Of a stretch of 64,000 bases of DNA, positions 1 to 64,000 are shown in pieces. The notes under the pieces are model-generated. The model was not told the origin of the DNA and ran no database searches. It was given only the letters and a program-made list of their open reading frames with translations. Numbering within the stretch: the stretch's first letter is position 1; each line of letters begins with the position of its first letter. The position numbers and the translations under genes were made by a program. Origin of the DNA: Muribaculaceae bacterium (GTDB lineage: Bacteria; Bacteroidota; Bacteroidia; Bacteroidales; Muribaculaceae); NCBI GenBank assembly GCA_029061225.1, contig JAIDSM010000141.1:1-64000 (forward strand), given 5' to 3'.

Positions 1-72
1 GAATTGGTAGACGCGCTACTTTGAGGGGGTAGTGAGCTTTCGCTCGTGTGAGTTCGAGTCTCATTTCGGACA
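1..72 (+). tRNA. tRNA-Leu (anticodon GAG), 5' end outside window
   Basis: Anticodon arm CTACT-TTGAGGG-GGTAG, long variable arm, T arm GTGAGTTCGAGTCTCAT, acceptor 3' strand TTCGGAC-A. Confidence 0.85.
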
Positions 73-74
73 CA

Positions 75-107
75 AAAAAGGTCGCAGATTTCATCTGCGA
101 CCTTTTT
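75..107 (+). terminator. intrinsic terminator after tRNA-Leu
   Basis: aaaaaggtcgcagat-ttc-atctgcgaccttttt inverted repeat with T-tract. Confidence 0.85.
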
Positions 108-156
108 AAGTGATAAGCGCTGTGAGTCTGAGTGCTTCATACCTATATAATCAAAG

Positions 157-1776
157 TTATTTCTGTATTTCTTCGATCAGCGGCTCGTCGAGATGACGGG
201 TCTTGGAGGAGAAGTTCAGCCCGATGAGAAAGATGCGACGATGGTCCTTGGCGTATGAAAGAGCATACTGTTTCTCCTTGATCTGTGCCATCGCCTCCGC
301 AGCCGATCCGTCGAACTTCAGCTCTATTATGTAGATATAGCGCGATGTCTTCACCACTAAGTCTATGCGACCGTCAGACGTGCGAACCTCGGTCTCAGTC
401 TTCACTCCGATCAGTCTCAGAAGGATATAGATGGCGGTGTGGAGGTTGTTCTCGCTTTCCATCTTCATGTCATACGGAATACCCGCGAAGAAGATGTCAA
501 GATCCCTGACAAACCTTTCAGGCCGCCCGAGGAGAAGGCTGTTTACAATATTCCTTGCCACAGTCTCCGCATCGCCTCCTCTTTTCACCTTGACATAGTA
601 AGGCAGCAATTCCCTGTAGAGACTTTCGGCCACCTCCCTGTTCGGAACTCCCAAAGTATATAGCTCCGTCTCCCGGTCATAGTCCTTGATGGTAAGGTAG
701 CCCGTCTGGTACAGCATGGCAAGAGGAGAGGCGCTCTTGAGGTCGAAGCCCTGCAGAGTGGTCTCGTCGCACTGCGTGTTGAGGAGGCTCTCGATATCCT
801 CGTCAAATTGGTACATAGCCTCAGCTATCAGTGTCGGCTTACCGGTGCGCCCCCAATAATTGGATATTTCCCTTTTTGACAGACAGCTCAACACTGACCA
901 TGGGTTGTAGATGTCACTCCCCTTCTTTGCAAATCGGTAGCCGTCATAATTGCTCTTGAGTCTAAAACAGGCTTCATCGTATGTATAGCCATTCTCTTCA
1001 GCAAACATCTCTATACCCGGATTGAAGCTGTTACGCAGCTCCCGCTCTGTGATACCGCAGATGTCGGCGAACTCGGCCGAGAAGGTTATGTCCCGAAGGT
1101 TGTTCAGATCTGAGAATACGCTAAGCTTGCTGAAACGGCTCACTCCCGTCAGGAAGACAAGCTGGATATGCTCCGCCGAACTCTTGAAGTTGGAGTATAC
1201 GGAGGCAAGCTTCACTCGGTAATGCTCGAAGTTGTCGTCATCGTTGAGGTTACCCACAAGCGGCTTGTCGTATTCGTCCACAAGTATCACCACCTTGCGT
1301 CCTGTCTTCTCGTGGATGGTCTTGATGATGGTGCTGAATCTTTGGGAATGGTCGCGGTCCTTGACCTCTATATCATACTTTTCTTCCCAGTCCCTGAAGA
1401 TCCTGTCAAGCACGCCGTCAAGAAGTCCCGGTTCCTTGTATTTCTCTACGTTGAGGTCAAGTCGCAATACAGGATACGGCTGCCAGTCCCAATCAACCGT
1501 ATCAATATAGAGTCCTTTAAAAAGTTCACGCTCCCCTTTGTAGAAATACTCCAACGTCGACAGAAACAGGCTCTTCCCGAAACGACGCGGACGGGCCAAA
1601 AACCAGTACTGCGTCCCATTGTTTACTATTTTCTCCACAAAGCGGGTCTTGTCTACATACAGGCAATTATCCTCCCGGAGCACCCTGAAGTTCTGCTGGC
1701 CTATCGGATATCTGCGCGATTCATTCATAATTTCCTTCTTTTCCGCAAATTTAACACAAATTTCCGACTCCTGCAA
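157..1776 (-). CDS. DUF1703-type protein: AAA-ATPase-like domain plus C-terminal PD-(D/E)XK nuclease-like domain
   Basis: YPIGQQNFRVLREDNCLYVDKT, ARPRRFGKSLFLSTL, VDEYDKPL, GRIDLVV..YIIELKFD; true start probably MNESRRYPIG. Confidence 0.9.
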   Translation of the reverse strand: MQESEICVKFAEKKEIMNESRRYPIGQQNFRVLREDNCLYVDKTRFVEKIVNNGTQYWFLARPRRFGKSLFLSTLEYFYKGERELFKGLYIDTVDWDWQPYPVLRLDLNVEKYKEPGLLDGVLDRIFRDWEEKYDIEVKDRDHSQRFSTIIKTIHEKTGRKVVILVDEYDKPLVGNLNDDDNFEHYRVKLASVYSNFKSSAEHIQLVFLTGVSRFSKLSVFSDLNNLRDITFSAEFADICGITERELRNSFNPGIEMFAEENGYTYDEACFRLKSNYDGYRFAKKGSDIYNPWSVLSCLSKREISNYWGRTGKPTLIAEAMYQFDEDIESLLNTQCDETTLQGFDLKSASPLAMLYQTGYLTIKDYDRETELYTLGVPNREVAESLYRELLPYYVKVKRGGDAETVARNIVNSLLLGRPERFVRDLDIFFAGIPYDMKMESENNLHTAIYILLRLIGVKTETEVRTSDGRIDLVVKTSRYIYIIELKFDGSAAEAMAQIKEKQYALSYAKDHRRIFLIGLNFSSKTRHLDEPLIEEIQK

Positions 1777-1869
1777 ATTAATTACTTATATATACTAAAA
1801 TCCAAGCATTTATCGTTTATATATCACATATGCTTTTTAATCTCACACATTAAAAATTCATCAGTCGCC

Positions 1870-2532
1870 ATGAAAGTACTAAGAATTACTCTGATCTTAT
1901 TGGTAATCGTCTGCCAGCAGTTTGCCAGCAGTGAGGCCATAGCCTCTCAGTCCGAATCTCACCGGATACAGCACATCGAACGCTCTGACAATAATGACGG
2001 CCAGAAACCGGTTATAGATTCCATTTCAGAGTTGACATATCATATAGACGAGTATGTATTTACGCTCGAATTCAGGGTATATTTTCATGGAACTGACAGA
2101 ATACACGTTGAATTGGAAGAAGATAGCAGCACCTCACTCCGGGACTATAATTTTGAAGGGATTTCTTTTGATGACATATACATGGCTCATGTAAAAACAG
2201 GAAGAATGACAAGGTTAGGCTACTGCTGGGTGACGGTTGTGGCATCAAACAAATACGGAACCACCAAGCATACCATTGAGATTCCTCCCCATTTCACAGA
2301 AGATGCAGTTGAAGAGGTTGCGGAGCAGGATCTATCCATTGAAGTTAACGGATCTACCGTCCTTATAAAGTGCGGTTCAGAACTAAACGTCTCGGTTGCT
2401 TCCCTTGACGGAAAGATTATCTACAACGAAAAAATCACCAGAGATTCAGAAATTTCCTTGAAGCCGGGTATCTATATATTGAACTGCAACAGCCAAAACT
2501 CATCTTACACAAAGAAGATTTTGATACGATAA
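1870..2532 (+). CDS. secreted protein with T9SS-like C-terminal tail
   Basis: Signal peptide MKVLRITLILLVIVCQQFASS; C-term VASLDGKIIYNEKI...LKPGIYILNCNSQNSSYTKKILIR; start chosen inside longer ORF 1168..2532. Confidence 0.65.
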   Translation: MKVLRITLILLVIVCQQFASSEAIASQSESHRIQHIERSDNNDGQKPVIDSISELTYHIDEYVFTLEFRVYFHGTDRIHVELEEDSSTSLRDYNFEGISFDDIYMAHVKTGRMTRLGYCWVTVVASNKYGTTKHTIEIPPHFTEDAVEEVAEQDLSIEVNGSTVLIKCGSELNVSVASLDGKIIYNEKITRDSEISLKPGIYILNCNSQNSSYTKKILIR

Positions 2533-2683
2533 ATGTACACTAACCATACTTAAATTGTCGTTAGATAAATACCACATTCTTGCATAAATTAGTAAACTAT
2601 GTTTATTCAAATGTAAAATCTGTTACCGATTATTAATAGCTATGGGAATACGTTTTATGTTTCTTTTTAAGCATCTGGCATAT

Positions 2684-2757
2684 CAGCTCGGAGAGCTGTA
2701 ATTGTGGAGAAACCTCAGGCTTCAGCCTGAGGAAATCCGAAAAGGCTCAGTAGCCTT
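2684..2757. repeat. cluster of three short perfect hairpins
   Basis: cagctc-gga-gagctg, cctcaggct-tc-agcctgagg, aaggct-cagt-agcctt in succession in an intergenic region. Confidence 0.6.
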
Positions 2758-2873
2758 GGAGAGAAGCTTTATGATATAGTCATGATTTTTTGCATATAAA
2801 ACTGAACACCCTAATTATTAACAGACAGGCAAGGGAAAAAATGGAAAACTAAAGGACTTAATGCCATACCAAA

Positions 2874-3857
2874 ATGAATGCTAGATTTATAATTCTTTCG
2901 ATTATATTGGCTTGTTTCTCAATACAAGGCAAAGCGACGAATCTGATCTCAAGCAAGATTGAGCAGAGCGGAGTATGGAAAGACAACCTCAGTCCCATTT
3001 TAGGATATGATCCAATCAAAGTCGTTTTAAACGACCCAAAGATCAAAGGAGAATGGGACCTTGAAATGCTTGATAAATGGGATCACTACAAGAATATTCC
3101 GGGTGTACAGACGTTTGACGGTTACTGTCTCATTACTCCTGAGATTCTAAAGAACTGCTGGTGGCAAGATATTGCAATGGAGTATGACGAGTGTCTTAAC
3201 AGGGATTTATTCATTCTCAGGCTATCCTTTACCGATGAAGCCGGAAATACAGAATCCATTATACTCAAATGGGGACTCATCCCAACACGTCCGATAGTCA
3301 GTGATGTGAAATTCACATATAAATATAACTGGGAATGGGATGATATATGGCCTAACGGACATTTCATCTTTAAAGTTGAATCGCAAGATGCAGAGAGATT
3401 GGAGTACAATGTGACAAATAGCTTCCAATTCGGTCCTCCATTCTTTTTTGCATATTATTATGAAATAGAATCCCAATCTCCAGCAATTGTGGATTATGAT
3501 GCGGACTGGGGTGAATTCATACAGGTCGGAGCAGGCAATAAATATGGCTTTTCCCATAGTGAAATAATATGTACTACCGATTACATCACCGATCCTGAGA
3601 TTTTAAACAGAATTCAGGAAATTGCAGCCGTAGAGAATCTGGAAGGGGACACTGAAGACCCCATACTCAATATTAACAACGAAACAATAACATTTAGTAT
3701 TCCGATTAACATAACGATATATGACATTTCGGGCAAGCAAATCTTTTTCGAAAAAAGCACGAAAGAAGTTTCGACAAGCTCTTTTTCATCCGGAATATAT
3801 TTGGTTTCTTATAGAAATGCAGAAACAACCTTCACTCTCAAATATCTAAAAAAATGA
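2874..3857 (+). CDS. secreted protein with T9SS-like C-terminal tail
   Basis: Signal peptide; C-term ITIYDISGKQIFFEKST..SFSSGIYLVSYRNAETTFTLKYLKK. Confidence 0.75.
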   Translation: MNARFIILSIILACFSIQGKATNLISSKIEQSGVWKDNLSPILGYDPIKVVLNDPKIKGEWDLEMLDKWDHYKNIPGVQTFDGYCLITPEILKNCWWQDIAMEYDECLNRDLFILRLSFTDEAGNTESIILKWGLIPTRPIVSDVKFTYKYNWEWDDIWPNGHFIFKVESQDAERLEYNVTNSFQFGPPFFFAYYYEIESQSPAIVDYDADWGEFIQVGAGNKYGFSHSEIICTTDYITDPEILNRIQEIAAVENLEGDTEDPILNINNETITFSIPINITIYDISGKQIFFEKSTKEVSTSSFSSGIYLVSYRNAETTFTLKYLKK

Positions 3858-3896
3858 TCAGCCTCTGCCACTTGACTTCCAACTCACGCAGTCTTA

Positions 3897-3950
3897 AGTC
3901 TTAAGACTCAACACAAACCTTAAGACTTAAGACTCAGGACTTTAGACTTA
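3897..3950. repeat. short imperfect tandem/palindromic repeat of cttaagactta type
   Basis: cttaagtcttaagactcaacacaaaccttaagacttaagactcaggactttagactta. Confidence 0.6.
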
Positions 3951-3958
3951 ATGACGTG

Positions 3959-4219
3959 TTACTGATACTGATAAGTAGCGGCCAATTCGTCGAGAGACTC
4001 CGGATCGATCTCCCACTTGCCGGGATCATCTACCGACATTGAAAGGAGGTCCATTACTTCCCAGTAGTCCTTTTCTGATTGCTCCACATCCGCGTCATCC
4101 TCGTCATAGAGACGGCAGTCAAGCGTCTTAGGATCTACTTCTATCATCACATGGTCGCTCCAGGCTTCAGGAGCGTCAAGGTACTCTTCAAGGAGAGCCT
4201 TTACTTCTTCTTTTATCAT
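3959..4219 (-). CDS. small acidic hypothetical protein
   Basis: Intact 86-aa ORF; no domain recognised. Confidence 0.65.
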   Translation of the reverse strand: MIKEEVKALLEEYLDAPEAWSDHVMIEVDPKTLDCRLYDEDDADVEQSEKDYWEVMDLLSMSVDDPGKWEIDPESLDELAATYQYQ

Positions 4220-4341
4220 TTGGTATAATTGTTTAACTGTTCAATGTTTTCTACGCACCTTACCCCTTTGCGGTCGCAGCGGGAGAATAGTTACTGCAAA
4301 ATTAATAAATTACTCTTAAAAAACAAATAGCCGGACAAATA

Positions 4342-4373
4342 TTTGTCCATATGCGATTTTTTTTGTATCTTTG
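4342..4373 (+). promoter_or_regulatory. Bacteroidetes-type promoter for thrS operon
   Basis: TTTG about 20 bp upstream of TATCTTTG. Confidence 0.6.
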
Positions 4374-4471
4374 CGCGTTAAATCATGCCCGAATGTGGAC
4401 CATTGCCGCTTTTGGACCTCATAAGCACATGATTGACAAAACATTAAATCAACAAACAGGACTATATCAAT

Positions 4472-6415
4472 ATGATCAACATAACCTTTCCCGACGGATC
4501 AAAAAGGGAGTTTGAAGCAGGCGTGACGCCGTTTCAGATAGCCGAGAGCATCAGTCCCCGCTTCGCAGCAGACGTGCTCGCAGCAAAAGTCAACGGTCAG
4601 GATTGGGACATCTCCCGTCCCGTAAATGAAGACGCATCTATAGAGCTCTTCAAATGGGATGACGCCGAGGGCAAACACGCTTTCTGGCACTCTTCAGCCC
4701 ACCTCCTCGCTGAAGCACTTCAGGAACTGTATCCCGGTGTGAAGTTCGGTATTGGACCGGCTATCGAAAACGGTTTCTACTATGATATCGACCCGGGAGA
4801 GCACAAGATCACTTCCGAGGATTTCCCGAAGATCGAGAAGAAGATGCAGGAGCTCGTGGCTCGCAAGGAAGCGATCGTACGCAAGGACATCTCTAAGGCT
4901 GACGCGCTGAAGATGTTTGGCGACAGAAATGAGACCTACAAGTGCGAGCTCATCAGCGAACTCGAGGACGGCCATATCACCACTTACACACAGGGTGACT
5001 TCACCGACCTCTGCCGTGGTCCGCATATCCCCACCACTGCACCCATCAAGGCCGTGAAGATACTTTCACTCGCCGGAGCATACTGGAGAGGCGACGAGAA
5101 GCGCCAGCAGCTCGTGCGCGTCTACGGCATCTCCTTCCCGAAGAAGAAGATGCTCGATGAGTATCTGACCCTGCTTGAGGAGGCCAAGAAACGCGACCAC
5201 CGCAAGCTCGGCAAGGAAATGGAACTATTCGCCTTCTCTCCGCGTGTAGGCCAGGGTCTCCCTCTCTGGCTCCCGAAAGGAGCCGCACTGCGCGACCGCC
5301 TCGAGCAGTTCCTCCGCAAGATTCAGAAGGAATACGGTTATCTGCAGGTGATCACCCCGCATATCGGCAACAAGGCCCTATACGTGACCTCCGGCCACTG
5401 GGCTAAATACGGTAAGGATTCCTTCCAGCCTATCCACACTCCTGAAGAGGGCGAGGAATATATGCTCAAGCCTATGAACTGCCCTCACCACTGCGAGATA
5501 TATCAGGCAGCTCCCCGCAGCTACCGCGACCTTCCGATGCGCCTGGCTGAGTTCGGTACCGTTTACCGCTACGAACAGAGCGGCGAGCTTCACGGTCTGA
5601 CCCGTGTGCGCGGTTTTACGCAGGATGACGCCCACATCTTCTGCGCTCCCGAGCAGATCAAGGGCGAGTTCCTAAAGGTGATGGACATCATCCTCTATAT
5701 CTTCAAGGCTCTTGATTTCCAGAACTTCGAGGCTCAGATTTCACTCCGCGACCCTAACAACAAGGAGAAATATATAGGGTCTGACGAGAACTGGCATCTT
5801 GCCGAGAACGCCATCATCGAGGCTTGCGCCGAGAAGGGACTGAAGGCCAAGCAGGTGGAAGGAGAGGCCGCTTTCTACGGCCCGAAACTTGACTTCATGG
5901 TGAAGGACGCTATCGGTCGCCGCTGGCAGCTCGGTACTATCCAGGTCGACTACAACCTGCCCGAACGTTTCGGCCTTGAATATACAGGAGCTGACAACCA
6001 AAAGCACCGTCCCGTGATGATCCACCGTGCTCCATTCGGCTCTATGGAACGCTTCGTGGCTGTGCTTCTCGAGCACACCGCAGGCAAGCTTCCCATCTGG
6101 CTCATTCCCGATCAGTGTGTAGTGCTCCCGATCTCCGAGAAGTTTAACGACTACGCACGCAAGGTTGTCAAGCAACTCGATAAGGAAGGCGTACGCGCCA
6201 TTATCGACGACCGTAACGAGAAGATCGGTAAGAAGATCCGCGACAACGAGCTTAAGAAGATACCTTACCTCCTCATCGTGGGCGAGAAAGAAGCGGCTGA
6301 TGATGCCGTGGCCGTGCGCAAGCAGGGAGAAGGCGACAAGGGCGTGATGGGGATCGCGGAATTCGCTGCCCTGATCAATAAAGAAGTAGCAGACGCCACT
6401 CACAGGGATGAGTGA
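4472..6415 (+). CDS. thrS: threonine--tRNA ligase
   Basis: TGS-domain start, [21 protein letters not shown], anticodon-binding C-terminus. Confidence 0.97.
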
Positions 6416-6463
6416 GGGTCTTAATGAATAAAAAATAAGTTAAACCAACACCAACACCACACT

Positions 6464-7171
6464 TTGGAGAAAAAACCCCAATTCAGCGGACCACGCCCCC
6501 CTATGGGAGCCAATCGTCCGAGACCGGGACAGCGACCCGCACCCGGCGACAGAAACAGCAACGGCAAGGACCAGCACGTGATCAATGAAAGGATCCGCGC
6601 ACGCGAGGTGCGTCTGGTCGGAGACAATGTCGAGCCCGGCATCTATCCTATCGAGAAAGCGCGCCGTATTGCCGAGGAACTGGAGCTCGACCTCGTCGAG
6701 ATTACAGCTCAGGCTGATCCTCCGGTATGCCGAATCATCGACTACCAGAAATTCCTCTATCAGCAGAAGAAGCGTCAGAAGGAGCAGAAGCAGAAGGCTG
6801 CGAAAGTAGTGGTGAAGGAAATTCGTTTCGGACCCCAGACCGACGACCATGACTACAACTTCAAGCTCAAGCACGCGATCGGTTTCCTCAAGGAAGGCTC
6901 AAAGGTGAAGGCCTATGTCTTCTTCCGCGGTCGTTCGATCCTCTTCAAGGAGCAGGGAGAAGTGCTTCTCCTCCGTTTCGCCAACGACCTCGAGGAGTAT
7001 GGACGTCTGGAGTCGATGCCGGTGCTCGAAGGAAAGCGCATGACAATAATGATGGCGCCCCTGAAGGCCGGCGCGAAAAAAGCAGCTCCCAAGCAGGAGG
7101 CTCCAAAGAGCATGGCTCCCAAACCGGAACCAAAGGATGAAGAGACTGCCAAAACAGACTCTGAAGACTGA
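6464..7171 (+). CDS. infC: translation initiation factor IF-3 with C-terminal extension
   Basis: [45 protein letters not shown]; apparent TTG start. Confidence 0.95.
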
Positions 7172-7210
7172 AGACTGAAACAATGTTCGGAAGAACCATT
7201 TAATAATTAG

Positions 7211-7262
7211 AGACCGTAGGCACACTACTATCCCGTATGGGATGGAGTGCTGCCGAGGTAAA
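7211..7262 (+). promoter_or_regulatory. conspicuous hairpin between infC and rpmI (candidate r-protein leader)
   Basis: ggca-cact-act-atccc-gtat-gggat-gg-agtg-c-tgcc. Confidence 0.4.
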
Positions 7263-7289
7263 AACAAACAACTAAAAATTTTAAACAAA

Positions 7290-7487
7290 ATGCCAAAGGT
7301 AAAGACCAACTGCGCGGCGAAGAAGCGTTTCGCGCTCACCGGCACAGGAAAGATCAAAAGAAAACACGCTTACCACAGCCACATTCTGACTAAGAAGAGC
7401 ACTAAGCGTAAGAGAAACCTCGACCACACCGCACTCGTTGACAGCGCCAACATGCGTCAGGTGAAGTCTCTTCTCAATCTCCGCTAA
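7290..7487 (+). CDS. rpmI: 50S ribosomal protein L35
   Basis: [31 protein letters not shown]; between infC and rplT. Confidence 0.95.
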
Positions 7488-7613
7488 TCCTGACTATCGG
7501 ATAAGAGGAGATAAGTCTTTCCCAAACCGGGAGAACAACAAACATTTTTTACAAACCGAATGCACAGCTTCAAAGAGCAAACGAGCCGCTGACATTCAAA
7601 AAACAACAAAAAA

Positions 7614-7958
7614 ATGCCAAGATCAGTAAATCACGTTGCCTCAAGAGCAAAACGCAAGAAAATCCTTAAACTCACCCGTGGCTACTACGGCAGCCGCCGT
7701 AATGTGTGGACCGTAGCTAAGAACACATGGGAGAAGGGTCTCACCTACGCCTACCGCGACCGCAAGCAGAAAAAGCGCGATTTCCGTGCCCTCTGGATCC
7801 AGCGTATCAACGCTGCAGCACGTCTCGAGGGTCTGTCTTACAGCCAGCTGATGGGCCTTATCCACAAGGCTGGTGTGGAAATCAACCGCAAGGTTCTCGC
7901 TGACCTCGCCATGAACAATCCCGTAGCGTTCAAGGCTATCTGCGAAAAGGTTCGTTAA
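7614..7958 (+). CDS. rplT: 50S ribosomal protein L20
   Basis: [29 protein letters not shown]. Confidence 0.97.
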
Positions 7959-8007
7959 TATCCACTGCGAATCTTACTGCCGCTTGCACAGCGGCATCTC
8001 CGAACTA

Positions 8008-8044
8008 AAGAGACCGTTCGCCTTCCGGCGTCGGTCTCTTTCTT
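8008..8044 (+). terminator. terminator after rplT
   Basis: aaagagacc-g..c-ggtctcttt stem-loop followed by Ts. Confidence 0.75.
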
Positions 8045-8069
8045 TAAACATATACAAAACCACAATCGT

Positions 8070-8711
8070 ATGAAGGAAATAATACCCCTGGAAAGCTTTC
8101 ATAGAAAAGAGAGCGTCAAGTTCTTTAAGGATTTCGTTAATCCAAACGTCAGCGTGACGTGCATGGTAGATGCATCCGAATGTTATCGGCATGCTAAAGC
8201 GTCTGGAGAGAAATTCTTCTACAATTATCTTTATGCGATTCTCAGAGCCGTAAATGAAATCAAGGAACTGCACTACCGTTTCACGTCTGTAGGCGACATC
8301 GCATACTATGCCAGGATCGATGTATTGTCACCAATCAGACTTACCGGTCATGACTCATTCACGACCCTACGGTTTCCCTATACATCCGATAGAAAGGAAT
8401 TCATAGAATCCGTAGGAAGAATTATAGAGAATGCAGGCAACCTGTCCAGTTTCGGTGAAGAAGAAGGTCTTGAGGAATACGATGTAGTATTGGTCAGCGC
8501 TATACCAGACCTTCCTTTCACATCGATTTCATACACCCAGAAGCACCGGCATGGCAATGACTTCCCACTGATAAACGTAGGCAAGATGGAAGCCGACGGT
8601 AAAATGCCCATAGCCATCTGCGTCAACCACGCATTCGTCGACGGCCAACACCTCTCCCACTTCTACAATCTCCTCCAGAAATACCTAAATACATATGATC
8701 TCCGAATATAA
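8070..8711 (+). CDS. chloramphenicol acetyltransferase-like (CAT superfamily) protein
   Basis: FYNYLYAILRAVNEI..LHYRF, F-HxxxDG-type motif NHAFVDGQHLSHFYNLLQKYL; size 213 aa. Confidence 0.85.
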   Translation: MKEIIPLESFHRKESVKFFKDFVNPNVSVTCMVDASECYRHAKASGEKFFYNYLYAILRAVNEIKELHYRFTSVGDIAYYARIDVLSPIRLTGHDSFTTLRFPYTSDRKEFIESVGRIIENAGNLSSFGEEEGLEEYDVVLVSAIPDLPFTSISYTQKHRHGNDFPLINVGKMEADGKMPIAICVNHAFVDGQHLSHFYNLLQKYLNTYDLRI

Positions 8712-8716
8712 TACAA

Positions 8717-9151
8717 TTAAGACTTAACGAAATCTGAAGGTGTACGCTGCTCTGTCATCGATATAATTGCTTCTATACGTTCAATATAATCTTCAACGGG
8801 CATATACATAGGTTTGACGTCTGATTCTTTCCAATCAAACAAATCTTCATAGTCTCCAGTCTGTCTCATGGTAAATAATCTTCCTAATAATTGGGAATCT
8901 TCAGATTTCAAAATACCTTGTCTGACAAAAGAAAGTCCTATCATACGAACGATACCCTTATGGGATGACGCTTCTATACCATTATGAATCAGAAGTGCTG
9001 CACTTGCGTAGTATGCCGCATAGTACAACCGATTGGCTGCAAGATTCCAATACCCAAGATTACCTATATCCGTAGCCTCTTTTAATGTTTGTCTTGCTCT
9101 TTCTAATCTATAAAATACTATATCGTTTCTTTCCTGTGATTTTAAGGTCAT
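8717..9151 (-). CDS. HEPN domain protein
   Basis: YRLERARQTLKEATDIGNLGYWNLAANRLYYAAYYASAALLIHNGIEASSHKGI, HEPN-type (PF05168-like) pattern. Confidence 0.85.
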   Translation of the reverse strand: MTLKSQERNDIVFYRLERARQTLKEATDIGNLGYWNLAANRLYYAAYYASAALLIHNGIEASSHKGIVRMIGLSFVRQGILKSEDSQLLGRLFTMRQTGDYEDLFDWKESDVKPMYMPVEDYIERIEAIISMTEQRTPSDFVKS

Positions 9152-9157
9152 GGAGCA

Positions 9158-9496
9158 TTAGTTTTGAAATATTACAACCTTATCTTTCTCCACATTTTTA
9201 TAAAAAGGCAAGAAACTCCTTTTCAACCACCCTGCAAATGAATATAACCGTGGATTTACCATTTCATCATAAAGCATACCAATAGCGGCAAAAGGCCATG
9301 CATAGACATCCCATTCAGACCATGGCACTCTTTCTTCTCCGGGAATCAGAATCTGTAGATCCCAATCAGAATCTTCGTGAGCATCACCTCTTGCCCGTGA
9401 TCCATACAAAGCTACTTGAGATCCTTTTGGAAGAATCTCAGCCGCCTTATTTTGTAGGGCTTGGACAAGCACTGTATATTTCTCCTCTTGCGACAT
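9158..9496 (-). CDS. MNT-type nucleotidyltransferase domain protein
   Basis: VALYGSRARGDAHEDSDWDLQIL; immediately upstream of the HEPN gene. Confidence 0.88.
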   Translation of the reverse strand: MSQEEKYTVLVQALQNKAAEILPKGSQVALYGSRARGDAHEDSDWDLQILIPGEERVPWSEWDVYAWPFAAIGMLYDEMVNPRLYSFAGWLKRSFLPFYKNVEKDKVVIFQN

Positions 9497-9606
9497 AGGT
9501 TTTCTATTTTATTTTATCATACACTGTTTAGCCACTCTTTACTATTATGACAAATATTTAAAGCTTATTGTTTTTGGATATCCATTAGATGCAGTATTAA
9601 TTTCTC

Positions 9607-10416
9607 TCAAACCACATGTAATTGACAGATTTTCTTAATCCATCCTATAGCTTCTTCTGTACATTCCCAGATCATCTCTTGTCCTATAGTTGCGGATTGG
9701 AAATATTCTTTATTTTCCGGTTGCTTAGGAGAATGACCAATCTTAATTTCTTTAAAGAAATCAGGTAACTTCCACTTTGACCGAGTCATTCCCGAAGCGG
9801 TAAGTATAAGTTCCGGAGAGAATTTCAACATAGAAGCTCCGGGAGCAACCGGTAAAAAATCAAGATGCTCGGTAGGCAAAAATATTGCATCGCTCCGGCT
9901 CCCTTCTTTAATTCTACCGACGTGAGGATGTTCCATTAGCCAATCAGGAATATCATTATCGCCTGATAAGATGCTACCTACCTGCATGTACCCATATATG
10001 AGCTGAATATCGGGAGCGTTTCGTTTATATCTTAACTTTCCAGTCACATATTCTGTCTCACGAAACCAACCGAAAAACAAGAATAAATCTCCTTCTCCAA
10101 AATCATTGTTTCTTAATTCTGACAATGATTGATCAGCCTGTCCAAACGCAGGCTTCCAACCCTCTTTCCTATATTTCACTTCCATTATAAGATCCGGATC
10201 AAGATGACAGCCGCCATCTCTTTTGAGTTGCGTCCGAGGTCTTAATTCTGATATAATATCAAAAAAAGAACGATGATCAATGACAAGAGAGTTATAACGA
10301 TCCTTTCCTGTGCTGTCAGGTATAGGAAACGGAAGTAATGTGCCGTCCGGCAGAATGGCATTCGGCTGCCCTCCGTTCTTAGAATCAAACCCTTTTCTAC
10401 TGAAACTTACTTTCAT
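9607..10416 (-). CDS. Nmad3-like (nucleotide modification associated domain 3) protein
   Basis: MKVSFSRKGFDSKNGGQPNAILPDGTLLPFPIPDS...YGYMQVG; start chosen at the ATGA overlap inside ORF 9607..10425. Confidence 0.7.
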   Translation of the reverse strand: MKVSFSRKGFDSKNGGQPNAILPDGTLLPFPIPDSTGKDRYNSLVIDHRSFFDIISELRPRTQLKRDGGCHLDPDLIMEVKYRKEGWKPAFGQADQSLSELRNNDFGEGDLFLFFGWFRETEYVTGKLRYKRNAPDIQLIYGYMQVGSILSGDNDIPDWLMEHPHVGRIKEGSRSDAIFLPTEHLDFLPVAPGASMLKFSPELILTASGMTRSKWKLPDFFKEIKIGHSPKQPENKEYFQSATIGQEMIWECTEEAIGWIKKICQLHVV

Positions 10417-11165
10417 CTCGCACATCCTTTCTTTTTTTCATTTTTTTGTCTTATGTCGGGTTTAATATCAGAAACATTCTCCCATTCAGTGATGGATGTA
10501 TCAGGATAAGAAACAGGAATATTACCGACAATACCATTTTCTACCCCCATCTTTTTAGCAGAATTCCTAACATATTCAATAAATTCCTCTATTATTGGCT
10601 CTCTCTTCAGACTCTGACCTTTTGCTTTATGAACAAGAGGTCTATAATAATCCGGAACTTCAAGACGGTTATCTCGAGTGAAGTAATAAAACTCCCTACA
10701 CACCAATGAATTTTTACCATACAGATAATCGCGTTTCGCAACCTCGGCACCCTCATGATCACAGGTATTAGGTTCCGCTACCACATTTCCCTCTTTATCC
10801 GTATGCTCTTTATGATAAATATTATCACCAGACCATCTAGCATCGAAAACAGTCACATTCGGATTGCTGCGTTTTTCCGGGAATCTTTTCCAATACTCAT
10901 CCAAAGGAATTTGTTCGTCAATTTTTGCAAGATAGATAAGTTTTTCGTGTCCAGGTTCACATCTATCAATTCCACCTCCATAAACTTCAGAATTGTGAGT
11001 AGTGCATGCCGTCCAACCGGCAATCCATGTACCGTTAACACTGTTTGGACTTCTCCGAATCGATGGCTTGCAGGTTGCAAGCGTAAGTACGCCCCACAGA
11101 GGATTCGGGGCAAACAATGAATCGTGGACAATCTTATATGACCACATTTTTGGTTCTTTTTTCAT
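10413..11165 (-). CDS. Nmad2-like (nucleotide modification associated domain 2) protein
   Basis: YKIVHDSLFAPNPLWGVLTLATCKPSIRRSPNSVNGTWIAGW; ATGA overlap with upstream gene. Confidence 0.7.
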   Translation of the reverse strand: MKKEPKMWSYKIVHDSLFAPNPLWGVLTLATCKPSIRRSPNSVNGTWIAGWTACTTHNSEVYGGGIDRCEPGHEKLIYLAKIDEQIPLDEYWKRFPEKRSNPNVTVFDARWSGDNIYHKEHTDKEGNVVAEPNTCDHEGAEVAKRDYLYGKNSLVCREFYYFTRDNRLEVPDYYRPLVHKAKGQSLKREPIIEEFIEYVRNSAKKMGVENGIVGNIPVSYPDTSITEWENVSDIKPDIRQKNEKKKGCAR

Positions 11166-12316
11166 TTTCTCCAGTTAAATTCTATTCCTAATACTTCGTT
11201 AGCATGATATTTCCAGACTTCCTGATCAAAGTTTGGTGTATAGCGTGACATGACGAGCCGGTCCTCCTTTGTCAATTCATCGGGATGCCAAGGTTGAAAT
11301 CCATAGCATCTCTCCGGAATGCTTACGGGATTATCACACCAATCGAGTTGATAAAAGACTGTCCCTACTCTTGTCATTTTCCTACACATCTCAGGACGTA
11401 TACAATGATTATCAAGAGCAAAGGCATAATATGCCTCTCTCCCTTCCTCATTTCTTCCGAATGTCCCGAGTGCAAAGGTATACTCAGTGCCTCCATCCTT
11501 CAATTCCATCTCTATTACATCTCCTGTGTATATGTAATCTCCATTTGCATCCTTATAAGGTGTCCGCACTCCTGCGAAAATTGCAGGACAGCAATACCCA
11601 CGTCCGCGGCATTCATCCTCAAAATAATCTTCAACTATGTCTTGATTATGAGTTTCTGCAAACTCCTTATTTCGTGTCCAGACATATAAATCACCGGTCC
11701 TCCAGAAAAAGAAATCTCCAAAATCAGCATAACCAAAACGATCACGGTCTATTACATATCTTATATGTATTTCCGGTTTAGGGGCAGCCAGAATTCGCGC
11801 CCCTATGATGTATTTATATTCTTCACATAACCGCTTAAGATCTTCTTCTGTAATAGCCTTTGGTATCTTGACCCTCTTTTTCTCCGGGACTATTCCAAAC
11901 GCAACAGCACTTACAAATACTTCTTTTGTAAGGATAGCCATCCATTTCTTTGGAATGGCAACATTATACAGATCAAGAGCCTTTTGAAAGAGAGGTGCCA
12001 TTTCTTCATCCGAATACCCTGCTGAACCACATCCTACTCTCGTAACTAAAAATCTATTGTCAGGATGAGATCTCGCATATTTTATGAAATTATCTACGTA
12101 TGGTCTAATTTCATCAATTGTCAGATGACTTGTTGGGATAGCATAGCACTTGCCGGTAGGCCCTGCACCGACTCCCCATTCCGCACCAAAACGCTCACAT
12201 GCCATAAGTGAAGCACCTCCGCGATGATGGCCCTTAAGATTACTTCCAAACACAAAAATCTCGCACATCGACAATTCCGTGATTTTTTCGGGTGTTATTC
12301 TTCCTACCATAATCAT
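11162..12316 (-). CDS. macrodomain-like (A1S_2505-like) N-terminus with YopX-like C-terminal region
   Basis: IFVFGSNLKGHHRGGASLMACERFGAEWGVGAGPTGKCYAIPTS; C-terminal TPYKDANGDYIYTGDVIEM; start at ATGA overlap inside ORF 11162..12349. Confidence 0.65.
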   Translation of the reverse strand: MIMVGRITPEKITELSMCEIFVFGSNLKGHHRGGASLMACERFGAEWGVGAGPTGKCYAIPTSHLTIDEIRPYVDNFIKYARSHPDNRFLVTRVGCGSAGYSDEEMAPLFQKALDLYNVAIPKKWMAILTKEVFVSAVAFGIVPEKKRVKIPKAITEEDLKRLCEEYKYIIGARILAAPKPEIHIRYVIDRDRFGYADFGDFFFWRTGDLYVWTRNKEFAETHNQDIVEDYFEDECRGRGYCCPAIFAGVRTPYKDANGDYIYTGDVIEMELKDGGTEYTFALGTFGRNEEGREAYYAFALDNHCIRPEMCRKMTRVGTVFYQLDWCDNPVSIPERCYGFQPWHPDELTKEDRLVMSRYTPNFDQEVWKYHANEVLGIEFNWRK

Positions 12317-13899
12317 TTCTGTGTATAGTTGTCTTTCATTGTCGTACAAATACGTGGAGTGTCAAGATGGCGGGTCGTTGATGAGAAATTGAGGCCGAGC
12401 TTGAAGAGACGGCGCGGGTCGTTGGCATAAGGAAGAGAGTATTGCTTCTGTTCGATCTGGGTCATAGCCTCCTCTGCCGACTTGTCGAACTTAAGCTCTA
12501 TTATATAGATGAATTTCGGAGTTTTCACCACGAGGTCTATGCGGCCGTCTGAGGTATGGACTTCCGTTTCCACTGCAACACCGAGGAGTGTCAGCAGGAT
12601 AAAAAGGGCATTGTGAAGATTGTTCTCATCATCCATCTTCATCTCGTATGGTATACCGGCCAGGAAAATGTCAAGATCCTTTACAAATTTCTCCGGTTTG
12701 CCAGTCCTCAGATCCATAATGATATTCTGCACCACTAAATCAGCCGTGCTACGTCGGGTCTTGACGTAATATGGAAGAAGGTCGTCGAAAAGAGACTGCC
12801 GTACTTCAAGATTTGGAACACCGAGTGTAACGTAGTCAGATTCAAAATCATAGTCCTTTATAGTTATGTAGCCTGTTTGATAAAGCAATGCCACGGGATT
12901 GGCGCTTTTCAGGTCAAGTCCTTCAAGAGTGTACATGGACACAATAGACGTCAATATTCCCTCTAAGTCAGCATCTACATTTTTCAATGCCTCAGCAATT
13001 ATGGTCGCTTTTCCCGAACGTCCCCAATAATTGGAGATACTCCTGTCCTGCATGGCATTGAGAACAGACCAAGGATTGTAAATGTCACTTCCTGTCTTTG
13101 CAAATCTGTAGCCGTCATAATTTTTTTTAAGTAAGCCATAGGTCTCCTCATAGGATATTTCATTTTCTTCTGCAAAAGCTCTTATTCCCTCCTTAAAATT
13201 ATCCAGAAGTTCCTTCTCTGTGATTCCGCATATATCCGAAAATTCATTTACAAATGTTATATCCCGGATATTATTGAGGTCGGAAAATATGCTAAGCTTA
13301 CTGAATCGACTGACTCCCGTCAGGAATACAAGCCTGATATGCTCAGCCGAGCTCTTGAAGTTGGAATAAACCGATGCAAGTTTAGCTTGATAATGCTCAA
13401 AAGTTTCATCCACATTGAGATTTCCGACAAGTGGCTTGTCGTATTCATCTACAAGAATGACGACCTGTCGACCGGTCTTTTCATGAGCGGTCGCTATGAT
13501 ATTTTGAAAACGTGTGGAAAGGGTTTCCGCTGTTTCCTGAATGCCGTATTCTTTCTCCCACTTCTTGAAAGTATTGTCAAGCAATGAATCAAGAAGACCC
13601 GGAACCTCATACTTTTCGGTATTGAGGTCAAGTCTTAAGACAGGATACGGCTTCCAATCCCAGTCGGTAGAATCAATATAGAGGCCCTTGAAGAGTTCTC
13701 TTCTACCCTTAAAGAAATACTGCAGGGAAGACAGAAAAAGACTCTTGCCGAACCGACGCGGACGGGCAAGGAAATAATATTTGTGTCCTGAAGAGATAAT
13801 CTTTTCTATATATTGAGTCTTGTCAACATACAGACAACCCATCTCTATTAGAGATTTGAAGTCCTGTTCTCCTATCGGGTATTTCACTGTGTCTGCCAT
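12313..13899 (-). CDS. DUF1703-type AAA-ATPase-like/PD-(D/E)XK protein, second copy
   Basis: YPIGEQDFKSLIEMGCLYVDKTQYIEKI, ARPRRFGKSLFLSSL, GRIDLVVKTPKFIYIIELKFD. Confidence 0.9.
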   Translation of the reverse strand: MADTVKYPIGEQDFKSLIEMGCLYVDKTQYIEKIISSGHKYYFLARPRRFGKSLFLSSLQYFFKGRRELFKGLYIDSTDWDWKPYPVLRLDLNTEKYEVPGLLDSLLDNTFKKWEKEYGIQETAETLSTRFQNIIATAHEKTGRQVVILVDEYDKPLVGNLNVDETFEHYQAKLASVYSNFKSSAEHIRLVFLTGVSRFSKLSIFSDLNNIRDITFVNEFSDICGITEKELLDNFKEGIRAFAEENEISYEETYGLLKKNYDGYRFAKTGSDIYNPWSVLNAMQDRSISNYWGRSGKATIIAEALKNVDADLEGILTSIVSMYTLEGLDLKSANPVALLYQTGYITIKDYDFESDYVTLGVPNLEVRQSLFDDLLPYYVKTRRSTADLVVQNIIMDLRTGKPEKFVKDLDIFLAGIPYEMKMDDENNLHNALFILLTLLGVAVETEVHTSDGRIDLVVKTPKFIYIIELKFDKSAEEAMTQIEQKQYSLPYANDPRRLFKLGLNFSSTTRHLDTPRICTTMKDNYTQK

Positions 13900-13974
13900 A
13901 TTTCCTCTTTTTAATGCAAAGATACGTTTTTTTTAATTATCTTGCAAATGAAAAAATTTTTACATCAAAATTAT

Positions 13975-14006
13975 TTTGTCGGAATGGAATTTTTGTATTA
14001 ACTTTG
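13975..14006 (+). promoter_or_regulatory. Bacteroidetes-type promoter of thiamine operon
   Basis: TTTG - 20 bp - TAACTTTG. Confidence 0.65.
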
Positions 14007-14052
14007 CCGATGGATTGGATGCTTGAGTGCTTCCAATCATGTTAATAATATA

Positions 14053-14135
14053 AACAGGGGTGTCTCTTTCCGGACACGGAATTGAGGCTGAGATTATACC
14101 CTATGAACTTGAAGCGGATAATACCGACGAAAGGA
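14053..14135 (+). promoter_or_regulatory. TPP riboswitch (THI element)
   Basis: aacaggggtg...ctgagattataccc...gaacttgaagcggataataccgacgaaagga. Confidence 0.93.
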
Positions 14136-14142
14136 GATTTTT

Positions 14143-14346
14143 ATGAAACTATTTGTAAACCAAAAGGAATACCATACGGATTCCAACCAATTGACAGTCG
14201 AAGAACTGCTCAATGAGATTCAGTCACTGAAGCCCGGCGTGGCAGTGGCGGTAAACGATAAAGTGGTGAGAAAAGTGAACTGGAATAGTACACTGCTCAC
14301 CGAGGGAGATCAGATTACCGTTATCACTGCAGTCTGCGGCGGCTGA
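14143..14346 (+). CDS. thiS: sulfur carrier protein ThiS
   Basis: 67 aa ending VITAVCGG; after TPP riboswitch. Confidence 0.95.
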   Translation: MKLFVNQKEYHTDSNQLTVEELLNEIQSLKPGVAVAVNDKVVRKVNWNSTLLTEGDQITVITAVCGG

Positions 14347-15470
14347 TGAAACTCATTGCAATCACAACGCCCGACTTCTTGCAGGAAGAAGACCTTGCCA
14401 TCCGCCGTCTTATCGACCGCGGATGGAATCGCGTGCATATACGCAAACCTGAGGCAGCTCGTGAGCAGTTAATCGGACTCATTGAAAGGATTCCCGTAAC
14501 ATACCGCCAATACATCTCCATTCATGATCATTTAGACCTTGCAGTCAAATACAACCTTGGTGGTGTACACCTCAATAGTAGGAATCCTTTTCCGCCGGTC
14601 GGGTGGAAAGGACTTATAAGCCGCAGTTGTCACTCCATAGAAGAGATCAAAAAATTTCCGGATCTTGACTATCTAACGCTCAGCCCAATCTTCGACAGTA
14701 TATCGAAACCCGGATATAAAAGCCGGTTCTCTCTGGAAACACTGAAAAATACGAATCTAAAGAATGTATATGCCTTGGGAGGTGTGACATTTTCGCAACT
14801 CCATAAACTAAAGGAAATAGGATTTGAGGGAGCCGCGATGCTTTCCGAGGCATGGAAAACCAAAATGGATCCACTTCAATATATTACCCATACCGATGCA
14901 GGACTTGAGGAAGCTCTGCGTGGAGGCTGCCGCTGGGTGCAGCTAAGAATGAAAGATGCCTCAGACTACGAATTCATCAGGATGGCTGGAAAGATTCTTC
15001 CTATATGCCGGAAATATAATGCTGTTCTTATAATCGACGACAGGGTGCATCTTGTAGACGCAATCGGAGCCGACGGCGTACATCTCGGAAAAAAAGACAT
15101 GCCGGTCAGGGAGGCAAGAAAGATACTCGGACCAGCAAAAATCATCGGAGCGACGGCAAATACCGAAGAAGACATACTCAATGCTAATGAAGACGGAGCC
15201 GACTATATCGGATTAGGGCCTTTCCGCTTCACGATAACTAAAAAAGGGCTCTCCCCTATTCTTGGTATTCAAGGATACGGAAGGATAATGTCTCACTGCA
15301 GGAATCGCGGCATCACGCTGCCCGTTGTCGCCATAGGAGGCATCACACTCGAAGATATCGGAGCACTGAGCCAAACGGGAGTTGACGGCATTGCAGTGTC
15401 CGGACTGATATTAACTTCAGAAGACAAAGAATCTACAACTAAAGAAATACTGAGATTATGGAAAAACTGA
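14346..15470 (+). CDS. thiE: fusion: TenI-like/ThiE-like N-terminal domain plus thiamine-phosphate synthase ThiE C-terminal domain
   Basis: Two ThiE-fold halves: [32 protein letters not shown] and [47 protein letters not shown]. Confidence 0.9.
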
Positions 15471-16225
15471 CAATAGGAGGACATGAATTCGGTAGCCGGT
15501 TGTTTGTCGGCACCGGTAAATTCAGCTCCAACAAACTGATGGAAGAAGCCATAAAGGCTTCCGGAAGCGAGATGGTGACAGTAGCGCTGAAGAGGATTGA
15601 CACAGAAAACAGTGAGGACGATATGCTCCGCCATGTATTGTTGCCGGGCATTCAGCTTCTCCCCAATACTTCAGGAGTAAGAAACGCCAAAGAGGCGGTC
15701 TTGGCGGCACAGCTCGCCCGCGAGGCTTTCGAGACGGATTTCATAAAACTCGAGATTCATCCTGATCCCAAGTATCTCCTGCCCGACCCCATCGAAACCC
15801 TTAAGGCAACCGAACAACTTGCCAAAGAGGGCTTCATAGTGCTTCCCTATATCCAGGCAGACCCGGTGCTCTGCAAACGCCTTGAAGAAGCCGGCACTTC
15901 GGCGGTCATGCCGCTCGCCGCTCCAATAGGCACGAACAAAGGTCTGGTGGTGAAAGACATGATTGAAATAATAATCGCTGAGAGTCGGGTGCCTGTGGTA
16001 GTGGATGCCGGTCTCGGAGCACCGTCTCATGCCGCCGAGGCTATGGAGATGGGTGCCGACGCAGTGCTCGTCAATACGGCAATAGCCATCGCCGGGAATC
16101 CTGTCGCTATGGCACGCGCGTTCGCTAAGGCTGTGGAAGCCGGACGTGAAGCATTTGAAGCCGGGCTCGGTATTAAATCGGATATAGCAGTAGCAAGCAG
16201 TCCCTTAACTTCATTTTTAAGCTGA
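15458..16225 (+). CDS. thiG: thiazole synthase
   Basis: [42 protein letters not shown]. Confidence 0.96.
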
Positions 16226-17334
16226 TGTTTTCTGAAGTATTATCTCATTATGACTGGCAGGAGACAACCGACAGAATACTATCTAAGACAGCGTCCGACG
16301 TCGAGCGTGCCCTCTCGAAAAGAAATCCCGGCATAGAGGATTTCATGGCCCTCGTCTCCCCTGCCGCCGAGCCATATCTCGAAAATATGGCCGTGCTCAG
16401 CCGATACTATACTCATGAAAGATTCGGAAAGACAATTTCCATGTATATTCCGATGTATATCACCAATTCATGCACAAACTCCTGTGTCTACTGTGGCTTC
16501 AACCGCCATAATAAATTCGAACGGGTCATACTCTCCATGTCTCAGATAGAGGATGAATGCAAGGCTATCAGAAAACTCGCCCCATTTGAGAATCTTCTCC
16601 TTGTTACGGGTGAGAATCCGAAGATGGCAGGAACGGACTATCTTGAAAAAGCATTGAAAACCTGCCGCCCATACTTCAACAATCTCTCGATGGAAGTAAT
16701 GCCTCTCCGGACGGAAGATTACGAACGTCTCACACACTCCGGCCTCAACGGAGTAGTCTGCTTTCAGGAAACATACAACAGAAACAAATACAAGACCTAT
16801 CATCCGGCAGGGATGAAATCCAACTTTGAATGGAGAGTAAATGGCTTCGACCGCATGGGAACTGCAGGTCTCCACAAAATTGGAATGGGCGTACTGATAG
16901 GGCTTGAAGACTGGCGTACCGATGTAACAATGATGGCACTTCATTTACGCTACCTTCAGAAACATTATTGGCGTTCACGCTTCAGTGTCAACTTCCCCAG
17001 GATGCGCCCTGCCGCAGGAGGTTTTCAGCCTAATGTCGTGATGACCGACAAAGAACTCGCCCAACTGACATTCGCATTCCGTATCTTCGACCATGACGTG
17101 GATATTTCTTATTCTACAAGAGAATACCCAAACTTCCGCGACAATATGATGGCTCTTGGGGTAACCTCGATGAGTGCCGGGTCGAAGACAGATCCCGGTG
17201 GGTATTACACATATCCGCAATCGCTGGAGCAATTCGCTGTCAGCGATGAGAGAACTCCGCAAGAGGTTGCTGTAGCTATCCGTAAAGGTGGCTATGAAGT
17301 GGTTTGGAAAGACTGGGATAAAGTTTTTGACTGA
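16225..17334 (+). CDS. thiH: 2-iminoacetate synthase (radical SAM)
   Basis: NSCTNSCVYCGFNRHNKFER radical SAM motif; FSVNFPRMRPAAGGFQP. Confidence 0.95.
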   Translation: MFSEVLSHYDWQETTDRILSKTASDVERALSKRNPGIEDFMALVSPAAEPYLENMAVLSRYYTHERFGKTISMYIPMYITNSCTNSCVYCGFNRHNKFERVILSMSQIEDECKAIRKLAPFENLLLVTGENPKMAGTDYLEKALKTCRPYFNNLSMEVMPLRTEDYERLTHSGLNGVVCFQETYNRNKYKTYHPAGMKSNFEWRVNGFDRMGTAGLHKIGMGVLIGLEDWRTDVTMMALHLRYLQKHYWRSRFSVNFPRMRPAAGGFQPNVVMTDKELAQLTFAFRIFDHDVDISYSTREYPNFRDNMMALGVTSMSAGSKTDPGGYYTYPQSLEQFAVSDERTPQEVAVAIRKGGYEVVWKDWDKVFD

Positions 17335-17335
17335 A

Positions 17336-18025
17336 ATGGAAAGATATTCACGGCAGATTATGCTCACAGAGATCGGCAAGGAGGGGCAGGAAAAGCTTTT
17401 CAAGGCATCAGTGCTTATTGTTGGTCTCGGAGGACTCGGATCTCCTGTTGCGCTCTATCTTACAGGAGCCGGAATAGGAAGAATCGGTCTTTGCGATAAA
17501 GATACTGTCTCAATCAGCAATCTGCAACGACAGATACTCTATAGCGAAGAAACAGAAGGACGGTCCAAAACAACCATAGCGAGCCACCGTCTTTCCGAAC
17601 TATCTTCACATACAAGATTTGACCTCTGGAAAGATGGACTTACGACCGAGAATGCGAAGGAAATAATCTCAGAATACGACCTGGTAATTGACTGCACCGA
17701 CAACCATAAGACCCGTTATCTGATCGATGATGTCTGCTTTAAACTCAACAAGACATGGATTTACGGCGCAATCGAAGGATTTGATGGTAGAGTATCTACG
17801 TTCGGCAAGAATGGATTTCGATATTCCCATCTTTTCCCGGAAAGAGAGTCACTTTCGATGTTACCTAACGCCGCAGGTGGAGTGATAGGTCCACTCCCCG
17901 GCATAATCGGATCTCTTCAGGCAGCGGAGGCGATCAAACTCATATGCGGATTCGGCAATACCCTTGTCGGGAAACTTCTTCTTTTCAATCTAAAGGAAAT
18001 AACTCTAAAAATACTTGAACTATGA
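17336..18025 (+). CDS. thiF: ThiF/HesA/MoeB family adenylyltransferase
   Basis: MERYSRQIMLTEIGKEGQEKL, LIVGLGGLGSPVALYL, CTDNHKTRYLI. Confidence 0.9.
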   Translation: MERYSRQIMLTEIGKEGQEKLFKASVLIVGLGGLGSPVALYLTGAGIGRIGLCDKDTVSISNLQRQILYSEETEGRSKTTIASHRLSELSSHTRFDLWKDGLTTENAKEIISEYDLVIDCTDNHKTRYLIDDVCFKLNKTWIYGAIEGFDGRVSTFGKNGFRYSHLFPERESLSMLPNAAGGVIGPLPGIIGSLQAAEAIKLICGFGNTLVGKLLLFNLKEITLKILEL

Positions 18026-18675
18026 CTGAAAAATACAAATGGAGCGATGAGGCCTGGAAGGCCGCATCACCCGTCTATCAGGAAATACTTAACCTTCCGT
18101 TCGTTCGGCAGCTGGCTGAAGGAACCCTCTCCGGTGATAGGTTTAATTTCTATATCGAGCAAGACTCAATCTACGTTGAGAACTATTGCCGCGTGTTGGC
18201 ACACATAGCGTCGCGTCTTTCGCACCAGGAACACATTGCCGACTTCCTCAAATTCGCATCAATCGGGGTCGAGGTGGAAAAAATCTTGCATGAGACATAT
18301 CTCGGATCCGGACACTCCATAACATGTCCAACTCCTACTACTCTGCTTTACAACTCTTACGAATCGGCTAAAGGACTGGGACCGGTAGAGATAGAATCTG
18401 CCTCCATCCTGCCCTGCTTCTGGGTCTATCAGAAAGTTGGAGAGCATATCTTTAAGACTTGCTCGCCCGACAATCCATATCACCGATGGATCGAGACATA
18501 CGCAGACAAGGAGTTTGAAAAGTCGACATTGAGGGCGATTGAGATATGTGACGAACTGGCGGAAAACGCCTCAGATGTGATACGCAGACAGATGACGGAG
18601 GCTTTCGTCATGGCTACGCGCATGGAATGGATGTTCTGGAACAGCGCATACAATCTTGAAAAATGGGAAATATGA
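18022..18675 (+). CDS. tenA: TenA family protein (aminopyrimidine aminohydrolase-like)
   Basis: FYIEQDSIYVENYCRVLA, ILPCFWVYQKVGEHI with Cys-type active-site region. Confidence 0.9.
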   Translation: MTEKYKWSDEAWKAASPVYQEILNLPFVRQLAEGTLSGDRFNFYIEQDSIYVENYCRVLAHIASRLSHQEHIADFLKFASIGVEVEKILHETYLGSGHSITCPTPTTLLYNSYESAKGLGPVEIESASILPCFWVYQKVGEHIFKTCSPDNPYHRWIETYADKEFEKSTLRAIEICDELAENASDVIRRQMTEAFVMATRMEWMFWNSAYNLEKWEI

Positions 18676-19499
18676 GACCACGAGAATACAAAAGGGTCAT
18701 GACCATCGCCGGGAGCGATCCAAGCGGAGGAGCCGGAGTGCAGGCCGACATAAAGACAATCTCAGCCTGCGGATGCTACGCCACATCAGCGATAGCAGCC
18801 CTGGTGGAGGAGAACACAATGGGAGTCTATGGTGTATTCCCGGTGCCTGACGCATTTGTTGCTGCTCAGATATATGCGATTCTTGACGATATCGGGACGG
18901 ACGCCGTCAAAATCGGAATGCTGCATTCCACAGAACTGATCCGCGCTGTTAAGACTGCACTTGACCGATATCCGGAGATAACAGATATAGTCCTCGATCC
19001 AGTGATGGTTGCTACTTCTGGTGATCCCCTGCTTGAAGAAGAAGCCATAGCGACTCTTCGAGACGAGCTAATTCCGAGGAGCCGGATAATCACCCCCAAT
19101 ATTCCCGAGGCTGAAATACTTCTGGGACGAAGTATCCGCAGTCAGGAGGAATTGCCTGATGCAGCCGCCGAACTGTCTCGGCTTGGTGCTTCCGTACTCT
19201 TAAAAGCCGGCCATCTGTCAGATGAGCGACTTATCGATATACTTTATAATGCAGAGACTAATGAGACCATCTATTTGGAATCAAAACGCATAGATACGGT
19301 CAACACTCATGGGACAGGATGTACGCTCTCATCAGCAATAGCTTCATTTCTTGCTAAGGGAAATGCTCTTAACGATTCCGTAAAACTTGCCAAAGATTAT
19401 ATCTCGAAGGCAATAGAATCAGGAGCTCAATACAAGATCGGCAAAGGACATGGCCCCGTCAACCATTTCCACAATAAAATTTTTGAAAAAATTCTTTAG
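18663..19499 (+). CDS. thiD: bifunctional HMP kinase/HMP-P kinase
   Basis: TIAGSDPSGGAGVQADIKTISACGCYATSAI; VNTHGTGCTLSSAIASFLA. Confidence 0.95.
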   Translation: MGNMRPREYKRVMTIAGSDPSGGAGVQADIKTISACGCYATSAIAALVEENTMGVYGVFPVPDAFVAAQIYAILDDIGTDAVKIGMLHSTELIRAVKTALDRYPEITDIVLDPVMVATSGDPLLEEEAIATLRDELIPRSRIITPNIPEAEILLGRSIRSQEELPDAAAELSRLGASVLLKAGHLSDERLIDILYNAETNETIYLESKRIDTVNTHGTGCTLSSAIASFLAKGNALNDSVKLAKDYISKAIESGAQYKIGKGHGPVNHFHNKIFEKIL

Positions 19500-19505
19500 T
19501 CAGAA

Positions 19506-19537
19506 TTTGGAAGTTTCAACCTTATGCATTATCTTTG
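19506..19537 (+). promoter_or_regulatory. Bacteroidetes-type promoter for downstream ncRNA
   Basis: TTTG - 20 bp - TATCTTTG. Confidence 0.65.
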
Positions 19538-19543
19538 CGTTGT

Positions 19544-19823
19544 AAAAACAGAGCGACGGAGAGCCGAAGCTTGAAAATGACAATCCCATAACCACATCAA
19601 AGCAATTTGGGAAACTCATCAAACTTTAATGAAATACCGAGACCATCTGCCGGATGCGATGGCGGGCCCCCCACCTTCGGGTGGCGTCTCCCCTCAGGGA
19701 GCACAGGCGGATTACAAAGCGCCGGTGGAACTCAAATCCTGTCTATCGGAGTTTCATCACAAAACCTTTGGTGTGGTCCTTATAAAGGAGGCATGAGGCT
19801 CTATTGCCTCATGCCTCCTTATT
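19544..19823 (+). ncRNA. candidate independent structured ncRNA, rod-shaped (6S-like?)
   Basis: Own promoter; 11-bp closing stem 19592-19602/19766-19776, internal loop, 7-bp stem 19611-19617/19749-19755, internal C(UUCG)G hairpin, terminator at end. Confidence 0.6.
19785..19822 (+). terminator. intrinsic terminator
   Basis: aaggaggcatgaggc-tctatt-gcctcatgcctcctt, perfect 15-bp arms. Confidence 0.85.
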
Positions 19824-19846
19824 TAATCCCCACCTCAATCCTCCAC

Positions 19847-19910
19847 CCTTAAAACTTAACCCTTAACCCTTAACCCTTAACCCTTAACTCTTAACACTTA
19901 ACTCTTAAAC
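19847..19910. repeat. TTAACCC-type microtandem repeat
   Basis: cttaacccttaacccttaacccttaacccttaactcttaacacttaactcttaa. Confidence 0.9.
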
Positions 19911-19926
19911 CCAATAAACCCAAAAT

Positions 19927-20679
19927 ATGAAAGACGTAAAACAGACCCTGCTCGACAGGGTATCCATCCGCCGCTACGAGAGAGAGGCCATACCTCAGGA
20001 GACTATGGACTTCATCTACGACGCTGTCCGCAACACTCCTACAAGCTACAACGGCCAGCAGTATTCAGTAATCGACATCGACGACCAGGAACTGAAGGAA
20101 AAACTCTATGAGCTCACCGGCCAGAAGCAGCTCAAGACCTGCAACCGGTTGCTGATCTTCTGCTCAGACTACAACAAGATGACACTTCTCGCCAAGAAGA
20201 AGGACGTTGTCATGCCCCCTTTCACCGACACGATGGACGGTACGATCATCGGAATAATCGACGCATCGCTTGCCATGATGAGCGCGGTAGTGGCTGCCGA
20301 AGCCTGCGGACTCGGATGTAACTGCGTAGGATACCTCCGCACCGTCGATCCCAAGGCAGTGGCAGAGCTGCTTAAGCTTCCAAAGGGCGTCTTTGTTGTG
20401 TGCGGACTTGCCCTCGGCATTCCACGCGAGCATCCCGACCTGAAGCCGAAGCAGCAGCGCGACCTCGTCTTTATGAAGAACTGCTACTCACAGGATCCGG
20501 AAAAGCTGACCGAGGAACTTGTGGAATACGACAAGATTGTCTCCGACTACAACCGGCACCGCGCCGGCGGCACTTCAGACAACGACTGGTGCGCCCACAT
20601 CATCAACTACTATGACCATGCCATGGAATATCAGATCCTCAAATATCTCAAAGACCAAGGCTACGACATCAAAAAATAA
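19927..20679 (+). CDS. nitroreductase family protein
   Basis: RVSIRRYEREAIPQETMDFIYDAVRNTPTSYNGQQYSVI; FVVCGLALGIP. Confidence 0.9.
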   Translation: MKDVKQTLLDRVSIRRYEREAIPQETMDFIYDAVRNTPTSYNGQQYSVIDIDDQELKEKLYELTGQKQLKTCNRLLIFCSDYNKMTLLAKKKDVVMPPFTDTMDGTIIGIIDASLAMMSAVVAAEACGLGCNCVGYLRTVDPKAVAELLKLPKGVFVVCGLALGIPREHPDLKPKQQRDLVFMKNCYSQDPEKLTEELVEYDKIVSDYNRHRAGGTSDNDWCAHIINYYDHAMEYQILKYLKDQGYDIKK

Positions 20680-20756
20680 TTCATAATGCAAAATTCATAA
20701 TGCATAAATTGGCTAAGCAGCTTTTATTATGCATTACGCATTATTAATTATGCATT

Positions 20757-20817
20757 GAATCGATAAGAAGGGAGCAGCCTGACTGAAATAGTCAGGCTGC
20801 TCCCTTCTTATCGATTC
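20757..20817. terminator. bidirectional terminator with perfect 28-bp arms
   Basis: gaatcgataagaagggagcagcctgact-gaaat-agtcaggctgctcccttcttatcgattc between convergent genes. Confidence 0.9.
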
Positions 20818-20820
20818 TCA

Positions 20821-22164
20821 TTATCGCCGTCCGCCGGCTTTCTGACGCATCTGGCGCATCATGGCCATAGGATTCTTCATGCCTCCCGTGGCCATTCGCA
20901 TCATCTTGCGGGTCTCCTCAAACTGCTTGAGCAGGCGGTTTACCTCCTGCAGCGTCGTGCCGCTCCCCTTGGCAATGCGCTGACGACGCGATGCATTGAT
21001 GATTTCAGGATTCTGACGCTCGTAGGGGGTCATCGAATAGATGATGGCCTCGATGCCCTTGAAGGCGTTGTTGTCTATGTCGATATCCTTGATCGCCTTC
21101 CCGACTCCGGGAATCATGGCGGCGAGATCCTTGATGTTGCCCATCTTCTTGATCTGCTGGATCTGCTTCAGGAAATCGTCGAAGTCGAATTTGTTCTTTC
21201 TTATCTTCTCCTGCAGGCGTTCGGCCTCCTTCTGGTCGTAGATCTCCTGCGCGCGCTTGGCAAGCTCCACGATATCGCCCATGCCGAGAATTCGGTTGGC
21301 CATACCTTCAGGGTTGAACTCCTGGATATCCTCCATCTTCTCGCCGATACCTACAAACTTGATGGGCTTGTCTACAACCGAACGGATTGAAAGAGCGGCG
21401 CCACCGCGTGTGTCGCCATCGAGCTTGGTAAGTATTACGCCGTTGAAATCGAGACGGTCGTTGAATTCCTTTGCCGTATTGACTGCATCCTGACCGGTCA
21501 TCGAGTCTACTACAAAGAGAGTCTCGTCAGGATTGACAGCTTTCTTTATCGCCGCGATTTCCTGCATCATCTCCTCGTCTACGGCAAGACGGCCTGCCGT
21601 ATCGACGATGACAAGGTCATACTTATTGTCTTTTGCAAATTTTATAGCGTTCTGCGCTATCTGCACGGGATTCTTATTTCCTTCCTCAGTGTAGACAGGC
21701 ACGTCGATCTGCTGGGCGAGCACCTTAAGCTGCTCGATAGCTGCCGGACGATATACGTCGCCCGCTACAAGCAGAGGTTTCTTGCCTTTCTTCTTAAGTT
21801 TGAGAGCGAGCTTACCGGAGAAAGTGGTCTTTCCTGAACCCTGAAGGCCCGACATAAGGATTACCGCAGGTTTTCCTTCGAGCACGAGAGGTGCTTCCTG
21901 GCCTCCCATAAGGGCCGTGAGCTCATCATGTACGATCTTGACCATCAGCTCCTTTGGCTTAAGGGCATTGATCACGTTCTGGCCAAGGGCTTTCTGCTTT
22001 ACGGTGTCGGTGAAGGTCTTGGCCACCTTAAAGTTGACGTCTGCATCGAGCAGGGCCCTGCGGACGTCTTTCATAGTCTCGGCAATGTTGATCTCGGTGA
22101 TTCGTCCCTCACCCTTCAGGATCTTAAACGATCGCTCGAGTCTTTCGGAAAGGTTGTTAAACAT
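20821..22164 (-). CDS. ffh: signal recognition particle protein Ffh
   Basis: GLQGSGKTTFSGKLALKLK, DTAGRLAVDEEMM, methionine-rich M domain. Confidence 0.97.
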   Translation of the reverse strand: MFNNLSERLERSFKILKGEGRITEINIAETMKDVRRALLDADVNFKVAKTFTDTVKQKALGQNVINALKPKELMVKIVHDELTALMGGQEAPLVLEGKPAVILMSGLQGSGKTTFSGKLALKLKKKGKKPLLVAGDVYRPAAIEQLKVLAQQIDVPVYTEEGNKNPVQIAQNAIKFAKDNKYDLVIVDTAGRLAVDEEMMQEIAAIKKAVNPDETLFVVDSMTGQDAVNTAKEFNDRLDFNGVILTKLDGDTRGGAALSIRSVVDKPIKFVGIGEKMEDIQEFNPEGMANRILGMGDIVELAKRAQEIYDQKEAERLQEKIRKNKFDFDDFLKQIQQIKKMGNIKDLAAMIPGVGKAIKDIDIDNNAFKGIEAIIYSMTPYERQNPEIINASRRQRIAKGSGTTLQEVNRLLKQFEETRKMMRMATGGMKNPMAMMRQMRQKAGGRR

Positions 22165-22185
22165 ATATAGTCTTCAGTTTTATTA

Positions 22186-22536
22186 TTACTTCAAAAGGTT
22201 TGTGGCTGTGTCGGGAAAGATCACCTTAGGCTCAAAGGTCTTCGCCTCATCAGGTGTCATAGAGGCATATGCAATGATGATGACGATATCGCCTACCTGT
22301 GCCTTGCGGGCGGCCGCGCCGTTAAGGCATATTATACCCGAATTCGGCTTGCCGGCGATGACGTAAGTCTCCAGACGCTCGCCGTTGTTGTTGTTGACCA
22401 CCGCCACTTTCTGTCCCGGCAGAATGCCTGCTGCGTCAAGAAGCGCGGAGTCGATCGTTATGCTTCCGATGTAGTTGAGATTGGCCTCCGTGACGTGGAC
22501 ACGATGTATCTTCGAGGCCAGCATTTCTATCTGCAT
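22186..22536 (-). CDS. panD: aspartate 1-decarboxylase
   Basis: [21 protein letters not shown] processing-site context. Confidence 0.96.
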
Positions 22537-22562
22537 AGCTTTAGGTATGGTTTAGCTTTGAC

Positions 22563-23417
22563 TTATTTATACCTTATGTTGTCGATCAGACGCACCTTGC
22601 CGCAATAGACCGTGATGCATCCGACTATGTCGGGAGACTCCGACCACTCCTCTACCGGAAGCAAGGTGCGGCCGTCGACTATCTCGAAATACTCTACATT
22701 CATATGCGGAATCGCGTCGATTCTCTCTACGACGGTGTCGTGGGTGGCTCGCACGGAGTGTTCCTTTGAATATTCCACACTGTAGGCGAGTGCCTCATGA
22801 ATGCCGGGTGCTACCTTGCGCTGCTCTGCCGTCAGAAGGGCATTGCGGGAGGATAACGCGAGTCCGTCTTCCGCCCTCTTGATAGGCACGGGGACAATCT
22901 CGACGTCGATATGCTCGGACTCCACCATATTCTTGATCACCGCTATCTGCTGGAAGTCCTTCTCTCCGAAATAAGCGCGCGTAGGGCGGCACAGTCTGAA
23001 AAGGCGGCTCACCACCTGGGCTACACCCTGAAAATGACCGGGACGGAACTTTCCTTCCATTACCTCCGCGGCGGTACCGAGCTTGAATTCATGGTCGGAA
23101 GCCGTTCCCTCGGGATACATTTCCTCGACCGTGGGCGCGAAGACCGCTGTAGCCCCCTCTTCGGCAAGAAGCCGGAAATCAGACTCCTCGTCGCGGGGAT
23201 ATGTGGCGAGGTCTTCGGGATTATTGAACTGAGTCGGATTGACAAACACACTGACCAGAGCTACGTCGTTTTCAGCGACAGCCCTTTTGACGAGTGAGAG
23301 GTGTCCTTCGTGAAGGGCACCCATGGTAGGAACGAATCCTATCGTCTTTCCTTTGCCGAGCGTCGTGGCTACGAATGTCTCCAGATCGCTGACACTACGA
23401 ATTATCTGCATTGCCAT
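22563..23417 (-). CDS. panC: pantoate--beta-alanine ligase
   Basis: GFVPTMGALHEGHLSLVKRA, FYFGEKDFQQ-like AYFGEKDFQQIAVI. Confidence 0.96.
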   Translation of the reverse strand: MAMQIIRSVSDLETFVATTLGKGKTIGFVPTMGALHEGHLSLVKRAVAENDVALVSVFVNPTQFNNPEDLATYPRDEESDFRLLAEEGATAVFAPTVEEMYPEGTASDHEFKLGTAAEVMEGKFRPGHFQGVAQVVSRLFRLCRPTRAYFGEKDFQQIAVIKNMVESEHIDVEIVPVPIKRAEDGLALSSRNALLTAEQRKVAPGIHEALAYSVEYSKEHSVRATHDTVVERIDAIPHMNVEYFEIVDGRTLLPVEEWSESPDIVGCITVYCGKVRLIDNIRYK

Positions 23418-23637
23418 TGCTTTAGAATGATATTCTTTTCAAAAAAAGCACCGCGCGATTGCGGCGAAACCCGCTCTATGGATTTCAACTTGCAAAGTTA
23501 ATAAATAAGTCATAAACGAGCCAAGTATTTCAGCCAAAAATCTCAACTCAATGTTAAAAAAACCGAAAAAACACTCGTCGAAATGCAAAAGAATCAAAAA
23601 GGGGCCTCCTCATAAGGCACATGTGGAATTTTTTTTG

Positions 23638-23645
23638 TAATTTTG
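23638..23645 (+). promoter_or_regulatory. Bacteroidetes -7 element upstream of glycogen synthase-like gene
   Basis: TAATTTTG. Confidence 0.5.
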
Positions 23646-23702
23646 CACTCGGGCATATAGCGACGCGGGAAGCGAACCGATATGCAGACTAAAAACAAAG
23701 AT

Positions 23703-24515
23703 ATGGCCAAGAAAAAATTCCTTTTTGTAGCGCAGGAGGTAGCGCCCTACCTCCCGCCGGAAAATATATCTTCTTTGGGCAAGGAAGTTGCCACAGGCAT
23801 CCATAAGAGAGGCTATGAGGTGCGCACTTTCACTCCCAAATGGGGCGGCATCAACGAACGCCGCAACCAGCTCCACGAAGTGATTCGCCTGAGCGGGCTA
23901 AATGTGACTATCGACGACAACGACCATCCGCTGCTCCTCAAGGTTGCGAGCCTTCACCCTACACGGACACAGGTCTATTTCATCGACAACGACGATTTCT
24001 TCCAGAAGCTCGATTCTGATATCGACGAGGTGGGTAGCAACCGCCCCGACAACGACAAGCGTATTCTTTTCTTCACTCGCTCCACTCTCGAGACGGCTAA
24101 GAAGCTCCAGTGGGATCCTGCCGTCATCCACTCCCAGGGTTGGGTTGCATCGCTAATTCCGGTATATCTCCGACAGCTTGCCGACTCTGTCTCATTCGAA
24201 GACTCTAAAGTGGTCTTCACCGTCCTTCCTGACGACAACGAGGTTGTTATCGACAATGACATTTTCCGACGCCTTAAGGAAGACGGCGTGAAAGAGGAAT
24301 ACCTCAACCTGTATGAAGGGCTTGAGAAGAACACCTCGCTTCTGAACCGAATGGCCATAGATAATTCAGACGGAGTTATTTTCATGACAGAGACTCCTGA
24401 CCCCGATCTTCTCGCTGCTGTCGAAGCTAAGGGAATACCCTATATGACTAAAGAGGAGGCCGACGGAAACCTCGAGGCCTATATTGAGTTTTACGACAAA
24501 CTTTCCGACAAATGA
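23703..24515 (+). CDS. glycogen/starch synthase-like protein (N-terminal GT5 domain only)
   Basis: MAKKKFLFVAQEVAPYLPPENISSLGKEVATGIHKRGYEVRTFTPKWGGI; 270 aa, no C-terminal GT domain. Confidence 0.8.
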   Translation: MAKKKFLFVAQEVAPYLPPENISSLGKEVATGIHKRGYEVRTFTPKWGGINERRNQLHEVIRLSGLNVTIDDNDHPLLLKVASLHPTRTQVYFIDNDDFFQKLDSDIDEVGSNRPDNDKRILFFTRSTLETAKKLQWDPAVIHSQGWVASLIPVYLRQLADSVSFEDSKVVFTVLPDDNEVVIDNDIFRRLKEDGVKEEYLNLYEGLEKNTSLLNRMAIDNSDGVIFMTETPDPDLLAAVEAKGIPYMTKEEADGNLEAYIEFYDKLSDK

Positions 24516-26068
24516 TCTTACCCGACTCCCTGCGCAGGCGCCTCGGGCTCCTCGCCGCTCCTTTCCTGGCCATTGCTGCCGGAGGATTGCTTCTATCATG
24601 CGAAGACACGACTCCAACCGTAGGCGGACAGCTCGCCTCCGGCGAGGTGCAGATAGCCCTTGACTCCCTGATATGGGATGGCACTCAGCAGTATATCTAC
24701 AGAGGCGATGAAAAGACTCCATATCATTGCCCGAAGATCTCATACACCACAATCTTCGACGATGCCGTCGACACAAGAAGCGCCACTAATCTTATCGGCC
24801 GCATCAGCGTTCCTGAATACGGCGACCTTAAATGTTCGTTCGTCAGCCGTATGCTCTGCACGACTTCGCTTGCTATCCCCGATTCGATCAAATCGGAGCA
24901 GATCGATTCAATGAAAATCATCATGACCGTCCCCCGCGGAGACTTGACAGGCGATTCTCTTGCCCCTCAGCAGCTCAAAGTATACCGTCTGACCAAAAGT
25001 CTGCCCGCCGATATCGACAACCGATTTGACCCGACCGGGTATTATGATCCGGCAAATCCACTTGGCAGCCACAGCTTCACGCTCTCCAGGCTGGGCTTGA
25101 GAGACTCACTATACGTCCCCTTGATCGCAATTCAGATACCGTTGCCGCGGGAAATGGCGCTTGAGACTGTCAATGCATACCGCGATGAGAAGAAGAAGTC
25201 TATCTTCGCATGGCCACAGACATTCGAACAGTATTTCCATGGCATATACGTAGAGCCTACCTTCGGCCGCGGATGTATCGCCAATATCGCCTATACAGAC
25301 TTCGCCATTTATTATAATTATAAGCAAACAGTGGCTTCGAAAGATTCAGAAGGCAACCCCACTACCACTGTAGCTACCAGGGTAGGCGTGGCCGGAGTAT
25401 TCACTTCCTCTCCTATCGTTCTCAGCAGCAACAATGTCATATATCAACCGTCAGACTTCCTGAAGGCCAAGTATGCTGACAACGAGGCGCTCGTCACTTC
25501 TCCGGGAGGATACCGTATCGACCTTACATTCCCGGGCAGGGAACTCGCAGACATTTACAATGCATCGCAATCTAAACTTTCAGTTATCAGCAACCTTCTC
25601 TTTAGCGTACCTGTTGAGGAAATCAACAACGAATACGGTCTCACCCCTCCTCCGTATCTCGTCATGGTGAAGACTTCGAAACTCAAGGAATTCCTTGCCA
25701 GCAACTCGCTCCCCGACGGAAAGGACTCTTTCTATGCTGCTTATGATTCCAAGGCCAAGCGATATTCCTTCACTTCCATGAGAAGCTATATCCTTGATCT
25801 CATCAAAAACGGAGTGAAGGAAGAAGACCTTAAGTTCACTATCGTTCCCGCCAATCTTGAGTTTGAGAAAGATGATGAAAGCAATAGTTATGCCAACAGC
25901 TATATGGCGCTTATGATGGGGTACTACGGATACTACCCTTCGTCGAATAGTAATAATAATAAAGAGCCCATCAAGTGTACGCCCTACATCTCCAAGCCGT
26001 CCATGTGCCGACTTAAGATGGACGAGGCTCGCACCATTTTCTCCTACTCAATACAGCAGATGAAATGA
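24512..26068 (+). CDS. DUF4270-type lipoprotein
   Basis: Lipobox LLLSCED; overall pattern and position after the glycogen synthase-like gene. Confidence 0.75.
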   Translation: MILPDSLRRRLGLLAAPFLAIAAGGLLLSCEDTTPTVGGQLASGEVQIALDSLIWDGTQQYIYRGDEKTPYHCPKISYTTIFDDAVDTRSATNLIGRISVPEYGDLKCSFVSRMLCTTSLAIPDSIKSEQIDSMKIIMTVPRGDLTGDSLAPQQLKVYRLTKSLPADIDNRFDPTGYYDPANPLGSHSFTLSRLGLRDSLYVPLIAIQIPLPREMALETVNAYRDEKKKSIFAWPQTFEQYFHGIYVEPTFGRGCIANIAYTDFAIYYNYKQTVASKDSEGNPTTTVATRVGVAGVFTSSPIVLSSNNVIYQPSDFLKAKYADNEALVTSPGGYRIDLTFPGRELADIYNASQSKLSVISNLLFSVPVEEINNEYGLTPPPYLVMVKTSKLKEFLASNSLPDGKDSFYAAYDSKAKRYSFTSMRSYILDLIKNGVKEEDLKFTIVPANLEFEKDDESNSYANSYMALMMGYYGYYPSSNSNNNKEPIKCTPYISKPSMCRLKMDEARTIFSYSIQQMK

Positions 26069-27204
26069 TCATGAGTCTATCCACCCTTCTACTCTCTTTC
26101 AGCCTCCTGCAGATGATCACCGGCGCTTCGGCCTCCACGGCCGACAGCACAGAGATGGCGCCTGCAGGAGCTACTGTTTTGTTTGCCGGCGACGCTATGC
26201 AGCATCAGGGGCAGCTCGATCAGGCACTTCTCGTAGGAGGCGGTAAGAGCTATGACTACTCCGACTGCTTCCGCTGGATCGCGCCTGCAGTCACAGAGGC
26301 CGACTATGCCGTGGTCAATCTTGAGGTACCCCTCGGAGGAGGTCCGCGCTACAGCGGCTATCCATGCTTCAGCGCGCCCGACAGCTACGCGCAGGCTCTT
26401 GCCGATGCCGGATTCGACCTAATGCTTACGGCCAACAACCATTGCCTCGACTCAGGAATGAAGGCGGCGCGCAGGACGCTTTCTGCACTCGACTCCATCG
26501 GCGTTGACCATATCGGCACTTACCATAACGCTGCCGACCGTGAAGCGAAGGTTCCGTTCGTCAAAGACATCAACGGAATTAAATTCGGATTTCTCAACTA
26601 CACATACGGCACCAACGGCATTCCTGCGCGCGACGGCATGGAGGTTGCTCTTATAGACCGAGAGAAAATCGCACACGAGATGAAGCGCAGCCGCGAGGCA
26701 GGAGCCGAGATTCTGGTGGTGACTATGCATTGGGGTATAGAATATGTGCTGCGTGAAAATGCTATACAACGGGATCTTGCACGTTTCCTTATCGACAATG
26801 GCGCCGATATGGTGATCGGAAGCCATCCCCACGTAATCCAGCCTATGAAGATGGTGCGCGACGAGAAGCGGCAGCAGGATGTACCTGTTGTATATTCTCT
26901 CGGCAATCTGATCTCCAACATGAAGACGGGCGACACTCAGGGAGGCGCTTATATGCGTGTCAGGGTGGAGCGAGATAAAGACGGAAAGGCGAAGGTGAAG
27001 TGGGCCGACTATGACACTTTCTTCTGCGCCAAGCCTACCGGTAAAGGCACAAACTACACAGTCATACCATCTGACCGCACCGACCTGATCCCGGCTTCCC
27101 AGATGAGGCAATGGCAGATATTCGACCGCTCCTCATCCAAGGTATTCGACGCCGAGAACGTCAACATCCCCCGTCGCAAAAAAACGAAAACCGAAAACGA
27201 ATAA
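26065..27204 (+). CDS. CapA family protein
   Basis: VLFAGDAMQHQGQ, VVNLEVPLGG, LTANNHCLDSG, GADMVIGSHPHVIQPM, YSLGNLISN. Confidence 0.93.
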   Translation: MIMSLSTLLLSFSLLQMITGASASTADSTEMAPAGATVLFAGDAMQHQGQLDQALLVGGGKSYDYSDCFRWIAPAVTEADYAVVNLEVPLGGGPRYSGYPCFSAPDSYAQALADAGFDLMLTANNHCLDSGMKAARRTLSALDSIGVDHIGTYHNAADREAKVPFVKDINGIKFGFLNYTYGTNGIPARDGMEVALIDREKIAHEMKRSREAGAEILVVTMHWGIEYVLRENAIQRDLARFLIDNGADMVIGSHPHVIQPMKMVRDEKRQQDVPVVYSLGNLISNMKTGDTQGGAYMRVRVERDKDGKAKVKWADYDTFFCAKPTGKGTNYTVIPSDRTDLIPASQMRQWQIFDRSSSKVFDAENVNIPRRKKTKTENE

Positions 27205-27215
27205 ATCATTAATCA

Positions 27216-27270
27216 AAAACGTAAAACGTACAACGTACAACGTAAAACGTAAAACGTAAAACGTAAAAAC
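27216..27270. repeat. AAAACGT-type microtandem repeat
   Basis: aaaacgtaaaacgtacaacgtacaacgtaaaacgtaaaacgtaaaacgtaaaa. Confidence 0.9.
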
Positions 27271-27282
27271 ACCCCAAAAGAC

Positions 27283-27657
27283 ATGAAAACCCAGATAGAC
27301 ACCCCTAAGGCTCCGGGCGCGATCGGACCCTACAGCCAGGCAGTGAAGGCCGGCAATCTCATCTTCGTATCAGGACAGCTCCCCATCAATCCCGAAGACG
27401 ACACCATGGGGGAATGCATCAAATGCCAGACTCGCCAGAGCCTTGAGAACGCGAAGGCAATCCTTGAGGCTGCCGGAGCATCTTTCGCCGACGTTGTGAA
27501 GACTACCGTATTCCTCGCCGACATGAGTCTTTTCGGCGCGATGAACGAGGTATATGCCGAATACTTCGCAGCCCCCTATCCCGCACGCTGCGCTTTTGCC
27601 GTGAAGGAACTTCCGAAGCAGGCCCTCGTGGAAATCGAGATGATCGCCTCCCTCTGA
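27283..27657 (+). CDS. RidA family protein
   Basis: APGAIGPYSQAVKAGNLIFVSGQLPINP; YPARCAFAVKELPKQALVEIEMIA. Confidence 0.96.
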   Translation: MKTQIDTPKAPGAIGPYSQAVKAGNLIFVSGQLPINPEDDTMGECIKCQTRQSLENAKAILEAAGASFADVVKTTVFLADMSLFGAMNEVYAEYFAAPYPARCAFAVKELPKQALVEIEMIASL

Positions 27658-27705
27658 CCCTTAACCCTTAACACTTAATGTTCACTGTTTAATACTTAAC
27701 ACTTA

Positions 27706-27743
27706 AAAAGGAGAGCTGAGGCCAAAGCCTCAGCTCTCCTTTT
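27706..27743. terminator. bidirectional terminator
   Basis: aaaaggagagctgaggc-caaa-gcctcagctctcctttt. Confidence 0.88.
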
Positions 27744-29547
27744 CCATAAGTTCCAACATCCTCATCTCCGCCTCGTCAAGCCGTGAGATGACCTCCTCCA
27801 TCCTTGCCCCCGCGGCTGTGATCTCATCCACCGACATGGAGCCGGAAGACATGGCTGATTCAAGTTCAGACTTTTCCTTTTCGAGGCTTTCGAGTTCTAT
27901 CTCGAGAGCCTCCATTTCTTTTTTCTCTTTAAATGAAAGTTTAGGCTTACGCTCCGTCTTCTGCTTGCCTCTTGACTCTTCACTATTGACATTTACCCCT
28001 TCACTCTTAACCTTTGCCTCCTTCTCCTCCTGACGCACGCAGTGACGGTATGTGGAATAATCGCCCGGAAAGTCCCTAACTTCGCCGTCACCTTTCATCA
28101 CAAAAAGATGGTCTACTATACGGTCAAGGAAGAAGCGGTCGTGGCTCACCACGATTACACATCCCTTGAAGTCCGCAAGATAATTCTCGAGGACTCCGAG
28201 TGTCATTATGTCAAGGTCGTTGGTCGGCTCATCGAGGATCAGGAAGTTAGGCTGCCGCATCAGTACTGTCGCAAGGTAGAGCCTTCGCCGCTCGCCTCCG
28301 CTCAGCTTGTAGATGTATTTCTGCTGCGTGGCCGGTTCGAAAAGGAAATGGGTTAGGAACTGCTGCGCCGTAAGGGTGGTTTTGTCGTCTATTCTTACTG
28401 TCTCGGCAATCTCCCTGACGGCATCGATCACCTTCTTCCTCTCGTCGAAATCCGTCATCCCCTCCTGTGAGTAATATCCCCATCTCACGGTCTCCCCAAC
28501 GTCGAAATGTCCGGAGTCAGGCTGGAGCTCACCGAGAAGCATCTTGATGAACGTGGACTTTCCGGCGCCGTTGTCGCCGACTATACCCACTTTCTCGAAT
28601 CGGGCGAAATTGTAATTGAAATCATTGAGTATAGGAATAGCTTTGACCGACCCGTCGGGCAATGTTTTCTCGAATCTTTTGGCCACATGCACAGCCTCGA
28701 AGATCTTGTTGCCTATATAGCTTCCCTTCACTGCAAGCCGCACGTCTTTCTCGCTGAGATTGACGTGGCTACGTTTCTCAAGGTCGTGGAAGGAGTCTAT
28801 CCTGTATTTCGCCTTGCTCCCTCGTGCCTGAGGCTGACGCCGCATCCATTCCAGTTCGGTGCGCAGCAGATTCTTCACCTTGGCGAGTTCCGCGCTCAGC
28901 ACTTCATGGCGTTCGGTACGTTTCCGTAGATAATAGTCATAGTTGCCGTCGTAGATAAATGCCTGCTCCCGGTCTATCTCAAGGATACGCGTGCAGACAT
29001 TGTCGAGAAAGTATCTGTCGTGGGTCACCATGATCAGAGTGACCCTCAGTCGTGTGAGATAAGCTTCAAGCCACTCCACCATCGCTATGTCCAGATGGTT
29101 GGTCGGCTCGTCGAGAATCAGTAGGTCCGGTTCCTGAAGAAGCGTCCGTGCGATCGATACCCTCTTGAACTGTCCGCCCGACATAGTGCCGAGCTTCTGT
29201 CCGAAATCGGAGATACCGAGCTGGGAGAGCATCTGCTTCGCACGGTCTTCTGCACCATAGTCTTCACTGTCGTGCGGAGCCGGCTTCGCGTATTCAAGCG
29301 CAGTCGCCTCCGGGTCGAACTCGGGACTCTGCGACAGATACCCCACACGACAGCCGTCGGAAAAGGTGATCTTTCCCGAATCGTAGTCGTCGAGGCCGCA
29401 TATGATATTGAGAAGGGTGGTCTTGCCCGAACCGTTGCGTGCCACTATACCTATCTTATCTCCCTCTTCCACCGTCAGGGAAAGATCGGAAAAAAGAATC
29501 CTGTCTCCTATCGACTTAGTGAGGTTCTCGATCTGAAGCTTTATCAT
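27730..29547 (-). CDS. ABC-F family ATPase (Uup-like)
   Basis: Two ABC ATPase domains, LSGGERRRLYLATVLM, LILDEPTNHLDI, C-terminal coiled coil. Confidence 0.93.
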   Translation of the reverse strand: MIKLQIENLTKSIGDRILFSDLSLTVEEGDKIGIVARNGSGKTTLLNIICGLDDYDSGKITFSDGCRVGYLSQSPEFDPEATALEYAKPAPHDSEDYGAEDRAKQMLSQLGISDFGQKLGTMSGGQFKRVSIARTLLQEPDLLILDEPTNHLDIAMVEWLEAYLTRLRVTLIMVTHDRYFLDNVCTRILEIDREQAFIYDGNYDYYLRKRTERHEVLSAELAKVKNLLRTELEWMRRQPQARGSKAKYRIDSFHDLEKRSHVNLSEKDVRLAVKGSYIGNKIFEAVHVAKRFEKTLPDGSVKAIPILNDFNYNFARFEKVGIVGDNGAGKSTFIKMLLGELQPDSGHFDVGETVRWGYYSQEGMTDFDERKKVIDAVREIAETVRIDDKTTLTAQQFLTHFLFEPATQQKYIYKLSGGERRRLYLATVLMRQPNFLILDEPTNDLDIMTLGVLENYLADFKGCVIVVSHDRFFLDRIVDHLFVMKGDGEVRDFPGDYSTYRHCVRQEEKEAKVKSEGVNVNSEESRGKQKTERKPKLSFKEKKEMEALEIELESLEKEKSELESAMSSGSMSVDEITAAGARMEEVISRLDEAEMRMLELMEKES

Positions 29548-29643
29548 TACGAATTATGTAATTGATCAGATTAAATTTATGGTATCCGCTAATGCTTTCA
29601 AATGATACTCAGCGTCAAACAATTATTAATTATGCATTATGAA

Positions 29644-29937
29644 TTAGCACAAGTAGTCTACGCAGGCGCGAGCCTCCTTATAGGGGCCGAGAATCGCCGC
29701 TGCGGCCACATGGGCCGGATGCTTGGCGTAGACGGCCACGTCCTTCATAGTAGGCACTGTGGCTGTCAGCACCACATCCCAGTCTTCTGCCGGATTCACG
29801 TTTATGCCTACCTCCATGCTTTCGAGACATTCTATTTTCTCAGGCAGCGCGAGAAGCGCTGACTTGAAGTCTTCGGCTATCTTGCGGCGGAGCTCTTCGC
29901 TGCCGTGAAGCTTGAACATTACTGTATGTTTTACCAT
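29644..29937 (-). CDS. Dabb (stress-responsive alpha/beta barrel) family protein
   Basis: MVKHTVMFKLHGSEELRRKIAEDFKSALLALPEKI. Confidence 0.88.
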   Translation of the reverse strand: MVKHTVMFKLHGSEELRRKIAEDFKSALLALPEKIECLESMEVGINVNPAEDWDVVLTATVPTMKDVAVYAKHPAHVAAAAILGPYKEARACVDYLC

Positions 29938-29975
29938 GTCGTTTTATATTTTTTGCAAAGTTAATAAAAAAATCC

Positions 29976-29983
29976 TAACTTTG
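29976..29983 (+). promoter_or_regulatory. Bacteroidetes -7 element
   Basis: TAACTTTG upstream of porin gene. Confidence 0.5.
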
Positions 29984-30007
29984 CACCCTCAAACATCAAT
30001 AGCACTC

Positions 30008-31036
30008 ATGAAAAAGCACTATTTCATCATTGCGTCGGCCTTCCTGCTGACATCGCCGTCTTTCACGGCATCAGCTGAGACTGCTCCTGAGCCGGCCGAA
30101 GGAGCTGACAAGATTAGCTACATTCCCGAATTCCATGGAGCTGTCAGGCCTCGTTGGGAACTCGATACCGAGACCGGACAGAGCCGCTTCGAGGTAAGAT
30201 GGGCGCGTTTCACAGCTGAAGGAAAAGTGGCCCCGAAGATCGGATATTTCCTTCAGGTTGATCTCTGCGACCAGGGTGTATTCAAGTTTCACGACGCATA
30301 TGTGAAGATGGGCGTTGCCAAGGGTCTCGAGGTGCAGGCCGGCCAATTCCGCATGCCGTTCGGTCGCGAGCCATTTATGGCTCCCCAGAACTATGTCTTC
30401 GCCAACCGTTCATTCATGGGCAAGCAGATGTGCAACTACCGTAAGGTTGGCGCAAAACTCACTTATACGGTTCCCGTATCTCTCCCCCTCACCGTTGAGG
30501 CGGCTGTGGGTAATGCCGGAGGAGTAAGCAACCACAACACATGGAGCAAGTCGTATATGGGATGCGGACGCGTGACCCTTCAGGCCGGAGACTTCAATAT
30601 TTGCGGAGGTGTGATGGATATTCTGCCTGATGTCACGCGCATCATGCTCTACGACATCGGGACGACGTGGAAGCGAGGTGACTGGCGCGGCGGTGTGGAA
30701 TATATGAACGAGCATTATGTCGGCTCGAGCCACAAGGACGCCCACTCATGGGTGGCCTGGGGCGACTATGGACGCCCCGCGAAACTCGGCATCTTCAACC
30801 ATTGGAGCGTCCAGGCCCGCTACGACGGAATGAATCGTCAGTGGAACGGTGTCGCGGACACGGCTGACAATGAAGGGCGTCATCGCCTGACGCTGGGAGG
30901 TACGCTCTCCTATCGTTATAAGAAAGTGTTCGCCGACGTCATGCTCGATTATGAGCAGTATTTTTATCAGCACGGCTATACCCCGACCGAAGGCCAAGGC
31001 AATAAACTCGTCCTCGAACTCGCCGTCCGCTTCTGA
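30008..31036 (+). CDS. porin family outer-membrane beta-barrel protein (OprO/P-like)
   Basis: Signal peptide MKKHYFIIASAFLLTSPSFTASA; GQFRMPFGREPF; terminal aromatic residue LELAVRF. Confidence 0.8.
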   Translation: MKKHYFIIASAFLLTSPSFTASAETAPEPAEGADKISYIPEFHGAVRPRWELDTETGQSRFEVRWARFTAEGKVAPKIGYFLQVDLCDQGVFKFHDAYVKMGVAKGLEVQAGQFRMPFGREPFMAPQNYVFANRSFMGKQMCNYRKVGAKLTYTVPVSLPLTVEAAVGNAGGVSNHNTWSKSYMGCGRVTLQAGDFNICGGVMDILPDVTRIMLYDIGTTWKRGDWRGGVEYMNEHYVGSSHKDAHSWVAWGDYGRPAKLGIFNHWSVQARYDGMNRQWNGVADTADNEGRHRLTLGGTLSYRYKKVFADVMLDYEQYFYQHGYTPTEGQGNKLVLELAVRF

Positions 31037-31140
31037 CATGATAGAAGACATTACATACAAAATCCAAATGTTAATTAAATGTTAAAATCATAGTATATAT
31101 TTGCCTTAGGGAAAATAATTCTTACCTTTGTAATCGAAAT

Positions 31141-31355
31141 GGTTGCTCTGTCATCCAAGAGAGGAGGCATCAAGGAGCATTAAAAGGGAATGAGGTGTGA
31201 TTCCTCGACAGTACCCGCTGCTGTATTTCCCCGTTCCATGACTAAGTAAATACGTTATGGAATAAAGGTTTTTCGCATCCTGCCACTGGTCATTTCAAGA
31301 CTGGGAAGGCGCGAGAAAACCGGGATAAGTCAGAAGACCTGCCATTATCAATCAA
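31141..31355 (+). promoter_or_regulatory. cobalamin riboswitch
   Basis: aaaagggaatgaggtg, acagtacccgctgctgta, gccactg...gggaaggc, gtcagaagacctgcc. Confidence 0.93.
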
Positions 31356-31463
31356 GAAAAGCGCCCACGGGACTATGGGTTGGTCTTCTCACAGTCCCTG
31401 GTTTGCAGTGGATGTGAGATAATTCTTATACGGTTCTACTGATTACTCTAAGAATATACCCAT

Positions 31464-31510
31464 ATCCCGTCGAAATACCATTATCGGTATTCTGGCGGGA
31501 TTCTTTTTTT
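31464..31510 (+). terminator. putative expression-platform terminator of the cobalamin riboswitch
   Basis: atcccgtcgaaatacc-attatc-ggtattctggcgggat followed by ttcttttttt, just before btuB start. Confidence 0.65.
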
Positions 31511-31531
31511 ATCCATTGTAATCGGTAGGAA

Positions 31532-33529
31532 ATGGCAAATCGCTTATTCTGGTCTATTGTCATCCCATGCATTCTTCCGGGTGTGATCAATGCTGAGCAA
31601 CAATCAGACTCTACATATCTTCTTAAGGAAGTTATCGTCACGGCCCGTCAGAACAGCCGTGACATCATACCCGTACAGACGCTCTCCGGCGAAGAGCTTC
31701 AGAAACTCAACAGCAACAGCATCGCCGACGCCCTACGGTATTTTTCCGGAGTGCAAGTGAAGGATTACGGAGGTGTCGGAGGTTTGAAAACCGTAAACAT
31801 CAGGTCGATGGGCACTAACCACACCGGCGTCGTCTACGATGGAGTGGAGCTGGGAAATGCCCAGAACGGACAGATTGATCTCGGACAGTTTTCACTCGAC
31901 AACATTGAGTCGCTTTCCCTCTACAATGGCCAGAAAAGCGAGATCCTGCAGCCCGCGAAAGACTTTGGTTCAGCAGGTACCATATATATGAAGACCCGGA
32001 CACCAGTCTTCAATGAGGATGAAAACTATCATGTGCGGGCTACCCTTAGGACTGGTTCTTTTGATCTGTTGAATCCTTCTGCTCTAATAGAACTCAAGCT
32101 AAGTCGGAAAGTCACGGCTTCCCTGAGTGCAGAATGGGTTAACTCAAGCGGCAAGTACAAATTCCGTTACCGGCGCGTAAATCCGGCGGGAGAATTGGCT
32201 TATGACACTACCGCTGTCCGACAGAATGGAGATATTAACGCTACCCGCATAGAATTGAATACGTACGGAGAGTTAAACAACGGCTCATGGACATTCAAGG
32301 CCTACAACTATAATTCTGAGCGTGGTGTGCCTGGCGCGATAGTCAATAATGTCTGGCGTCGTGGAGAACGCATATGGGATACCAACTCATTCGTACAGGG
32401 ACGCTATACCGGACTCTTTGGCCGATTCTCTACCCTTAACAATCTCAAATACGCATTCTATCGCACCCACTATGTCAACAATGACGACAAGCAGGTGAAG
32501 ATCGACAACCTCTACAGGCAGAAAGAGATATATTTATCATCTGCCAACGAATATGGAATCTCTGACCGATGGAAAATATCGGCCAGCTATGACTTCTTTT
32601 GGAATACACTCGATGCTGATGTCTACGGTTTTGTCAAGCCGGACAGGATTTCACAATTTCTTTCAGCGGCCACTGCGCTTAATCTTGACCGGTTTAAGAT
32701 GCAGGCAAGCGTTTTGGGGATTTTCATTCATGACCGTATAAAAGGACAGCAGGCTCCCGCAGACAAGCATGTGCTCTCACCCGCTGTGTTCATAAACGGA
32801 TATCCTCTTGGAAACAAGGATTTCTCCCTTAGGGCTTTCTTCAAGAAATCTTTCAGGATGCCGACCTTCAACGACCTCTATTACGCCGACATGGGCAACT
32901 CCAGACTGTCTCCTGAACACGTAGTGCAATACAACGCCGGAATACTGTATGACCATAGTTCATCCTCTTCCGTAATTGCGACAGCCCGGTTGAGCGCCGA
33001 TGTCTATTACAATAAGGTAAAAGACAAGATAGTGGCCTATCCTAAAGGCCAGCAGTTCAGGTGGACCATGCTCAACCTTGGACTTGTCGACATCCGTGGC
33101 ATCGATGTGACGGGACTTATGACCCTGCATCCTGCGAAAGATCTATTCCTTACCCTAAGGGCGCAATATACTTTTCAGCGTGCCATCGACATAACAGATC
33201 CTTCCGACAATTACTATAGAGATCAGATTCCATATATTCCCCGGCATTCGGGATCTGCCGTGGCCAACGCTCAATGGAAAGGGTGGATTTTCAACTACTC
33301 TTGGATATACGTCGGGGAAAGATACAACCAGCAGGAAAACATCAGATACAATTACACACAGCCTTGGTATACATCCGATATTTCCATAGGAAAGGATCTA
33401 AGGTTCGGGAAAGTCAGCTTGAGATGCCTTTTAGAGATAAACAATCTTCTGAGTCAGGACTATGATGTCATTCTCAATTATCCTATGCCGAAACGTAACT
33501 TCAGACTGACCTTAAACGTGGAAATATGA
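31532..33529 (+). CDS. btuB: TonB-dependent vitamin B12 receptor
   Basis: Plug EVIVTARQNSRDIIPVQTLSGEELQKLNSNSIADALRYFSGVQVKDYGG; B12 riboswitch upstream; C-terminal barrel. Confidence 0.92.
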   Translation: MANRLFWSIVIPCILPGVINAEQQSDSTYLLKEVIVTARQNSRDIIPVQTLSGEELQKLNSNSIADALRYFSGVQVKDYGGVGGLKTVNIRSMGTNHTGVVYDGVELGNAQNGQIDLGQFSLDNIESLSLYNGQKSEILQPAKDFGSAGTIYMKTRTPVFNEDENYHVRATLRTGSFDLLNPSALIELKLSRKVTASLSAEWVNSSGKYKFRYRRVNPAGELAYDTTAVRQNGDINATRIELNTYGELNNGSWTFKAYNYNSERGVPGAIVNNVWRRGERIWDTNSFVQGRYTGLFGRFSTLNNLKYAFYRTHYVNNDDKQVKIDNLYRQKEIYLSSANEYGISDRWKISASYDFFWNTLDADVYGFVKPDRISQFLSAATALNLDRFKMQASVLGIFIHDRIKGQQAPADKHVLSPAVFINGYPLGNKDFSLRAFFKKSFRMPTFNDLYYADMGNSRLSPEHVVQYNAGILYDHSSSSSVIATARLSADVYYNKVKDKIVAYPKGQQFRWTMLNLGLVDIRGIDVTGLMTLHPAKDLFLTLRAQYTFQRAIDITDPSDNYYRDQIPYIPRHSGSAVANAQWKGWIFNYSWIYVGERYNQQENIRYNYTQPWYTSDISIGKDLRFGKVSLRCLLEINNLLSQDYDVILNYPMPKRNFRLTLNVEI

Positions 33530-34677
33530 ACATCAAACAGTTTTTCTTATATTTTTTCCCGCTCCTGACGGTAGCCACAAGTTGTCGTGAAGACGAACTT
33601 GTGGTTCCCTCGGAGTATGAGATAGTAGGCGACGAGGAACGAGGGGGTTCCGTCAGGGGATTCTATCTCGTCAATGAAGGAAACATGGGATCGAATAAAT
33701 GTACACTTGATTTCTACGACTATCATACCGGTCTTTATTCCAGAAACTTCTATGCCGAGAAGAATCCTCATGTGATAAAGGAACTCGGCGACGTGGGCAA
33801 TGACATAGGCATATATGGCAGCAAGATGTATGTTGTCGTAAATTGCTCGCATAAGGTGGAGGTCCTTGACGCGCGTTCAGGTGTCCGACTTGGGCAGGTA
33901 GACATTCCTAACTGCAGATACGTAAGGTTTCATCGAGGCAAAGCGTATGTCAGTTCTTATGTAGGCCCGGTTCTCATCGACCCGCATGCTCCCAAGGGTG
34001 CTGTCTACGAAGTGGACACCCTGTCGCTTTCCATCACACGGAAAGTCTCTGTCGGCTATCAGCCGGAAGAGATGGAGATTGTAGACGACTATATGTATGT
34101 AGCGAACTCCGGAGGTTATCGTGCTCCTTTGTATGATAACACAGTTTCCGTCATACAGATGGTAGATTTCAAGCAGGTGCAGCAGATTCCGGTCGGTATC
34201 AACCTGCATCGTCTGAAAAAGGATAGATACGGCAAATTGTGGGTGACGTCTCGCGGCGACTACCAGTCCCGTCCATCAAGACTGTATGTCATGCAGAAGA
34301 AACCGGGGTTCAATCAGATGACGGTCACTGATACTATTCCGATAGCATGTTCGAATATGGCTTTCTACGGCGACTACATGTACTATTACGCCACTGAATG
34401 GAATAATTATACCGCGTCAAACACAATCAGCTACGGCATAATAGATATCCGTACTAAAGAAATAATATCCGGTAATTTCATCACTGACGGTACTGAAAGA
34501 GAGATAACTATTCCTTATGGAATCGCTGTTCATCCCGACACCGGCGACATCTTTGTGACTGATGCGAAAAACTATGTTTCATCCGGAACGCTTTACTGTT
34601 TCACTCCCGACGGACGTAAAAAGTGGAGCGTAAGGACCGGAGATATTCCGGCTCACATTACTTTCTTGAGAAAATGA
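33526..34677 (+). CDS. surface lipoprotein beta-propeller, BtuG/YncE-like
   Basis: Lipobox TSCREDE; propeller-type repeats (PEEMEIVDDYMYVANSGG, IPYGIAVHPDTGDIFVTDAKNY); btuB neighbour. Confidence 0.8.
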   Translation: MNIKQFFLYFFPLLTVATSCREDELVVPSEYEIVGDEERGGSVRGFYLVNEGNMGSNKCTLDFYDYHTGLYSRNFYAEKNPHVIKELGDVGNDIGIYGSKMYVVVNCSHKVEVLDARSGVRLGQVDIPNCRYVRFHRGKAYVSSYVGPVLIDPHAPKGAVYEVDTLSLSITRKVSVGYQPEEMEIVDDYMYVANSGGYRAPLYDNTVSVIQMVDFKQVQQIPVGINLHRLKKDRYGKLWVTSRGDYQSRPSRLYVMQKKPGFNQMTVTDTIPIACSNMAFYGDYMYYYATEWNNYTASNTISYGIIDIRTKEIISGNFITDGTEREITIPYGIAVHPDTGDIFVTDAKNYVSSGTLYCFTPDGRKKWSVRTGDIPAHITFLRK

Positions 34678-35876
34678 ATAGGCAGTCTTTTATTTTTACG
34701 GGATTGATTCTCCTGGCAGCTTGTACTTCGGAAATACCAATGGTCAACCTTGGTATAGACGACACATATTATATATCACGAATGTCTAAACTGCCGTTGG
34801 AATCAGCTTTGACAGGTGATGCCTACGTCTGGAAGGTGAACGGAGAGGAAGTGTCGACCGACCGGAGCTATGTTTTTATCGCCCGAGACGAGGGGTCCTA
34901 CGATCTATCTTTTGACATTATCGATGAGCGCACACCGTATCATTTCGACTTCACAGTAAACGTGCTTCATGAGGATGTGGAGTATTCTCCATATATATCA
35001 AAAGTATACGAATATTGTCCTGCACCGGGACAGTTCGTCAATGAAATGCCGAGATATGAGGAGGGAGATTCCTACGCCGACATTCTTCAGAAAGCCGAGG
35101 AGTCGATATCGGGTACCAACGATATAATGATAACGCTCGGCGGTTTCGGCGGATATGTTACATTCGGATTCGACCACTCGGTGATCAATGTCCCCGGAGA
35201 GTACGATTTCAGGATCTGGGGTAATTCTTTCTATGAGTTGACTGATACTTCAAGGAAAGGTGGGTCGGCGGAGCCGGGAATTGTGATGGTAAGTTATGAC
35301 TGGAATTGCAATGGTATTCCTGACGATGAATGGTACGAACTCGCTGGAAGTTCCTACCATAACACATCGACGATACATAATTATATGGTAAGTTATAAGC
35401 GTCCCGATGTCAACCGTATTCCTGTTCCCGACGAGAGTGGTTACTTATCCGATACGGAATATATACCATGGCATGATTCCGAAGGAACAGATGGATTTAT
35501 TCCAATGAATATTTTCCATACCCAGAGTTACTGGCCGGAATGGATCGAACATGACGAGCTGAACTTCAGCGGAACGCGATTACCCCCTAATGCGGTAGAC
35601 ACCAGTGGTATCGGGAGGTATTTTATTCTGTATTGCTTCGACTGGGGCTATGTAGACAATCATCCGAATGATTATGCCGACCTTAACAGTTTCAAGATAG
35701 ACTGGGCCGTCGACTCTTGCGGCTGTCATGTCGATCTGCCTGCAATTGATTTCGTCAGGGTGTATACCGGTCTTAACCAATATTGCGGTTGGCTTGGGGA
35801 GACATCCACCGAATTGTGCCGCGCCGCCGACCTTCATATCAAAGATCTGACCGGAATACTTCCGCAGGTGCCTTGA
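34674..35876 (+). CDS. lipoprotein with PKD-like region, cell-surface protein
   Basis: Lipobox LLAACTSE; ATGA overlap with upstream gene; start inside ORF 34623..35876. Confidence 0.7.
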   Translation: MNRQSFIFTGLILLAACTSEIPMVNLGIDDTYYISRMSKLPLESALTGDAYVWKVNGEEVSTDRSYVFIARDEGSYDLSFDIIDERTPYHFDFTVNVLHEDVEYSPYISKVYEYCPAPGQFVNEMPRYEEGDSYADILQKAEESISGTNDIMITLGGFGGYVTFGFDHSVINVPGEYDFRIWGNSFYELTDTSRKGGSAEPGIVMVSYDWNCNGIPDDEWYELAGSSYHNTSTIHNYMVSYKRPDVNRIPVPDESGYLSDTEYIPWHDSEGTDGFIPMNIFHTQSYWPEWIEHDELNFSGTRLPPNAVDTSGIGRYFILYCFDWGYVDNHPNDYADLNSFKIDWAVDSCGCHVDLPAIDFVRVYTGLNQYCGWLGETSTELCRAADLHIKDLTGILPQVP

Positions 35877-35902
35877 GAGCTTATTAAAAAAAACGACATA
35901 CA

Positions 35903-36865
35903 ATGAAAATCAGAAAAATCAATCAGGCAATTGTATGCCTGACATTCGCGGCTTATCTCACAGCCGACGCATTCGTAGTGGATTGGGATAAGATCAGGCA
36001 TTGGGCCGGGGAAGGGACCAATAAGGCAGCGCTTGTCGTCCAGTTCAACGATGGCGGCGAGGAAAAGGCCTATGTATGGGGTTACCGATGGAGAGATTCC
36101 GAAACGCACCCTTCCGGTGAGGATATATTTCGCGCTATCGCCACTGAATGCGACGACCTGTATCTTTTCACCCAGTATACCGGATGGATGGGAAACACGG
36201 TCTGCGGCATAGGATACTCTCATTCAAATGCAGTGGCAGAGCATATCGGGTTTGACTTCGACACCGCTATGGAAGACCCGTGCATAAGTTTCAACTGGTT
36301 TTCCGCCAATGAGATGCTCGGACAGACATCCACTCCGGGATGGGACACTCCCGAGCTGTGCGAACGGGCTATCGAGGATTCGAAATCGACCCATATACTG
36401 GAGCATCCTATTGATGCCCGCCACTACGGTTATGCCTGTTACGACTACGACCATTGGCTTCGCTACGGAGGAGACTCGTCCATGCGCTGGCATGCCGGGT
36501 GGTATAAAGGATATTGGAGCTATTGGGTCGGAGGTGCCGACTCGGAGAGTCTCAGTTATTCGGGACTTGGATATTCGTCTCGCCGACTGTCTGATGGCTC
36601 CGTAGATGCATGGAAATATTCATTCCTTGACGGGCCCGTGGGCGGTGACTTCGACGGAGTGAGCGGAGCGACGGTCTCGTGGCATGAACTCGACTATGCC
36701 CATTTTGACAATGCGGGAATAACTATGCCGGATAAAGACACCGCTAACCGTTCAAGACAGATTTATCGCCCTGATGGCTCTATTGTCTATGATCTATCGA
36801 CTGCCGCGCCGGGAATTTATATCGTGGTGGAAGGCAACGAAACGAAAAAGATAATCATTCACTAA
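35903..36865 (+). CDS. secreted protein with a domain shared with the N-terminus of 36883..42321, plus T9SS-like tail
   Basis: WDKIRHWAGEGTNKAALVVQFNDGGEEKAYVWGYRW..; tail IYRPDGSIVYDLSTAAPGIYIVVEGNETKKIIIH. Confidence 0.75.
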   Translation: MKIRKINQAIVCLTFAAYLTADAFVVDWDKIRHWAGEGTNKAALVVQFNDGGEEKAYVWGYRWRDSETHPSGEDIFRAIATECDDLYLFTQYTGWMGNTVCGIGYSHSNAVAEHIGFDFDTAMEDPCISFNWFSANEMLGQTSTPGWDTPELCERAIEDSKSTHILEHPIDARHYGYACYDYDHWLRYGGDSSMRWHAGWYKGYWSYWVGGADSESLSYSGLGYSSRRLSDGSVDAWKYSFLDGPVGGDFDGVSGATVSWHELDYAHFDNAGITMPDKDTANRSRQIYRPDGSIVYDLSTAAPGIYIVVEGNETKKIIIH

Positions 36866-36882
36866 TATTAATTCCAACAACA

Positions 36883-39800
36883 ATGGCAATGAAGAAAAAA
36901 GTTATTGTTTCGCTCGCGGTTATGGCGGGCGTGACAGCAGCCTATGCATTCCTGCCGCGCACTGTCCAGGGCATTCCATATGTTCCTAAAGACGACCACG
37001 CGTCGAATGCCAAGCGTGCTTCAAGCGACAACCCGTTTGACCCGGGGCATGACCTTTCTGTTCCGGAAGGTGACTTCACCTTCGACATGATCGAAAGCTG
37101 GAGCGGCGAAGGAGCAAACCGTGCTGCGCTGGTGATTCAATGGAATGATCCGGAAGAGACTGAGGCTCTCGTTTTCGGCTACCGTTGGGACGGTCTCGCT
37201 ACGGGAGCGGACATGATCCGTGCCGTGGTGGCAGACAATCCGCAGCTCTACGGCCTCATTCAGTACACCAACGTATCAAGCCCTACCGATCCGCTCGGCG
37301 GTTATACCATCAACGGTTTCGGATGGGACAGGGACGGCGACGGGGAGATAGCCCTCAAGGACACGAAAGACAATCAGATCTATTACTCGGAGAACGGCCT
37401 CTTTATCCATCCGCGTGGATACGATCCCGACAAGGGTGGATCGTCAGACTATGACTACGACGACTGGGTGGCTGTAGACGACGATGACTTCTGGGGAGCT
37501 GGATGGTACCTTTCTTACTGGTCTTACTGGGTAAAGGGTAGTCAGGAGAGCTCTTTCGGATATTCAGGTTGGGGCGCATCGGGCCGCGTATTGGAAGACG
37601 GCTGCTGGGACGGCTGGAACTTCTCGCTCGACATGATGCCGAGCGAATGGAAGAACTTCAAGGCTGCCCCCAATCCGATGCCTGAAGGAGCTGTTACAGA
37701 ATTCAAGGTAGACGGATTGTATTATAACCTTACGAACTTTAACTCACGCAAGGTTGCGCTCTCTGCCCCGTTCGAGATGGAAGGCGAGGAGATCACTGCC
37801 TACACCGGTGACATAACAATCCCTGCCACTATAACGGTTGGAGACGAGACATATAATGTCACTGAAATCATGGCTTCAGCGTTTGAGAACTCTGCGGTAG
37901 AGATAGTTTCGGTCCCCTCCTCGATCACTAAGATTGGAGATTACGCTTTCCGCAACAGCAATCTCAGGCATCTCGGCCTTGAAGAAGAAGGAGCTATAGT
38001 CTCAATGGGCAAAGGAGTGTTCAGCGGTTGCTCGGAGTTCTCGCAGTTCATCCTTCCGGCAGCTGCCAAAGTTATTCCGGATGAGCTATTTAAAGGCACT
38101 GCACTGACAGAAATCTCACTTGAAGGAATAGAGAGTATAGGCGTTTCTTCTTTCGAGGACTGTAAGTCTATCAGCAATCTTGATATTCCTGAATCTGTTA
38201 AATCTATCGAATCAAAGGGATTCCGCGGATGTACCGGTCTGACCGAAGTCAAGGTTAACAACACATTCCCTCCATCCTGCGCGGAAGATGCTTTCGCTCA
38301 AGCATCCGACGAAGCTACGCTTTATGTGCCGATGGGTTACACGCAATCTTATGCTGCGGCCCTTGGTTGGAATGTATTCAAGAAATTCGACGAGTTTAGT
38401 CTTGAAGTCAACGTCGGCGACAGGTTCGCTATCTCAGGCATAGCCTATATCGTCACGGGAATCGAAGAAGACGCACGAACGGTCAAGGTGACTTACCAGA
38501 AGACAGTCGGCGACAAGACGGAAACAGCAGCTATAGCGGATGCGAATAAGGAAGGATATACCGGTGCTGTCGAGGTTCCGGCAGCGATCTCATATCAAGG
38601 AAAGGAATTCAGTGTCAACGAAATTGAAGAGAAGGCATTCTACGGAGCAAGCGAAATGACTTCCGTTTCTCTCCCTGTCGGAATTACATCGATTCCTCCA
38701 TATACTTTCCAGGATTGCACCTCACTCGGTTCGGTCTGTCTGCCGGCAACAGTGACTGAACTCGGATCCAATGCTTTCGCATATTGTGAATCACTCTCCG
38801 ATATCACTCTTCCGGAGGCAATCTCCTCGATTGGTAGCCGTTGCTTCCAGAATGCGGGCATATCGTCTGTAAACATTCCTTCCTCGTTGACTTCTTTGCC
38901 CGAATATTGTTTCTATGGAACCGCTCTCACGTCTGTGACTATCGGAGATCAGATAGAGACAATTGGCGCCAACTGTTTTCAGAACTGCAGGCAGCTGGCC
39001 TCGGCAGTACTACCCTCAGGTATAGAGAGTCTTCCTTCGAGCTTATTCTCCAACTGCTCTTCCCTGCAGTCCATCATCATTCCCGAAAGTGTCGCCGCCA
39101 TTGGTAGCAGCGCCTTTGCCGGATGCACGAGTCTGGAAGCCGTATCTATTCCTGCATCTCTCAAGGAGTTGAGCCACGGCATGCTTCAGAATTGCTCTTC
39201 ACTTAAGGAGATAGTGGTTCCGGCAGGAATAACATCACTGCAGAATCAGGTCTTCAGCGGTTGTAGCTCTTTGGAGAAGGTCACTATGAGTCCTGAAATC
39301 AGCGTCATCAACCAGAGTGCCTTTGCCAACTGCACCAATCTGCATACCATCGCCTACCACGGAGATAATGAGAATACAATCCCGGGCATCATCAAGCTCT
39401 CTGACAATACTCTAAGGATAGACCAGTATGCTTTCCAGAACTGCAAGGCCATCACTGAAATCATCCTGCCTGACGGATTCACTACCATTGGTGGTCGTGA
39501 GCCGTTCAAGAATACCGGAATCAGCGAGCTTATCATTCCCTCTTCCGTAACCGCGATGAATCAGAACTACATATGCGGAGATAATGAGGCTGTCAAATTC
39601 TATATGTGCGCAACCGAACCCGTTGCGGTCAATAAGTTCACTTTCGCTAAGTCAAGTGGCGATTACGCCTTCCCCGTCATTGTTCCTACAGGTTATGCCG
39701 AGACCTATAGGGAGGCCGCTAACTGGAATTGGTATTCCATAAGCGAGCCTGTAGTGGAAAGCCTGTCACTCGCTGAATTGAGTATTAACGACGGCATCCT

Positions 39801-42321
39801 TTACGGACGCATGGACGTGAACTACGATATTCCTCTTCCCGAACGTTTCGCCCTTGTCAACAATGCAATCGCGCTTGACGGCTTCGCTGTCTCTGTGTCC
39901 CTGACAGGCGAAAATATCGAGCCGTTGGAAGTGGAGATTTCCCCTGCTGCCGATGGCACATTCTCAGTTAAGCTCGAAGGATTCAAGGGTCGAGCTGGTG
40001 TCACTGCTGTAGCTCATGCAGTCAAGGGAGAAAGCAGTTATGATTCTGAGGCTGCCGAAGTAGATGTCAAGGTATCCGTACCTTTCGCTTTCGCTCAGTC
40101 TGAATACAATGCGCACTTCGACGAGCAGTTTACGCCAGAGCTTGTATTTGATGATGACTCCTACTCTATAGCCGACCTTAACTTCAGCTCTTCCGACAGC
40201 GACGTGGCCTACGTCAACAAACGCACCGGTGCCGTAAGCGTCAAGCGTGTGGAAGGAAAGTCTGTAATCAGGGCTTTCGTCGTTGACAATCCTGAGATTT
40301 ATACTGAAATGACTGTGCATGCAGCTCTCGCTAAGCCTGTGGAAGGTTTCGTTCTCGGTGATGGAAACAGGAATATCACTCTCAGCTATATGGACATATA
40401 TGCTCTTTGTCCCTCTGTAGTGCCTACTGATGCCGACATTCAGAGCTACGACATTGAGATCTCTGATCCCGAGGTGGCTACCACCTACAGCGTTACAGCC
40501 TTCAATCCTACCCGCAAATATTTCGAGCTTGTCACCCACAAACCGGGCGAGATCGACTTAACATTCAAGGCCCAGGATGGAAGCGGAGTGGCCTCGACCT
40601 ATCATTTCATCATAAAGGATTCAGACCGCAGCGAGGCTAAGGATTCATGGCAGGACGGAACATTATGGCTCAATGAGGATTGGTTCGGACATACTAATGG
40701 TTCAATCAATTATATTGAAAAAGACGGCACGGTCCGCTATCGCGCATATGAATCGCAGAACCCCTATGAATCATTTGGCTGCACTTCTCAGTATGCTATG
40801 ATTTTCGGAGGAAAGCTATATGTCATGTCTAAGCAGGAGACTGACGGAGGCGACACAAGAAGAGGCGGAGGCCGTCTGGTGGTAGCCGACGCGAAGACCC
40901 TTAAGAAACTCGCCGGTTTTGACGACATTCTCGATGGCGGCGACGGACGCGCTTGTGTAGGCGTCAATAGTGAAAAGGTCTATATCGGAACCACGGCCGG
41001 AATAGCGGTATTCAATCCCACCACTCTGGCCATCACCGGAAGAGTGGAAGGAATCGAGACAGGAAGCAAATACGCAAATCAGCTTGGCGACATGGTATGC
41101 GCCGGTAAATATGTGTTCGCCATCAAGCAGGCTTACGGCACTTATGTAATCGACACTGAAACCGATAAGGTTGTTACTGTTCTTGGCCGCAACGAAGACG
41201 GCACGGTCTTTGCTCATCCTCAGGGCGTGACCATGACAGCAGACGGACTGGTATGGATTGCCGCTACTTCATCCGCCAACGGCAGGGCTACAACCCTATA
41301 CTGTTATGATCCTTCGGATCTGAATCTCGTCAGGTCTGTGGAAATGCCGGAGCATCTGTCCATCACCTGCGGATGGGGAGCCTGGCGTTCCACCAACTTC
41401 TTTGCAGAGAAAGATGACGTGGCTATATGGTTTGGCTCGGGAGTTGAGGCAAGTATTGTATCCGGAAATTCCGGTTACTATCGATGGGATACCAAGAGCG
41501 ATGTAAATACGCTTCAACCTGTGTTCGTCTTCCCCAACGACCTTGCGGGCATCAACGAGAATACGAAACAGGCTCCTTACGCTACCGTACGCTACGACGA
41601 CCGGAACAATCAGCTTCTGATTGCGGCTACACACGGTGCTTCTTCCAACTACCGTTACACTTGGCTGCATTTCGTCGACTGCGCTAAGGGAGAGATTGCT
41701 AAGACAATCCGCCTTAAAGACTATTATTGGTTCCCCGCAATGCCTGTATTCCCTGATAAATACGCTCCTGAATTTGACGAAATCGAAGACCTCGAGCTTG
41801 ACATGAACGACGACAAGGATGGCCGCGTCATTGATATCAATGTCACCGACCGTGACAATATTGACAAAGCCATCAGTCTTTCTATCGTGGAAGGAGAGCC
41901 TTTAGTGACCATGGAAGATAATCCGGTTATCCCGGCTGCCGGGGACCCTGTGTTCGAGACTACCTTAGAAGCCAACAGACTGAAGGTAATCCCGTTGAGA
42001 CAGGGAACCGGTGAAATAAACCTCAAGGCGGAGTCAAACGGTGTCTCAACTTATCTCTCATTGCCGGTGACTGTTAAGGATGAGACTTCAGGCCTCAACG
42101 GGATCTCAGGCGAAGGTGCGCTCATGAGCGTGACTGGCCGTAGGTTCCATGCTGTAGGCTTCAACGGCCACACCATGCATGTCTACAATGCCAACGGCAT
42201 ACTCGTAGCTGCATTTGATGTAGTGAACGACGATTTCAGCCTTGACCTTCCATTAGAGACAGGCATGTATGTCATCGCCGACTTTAATTCGAACCGCACA
42301 CTCAAGTGTTTCATAAAATAA
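36883..42321 (+). CDS. 1812-aa mosaic surface protein: shared N-terminal domain, BspA-like LRR_5 repeats, Big-like region, C-terminal propeller-like domain, T9SS-like tail
   Basis: IESWSGEGANRAALVIQWND; repeated LPxxITSIGxxAFxxCxSLxxVxIP; LNEDWFGHTNGSINYIEKDG propeller; C-term VYNANGILVAAF..LETGMYVIADFNSNRTLKCFIK. Confidence 0.85.
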   Translation: MAMKKKVIVSLAVMAGVTAAYAFLPRTVQGIPYVPKDDHASNAKRASSDNPFDPGHDLSVPEGDFTFDMIESWSGEGANRAALVIQWNDPEETEALVFGYRWDGLATGADMIRAVVADNPQLYGLIQYTNVSSPTDPLGGYTINGFGWDRDGDGEIALKDTKDNQIYYSENGLFIHPRGYDPDKGGSSDYDYDDWVAVDDDDFWGAGWYLSYWSYWVKGSQESSFGYSGWGASGRVLEDGCWDGWNFSLDMMPSEWKNFKAAPNPMPEGAVTEFKVDGLYYNLTNFNSRKVALSAPFEMEGEEITAYTGDITIPATITVGDETYNVTEIMASAFENSAVEIVSVPSSITKIGDYAFRNSNLRHLGLEEEGAIVSMGKGVFSGCSEFSQFILPAAAKVIPDELFKGTALTEISLEGIESIGVSSFEDCKSISNLDIPESVKSIESKGFRGCTGLTEVKVNNTFPPSCAEDAFAQASDEATLYVPMGYTQSYAAALGWNVFKKFDEFSLEVNVGDRFAISGIAYIVTGIEEDARTVKVTYQKTVGDKTETAAIADANKEGYTGAVEVPAAISYQGKEFSVNEIEEKAFYGASEMTSVSLPVGITSIPPYTFQDCTSLGSVCLPATVTELGSNAFAYCESLSDITLPEAISSIGSRCFQNAGISSVNIPSSLTSLPEYCFYGTALTSVTIGDQIETIGANCFQNCRQLASAVLPSGIESLPSSLFSNCSSLQSIIIPESVAAIGSSAFAGCTSLEAVSIPASLKELSHGMLQNCSSLKEIVVPAGITSLQNQVFSGCSSLEKVTMSPEISVINQSAFANCTNLHTIAYHGDNENTIPGIIKLSDNTLRIDQYAFQNCKAITEIILPDGFTTIGGREPFKNTGISELIIPSSVTAMNQNYICGDNEAVKFYMCATEPVAVNKFTFAKSSGDYAFPVIVPTGYAETYREAANWNWYSISEPVVESLSLAELSINDGILYGRMDVNYDIPLPERFALVNNAIALDGFAVSVSLTGENIEPLEVEISPAADGTFSVKLEGFKGRAGVTAVAHAVKGESSYDSEAAEVDVKVSVPFAFAQSEYNAHFDEQFTPELVFDDDSYSIADLNFSSSDSDVAYVNKRTGAVSVKRVEGKSVIRAFVVDNPEIYTEMTVHAALAKPVEGFVLGDGNRNITLSYMDIYALCPSVVPTDADIQSYDIEISDPEVATTYSVTAFNPTRKYFELVTHKPGEIDLTFKAQDGSGVASTYHFIIKDSDRSEAKDSWQDGTLWLNEDWFGHTNGSINYIEKDGTVRYRAYESQNPYESFGCTSQYAMIFGGKLYVMSKQETDGGDTRRGGGRLVVADAKTLKKLAGFDDILDGGDGRACVGVNSEKVYIGTTAGIAVFNPTTLAITGRVEGIETGSKYANQLGDMVCAGKYVFAIKQAYGTYVIDTETDKVVTVLGRNEDGTVFAHPQGVTMTADGLVWIAATSSANGRATTLYCYDPSDLNLVRSVEMPEHLSITCGWGAWRSTNFFAEKDDVAIWFGSGVEASIVSGNSGYYRWDTKSDVNTLQPVFVFPNDLAGINENTKQAPYATVRYDDRNNQLLIAATHGASSNYRYTWLHFVDCAKGEIAKTIRLKDYYWFPAMPVFPDKYAPEFDEIEDLELDMNDDKDGRVIDINVTDRDNIDKAISLSIVEGEPLVTMEDNPVIPAAGDPVFETTLEANRLKVIPLRQGTGEINLKAESNGVSTYLSLPVTVKDETSGLNGISGEGALMSVTGRRFHAVGFNGHTMHVYNANGILVAAFDVVNDDFSLDLPLETGMYVIADFNSNRTLKCFIK

Positions 42322-42395
42322 TCATTCAATGAATTCAAGGTCCGTGCCCAAGGGCTCTCAAGGTTCGGGGGCACGGACTTCATTTATTTCCAGAC

Positions 42396-43781
42396 ATGAA
42401 GAAATTATATCTTATTCCGTTGATTGCCTCATACATTGCCGTTTATGCTGAAAGCGACTACACGAAAGGAGTGTTCATCGTCAACGAAGACTGGTACGGA
42501 CATCAGAACTCCACGGTAAACTATCTCCTTCCTGATGATCCTGAAGGTGACTATTGGGAATACCGCGTGATACAGAAGGAAAACCCGGGAATGGAACTTG
42601 GATGCACAAACCAGTTTGGCGCTATATGGTACGATAGGTTTTATTTCATAGCCAAACAGGAAAAGGATCCGGGAGCGGCCGTGACCGGCGGTCGCATTAC
42701 GGTAGCCGACGCTAAAACTTTGAAGGTCCTTTATCAGAATGAGCTTATCGACCCGTCGGGAGCTCAGTGCGACGGACGCGGATTTCTCGGAATTGACCGC
42801 CATAAGGGTTATATATCCTCAAGCAACGGTGTTTGGGTATTCGATCTTGATACTTTCACTGTCAAAGGAAAGATAAAGGGCACTGATAACCCGAATGCAG
42901 GTGATGACAAACCCAATACAGACCCTACAGGTTCATTGTATTTCGGGCAGAGCGGTTCGATGACGATGTCATCGGGAAAGGTTTTCCTTGCGCATCAGCA
43001 GGCCGGACTCATAGTGATAGATCCTGTGGAGGATTCGGTAATTTCCGTTATTGATATGGACGTTGTGGCCGAAGGAGCCGGAATAGGTAGCGTTGTCACG
43101 GCTAAGGATGGATCGGTATGGGCAAGTGTGGCGAAAGACACTAAAGGAACAGGCGCGACACTTCCTTTCCTTGTGCGTGTGGATCCTGCCTCACTTTCTT
43201 CTGAAGTCGTATCGCTTGAGCAAGGGGTTTTCGCTCCTTCCAATTCATGGTATGCATGGACTCCCGACACATTCTGCGCTTCCTCGCAGACTAATACGCT
43301 TTATTGGAGCGGTGGCTCCAATAGTTGGTTCACTGGTAAATATGTATATAAGTTCGATATAGATACAAGAACGGCTGTTAAGATTATTGATCTTGATGCC
43401 GACGGGGAGAAATGGAAGATTTACGGATGTTCGATGCGCATCCACCCTCTCACTGATGAATTGTACGTATCGCTCTATCGCGAGTTCAGCATACCTACCT
43501 ATCTGACACGGCGTTATGATAGCTCCGGCAACATACTGAAGGATTACAGTATGATCTCAAATTACTGGTTTCCTTCGATTCCGGTTTTTCCGCAGACCGT
43601 CTCCCACGACACTGGAGTGGATGAAATCTGCGGTCGTGATATATTTTGTAAAGGAACTGTCTATGACCTGCATGGACGTGCAGTAAAGACAGATGCTGAA
43701 TTTGGCAGATGGGAAGGCATCAGTGCCGGAGTATATATTTGGAGAGGTAACGGAATATCTAAAAAGATACTTATTCCTTGA
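42396..43781 (+). CDS. secreted propeller-like (DUF5074-like) protein homologous to C-terminus of 36883..42321, with T9SS-like tail
   Basis: VNEDWYGHQNSTVNYLLPDD, GGRITVADAKTLKVLYQNELI; tail VYDLHGRAVKT..ISAGVYIWRGNGISKKILIP. Confidence 0.78.
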   Translation: MKKLYLIPLIASYIAVYAESDYTKGVFIVNEDWYGHQNSTVNYLLPDDPEGDYWEYRVIQKENPGMELGCTNQFGAIWYDRFYFIAKQEKDPGAAVTGGRITVADAKTLKVLYQNELIDPSGAQCDGRGFLGIDRHKGYISSSNGVWVFDLDTFTVKGKIKGTDNPNAGDDKPNTDPTGSLYFGQSGSMTMSSGKVFLAHQQAGLIVIDPVEDSVISVIDMDVVAEGAGIGSVVTAKDGSVWASVAKDTKGTGATLPFLVRVDPASLSSEVVSLEQGVFAPSNSWYAWTPDTFCASSQTNTLYWSGGSNSWFTGKYVYKFDIDTRTAVKIIDLDADGEKWKIYGCSMRIHPLTDELYVSLYREFSIPTYLTRRYDSSGNILKDYSMISNYWFPSIPVFPQTVSHDTGVDEICGRDIFCKGTVYDLHGRAVKTDAEFGRWEGISAGVYIWRGNGISKKILIP

Positions 43782-43832
43782 TCGCCTGCTTATATTGAAG
43801 TTGTGGCATTTGTGAGGTAGCGGAATTTTTTG

Positions 43833-43840
43833 TAACTTTG
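43833..43840 (+). promoter_or_regulatory. Bacteroidetes -7 element
   Basis: TAACTTTG upstream of ABC-F gene. Confidence 0.5.
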
Positions 43841-43848
43841 CACTCTGA

Positions 43849-45495
<1,647 letters not shown>

Positions 45496-45506
45496 TCCAT
45501 GCCATC

Positions 45507-45600
45507 TCAAGATTAATCATGATAGACCGGGCTAAATCAAGTTAGACCAACATAAATCAAGCTGAATCAAGATAAATCAAGCTGAATCAAGATAAATCAA
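45507..45600. repeat. 10/20-bp microtandem repeat (gataaatcaa/gctgaatcaa)
   Basis: cataaatcaagctgaatcaagataaatcaagctgaatcaagataaatcaa. Confidence 0.85.
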
Positions 45601-45604
45601 TCAA

Positions 45605-45634
45605 AAAGTCCGGAGCCAAACACCTCCGGACTTT
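45605..45634. terminator. bidirectional terminator
   Basis: aaagtccggag-ccaaacac-ctccggacttt. Confidence 0.8.
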
Positions 45635-45672
45635 CATTTAATATTTGATATTTTATCTTTAATATTTAATCT

Positions 45673-47886
45673 TTAATTTCCCATATCAGAAAGGAACTTG
45701 ATTCTCACAAGTCTTATCTCTTCCTCCGTGTAATCCTCGCCGAGGTCCTGTATGGCTTCCTCCAGATTGTCTTCCTCCGTCTCTTGGAAATAATCGATGA
45801 TGTCTTCCTCCACTCCCTCTTCGAGCACGTCATGAAGGAAATAGTCGATGTTTATCTTTATTCCCGCCTCTACGATCGCTTCAAGTTCGGTGAGCAGCTC
45901 ATCGAAGTCAAGGCCCTTCCCTTCTGCAAGTTCGTCGAGGGCTATCTTCCGGTCTATACCCGTGATCAGATATACTTTAAGTTTGGACTTATTGGGCATC
46001 ATGCGCACCTTGAAGTCTTCGGGGCGCACTATGTCGTTGTCTTCCACATACTGCCTGATCGCCTTCAGGAATTCGTCGCCGAATCTCTTCGCCTTTCCTG
46101 TTCCGACTCCGGGAATGAACGAAAGTTCCTCCATCGTGATGGGATATGTCGTCGCCATGGCCTCGAGCGATGGCTCCTGGAAGATGACGTAGGGTGGCAC
46201 ATCGTTTTTCCTGGCTATCTTCTTCCGGAGGTCGAGCAGGATTTTATAAAGCATCTCGTCAGCCGCGCCGGATCCCGAAAGCTGGGCAGGTTCGGGTTCC
46301 TGATCTGAGAATTCCGAATCCTCCACTATCTTGAACTGTGGCGAGGGGTGCTTCAGGTATTTCTTACCCTTGGCAGTCACTTTCAGTATGCCGTAGTTCT
46401 CGAGATCTCTCTTGATGTAGCCGGCTATGTCGGCCTGTCTTATCACAGCGGCGAGTACACGCTCGTCGGTGTTGGGCATGCAGCCGAACATCTCGATTTC
46501 ATCATGTCCGTTTTCGCGGATTTCATCCGTGGCGCGTCCGATCATGACGCAAGTGATGTATTCCGCCTTGTATTTTTCCTTAAGTGCGAGGGCCGTTTCC
46601 ATGACGGCGCAAAGTTCTTCTGTAGCTTCCACTAATGTTTTTGGGTGTTTGCAATTGTCGCAGTTGCCGCAATTGTCATTTTCATAGTTCTCGCCGAAGT
46701 AATGCAGGAGTATGCGTCGGCGGCAGACCGACGACTCGGCGTAGGCTGCCGTCTCTGCGAGAAGCTGCCTGCCGATCTCCTGTTCGGCCGGGGTTTTGGA
46801 GAGCATAAGTTTGTCGAGTTTCTGAAGGTCTTTCCGGGAATAGAAGGCTATGCAGTGCCCTTCGCCGCCGTCGCGTCCCGCCCTACCGGTCTCCTGATAG
46901 TAGCCTTCCAGGCTCTTGGGGATGTCGTAGTGGATCACGTATCTGACGTCGGGCTTGTCGATACCCATTCCGAAAGCGATTGTAGCCACGATGACGTCTA
47001 CCTTCTCATGCAGGAATGCATCCTGGTTCTCGCTTCTGACGGCCGCCTCCATGCCCGCATGGTAGGGAAGCGCCCGTATATTATTGACCTTCAGAAGCTC
47101 CGCCATCTCTTCCACTTTCTTTCTGCTCAGGCAGTAGATTATGCCGCTTTTTCCTTTCTGCTGCTTGACGTAGCGGATGATGTTGGCGTCGATTTCTTTA
47201 GTCTTAGGTCTTACTTCATAATAAAGATTTTCTCTGTTGAAACTTGATTTGAATACTTTTGCCTCAAGCATCCCGAGGTTTTTCTGGATGTCGTGCTGCA
47301 CCTTGGGTGTGGCGGTGGCCGTGAGCGCGATCACCGGCCGGTTGCCTACCCGCGAGATGATGGGGCGTATCTTCCGGTATTCAGGCCGGAAGTCATGACC
47401 CCACTCCGAGATGCAGTGGGCCTCGTCTACTGCGAAGAAAGAGATCTTCACTCCTTTCAGAAACTCCACGTTCTCTTCCTTCGTCAGAGACTCCGGAGCC
47501 ACATACAGAAGTTTCGTCCTCCCCTCTGCCACGTCTTTCTTCACGCTTTCGATCGCCGCTCGGGAAAGCGTGGAGTTTAGGAAGTGGGCCACGCCGTCGT
47601 TTTCTGCGAAATTACGGATGGCGTCCACCTGATTCTTCATCAGCGCGATGAGGGGAGAGATGACGATGGCCGTTCCGTCCGACATCAGCGCCGGAAGCTG
47701 ATAGCACAGCGATTTGCCGCCTCCGGTAGGCATGAGCACGAAGACATCCTCGCCGCTGAGTAGCGACTGGATGATCTCTTGCTGCTGCCCTTTGAAGGTG
47801 CTGAATCCAAAATGTAACTTCAGGGCTTTCCTGAGGATGTCGGAGTCTGTCATTGTCGTCAAGGATTGAGGAGCGGCCGAGGCCAC
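45673..47886 (-). CDS. recQ: ATP-dependent DNA helicase RecQ
   Basis: FKGQQQEIIQSLLSGEDVFVLMPTGGGKSLCYQLPAL, DEAHCISEWGHDFRPEY, YYQETGRAGRDG, C-terminal HRDC-like region. Confidence 0.95.
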   Translation of the reverse strand: MASAAPQSLTTMTDSDILRKALKLHFGFSTFKGQQQEIIQSLLSGEDVFVLMPTGGGKSLCYQLPALMSDGTAIVISPLIALMKNQVDAIRNFAENDGVAHFLNSTLSRAAIESVKKDVAEGRTKLLYVAPESLTKEENVEFLKGVKISFFAVDEAHCISEWGHDFRPEYRKIRPIISRVGNRPVIALTATATPKVQHDIQKNLGMLEAKVFKSSFNRENLYYEVRPKTKEIDANIIRYVKQQKGKSGIIYCLSRKKVEEMAELLKVNNIRALPYHAGMEAAVRSENQDAFLHEKVDVIVATIAFGMGIDKPDVRYVIHYDIPKSLEGYYQETGRAGRDGGEGHCIAFYSRKDLQKLDKLMLSKTPAEQEIGRQLLAETAAYAESSVCRRRILLHYFGENYENDNCGNCDNCKHPKTLVEATEELCAVMETALALKEKYKAEYITCVMIGRATDEIRENGHDEIEMFGCMPNTDERVLAAVIRQADIAGYIKRDLENYGILKVTAKGKKYLKHPSPQFKIVEDSEFSDQEPEPAQLSGSGAADEMLYKILLDLRKKIARKNDVPPYVIFQEPSLEAMATTYPITMEELSFIPGVGTGKAKRFGDEFLKAIRQYVEDNDIVRPEDFKVRMMPNKSKLKVYLITGIDRKIALDELAEGKGLDFDELLTELEAIVEAGIKINIDYFLHDVLEEGVEEDIIDYFQETEEDNLEEAIQDLGEDYTEEEIRLVRIKFLSDMGN

Positions 47887-48000
47887 ATTGTGTTACATAC
47901 ACAAAATTACAGATTTTTTCTGAAACTGCAAATATTTTCCTCAAAAAATCCTATGATTTTTATTTTCCTCCCTCAATGACATCCTTTCATGACATCACAA

Positions 48001-48338
48001 AGCACCATTACTGCGTAGCCAATACTGCGCGAAGCGCCAATACTGCGTAGCCAATACTGCGCGAAGCGCCAATACTGCGTAGCCAATACTGCGTAGCCAA
48101 TACTGCGCGAAGCGCCGATACTGCGTAGCCAATACTGCGTAGCCAATACTGCGCGAAGCGCCAATACTGCGTAGCCAATACTGCGTAGCCAATACTGCGT
48201 AGCCAATACTGCGTAGCCAATACTGCGCGAAGCGCCAATACTGCGAAGCCAATACTGCGCGAAGCGCCAATACTGCGTAGCCGATACTGCGCGAAGCGCC
48301 AATACTGCGAAGCCAATACTGCGCGAAGCGCCAATACT
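48001..48338. repeat. tandem array of interspersed 14-bp and 18-bp units
   Basis: Units gtagccaatactgc (A, rarely gaagccaatactgc) and gcgaagcgccaatactgc (B), about 20 units; B carries gcgc-gaa-gcgc palindrome at the junction. Confidence 0.97.
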
Positions 48339-48345
48339 TACATAC

Positions 48346-49317
48346 TCAACTCTGTCTTCCCCTCGGAAACATCTTCCTCATCCTCAATATCGCCTTATCG
48401 ACAGGACCGGCGCAGATCACCACAGTAGCAGCCACAACTATCAGTATTCCCCCTAAAATATCCCGGGCCGTTATCGCCTGTCCAAGCACCACCACGCTCA
48501 GCACTACCGCGGAGACAGGTTCGAGCGCACCGAGGATCGCTGTCGGAGTCGATCCTATGAGCTGGATGGCCCGCGTGGTGCACGCAAGCGAGATAGCAGT
48601 CGGTATTACTGCAAGTGCAAGCAGGTTGAGCCATCCCCACTCCTCTGCGGGAAGGGTAAGCGGCGACCCGCACCCTATCATCGCCACATATACAAGGCTT
48701 CCCCATGCAAGCACGTAGAAGAGAAGCTTTGTGGTAGGTATACCGCGTACGCTCTTCGACACGTTGACCATAACGATATAGATGGCATAGGTAAGGGCCG
48801 ACACCATGACAAGAACACAACCGAAGGCACTGAGCGTCTCCTCACCCTGCGGCTTCATTAGAAGCAGCAGTCCCGCTCCCATCACCACAAGACAGATCAC
48901 CGTCGATATGCTGAACTTCTCATGGAAGAACATTATCATCATCACCGCCACCATGACGGGATAGACGAACAGCAATGTCGAGGCCACCCCCGAATTCATA
49001 TAGTTGTAGCTTTCGAAGAGCGTCAGCGACGACACCGCCATAAGAATACCCAGCACCATCGTAGGCACCAATTCCTCTTTTTTGAGGGAAAGCGACTTTC
49101 CGCGTATGGCCATGATGACGGCAAGCAGAGGCAGCCCCATGAGATAGCGGAAAAGAAGCACCGACACCGGATTCATGCCCTGCCCGTAGAGGGGCACGGC
49201 GAAAGCCGGATTCGTCCCATATGCAGCCGCTGCTATCGCCGCCAGCGCATACCCCTTCACTTTATCTAATGCATAATTCATAATTCTAAATTTATAATTT
49301 ACTTCTCTGCCGAACAA
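48346..49317 (-). CDS. EamA/DMT family transporter
   Basis: Two 5-TM repeats, GTNPAFAVPLYGQGMNPVSVLLFRYLMGLP, GALEPVSAVVLSVVVLGQ. Confidence 0.88.
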   Translation of the reverse strand: MFGREVNYKFRIMNYALDKVKGYALAAIAAAAYGTNPAFAVPLYGQGMNPVSVLLFRYLMGLPLLAVIMAIRGKSLSLKKEELVPTMVLGILMAVSSLTLFESYNYMNSGVASTLLFVYPVMVAVMMIMFFHEKFSISTVICLVVMGAGLLLLMKPQGEETLSAFGCVLVMVSALTYAIYIVMVNVSKSVRGIPTTKLLFYVLAWGSLVYVAMIGCGSPLTLPAEEWGWLNLLALAVIPTAISLACTTRAIQLIGSTPTAILGALEPVSAVVLSVVVLGQAITARDILGGILIVVAATVVICAGPVDKAILRMRKMFPRGRQS

Positions 49318-49340
49318 TCAGATGATTGAATTCTCCTTGT

Positions 49341-49363
49341 AGGGACGCACGGCTCGTGCGTCC
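49341..49363. repeat. dispersed palindrome copy 1
   Basis: agggacgcacggctcgtgcgtcc. Confidence 0.85.
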
Positions 49364-49389
49364 ACTCGTCGTAGTGGCATAATATGCAT

Positions 49390-51090
49390 TCACACAAGAA
49401 GTGCTACCGCGATTCCTCCGAAAATGAGCAGGAAGTTGCTGACGGCGTAAGTCACCGTATATCCCATAGCCGGGAGCGTACTGTCGAGATTGTCCTGGAT
49501 TGCGCCGAGAGCCGCTACAGCGTTCCGTCCCCCTGCCACGCATCCCAGCGTCACGGCTATCGGGAATCGGAAAATGTAGTGGCCGATGAAAATTGATATG
49601 ATAAGCGGAAGCGCGGTACAGGCAAGCCCTACAAAGAAGAGGCCGATGCCCGCCTCCTTCAATCCTGATATGAAGGTAGGGCCGGCCGCCAGACCTACGA
49701 TTGCGATGAAAAGGCATAGACCGACATTGTCGAGCACCCATACCACTGAGGAAGGTATTCGCCCCAGCGTAGGCTTGCGGTTGCGGAGCCATCCGAAGAA
49801 GAGGCCTGATAGAAGGGCGCCGCCGCTTGTGGTCAGTGAAATGGGCACTCCTTTGAAATGCAGGCAGAGCGCACCGATGAAGCATCCAATGGCGACTCCG
49901 AAACTCAGGAATGCCACGTCGGTAGTCTCCGTCTTACGGTCAGGATAACCTATTTCTCCGATAGCCTGCTCTACGTCTTTCTGCAGACCTACAAGTGTAA
50001 GCACGTCGCCCGCCTCAAGCTCGGTGCGTCGATGCAGCGGAATCCTTACGTCGTCGCGCACAAGACTCTTTACCATGACTCCGCTCATGAAGTCGGAGTT
50101 GCGTAGATCCCCTAAGGTCATTCCTGCGGCGCCGTTCTTCGACACTGTGACCGGAAGGTTCTCGGCTTCGAAGTTGAGCAGTTCGTGATCTACGACTTCC
50201 TGCCCTATGATGCCGGCTTCGTTCACGACGGTCTCACGGCGACCTCCGATGACTATGGTGTCTCCTCGCCTCACTTTCATTTCAGGTTCTACCTCCACCA
50301 CATCTCCGCCGACACGCAGACGCTCCACGAAAAGACGGTGTCCCAGTCCGGCGAGTGCCTCCTCTATCTCGGATACTGTGCGCGGCCTCTTGAAGAAACT
50401 CGACTCTGCCTTGTATGCTCGGAATGATACGGGCCGGTTAGCGACCATCAGACCCGGTTGCGCCGAGAATTCACCCTCCTCCATTTCAGCCTCAATCTCC
50501 GCTATCTGTTGCTTGGCCTTGTCAAGACCTCCGCAAAGCTTCGGACCGAGGTTCGCCACTATCCAGGCCGCTCCGATTGTACCGAAAATATAGGTGACTG
50601 CATAGGCCGATGGAATCATTCCTATGAGGGTTTTCTTGACCTCCGGATCGATCTTCATGGAGCTAATGATGTCGGAGCCAACACCGATCGAGGCGGAAAT
50701 AGTCTGCGACCCGGCGAATAGACCGATTGCTGTTCCGGTGTTATAGCCCATCAGTCTTGCAGCGACTATGCACACCACGATGCATATCACGCACTCCACC
50801 ACCGCGAAAAGCATCTGCTTTACTCCGTCTCCCTTCAGCCCGCGGAAAAACTGCGGACCTACCCTATACCCTATCGCGAAGAGGAACAGCAGAAAACTTA
50901 CGGTCTTCAGCGGCTCGGCTATAGGGATGTCGAGCTGTCCGATAAGCACTCCGACGAGAAGCGTAGCGGTCACCGGCCCCAGCGAAAAACTTTTTATCTT
51001 CAGTCCACCCAGCCAGAAACCGATTCCTAAGGTTAAGAAGAGAGGTATGGTCGGATTCTCCCTAAGGAGATCAATAATGTATTCTATCAT
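49390..51090 (-). CDS. aspartate:alanine exchanger (AspT/YidE/YbjL) family transporter with TrkA-C domains
   Basis: Duplicated membrane halves, GVLIGQLDIPIAEPLKTVSFLLFLFAIGYRVGPQF, central RCK-C-like region GDTIVIGGRRE. Confidence 0.88.
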   Translation of the reverse strand: MIEYIIDLLRENPTIPLFLTLGIGFWLGGLKIKSFSLGPVTATLLVGVLIGQLDIPIAEPLKTVSFLLFLFAIGYRVGPQFFRGLKGDGVKQMLFAVVECVICIVVCIVAARLMGYNTGTAIGLFAGSQTISASIGVGSDIISSMKIDPEVKKTLIGMIPSAYAVTYIFGTIGAAWIVANLGPKLCGGLDKAKQQIAEIEAEMEEGEFSAQPGLMVANRPVSFRAYKAESSFFKRPRTVSEIEEALAGLGHRLFVERLRVGGDVVEVEPEMKVRRGDTIVIGGRRETVVNEAGIIGQEVVDHELLNFEAENLPVTVSKNGAAGMTLGDLRNSDFMSGVMVKSLVRDDVRIPLHRRTELEAGDVLTLVGLQKDVEQAIGEIGYPDRKTETTDVAFLSFGVAIGCFIGALCLHFKGVPISLTTSGGALLSGLFFGWLRNRKPTLGRIPSSVVWVLDNVGLCLFIAIVGLAAGPTFISGLKEAGIGLFFVGLACTALPLIISIFIGHYIFRFPIAVTLGCVAGGRNAVAALGAIQDNLDSTLPAMGYTVTYAVSNFLLIFGGIAVALLV

Positions 51091-51106
51091 AGTATTAAGT
51101 CATAAG

Positions 51107-51130
51107 TAGGGACGCACGGCTCGTGCGTCC
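51107..51130. repeat. dispersed palindrome copy 2
   Basis: tagggacgcacggctcgtgcgtcc. Confidence 0.85.
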
Positions 51131-51176
51131 GCGCGCGTATATCATTGCTCTTTAGTAATTAATCATTTATCATTTA

Positions 51177-52388
51177 TCATTCATCATTATCTAAGTGGAG
51201 TGCTTCCCTGAATCTCCTGACCGTCTCGACATCTCCGGAATATTTGCCGTGGTCCTCGCTCAGCTTGCATGTTTCGCAGAAGAAAGGCCAGGACTCAGTG
51301 ATCTTCACGGCGAGAAGCTTAATGACTATATTCATGGGCTTGATGCCCGGGAAGTCGTTGGTGAAGTGGGTGCCGATACCGAAAGATGGAATGCATTTCC
51401 CTTCGGCGTAATGCTGAAGTTCAATCGCCTCATCTGTGTTAAGGCCGTTGCTGAAGACCACCTGCTTGGTGGCCGGATCAATGTTGAGCGAACGGTATTT
51501 CTCCACAATGAGGTCAAGTTGCTCATGATTATCACCGCTGTCGACTCGCAGGCCCTTGAACATGTTGGCGTAGTCTTCCGAGAAATTGAGGCTGAATATG
51601 CGCCAACCGTAAGTGTCGTATAGGAAAGTCCCGAGGGCTCCCCTGTAAGTGTTCGACCATACCTTCATGGCGAGATGGTTGGCCATCTGCGGACCATACA
51701 TTCCGGCGATGGCACTGATCAGCTCATGCGCCATCGTGCCTATCGGCATAAGGTCGTACTTCATGGCGAGGTAGACGTTGCTCGTACCCGCGAATCGCCC
51801 GGGTCCGTTGGATGCATTGCAGCAGACATTCATCGCGCGCACTACAGTCTCCTGAGCCTCAAACGAGGCGCGGCGACGCGTTCCGAAATCACTGAACGAG
51901 CATCCTGCGGCTATCAGCCTCTCCCCTTTCGCATAAGTCTTATCATAGTAGGCGTTATAGTCAAGGGCATCGGACTGGCCTGTCATTTCATAATAAAGTT
52001 CGGAGATTATGGCGAGTACCTTGACCTCGAGAAGTATGGTGTCGCTCCAGTTGCCTTCGAAGTCGATGCTGAGGTGTCCTTCCGCATCCTGCTCCACACG
52101 CACCCAGCGGCTGTCGTAGCGGAATCCCTTTAGGAATGTATAGAACCAATCGGGTATATAATAGCATCTGCGACGCATGAACGCTACCTCCTCATCGGTG
52201 ATCACAAGGTTTTCAAGAAGCTTTATCTGGTGGCGTACTTCATCTGCGAATCCTTCAGGATATATGGTGTTGTTGCGGTCGATGAAGCGGTAGCGCACCT
52301 GAGTGCGAGGATAGTTGTCTATCACCGCGCAGCACATAGTGAACTTATATAGGTCATCGTCCGTGAAATGATTTATGATCTGGCGCAT
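51177..52388 (-). CDS. pncB: nicotinate phosphoribosyltransferase
   Basis: INHFTDDDLYKFTMCCAV, FGTRRRASFEAQE, RVDSGDNHEQLD, FGIGTHFTND. Confidence 0.95.
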   Translation of the reverse strand: MRQIINHFTDDDLYKFTMCCAVIDNYPRTQVRYRFIDRNNTIYPEGFADEVRHQIKLLENLVITDEEVAFMRRRCYYIPDWFYTFLKGFRYDSRWVRVEQDAEGHLSIDFEGNWSDTILLEVKVLAIISELYYEMTGQSDALDYNAYYDKTYAKGERLIAAGCSFSDFGTRRRASFEAQETVVRAMNVCCNASNGPGRFAGTSNVYLAMKYDLMPIGTMAHELISAIAGMYGPQMANHLAMKVWSNTYRGALGTFLYDTYGWRIFSLNFSEDYANMFKGLRVDSGDNHEQLDLIVEKYRSLNIDPATKQVVFSNGLNTDEAIELQHYAEGKCIPSFGIGTHFTNDFPGIKPMNIVIKLLAVKITESWPFFCETCKLSEDHGKYSGDVETVRRFREALHLDNDE

Positions 52389-52432
52389 GTCGATATAGTT
52401 TTAACATATAAACTCCTAATGTCACGAAAAGT

Positions 52433-53557
52433 TCAGTTACGCCCGTCAAGCTTGATGCTGACCTTTCCGGCGGGATCGTGTTTGTCAGCCCATATGTCGT
52501 AGACATCATAGAGGTAAGAGGGATGGTTGTTATACCAGCTGTAGCCCGTACGTCTCTCCTGTCCTATCTCTTCAAGGCTCTTACGAGGTATTCCGTCACG
52601 GTCGCATACATATATCTCGCAGTTTTCGAGATCATAGAATCGGCCCCATATCGGACCGGCTTCTGGGTCCGCCACGAGACGGGTGTTCGCTTCCGGAGTC
52701 TTCGGGGCGCCGGTATGTTCGACTCGATAGCCCATTAGTTTATTGGCGTCAAACCATTTCATTGCTCCATGTACGGCGGCCTTCACTCGGTCATCAGGAT
52801 CCGGAAGTTCCATCAGGAGACTTACAATCTGTGCGCTCTCCTGCGAGCAGAAGGAAGGGAGCTCGTAGGAGCGTGCCTTGGCCGGAGCATACGTATCGCG
52901 GTCATGCTGCTGACACCATACTGTCGGCTCTCCGTTGACGCGGATCTGCGTAGCCAGTATACAGTCGATTCCTTTGTCGAAAGCCGTCTGACTCCGCTTC
53001 AGAATTGAATCGTCGACAAGTCCTCCGTCAAACGGGTAGACCTGCCCGGCGACATCGCGAAGCATAGTCATGGTATTCACCATTGCGCCGTCATTGTAGG
53101 TGATATGAATCTGGTAACCTTGAGGATTGGGCCAGAACTGAGGCCAGCCGCCATTGTCATACTGTCCGGAAAGCAGATAATCCACTCCGGCATTGAAGGA
53201 ATCGCGGTATCTGCTGTCATGTGTGGCCTGATACATATAGGCCACAAACTTCATCTGAGTGGTAGTAGCAAGATTGTCGGTTGTAGAATCATCCACCCTG
53301 CTGCGCTGTGACCGCACTTCCTCTAACTCCTCTGCGGTATGCGGACGGCACATATCGAGATTCTTCGGCCAGCCGCCCGTGATGCGCTGATAGGCCAGCA
53401 CCTGCTCACCTATACGTGCAGCCTCGGGCGTAGTAAAGAACTCCATATCCGTACGCCGCAGCTCCTCCATATGCTTAGCCGCGAAAGTCATCCCGGTCAT
53501 AACCGCAAATATCACAGTGACAACCACTCTATATAATCTTTTCACATTAAAAATCAT
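52433..53557 (-). CDS. pectate lyase (PL10-like)
   Basis: QRITGGWPKNLDM, DNLATTTQMKFVAYMYQAT, YDNGGWPQFWPNPQGYQIHITYNDGAM. Confidence 0.88.
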   Translation of the reverse strand: MIFNVKRLYRVVVTVIFAVMTGMTFAAKHMEELRRTDMEFFTTPEAARIGEQVLAYQRITGGWPKNLDMCRPHTAEELEEVRSQRSRVDDSTTDNLATTTQMKFVAYMYQATHDSRYRDSFNAGVDYLLSGQYDNGGWPQFWPNPQGYQIHITYNDGAMVNTMTMLRDVAGQVYPFDGGLVDDSILKRSQTAFDKGIDCILATQIRVNGEPTVWCQQHDRDTYAPAKARSYELPSFCSQESAQIVSLLMELPDPDDRVKAAVHGAMKWFDANKLMGYRVEHTGAPKTPEANTRLVADPEAGPIWGRFYDLENCEIYVCDRDGIPRKSLEEIGQERRTGYSWYNNHPSYLYDVYDIWADKHDPAGKVSIKLDGRN

Positions 53558-53902
53558 TAAATTTTCGAATTATTTCATGGAATACGCGGTAGACTTCCAC
53601 TTCTCTTTTAGAAAAAGCACAGGTCTTATTTTCTATAGAGCAAGAATGCTCCTCAAGCACTATTCGATCTACAAAGTTAAATAAAAAATTTACACCTGCC
53701 AAAAATACCGATGCTTTATTCATCTGTTTTTTATTCATCATCATCATCAAACAAGGTTGTTTCATTTAGCCGCAGTCTTCATGAGATAAGATTGTAAATC
53801 TCCGCATAAGAAGCTTACGCAATAAGGATTATTTTTTTGTCAATGAAATATTGAATTCTCATATTTTTTTTATAAATTTGTATGCTCAAACACCTGTTAT
53901 AT

Positions 53903-55231
53903 ATGAGACTGAAATTAAACAATATTCTGAAAATTAAGAATGCTGATATCGAATTCGGCGGACTTACTGTGCTTACCGGTGAAAACAATACTGGAAAGAG
54001 TACTGTTGGGAAGGTACTTTTTACCCTTCTGAAGGCCGTTAACAACGTACGACATTTAGATAGAATAAAATCAGTCTCGCTTATAAGGAAGGAATTGCTT
54101 GCTGTGGAAAGGATGTTTAGCAATAATCCTCAGATATCTTTGCTGCTGAAAGACATCCAGGATTTAAGTGTCGGTCTTACGGACGGAAGTATACCGATAG
54201 AAAGCTTCCTGAATGACATCGAGAATGCCGTTGATACAGAAGAAACGCCTATCCGTAAGTTGACCATGCTTCGTAACAGTCTGACAAGAATAAAAAAATA
54301 TACAGACATACTGGATAATCCGGAAAACGCGGTAAGAAGCGAATTTGAATCAATATCCAAAAGTGAGTTTATGGAACCGATAAATTCATACGGAACAAAT
54401 CACTCCGTCATACATTTTCAGGATGACACCACTGATTCAGACGGCAGTGATATATTGATTAATATCAGGGATGGGAAAGTAGCAGGAATTCAGTCGGTCG
54501 GAAATACATCAATTGAAGACATCACTTACATAGAATCTCCGGTATTTCTCCAGATTCTTAATATTCTAAGAATTACCAGTCCTATAGTTACTGACTCTCT
54601 GCGAGGCATTGAGAACTCACTGGGCAAGGAGAACATACCCTTTCATCTTGCCGATATGGCTGAAAAAATATTAAGTCCGTCAGAATACACCGGACTATTT
54701 GCCGATATTTTAGAAGAAGACCTTAGGCAATTGCTTGAGAGGATAAACGAAATTATCGGAGGAGAATTTGTAATGGATGGAAAGACAAAGCAGCTTTCAT
54801 TCCATCTGCAGGGCCATAGTGTTCCGCCTGTAAGCGTAGCATCAGGCATTAAATCTTTCGGAATGCTGCAACGATTGATACAGACCGCTAACCTGTCGGC
54901 ATATAAAATGCTCGTATGGGACGAGCCGGAGATTCATCTGCACCCTGAATGGCAAATATCTTTATGCGAAATGATTGTGGAATTGGTTGCCAATGGGATT
55001 CCTGTAATTGTAAGCTCCCATAGCCCATATTTTGTTCAGGGGCTACGTTATTTTGCAGCTGCCAAAGGGCTGGAAAAAGATGTAAGATATTATATGGCAG
55101 AAGCATCATCCGAATCAGGAATGGCGACTGTCAAGGAAGTCACGGAAGACTTGAATAGCGTTTTTACGTTATTGGCTGCACCCTTGCGAAAAATTATGAA
55201 TGTGGATGAAGTTAGAAACACTCAGAAATGA
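53903..55231 (+). CDS. AAA family ATPase (AAA_15/21, OLD/ABC-like)
   Basis: Walker A GENNTGKST; LVWDEPEIHLHPEWQ; IVSSHSPYFVQGL. Confidence 0.88.
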   Translation: MRLKLNNILKIKNADIEFGGLTVLTGENNTGKSTVGKVLFTLLKAVNNVRHLDRIKSVSLIRKELLAVERMFSNNPQISLLLKDIQDLSVGLTDGSIPIESFLNDIENAVDTEETPIRKLTMLRNSLTRIKKYTDILDNPENAVRSEFESISKSEFMEPINSYGTNHSVIHFQDDTTDSDGSDILINIRDGKVAGIQSVGNTSIEDITYIESPVFLQILNILRITSPIVTDSLRGIENSLGKENIPFHLADMAEKILSPSEYTGLFADILEEDLRQLLERINEIIGGEFVMDGKTKQLSFHLQGHSVPPVSVASGIKSFGMLQRLIQTANLSAYKMLVWDEPEIHLHPEWQISLCEMIVELVANGIPVIVSSHSPYFVQGLRYFAAAKGLEKDVRYYMAEASSESGMATVKEVTEDLNSVFTLLAAPLRKIMNVDEVRNTQK

Positions 55232-55848
55232 CTCCATTGCAGGTTTTTTATGGCATTTACGCCTATCAAGAGGAAATTGCAACCATCATCTGCAATCTTC
55301 ACAGTGCATGCCGCTCAGACAAAGGGAAGAGATACATGTGTATTTACGCAGGTTCAAGCTACCCGGTGATTGATTTTGACGAAGTGAAAAACAAAGCAGA
55401 CCTATTTGAATCCAGGGAATCAAGAAAATCAGTTGATGCTTTGGCTTTACCTCCGTCTGAAAGCATACTTTGTTTTGTTGAACTGAAAAGCTGGGAATTG
55501 GTAGTTAAAGATAAAGGTACCGAAAATAAAGTCAGAAAGAAAGCTGGGAAATATGCTTCGGATCTACCCCAAAAACTTACAGACAGCATTGAAATATGTA
55601 GGAATATATTAAAAGACCAGAACGCATTGGATTCATGTAGAATAATGTACATTCTTGTTACCGACATTTCCGTGAATGACAATGGACTTGAAGCCCTTAA
55701 TGCAGACTTGTCTGCATTGGCAGGAATCTCTTCTAATCTTAACAAGCTGTGCAATAGTTTATCCAGGAACATTATGGATAACATCCCTAATGTTGAGACA
55801 CGCTATTGGGAATGTCGTGAATTTGATGATAAAATGAGTAGATTGTGA
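55228..55848 (+). CDS. ATPase-associated protein, possible PD-(D/E)XK-like fold
   Basis: ATGA overlap with ATPase gene; KSVDALALPPSESILCFVELKSWE resembles D..(E)xK. Confidence 0.55.
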   Translation: MTPLQVFYGIYAYQEEIATIICNLHSACRSDKGKRYMCIYAGSSYPVIDFDEVKNKADLFESRESRKSVDALALPPSESILCFVELKSWELVVKDKGTENKVRKKAGKYASDLPQKLTDSIEICRNILKDQNALDSCRIMYILVTDISVNDNGLEALNADLSALAGISSNLNKLCNSLSRNIMDNIPNVETRYWECREFDDKMSRL

Positions 55849-55854
55849 TCATAT

Positions 55855-56805
55855 TCAGAGGGTAGAGGATCTGTTGACGAAATAGATGCCGATGAAGATA
55901 AGGACCGTGGCAAGAGCCTTGTTCCATCCGAAATCTCCCACCGACATCATGACAGCCACAATAGCAGCGAATACCGGCTGAAGATAACTGTAGGCACTTA
56001 CTACTGTAGGCTTAAGACTTCGCTGCGCCAACGGAATCATAAGATACCCGAAAAATGTAGGAATAGCTATTATAAATGCCAGTCCGGCCCATACCTCACC
56101 CGGAAGAGCGCAATAATCAATCCTCACCATATCCGGAAGGCAGAAAGGCACATACGTCAGCACCGAAATGAAAAACATCCATTTCATCAGCGAGTAAGGT
56201 GAATATTTCCGTATTATACCCTCAAACCCCACATAATAGATCGCAGCGCATAGCTGTGCTCCAAGACACAGCAGATTGCCCAGCACCGGATTGACCGCCA
56301 TATCGCTTTCAGCCGTTCCTGACACCAGTATGACCACACCCGCGAGTCCCATAAGGACACCACCTACCTTCAACCACGTCATCCGGAAATGAAGGAAAAT
56401 CGCGGCAAGCACCATCGTCAGCACCGGAGTCAGTGAGCACATCACAGCCGAATCTACCGGATCCGTCAGTCCGACACCTATTATATACAGTCCCTGGTTG
56501 GCGCTTATGATAAGTAATGAGCAGAGGATAAGTTTCCATATATCCCTTCGCTCGATCCTCTGACGCGTCTCAAACGACTTAGGCAGCAGCCAAGTGAAAA
56601 GCAGGAAGAGCAGAGCGCCGCCCGTAATCCTTATGCCGGAAAGCGCCAGAGAAGTTATGGAGCCCGAAAGAAGCACCATCTTCGACACTGGCGCTATGAC
56701 ACCCCACCCTATGTTGGCAAGCAGAAGCGCCAGATGCGCTGTCCTCACTTCCCGCCTATTGACCGTTTGTTCCATGACTGCAAAATTAATGAAAATTTTG
56801 GACAT
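55855..56805 (-). CDS. EamA/DMT family transporter
   Basis: LLLANIGWGVIAPVSKMVLLSG, two EamA repeats. Confidence 0.9.
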   Translation of the reverse strand: MSKIFINFAVMEQTVNRREVRTAHLALLLANIGWGVIAPVSKMVLLSGSITSLALSGIRITGGALLFLLFTWLLPKSFETRQRIERRDIWKLILCSLLIISANQGLYIIGVGLTDPVDSAVMCSLTPVLTMVLAAIFLHFRMTWLKVGGVLMGLAGVVILVSGTAESDMAVNPVLGNLLCLGAQLCAAIYYVGFEGIIRKYSPYSLMKWMFFISVLTYVPFCLPDMVRIDYCALPGEVWAGLAFIIAIPTFFGYLMIPLAQRSLKPTVVSAYSYLQPVFAAIVAVMMSVGDFGWNKALATVLIFIGIYFVNRSSTL

Positions 56806-56983
56806 TCCCGCGAGTTCATCCCCCGACTTTTAAACAAATGCTTATAAATTTTTGGATAAACCATTAATTATGCTTAACTTTGTCATCGGAGACCGATCTC
56901 CGACCTGACACAATAAGGTCGTTTGGTTCTGCCTTATGAGTCAGTTAGCAACAAATAGGACCTGCACTAAACTTACATTCATC

Positions 56984-57421
56984 ATGAAGAAGCTCTTTCA
57001 CATCCTGACGCTGGCTATCATCTTAGCCACAGTATCATTCTCAGCCAAAGCACAGACTCCCTCACCTGCCTACAAGGCATTGGTCAGCGAACTGCTCGAT
57101 CTCACCAAGGTAAGACAAGTGACCACAGAAACCCTCACCGCCACTTACGACAACATGGGATTAAATTTCACCATACCCACCTCTCAGGTCGTCGATGAAA
57201 TGTTTGACAGCGTTTGGGACAAATGGGTCGATGACTACGCCGTGATATATTCCAAATACTATACCATCGATGAACTCAAGCAGCTCTGCGCATTCTATAA
57301 GACACCTCTCGGCAAAAAAGTGACCAAATGCAGTCCGGAGATCAACCGCGACGCCCTCCCCATGATGCAGAAATACCAACCCGACTTCACCGCCGTCCTC
57401 ACCAAATACATCAAGCAATAA
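56984..57421 (+). CDS. DUF2059-type secreted protein
   Basis: Signal peptide MKKLFHILTLAIILATVSFSAKA; ELKQLCAFYKTPLGKKVTKCSPEI. Confidence 0.85.
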   Translation: MKKLFHILTLAIILATVSFSAKAQTPSPAYKALVSELLDLTKVRQVTTETLTATYDNMGLNFTIPTSQVVDEMFDSVWDKWVDDYAVIYSKYYTIDELKQLCAFYKTPLGKKVTKCSPEINRDALPMMQKYQPDFTAVLTKYIKQ

Positions 57422-57456
57422 ATCCAAAGTTAGAGAGAATACAGGAGGAGTATAAA

Positions 57457-57501
57457 AGTCGCGTAGATACCAGATTGGAAAATCTTGGTATCTACGCGAC
57501 T
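57457..57501. terminator. long near-perfect inverted repeat (one bulged base)
   Basis: agtcgcgtagataccagatt-ggaa-aatcttggtatctacgcgact. Confidence 0.7.
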
Positions 57502-57521
57502 GGTATGTAGGCAGGCAAGGT

Positions 57522-57544
57522 AGGGACGTACGGTTCGTGCGTCC
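57522..57544. repeat. dispersed palindrome copy 3 (variant)
   Basis: agggacgtacggttcgtgcgtcc. Confidence 0.8.
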
Positions 57545-57711
57545 GGTGTCGTCACGAGCGTACCCCGATGAATACTTCATACTGCGACTCCTCGCTGAAA
57601 GGTCCGTTCCACGTCACGGCGCTTGTGCTTCGAAATCCTGCGCTTCCCTTTCCTTGTCAGGGCTGAGATAGTAACCGAGCATGCTCGGCTATATCACCCC
57701 TGGCCTCATCC

Positions 57712-57734
57712 GGTTTGTCGCAAGGTGAAAAAGT
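57712..57734. repeat. direct repeat copy 1 flanking small zinc-ribbon gene
   Basis: ggtttgtcgcaaggtgaaaaagt. Confidence 0.85.
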
Positions 57735-57961
57735 CACTCTGCATACCAATAGGTCCACATGCAGTCGGTGGATCCTGGATTTAGCCATTCCTCTTCAAGG
57801 TCTGCGCGCAGTTGCATCTCATCACCATCGTAAAGGGCGATAGCGCACTCATCGCAACATGCATACTCACAACCAAGTTGATATCCCACTTCCATCCTAA
57901 CTCCGCAGTTCGAACATACTCTAAAACCGGTCCAATCGTCAGGTATTGTCCTAATTCCCAT
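57734..57961 (-). CDS. small cysteine-rich (zinc-ribbon-like) protein
   Basis: CSNCG...CEYACCDEC; 75 aa. Confidence 0.6.
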   Translation of the reverse strand: MGIRTIPDDWTGFRVCSNCGVRMEVGYQLGCEYACCDECAIALYDGDEMQLRADLEEEWLNPGSTDCMWTYWYAE

Positions 57962-58160
57962 ATATATTGAGTTTTTTGTGCCGCGAAATTACAAGATCTG
58001 CGGGATTGGTGCAATCGTATTAGATCAGCTTAGATCACTTTAACGATTGTTAGATCAACACACAATTCACGTCAGCCGGTTTATTTTAGTAACAGAGCCT
58101 GATCCTCAGGCGTCCCAGCACGTCGGTCCCTTACTATACTCACCCCCCGTACGCGCAGCA

Positions 58161-58183
58161 GGTTTGTCGCAAGGTGAAAAAGT
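58161..58183. repeat. direct repeat copy 2
   Basis: ggtttgtcgcaaggtgaaaaagt. Confidence 0.85.
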
Positions 58184-58237
58184 ATCCGCATACCTGAGCA
58201 ATAAAAATCCAGAAATCCAAATTTCCCCTGCTGAAAT

Positions 58238-58268
58238 TTTGCAGATTCCCATAAAAATATTAACTTTG
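58238..58268 (+). promoter_or_regulatory. Bacteroidetes-type promoter for ncRNA
   Basis: TTTG - 19 bp - TAACTTTG. Confidence 0.65.
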
Positions 58269-58273
58269 CGTTG

Positions 58274-58589
58274 ACTTACGCCGTGCGGCCTCTTTATAGA
58301 GGCCGGGTGATGGGTAGGTCATTAAAAATATGAGAAGCGTTTATTGGCGCTTTGTTCTTGACCGCTAAGAACTTCGCAACTTCTAAGAGAAAGTCAGGAA
58401 TGAGGCAACAGTAGATGCCTTGGGTATGATCTATCTTACCCGATGGTGAGCGTTAAATACGTTCGCTGTCGGTGTATAGTATATCGTACGGCGTAGGCTC
58501 TGCGTGTTGCTCGTTCGACTTTCTCGGGCAATGCGAAGGCCTTTAGCGGTGGAACGAGTAACCGGTACAGTTCCTACGCTTCTTTTTTT
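58274..58589 (+). ncRNA. candidate structured ncRNA (~315 nt) with own promoter and terminator
   Basis: Successive hairpins ggcctct..agaggcc, gttctt..aagaac, aggca..tgcct, gggta..taccc, ctcgttc..gaacgag nested in gcgtagg..cctacgc, then T-tract. Confidence 0.65.
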
Positions 58590-58752
58590 ATACACCGGTC
58601 ATGTTTGGGAGCTGCAGACCACAACAATTAGCGATTGCTCTCAAATATCGTGGTATCTCCGTTCTTTAGTTGTTCTTATGACGATTTAGTGTATTTTAAT
58701 CGTTGTGAGTATAACTATAAAGAGTCAGCAATTGCATCTATGGTAAGAAAGA

Positions 58753-60888
58753 ATGGTAGATATTAATAACCAAGCAAAGAAAATATTCCATATTGGATTG
58801 GTCGATGCAGACCTTCTTTGTAATGGAACGCGCCATCCGAATCTTGCATTATTGAAGCTTGCAGGGTATTTTAGAGATAATGGTTTTGTACGTCAAGAAA
58901 ACGTATTGCAATCCCATTCTCAAAGTACTTATAAATTATTGACGAATGAAAGCACATTAGAGGATTTATTGGCTTTAGACTACATTTACGTTTCATGTGT
59001 ATTTTCTTTTACATTGGATAATCCCCCAATTCTGCTGAATACGATCCTGTGTAATAAGCAATTGAAGAAGAAGCTTCGCATGGGTGGAACTGGTTCCTAT
59101 GCTAACTTATCTGTAGAAGAGGGTTTTGCAGCAAAACGAGAGGAGGATATGTTGAGACTTGAAAAAGACTCCTTTCTCAATAGTTTGAAAGATAATAGGG
59201 GAAGGCATGGTATTGACATGAGTGCACAAATGCCTGATTATCATTTATATGATAGCTATATTAAATTGATGGAGAAATTAAAAAAAGCTCCTACTTATTA
59301 CAAGGATTACAAGGAATATTCAATTGGTTTTCTGACAAGAGGATGTTTTAGACGATGTCCTTTTTGTGTCAATAAGTTAGAGAGAAAAACATTGCCATAT
59401 TCACGTTTGAATGATTTTCTTGATAATGAGATTGATGAAAATACAGGTAAGCTTAAACGTCCTTATATCTATCTTTGGGATGATAATTTCCTTGCTTCTC
59501 CATATTGGGAAGAATTGCTTGATGAACTGATAGCTTGTGGACGACCTTTTCAGTTCCGACAAGGGCTTGATGAACGTTTGCTTGCTCAAACCAAACGTGG
59601 AGAAGATATGGCAAAGAAATTAGCAAGTGCAAACTATCATGGAGATTTCATATTTGCTTTTGATAACTGGCATGATCGTAAAGTTATTGAAAAAGCACTC
59701 AAGATTTGGAAACATCATTGTCCTAAGAAAGAAACCAAATTCTATCTGTTCTGTGGATTCAGACAAAGTAGAACAGATGAAAAAAATTTCCAGCAGGACA
59801 TTGCTGAAATATTCATGAGAATCTGTGTTCTCATGAGGCACGGTTGCCTTGGCTATATAATGAGGCATGAGGATTATAAGCAGGCTCCACTTCCCAATAT
59901 ATATGTACAGATTGCCAGATGGTGTAATCAACCAGGATTTTATAGGAATCTTTCTTTTTGGCAGTTTTGCTACAAGAATCAGACATATTGGGAGGAAAAG
60001 TATCGCGGAGCAGAGAATCTTCCTCTAAAAACTTACGAAGAGTTTGAGCAGGACGTGGAAAATGGTTATTATAAAGAAGTAGGAATGACTACGCCTTTAA
60101 AAACGGTATATGAATTCCTTAATAAATATAGTAAACATAGGCAAATGTTCTTGGATTTATTCAATATGTCTTTTAAGCAAATGATAGATCCAAGCTTGTG
60201 GTATAGACCAATAAGTATCATGTTAAAAGGAATGGAATATATTATGGATGATGATTTCTGGAGTTGCGTATTGGGTGACTCTATAAAAGAGTATGTTCTT
60301 ATGAAAGCTTTTTATACTCATGCGGATGACAGCTTACTCTCTGATGTAACGAAGGCATCTATCCTCCTACAGGTGTTAAGTAAGCATTCATGCAAAGAAA
60401 TAATAAAATTAATCAGAGAAGAAGATAAGTTGTTTGTAATTGAGATGAAAGATATTCCTCAGTTTAGTGATTTTAAAGACGCTTATTTTTCTGTACCAAA
60501 AAAATTGGTAAATTGCGGAGATCAGAATATTGACTACGAACGAATGGGATATATGCTTAGCGGTACTTTAAAGAATGGCGTTGCCAATAAGAAGTATGGA
60601 GAAAATCATATTAAAACGGCAGCCTTAATGGGTCTATGTTCATTTTCAAAATGTAGAACTAATAAGAACGCTTTAGGAGAACTGTTCATTAAATTACCGG
60701 ATGATGCAAGAGATAATATTCTACCTAAGCTTTGTTTATATATACCATTTATTCATAATTATTTTAAACTTGGCGCATCAGACGAAGTGAGAGAATCAAT
60801 GCTTAGCATATTGTCCATAACTACACAAAATCGTCGACGTTCAAATATTAATACGATTATAGAGGAAGTGAAAAAGGCCTTGAGATGA
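58753..60888 (+). CDS. large radical SAM protein
   Basis: CX3CX2C motif GFLTRGCFRRCPFCVNK; N-terminal VDADLLCNGTRHPNLALLKLAGYFRDNG resembling the domain preceding radical SAM in B12-binding-type proteins. Confidence 0.85.
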   Translation: MVDINNQAKKIFHIGLVDADLLCNGTRHPNLALLKLAGYFRDNGFVRQENVLQSHSQSTYKLLTNESTLEDLLALDYIYVSCVFSFTLDNPPILLNTILCNKQLKKKLRMGGTGSYANLSVEEGFAAKREEDMLRLEKDSFLNSLKDNRGRHGIDMSAQMPDYHLYDSYIKLMEKLKKAPTYYKDYKEYSIGFLTRGCFRRCPFCVNKLERKTLPYSRLNDFLDNEIDENTGKLKRPYIYLWDDNFLASPYWEELLDELIACGRPFQFRQGLDERLLAQTKRGEDMAKKLASANYHGDFIFAFDNWHDRKVIEKALKIWKHHCPKKETKFYLFCGFRQSRTDEKNFQQDIAEIFMRICVLMRHGCLGYIMRHEDYKQAPLPNIYVQIARWCNQPGFYRNLSFWQFCYKNQTYWEEKYRGAENLPLKTYEEFEQDVENGYYKEVGMTTPLKTVYEFLNKYSKHRQMFLDLFNMSFKQMIDPSLWYRPISIMLKGMEYIMDDDFWSCVLGDSIKEYVLMKAFYTHADDSLLSDVTKASILLQVLSKHSCKEIIKLIREEDKLFVIEMKDIPQFSDFKDAYFSVPKKLVNCGDQNIDYERMGYMLSGTLKNGVANKKYGENHIKTAALMGLCSFSKCRTNKNALGELFIKLPDDARDNILPKLCLYIPFIHNYFKLGASDEVRESMLSILSITTQNRRRSNINTIIEEVKKALR

Positions 60889-63014
60889 CATATAAGGATA
60901 TTGACATACAAGCTTGTTATGAATCAGGAACATGTGACATTGTAGAAGATTTCTATGAACCTGTTCTTGTCTCATCTGTGTCTTATGACAGAATAACTGG
61001 TTTTTTCTCTTCTTCCGCATTAGCGATAGCTGCAAGAGGCTTGTATGGATTTATAAAAAACAAAGGACATATGCGTCTTATATCATCTCCGATTCTTAGT
61101 TCTGACGATGCAGATATCATTCGTAAGGTAATTAATACTCCGGAAGAGCTAACAGAAGATGATCTGGGGATAAATTTATCTGATCTGCGAAATGAATTTG
61201 AGGAAAACCATATATCCGCACTTGGGTGGATGCTTAAATCGGGTCTTCTTGAAATAAAGCTTGCGGTTATTATCAATAAAAATGGAGGTTTGTGCAATTT
61301 TGAGGAAGTAAAAGGCAATGGTCTTTTCCATCAAAAAGTAGGAGTTCTTATGGATATGGAAGGGAACAGAATTTCTTTCAGTGGATCCATCAATGAAACA
61401 GCATCTGCGTGGGTGAATAATGACGAAGAATTTAAGGTATTTAAGGAATGGGGAAACTCGCATGATTATTTTGTCAAGGATAAAACCAGATTTGATGAAA
61501 TATGGAATGGGAAAAGAAAAAATATAAAAATATTTGATCTTCCGTCGGCAATTCAAAACAGCTTAATAAAATATTCCAAAGATTTTGATATTGAAAAAAT
61601 TTCTATTAAGCAATATCGAAAATCAAAAATCAATATGTTCAACTTTGAGAATAGTCCCATAACATTATTCGGTTATCAAGCAGAAGCACTTAATCTTTGG
61701 AAAGGTAATACGTATAGATTGTTATTTGAAATGGCGACTGGAACTGGAAAAACGCGTACAGCAGTCGCAGGTATCGCTCGTGTATTAGCTACTTCAAAAA
61801 AGGTTGTGGTAATAATATCAACGCCTCAAAATACCCTTTCAAAACAATGGAAAGAAAATGAAATAGAAATGTTGAATGTAATCTTTGACAGAAGTGAAAT
61901 AATCGATGGAACCAGGAGATTCTGGGATAAGAAGCTCAGTGATCTCCTTTTGGAGAATGCTGCAGGATTCTCAAACCATGTAGTGATTTATACTACTCAT
62001 GCTACATCCTCATCTTTTAAATTTACATCCATTATAGAAAAGGAACTTTCAAAAGAGAGTGTAACTTTGTTTGTTGGCGATGAAGTTCATTGGTTGGGAG
62101 CAAAAGGTTTGCGTAGGGCTCTTTTGCCAAGATATGATTTTAGAATAGGATTGAGTGCTACTCCTACGCGTTGGTTTGACAATGAAGGGAGTGTGTTGAT
62201 TGAAAAGTACTTTGGTAATAAAAAATTTGTATTCTCTATACATGATGCATTAACAGAATTCAATCCTCTAACAGGAAAACATTTTCTTGTAAATTACTAT
62301 TACTATGTGAGTAAAGTTGAATTGAATGTAGATGAAACTATAGAATATAAAAAAATCACACAGCAGTTACTCAGTCTTAAAAATAAAGCTGAATTATTTC
62401 CAGAGGTAGCAGACCGTTACGAGAGACTTCTGGAACAAAGAGCTAATATTATCAAGAACGCAGATGCTAAATATGAGGCGCTTGGTAAAATTATTGATGA
62501 TTTAAATAGAAAGGGTAGGATAGAAAACGTGATTATATTTGTTTCCCCTCAACAAATTAACAAGGTCACGGAAATCCTTATAAAGAAGGATGTGATATTC
62601 CATAAGTTGACAGAATCGCAAGGAACAAGACCCGAGAAAAAATATAAAGGTCTATCTGAACGTGAGTTTATAATTTCAAAATTTAAAACCGGTGAATATC
62701 AAACATTGATAGCTATAAAGTGTTTGGATGAAGGTATCGATATTCCTACTGCCAACACTGGAATTCTTATGTCAAGCAGTACTAATCCGCGAGAATATGT
62801 ACAACGAATTGGAAGAATTATCAGGCAAAGTGAAGGGAAAAACTTTGCGTATCTTTATGATATTTGTGTTGGTAAAATCACCACTTTAGACAATGATGAG
62901 CAAAAATTTGAAAATAATATTAGAAAAAAAGAGGCTATGCGTCTCAAAGAAATTGCGGAAAATGCAATTAATACGGTGGATGCGATCGAAGTAATTAACT
63001 CATTAAGTAAATAG
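60885..63014 (+). CDS. DEAD/DEAH-type helicase with N-terminal PLD-like domain
   Basis: PLD half-site FHQKVGVL..ISFSGSINETASAW; Walker A EMATGTGKTRTA; GDEVHWLGA; GLSATPTR; QRIGRIIRQSEGK; ATGA overlap with upstream gene. Confidence 0.92.
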   Translation: MTYKDIDIQACYESGTCDIVEDFYEPVLVSSVSYDRITGFFSSSALAIAARGLYGFIKNKGHMRLISSPILSSDDADIIRKVINTPEELTEDDLGINLSDLRNEFEENHISALGWMLKSGLLEIKLAVIINKNGGLCNFEEVKGNGLFHQKVGVLMDMEGNRISFSGSINETASAWVNNDEEFKVFKEWGNSHDYFVKDKTRFDEIWNGKRKNIKIFDLPSAIQNSLIKYSKDFDIEKISIKQYRKSKINMFNFENSPITLFGYQAEALNLWKGNTYRLLFEMATGTGKTRTAVAGIARVLATSKKVVVIISTPQNTLSKQWKENEIEMLNVIFDRSEIIDGTRRFWDKKLSDLLLENAAGFSNHVVIYTTHATSSSFKFTSIIEKELSKESVTLFVGDEVHWLGAKGLRRALLPRYDFRIGLSATPTRWFDNEGSVLIEKYFGNKKFVFSIHDALTEFNPLTGKHFLVNYYYYVSKVELNVDETIEYKKITQQLLSLKNKAELFPEVADRYERLLEQRANIIKNADAKYEALGKIIDDLNRKGRIENVIIFVSPQQINKVTEILIKKDVIFHKLTESQGTRPEKKYKGLSEREFIISKFKTGEYQTLIAIKCLDEGIDIPTANTGILMSSSTNPREYVQRIGRIIRQSEGKNFAYLYDICVGKITTLDNDEQKFENNIRKKEAMRLKEIAENAINTVDAIEVINSLSK

Positions 63015-63020
63015 AAAACC

Positions 63021-63170
63021 ATGGCTCTAAACGAAAATGTTAAAGAAAAGATCACTCAGAAAATTGGTGATGATCAATTACTGAAAGATGCTGTCATCAC
63101 TATTTTAAAAGGTGTGGATGAAAGCAAGCAGTTAAAACGTATAATTGAACACATTCTAAAAACAATCTGA
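63021..63170 (+). CDS. 49-aa hypothetical protein between helicase and ATPase
   Basis: MALNENVKEKITQKIGDDQLLKDAVITILKGVDESKQLKRIIEHILKTI; 6 nt after the helicase stop, 1 nt before next ATG. Confidence 0.65.
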   Translation: MALNENVKEKITQKIGDDQLLKDAVITILKGVDESKQLKRIIEHILKTI

Positions 63171-63171
63171 T

Positions 63172-64000
63172 ATGAGGATTGAATCGATAAAAATACATAA
63201 CCTTCGTCAGTTAAAAGACATCACGCTCAGATTTGTGAAGCAGTCCGGTGAGAATGATTTGAATATCATTCTTGCCGAAAATGGTGTTGGTAAAACAAAT
63301 ATTCTAAATGCAATCACTTGGTGTTTGTATAATCAGGAAATGCATCTCCGCGACAAGAAAAACGCACTTCCTATCGTAAATACCCAAGTTGTGGAGGAAA
63401 TGATTCAATATGGTGGAGGTCAGGTAGATGTATCTGTAGAGCTAATTGTCAATACGGATGATAATGACAAAATAACCTTTAGGCGAATTGCTATGTTTAA
63501 TGTTACCAACGATGACGTAGTTGATCTGAATGATAAACTTTCCATAAGTTATCTTGGCAAGGATGGATATAGGATTGTTGATAGCGATGAGGAAACCAAA
63601 GAATTGGTTCATAAGTATCTTCCCGAGGAGATTTGCAATTATATTTTCTTTGACGGAGAACAACTTGAAAAGTTTTTTTCCTTTGATCAGCTTAAAAATG
63701 TAAAAGATGGAATCCATGAATTTACTCAGGCATCGTATTTAAAATATGGTTATGAATATTTGGAAAAGTACGTCAAAGAGTTTATAAATTCAAAAATAAG
63801 TAAGGGTGGAGACAAGGAATTGAAGGAGCTGCAGAAGAAAGTTGAAGAACTGGATTCTCAGATAAGTCTTTCTGAAATAACTATAGAGGAGATTAAGAAT
63901 AATATTTTTCAATGTGAGTCCCATATTGATGAATTAACTGCAAAAATCCATGGTTGTGAAAATGTTCGTGAAAAGGCTGAGGAACTCAAAGAATCGGAAC
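63172..64000 (+). CDS. DndD/SMC-like ATPase, truncated by window end
   Basis: MRIESIKIHNLRQLKDITLRF..NIILAENGVGKTNILNAITWCLY..EICNYIFFDGEQLEKF..then coiled coil; open at 64000. Confidence 0.88.
   Translation, partial: MRIESIKIHNLRQLKDITLRFVKQSGENDLNIILAENGVGKTNILNAITWCLYNQEMHLRDKKNALPIVNTQVVEEMIQYGGGQVDVSVELIVNTDDNDKITFRRIAMFNVTNDDVVDLNDKLSISYLGKDGYRIVDSDEETKELVHKYLPEEICNYIFFDGEQLEKFFSFDQLKNVKDGIHEFTQASYLKYGYEYLEKYVKEFINSKISKGGDKELKELQKKVEELDSQISLSEITIEEIKNNIFQCESHIDELTAKIHGCENVREKAEELKESE

Follow-up and report, generated by a model that had tools for sequence, protein, structure and literature searches.

The names of the Nmad protein families are said to originate in a 2013 paper on base modification. 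Literature searches by name for Nmad2, Nmad3 and A1S_2505 returned nothing on function, and no description of a stable Nmad2-Nmad3 pairing, sometimes accompanied by a full-length A1S-type protein, was found in the literature searched. Among described proteins, the ASCH, EVE and YTH domains are nucleic-acid binders of the PUA superfamily, several of which read modified bases, and a published pattern associates EVE domains both with HTH-WYL regulators and with nucleases (PMC7641849). A validated anti-phage system also includes a nucleotide-modification-associated domain, its Nmad type unspecified (PMC13092281).

This article concerns a run of four open reading frames (ORFs) in a 64,000-nucleotide stretch of the genome of a Muribaculaceae bacterium, the whole of which is referred to here as the window. 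An earlier note on this DNA had read the run as a single operon of four functionally related genes. The best overall explanation, held here with moderate confidence, is that one of its junctions is a relic of recombination, and that the remaining genes form a WYL-controlled cassette for sensing modified nucleic acids, possibly anti-phage in role, whose regulator has been lost in this genome.

Gene Organization

The features discussed in this article are as follows.

9607-10416, minus strand: Nmad3 (PF18754), 269 aa; Pfam match 5.6e-53
10413-11165, minus strand: Nmad2 (PF18753), 250 aa; Pfam match 1.9e-32
11162-12316, minus strand: A1S_2505-like protein, 384 aa; NF049995 match 1.2e-39, PHROG 2072 match 3.2e-36
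12313-13899, minus strand: DUF1703 protein (AAA-ATPase_like + PDDEXK_9), 528 aa; PF09820 match 9.1e-63, PF08011 match 1.6e-17
12313-12354, minus strand: remnant of a WYL regulator gene, its final ~12 codons, which now form the C-terminal end of the DUF1703 ORF
12353-12356, no strand: recombination junction between a WYL-trio locus and a DUF1703-thi locus, from homology end points and flank comparison
12354-19503, no strand: inserted block with DUF1703, a TPP riboswitch and thiS-thiE-thiG-thiH-thiF-tenA-thiD, collinear with L188, L189 and L191
7959-19589, no strand: variable island from rplT to the Bacteroidales-1 (6S-like) RNA and nitroreductase gene, from comparison with relatives

All four ORFs lie on the minus strand and adjoin at 4-nt ATGA junctions (12313-12316, 11162-11165 and 10413-10416). 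The genes, coordinates and three overlaps given in the earlier note were all confirmed in the sequence, and profile matches in Pfam and NCBIfam bear out its assignments to the A1S_2505, Nmad2, Nmad3 and DUF1703 families. The Nmad3 start at 10416 agrees with that of nearly all homologues. The TPP riboswitch is an RF00059 match at 14046-14152, and the thi gene names in the window were assigned by homology and gene order. The A1S_2505-like protein (A1S), Nmad2 and Nmad3 are together termed the trio.

Distribution of the Trio

As gene order indicates, the real recurring unit is A1S-Nmad2-Nmad3, and not a four-gene system that includes DUF1703. The trio is present in the window and in four other loci (L032, L033, L101 and L102), representing five genomes from at least three families, and the proposal of a recurrent, uncatalogued cassette is in this respect upheld. 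The most widespread pair is Nmad2-Nmad3: apart from the window, 14 of the loci fetched have the two genes as neighbours in the same orientation. Most of these 14 pairs overlap or lie within a few bases of each other, five of them by the same 4-nt overlap (L024, L033, L098, L099 and L101), a closeness of packing that evidently exceeds chance.

Occurrence across genomes is sparse, with Nmad2 in 3 of 111 genomes of the genus (G881, G879 and the window's own) and Nmad3 in 9 of 394 genomes of the order and 15 of 398 of the phylum (the window's genome included). A gene for a WYL-domain regulator stands beside the trio in the two genus relatives only, L101 and L102 carrying the trio without it. Nmad3 appears to be host-side, since none of 50,697 phage records matched it; it was found in 3 plasmid records, and the A1S protein had partial matches in 374 of the phage records. 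PADLOC returned no match for A1S, Nmad2 or Nmad3, and weak partial matches only for DUF1703.

Several of these loci have features of their own. Directly downstream of the trio in L102 (8391-9212) is a GIY-YIG-like gene (E 0.0012, below the cut-off), a candidate effector in that lineage, and the Nmad3 protein of L128 (758-2068) has a long C-terminal extension. Near Nmad3, both L128 and L103 show HNH-like motifs by eye (in L103:7997-8644, a gene adjacent to Nmad3 with a CxxC...HNH look); these were set aside, as they had no nuclease match in Pfam. In L099 (4105-8518), from a different family, Nmad2-Nmad3 lies near thiamine genes (ThiE-like, 3.6e-107, and ThiD-like by eye), a proximity that may be coincidental or reflect a common hotspot.

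Families and Predicted Folds

Both Nmad proteins of the window match their Pfam profiles over their full length and far above the gathering scores, at 112.9 bits against 26.1 for Nmad2 and 180.5 bits against 27 for Nmad3. AlphaFold (AF2) models were of good quality for Nmad3 (pLDDT 89.2) and fair for Nmad2 (76.9). In Foldseek searches no match of either model reached the threshold applied (E 0.001), and the leading ones had TM-scores of about 0.2-0.5. The top six matches of the Nmad2 model were Zymomonas ASCH domains (best E 0.042), followed by the human TRIP4 ASCH domain and numerous YTH domains, interspersed with some unrelated proteins; for the Nmad3 model, ASCH domains and the EVE protein PH1033 were among the leading matches (best E 0.17). 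Because ASCH, EVE and YTH domains recur independently for both proteins, the PUA-like signal is taken as real but unproven, and Nmad2 and Nmad3 are predicted to be PUA-like (ASCH/EVE/YTH) by consistency rather than by significance. Comparison of the Nmad3 and Nmad2 profiles by hhalign gave no relation, and no relatives turned up in the PDB when it was searched by sequence, either with the proteins or with their profiles. Strictly conserved polar motifs in Nmad3 are SRKGxD, HxDPD and GQE.

The A1S-like protein consists of a macro-like N-terminal domain, which matches NF049995 (A1S_2505_Nterm) at 134.9 bits against a cut-off of 45 (residues 20-125), and a conserved C-terminal part of ~255 aa that has no family match. 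Full-length homologues are encoded in L032, L033, L101, L102 and L139. The earlier note had described this protein as macrodomain-like or YopX-like. Weak support for the former comes from a collinear hhalign pairing of the N-terminal domain with 13 macrodomain sequences (P = 0.0086), but the hhalign probability was just 4.7% and there was no macrodomain match in Pfam; the YopX-like domain, with no Pfam match at E up to 1, is not supported.

Proposed Function

In the proposed mechanism, Nmad2 and Nmad3 would be readers of the PUA superfamily that bind a modified base, whether within nucleic acid or in nucleotide form, and the macro-like A1S domain would bind or process a ligand of the nucleotide or ADP-ribose type. 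The WYL protein would sense a ligand and control the cassette, with release when foreign modified nucleic acid appears. Function as a WYL-regulated cassette of this kind is a tentative proposal, with the balance of probability somewhat against it, and the trio's want of a nuclease or obvious effector counts against it. It is doubtful that A1S-Nmad2-Nmad3, joined by WYL in certain lineages, constitutes a hitherto undescribed immune cassette of the host that confers defence without an obvious nuclease; on such a reading the two PUA-like proteins would recognize a base modification of phage type and the macro-like protein would process a nucleotide signal.

A similarly low probability attaches to the suggestion that Nmad2, Nmad3 and A1S serve to produce or edit a modified base in the host's own DNA, not to sense a foreign modification. 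The Nmad names in Pfam stem from nucleotide-modification proposals, and the conserved Nmad3 motifs could be catalytic; however, the distribution described above (3/111 genus genomes by Nmad2 and 9/394 of the order by Nmad3) is very patchy, and the cassette lacks a methyltransferase, base-synthesis or transferase gene. There is only a slim chance that the trio is a toxin-antitoxin-like module centred on the macrodomain, as in DarTG, with A1S reversing a modification that Nmad2 or Nmad3 had introduced: the tight gene overlaps and the collinear pairing of the macro-like N-terminal motif would suit such a module, but no ADP-ribosyltransferase was among the best matches of either Nmad model, and Nmad2-Nmad3 often occurs without A1S, which would not be permissible for an antitoxin.

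Variable Island and Recombination Junction

The nitroreductase gene comes immediately after rplT in the relatives L112, L115 and L116 and, to judge by position, in L113. In the window, rplT and the Bacteroidales-1 (6S-like) RNA (RF01693, 19590-19784) are 11.6 kb apart, and G881 has at the same position a different gene set that includes WYL-A1S-Nmad2-Nmad3. The RF01693 RNA, for which a 6S role has been suggested, marks the far edge of the island, and the gap between rplT and this RNA looks like an insertion hotspot in the genus. Other genes of the window's island include a CAT-like gene and a HEPN-MNT pair (PF05168 and PF01909, 8717-9496). The pair follows Nmad3 closely in the same orientation, and its MNT gene matches the PADLOC candidate PDC-S09 (3e-13); it is missing beside the trio in G881, and L099 has a HEPN-MNT pair ~2.7 kb from Nmad2-Nmad3.

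Within the genus, the DUF1703 genes most similar to that of the window (84-87% amino acid identity over the stretches fetched) stand divergent from a thiSEGHF-tenA-thiD operon in G879, G865 and G868 (L188, L189 and L191). The arrangement of DUF1703 and thi genes in the window is the same, and the window DNA is collinear with the L189 locus down to 12355. The DUF1703 ATPase family has 30 matches in the window's genome, and DUF1703 genes can be found in tandem arrays beside the thi operon or one another (window 12313-13899, L189:6497-9729 and L190:1-6065).

In G881 and G879, both Porphyromonadaceae MAGs with an Nmad3 83% identical to that of the window, the first gene at the trio is a WYL-domain regulator, identified by profile (PF13280 at 1e-14 and 5e-17, plus PF25583). 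Homology of the window to the WYL-A1S locus L032 begins at 12353, so that the junction is resolved to ~2 nt. The C-terminus of the DUF1703 protein, RICTTMKDNYTQK, is identical at 7 of 13 positions to SICSAMKTNYNLK of one WYL protein (BLOSUM 38, shuffle p 5e-6), that of the other being EICSAMKNNYKIK; the tail scores 38-39 against the WYL proteins, and 27 other DUF1703 tails of the same genome score at most -1. Upstream of the A1S start, the window resembles the WYL genes for ~40 nt and then falls to random level, whereas the two WYL genes keep matching each other beyond that point. On the other side, the sequence is again collinear with G881 from 19504 onwards, five bases past the thiD stop (19499), leaving ~7.15 kb (12354-19503) in place of ~1.5 kb with the WYL gene and the region upstream of it. 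Both parental loci are present separately in G879, with thi and DUF1703 on C163 (L188) and WYL-A1S-Nmad2-Nmad3 on C331 (L110/L033). No close WYL copy was found elsewhere in the window's genome, an incomplete bin, where the best full-length match has 32% identity.

Since the last ~12 WYL codons are fused in frame to DUF1703, the overlap between DUF1703 and A1S is a relic of the WYL-A1S overlap. A block with DUF1703 and the thi operon was joined into the cassette locus, with deletion of the WYL gene bar these codons, and it is highly probable from the flank comparisons that the WYL gene of the cassette was replaced in this way. With the regulator gone, the trio is probably transcribed from the DUF1703 promoter. 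A misassembly of the metagenome-like bin is unlikely as the source of the junction. The genome is a fragmented, incomplete draft (85.75% complete, 287 contigs), the arrangement is seen in it alone, and in G879 the two parental loci lie apart; but collinearity with G881 holds at both outer flanks (95% on the rplT side and 91% on the nitroreductase side, the latter resuming right after thiD), and an assembly error would have to consist of two independent wrong joins, both at the correct locus.

Replacement of the WYL gene also bears on the coupling that the earlier note had proposed between the DUF1703 ATPase/nuclease and the modified-base-linked proteins, which did not stand: the DUF1703-A1S overlap is seen in the window's genome only, and is explained by the junction, an outcome of the kind that the note itself had named as refuting its proposal. 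The order DUF1703-A1S-Nmad2-Nmad3 was likewise confined to the window in the neighbourhood survey, with WYL in place of DUF1703 in G881 and G879, and none of the other Nmad or A1S loci fetched has DUF1703 within 3 genes, the sole other match being 12 genes off. The DUF1703 gene, by these comparisons, is not part of the cassette; in relatives it resides at the thi locus. A true four-gene system with the DUF1703 ATPase/PD-(D/E)XK protein as effector of the trio, for which the ATGA overlap, the co-orientation, the PD-(D/E)XK domain and the intact fused ORF (which leaves room for a function acquired after fusion) might be cited, is largely refuted and scarcely credible in view of the survey, the thi-operon location of the orthologues and the WYL-derived sequence of the overlap itself.

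A gene overlap can thus be a fossil of recombination and not evidence of common function, and a tempting false link is corrected here. In its place a real recurrent cassette is identified, and two uncharacterized Nmad proteins gain a testable hypothesis of fold and binding.

Comparison With Known Systems

The window protein shares the full domain architecture of DUF1703 proteins (AAA-ATPase_like + PDDEXK_9), but its C-terminal ~12 residues have given way to those of a WYL protein. With the A1S_2505 family of phage non-structural proteins (NF049995, PHROG 2072) the cassette protein has the N-terminal domain in common; the best phage records cover 35-50% of the query, and the extra ~255-aa C-terminal part sets the cassette protein apart. 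The EVE, ASCH and YTH readers (PMC7641849) resemble the cassette in that they supply most of the top structural matches of both Nmad models and in the pairing with a WYL-domain regulator within the genus, but the sequence families are distinct (PF18753 and PF18754), the fold match is sub-threshold, and in the cassette two different predicted readers adjoin without a nuclease. Finally, the window proteins are full-length members of the Pfam families Nmad2 and Nmad3, which are here stably paired and, in some genomes, accompanied by a full-length A1S-type protein.

What the first reader, a model, noticed from the sequence alone, without database searches (positions are those of the whole stretch)
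58274..64000. Candidate undescribed system: structured ncRNA, radical SAM protein, PLD-helicase, 49-aa protein and DndD-like ATPase
Seen: an AT-rich, same-strand, tightly packed gene string. The radical SAM gene ends 4 nt inside the helicase start, a 49-aa ORF fits exactly between helicase and ATPase, and an independent-looking ncRNA sits just upstream. Known: DndD/SMC-like ATPases and PLD-helicases recur in DNA-modification and phage-defence loci. Inference: the large radical SAM protein (CX3CX2C) may supply a modification chemistry, with the helicase and ATPase as effector. I do not recognise this combination as a named defence system.
Basis: partly seen in the sequence, partly recalled or inferred. 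Interest (0 to 1): 0.82.

Follow-up and report, generated by a model that had tools for sequence, protein, structure and literature searches.

The report
Radical-SAM enzyme paired with PbeABCD defence
A gut bacterium carries a known anti-virus gene set (PbeABCD) whose usual DNA-marking enzymes are replaced by a single large radical-SAM enzyme; the same enzyme family is repeatedly swapped among four different DNA-restriction gene sets, so it probably makes a still unknown self-mark on DNA.

Summary
Past the window edge the operon is rSAM(711 aa)-PbeA-PbeB(49 aa)-PbeC-PbeD: the helicase, 49-aa protein and ATPase are the known PbeABCD module (PADLOC PbeA 5e-201, PbeC 6e-79). The new part is the radical SAM gene. 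PbeABCD normally sits beside DNA-modification genes (Dnd/Ssp phosphorothioation or methylases): 7 of 7 other PbeABCD loci examined in this order do. Here, and in 18 further loci from Bacteroidota, Bacillota, Actinomycetota and one viral contig, only the rSAM occupies that place. The same rSAM family joins DrmAB (DISARM-core), DndFGH and SNF2-helicase operons; its tree needs at least 21 partner changes. 28 of 29 such genomes lack DndC. Phage homologues often abut DNA methylases. AlphaFold (pLDDT 95) shows a MiaB-like radical-SAM core plus, by my reading of its secondary structure, a winged-helix-like C-terminal domain. Best explanation: the rSAM protein writes an unknown DNA self-mark that licenses interchangeable restriction modules. 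Chemistry and defence activity are inferred, not shown. The structured RNA is real but is a lineage-specific, multi-copy leader before many unrelated genes, not a specific part of the system.

The parts
58753..60888 (+). Radical SAM gene, 711 aa; first gene of the operon; proposed DNA-modification enzyme
   Evidence: Pfam Radical_SAM 5.7e-5, below gathering; phrog_9298 2.7e-30; AF2 pLDDT 94.8; family alignment A4
59344..59367 (+). CX3CX2C [4Fe-4S]/SAM motif (C198, C202, C205), invariant in 105 of 105 relatives
60250..60885 (+). C-terminal domain of the rSAM protein (residues about 500-711), winged-helix-like by my reading of the predicted secondary structure; motifs KYGENHIKTA and TxxRR; a separate ORF in many relatives; putative DNA-binding domain
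   Evidence: no Pfam or PDB sequence match
60885..63014 (+). PbeA: PLD (HKD) nuclease domain + SF2 helicase, 709 aa
   Evidence: PADLOC PbeA 5e-201; TIGR04095 3e-94, below its cut-off
61329..61394 (+). HKD nuclease motif HQKVGVLMD...SFSGSIN, conserved in all 19 PbeA of rSAM operons
63021..63170 (+). PbeB-position small protein, 49 aa
   Evidence: homologues of 49-52 aa at the same place in 11 loci
63172..64000 (+). PbeC (DndD-like ABC ATPase); cut by the window end, complete gene to 65142 of the contig (656 aa), with CxxC hook
   Evidence: PADLOC PbeC 5.9e-79; TIGR03185 6e-29, below its cut-off
58276..58589 (+). Structured leader RNA upstream of the operon; multi-copy lineage-specific family, not a specific component

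Best explanation
The operon is a restriction-modification-like antiviral system. PbeABCD is the restriction arm: PbeC and PbeD (ABC ATPase plus DndE-like protein) scan DNA, and PbeA (SF2 helicase with PLD/HKD nuclease) acts on DNA lacking the right mark. The large radical SAM protein is the modification arm: its radical-SAM core chemically alters DNA at sites chosen with its C-terminal, probably winged-helix, DNA-binding domain. It replaces the Dnd/Ssp phosphorothioation enzymes or methylases that occupy this slot in other PbeABCD loci. The same rSAM family serves DrmAB (DISARM-core), DndFGH and SNF2-helicase restriction modules. Shown by sequence: gene content, order, conservation, repeated partner exchange, absence of known modification genes in the loci, intact catalytic motifs. 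Inferred: that the substrate is DNA, that the product is a self-mark, that the system is antiviral. Unknown: the chemistry. A MiaB-like fold suggests nucleic-acid alkylation or sulfur chemistry, but MiaB's auxiliary-cluster cysteines are absent.
For: (1) rSAM-PbeABCD in the same order in 18 further loci (L027-L033, L036, L037, L069, L079, L082, L083, L087, L088, L094, L106, viral L107) from Bacteroidota, Bacillota, Actinomycetota and a viral contig. (2) The same rSAM is first gene of DndFGH operons (DndF 1e-88, DndG 3e-46, DndH 1e-298), of DrmA (6e-182) and DrmB (up to 9e-54) operons, and first or adjacent in SNF2-helicase operons. (3) The tree needs at least 21 changes of partner module. L039 and L049 rSAMs are 89% identical with DndFGH versus DrmA. 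L106 shares the window's Pbe best (PbeA 60%, PbeC 48%) but its rSAM only 38%. (4) Control: in 338 genomes of the order, the seven other PbeABCD loci examined all carry a modification gene: two methylases, SspD (five loci), or DndC. (5) DndC above cut-off in 1 of 29 genomes with rSAM-Pbe or rSAM-DndFGH, SspD in 4 of them, none beside the rSAM; the own genome shows neither. No SspD/DndC/methylase match in L027-L106 with the queries used, except one weak C5-methylase-like ORF in L094. (6) Phage homologues lie within 60 nt of a ParB-N6/N4 or C5 DNA methylase in 32 of 81 viral loci. (7) Best PDB fold match is MiaB.
Against: No experiment shows a DNA modification or phage resistance. The MiaB match has low TM-scores (0.27/0.40), and MiaB acts on tRNA, so an RNA substrate is not excluded. 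Most DrmAB- and DndFGH-linked rSAMs lack the C-terminal domain, so site choice would need another protein there. Solitary PbeAC without any modification gene is common (320 of 553 without dndCD, 155 of these near candidate methylases; PMC6459918), so absence of Dnd alone is weak. The methylase check was partial: one C5 query, two amino-methylase queries and a motif search, and the Pfam table for flanking genes listed only the 25 commonest families. Many loci are from incomplete metagenome assemblies (own genome 86% complete).
Confidence: 0.66

Rival explanations
1. The rSAM protein is a second effector or sensor rather than a self-marking enzyme, for example making a toxic nucleotide (viperin-like) or altering invader DNA, and is linked to several defence modules because they collaborate.
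For: Radical SAM antiviral enzymes (viperins) exist (general knowledge); gene linkage alone does not set the direction of action.
Against: The modules it joins (PbeABCD, DndFGH, DrmAB) are the restriction arms of modification-dependent systems, and it sits where their modification genes otherwise sit. The family profile matches no PDB chain, viperin included.
Confidence: 0.14
2. The rSAM modifies RNA (tRNA), as its MiaB-like fold suggests, and the restriction module senses loss of that modification during infection.
For: MiaB is the top PDB fold match.
Against: A winged-helix-like partner domain accompanies it in the Pbe and SNF2 operons; phage relatives cluster with DNA methylases; the partner modules act on DNA by family.
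Confidence: 0.1
3. The PbeABCD here is an ordinary solitary cassette and the rSAM is an unrelated passenger gene.
For: Solitary PbeAC is frequent (PMC6459918).
Against: The rSAM(-CTD)-PbeA junction, a short overlap or gap, recurs in 18 further loci in three bacterial phyla, and the rSAM recurs with three other restriction modules.
Confidence: 0.04
4. The 49-aa PbeB is a peptide substrate of the rSAM (RiPP-like), and the modified peptide controls the nuclease.
For: rSAM near a short ORF resembles RiPP loci.
Against: PbeB is part of PbeABCD in systems described without an rSAM (PMC6459918, PMC10853773), and the rSAM occurs with DndFGH and DrmAB modules in which no PbeB homologue was found.
Confidence: 0.03

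Closest known systems
PbeABCD with DndCDEA (Xiong 2019, PMC6459918), also called CxC ABC ATPase-DndE system (Rakesh 2024, PMC10853773)
   Same: Same four effector genes in the same order, with intact HKD, helicase and CxxC-hook motifs
   Different: No DndCDEA, Ssp or methylase gene in the locus; a radical SAM protein stands in that place; neither DndC nor SspD found in the genome
DISARM (DrmA, DrmB plus DNA methylase)
   Same: Relatives of this rSAM head DrmA/DrmB operons
   Different: The window has no Drm genes; the rSAM-DrmAB operons show no methylase with the queries used and add a NERD-helicase and an ~800-aa protein
DndBCDE-DndFGH phosphorothioation defence
   Same: Relatives of this rSAM head DndFGH operons
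   Different: No DndC near; radical SAM instead of the PP-loop/cysteine-desulfurase chemistry
Phage rSAM family phrog_9298
   Same: Same family by sequence; often beside DNA methylases
   Different: Mostly no restriction genes and no C-terminal winged-helix-like domain
MiaB/RimO methylthiotransferases
   Same: Best PDB fold match: Rossmann-like N-domain plus radical-SAM core
   Different: The auxiliary-cluster cysteines of the N-terminal domain are absent; instead two near-invariant cysteines, C365 and C391, follow the motif-bearing part of the core

Membership tests
PbeABCD | PbeA: PLD/HKD domain fused to SF2 helicase | tested here: met
   PADLOC PbeA 5e-201; HKD and helicase motifs intact
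PbeABCD | PbeB small protein between PbeA and PbeC | tested here: met
   49 aa at 63021-63170, homologues in the same place in 11 loci
PbeABCD | PbeC DndD-like ABC ATPase with cysteine hook | tested here: met
   PADLOC PbeC 5.9e-79; hook CLVC
PbeABCD | PbeD (DndE-like) closing the cassette | tested here: inconclusive
   156-aa gene in the right place, conserved in rSAM-Pbe loci; only a weak TIGR04062 match, E 0.001
PbeABCD | Pairing with DndCDEA phosphorothioation (the experimentally shown system) | tested here: not met
   Gene context only: no DndC or SspD found in the own genome, which is 86% complete
PbeABCD | Antiviral activity | not testable with these tools
   Needs cloning and phage challenge
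Radical SAM superfamily | CX3CX2C motif in a radical-SAM core | tested here: met
   Invariant in 105 of 105 relatives; Pfam 5.7e-5; fold match to MiaB and BlsE
Methylthiotransferase (MiaB/RimO) | Three conserved cysteines in the N-terminal domain for the auxiliary cluster | tested here: not met
   No conserved N-domain cysteine in the family
Cobalamin-dependent radical SAM enzymes | DxHxxG cobalamin motif in the N-domain | tested here: not met
   No histidine among the 95%-conserved N-domain positions; some cobalamin enzymes lack the motif, so cobalamin use is not excluded
DISARM | DrmA and DrmB in the locus | tested here: not met
   Absent in the window; present with other members of this rSAM family
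Dnd phosphorothioation | DndC | tested here: not met
   No match in the own genome

The most novel reading that the evidence does not exclude
A radical-SAM enzyme family installs a previously unknown covalent modification of DNA (base or backbone) and serves as a plug-in self-mark for at least four unrelated restriction modules (PbeABCD, DrmAB, DndFGH, SNF2 operon): another class of DNA-marking machinery beside methylases, phosphorothioation and deazaguanine insertion, also carried by phages.
Probability: 0.55. Interest if true: 0.93.

Novelty: new variant of a known kind. Interest (0 to 1): 0.82.

Why it matters
More than half of the PbeAC cassettes surveyed in 2019 lack PT genes and were called solitary or possibly inactive (PMC6459918). 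This gives some of them a partner, and offers one candidate enzyme that would license four different restriction arms. If it marks DNA, it would be a new epigenetic chemistry, testable by mass spectrometry on carriers such as Bacteroides ndongoniae, Paraprevotella clara, Dysgonomonas sp. 520 or Enorma massiliensis.

Tried and rejected
Rfam at gathering and at relaxed thresholds: no family for the RNA. RNA as a system component: rejected, since the family has several copies per genome in the genus, before unrelated genes. rSAM and C-terminal domain against PDB sequences and Pfam: nothing informative. Viral-contig scan with the single window protein: nothing; the alignment was needed. The ~800-aa protein of the DrmAB operons: model pLDDT 79, only low-scoring SF2-helicase-like matches, not identified. 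A DndH scan of the order found nothing, so no base rate for DndFGH was obtained. Literature: no held paper links a radical SAM protein with Pbe, DISARM or DndFGH. The 2020 ABC-ATPase survey that first described CxC systems is not held, so an earlier mention there is not excluded.

Full report
Observation. All described genes exist at the stated places. The contig continues to 69,754 bp, so the operon could be completed: rSAM 711 aa, helicase 709 aa, 49 aa, ATPase 656 aa, 156 aa, all on the + strand. It is followed on the other strand by an HNH gene and an AAA-ATPase/PD-(D/E)XK gene.

What the effector genes are. PADLOC gives the helicase as PbeA (5e-201) and the ATPase as PbeC (5.9e-79); NCBIfam gives TIGR04095 (phosphorothioation-system restriction enzyme, 3e-94) and DndD (6e-29), both below their curated cut-offs; the 156-aa protein weakly matches TIGR04062 (0.001). 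According to PMC10853773, PbeA is an HKD nuclease fused to an SF2 helicase, PbeB a fast-evolving small protein, PbeC the CxC-type ABC ATPase and PbeD the DndE cognate. That is the gene order here. In Haloterrigena, DndCDEA-PbeABCD blocks a virus and all four pbe genes are needed (PMC6459918).

What is new. The rSAM has no PADLOC or NCBIfam hit and only a sub-threshold Pfam hit, but matches phrog_9298. A family alignment used on the GTDB contig collection returned the 80 best of 122 relatives, and on IMG/VR the 80 best of 122. Neighbourhood clustering with profile scans showed four bacterial arrangements: A, rSAM-PbeABCD; B, rSAM-NERD helicase-~800-aa protein-DrmA-DrmB; C, rSAM-DndF-DndG-DndH; D, rSAM with a SNF2 helicase flanked by two copies of a ~330-aa protein (in one locus, L085, the rSAM follows rather than leads). 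In phages the rSAM is within 60 nt of a ParB-N6/N4 methylase or a C5 methylase in 32 of 81 loci, sometimes with a SAM-synthetase-like gene.

Is it the modification arm? Three tests. First, a control: among 338 genomes of the same order, 10 have PbeA; in the seven others whose surroundings were read, each has a modification gene beside PbeABCD: two methylases (L228), SspD (L229, L230, L231, L233, L234), or DndC with DndD/E (L232). Second, in 29 genomes with arrangement A or C, DndC above cut-off occurs once and SspD in four, none beside the rSAM; 24 have neither. No DndC, SspD, SspA or methylase match was found in L027-L106 with the queries used, apart from one weak C5-like ORF in L094 and one motif-IV ORF in L055. 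Third, the rSAM tree needs at least 21 changes of partner among A-D, and starred branches alone force 6-9 per module. Close pairs have different partners: L039 (DndFGH) and L049 (DrmA), 89% identical; L081 (SNF2) and L044 (DrmA), 86%; the window (Pbe) and L034 (DrmA), 79-81%. In the reverse direction, L106 has the Pbe module closest to the window's among those compared (PbeA 60%, PbeB 47%, PbeC 48%, PbeD 42%) but a distant rSAM (38%). A plug-in that is exchanged among restriction arms behaves like a modification module.

The protein. The AlphaFold model of all 711 residues is confident (pLDDT 94.8, pTM 0.83). The core is a Rossmann-like N-domain plus radical-SAM domain; MiaB is the best solved match (E 4e-5, but TM 0.27/0.40). 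CX3CX2C is invariant; C365 (101 of 104) and C391 (103 of 104) are near-invariant. That two-cysteine pattern recalls the two catalytic cysteines of RlmN/Cfr, but this is analogy from memory and was not tested. MiaB's auxiliary cysteines and the cobalamin motif are missing. The C-terminal domain has helix-helix-helix-strand-strand order, which I read as winged-helix, with conserved KYGEN(H/Q)xK and STxxRR; it occurs in nearly all A and most D loci, fused or separate, sometimes with an S24-peptidase-like extension, and in the L034/L035 pair of B, but not in most B or C loci.

The RNA. It is strongly structured (z -8.9), with covariation in a six-sequence alignment (26 of 53 pairs). It was found in 30 of 36 same-genus genomes besides this one, with up to nine matches per genome, and in 1 of 24 sampled genomes elsewhere in the order. 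In the 13 copies whose terminator T-run could be located, a same-strand ORF starts 6-180 nt downstream, and the genes are unrelated. It also precedes the rSAM in L041, L055, L069 and L106, two of them SNF2-type. The best reading is a lineage-specific 5' leader or attenuator.

Limits. Every functional statement rests on context and homology. Many contigs are metagenome assemblies. The 2020 ABC-ATPase survey could not be read, so priority is not settled. The label 'new variant of a known kind' reflects that PbeABCD itself is known; a new DNA modification, if confirmed, would deserve more.

Noticed in passing
window 58261-58589: Leader RNA family: multi-copy in the genus, promoter and terminator, no Rfam family, before lipoprotein, PLD-like, KAP-NTPase-like and other accessory genes.
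   Followed up: partly
L028, L033, L034, L036, L040, L047, L049, L050, L054, L058, L061, L062, L073, L090, L103: A small ORF (84-119 aa, motif FEELVNWS...LVL...LVCL) directly upstream of the rSAM in 15 loci of all four arrangements; absent in the window; possibly a regulator or a further part of the module.
   Followed up: partly
L003 9634-10113 (-), contig 65633-66112, just outside the window: HNH nuclease gene convergent with the operon; a relative (36% identity) lies beside a truncated rSAM in L102.
   Followed up: partly
window 53882-55848: AAA_21 ATPase (HEC-02A/PD-T4-4-like by PADLOC) followed by an overlapping 206-aa gene with no family: another candidate two-gene defence locus.
   Followed up: no
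L041, L052, L055, L074, L081, L084, L085, L091, L098, L099, L103, L104, L105, L113: SNF2-helicase operon with two copies of a ~330-aa protein (weak PDC-M38A) and a ~138-aa protein, linked to rSAM: an apparently undescribed restriction module.
   Followed up: partly
L052, L113: The winged-helix-like C-terminal domain is fused to an S24/LexA-like peptidase region, judged by eye.
   Followed up: no
L107 4732-11346: A complete rSAM-PbeABCD set on a contig classed as viral.
   Followed up: no
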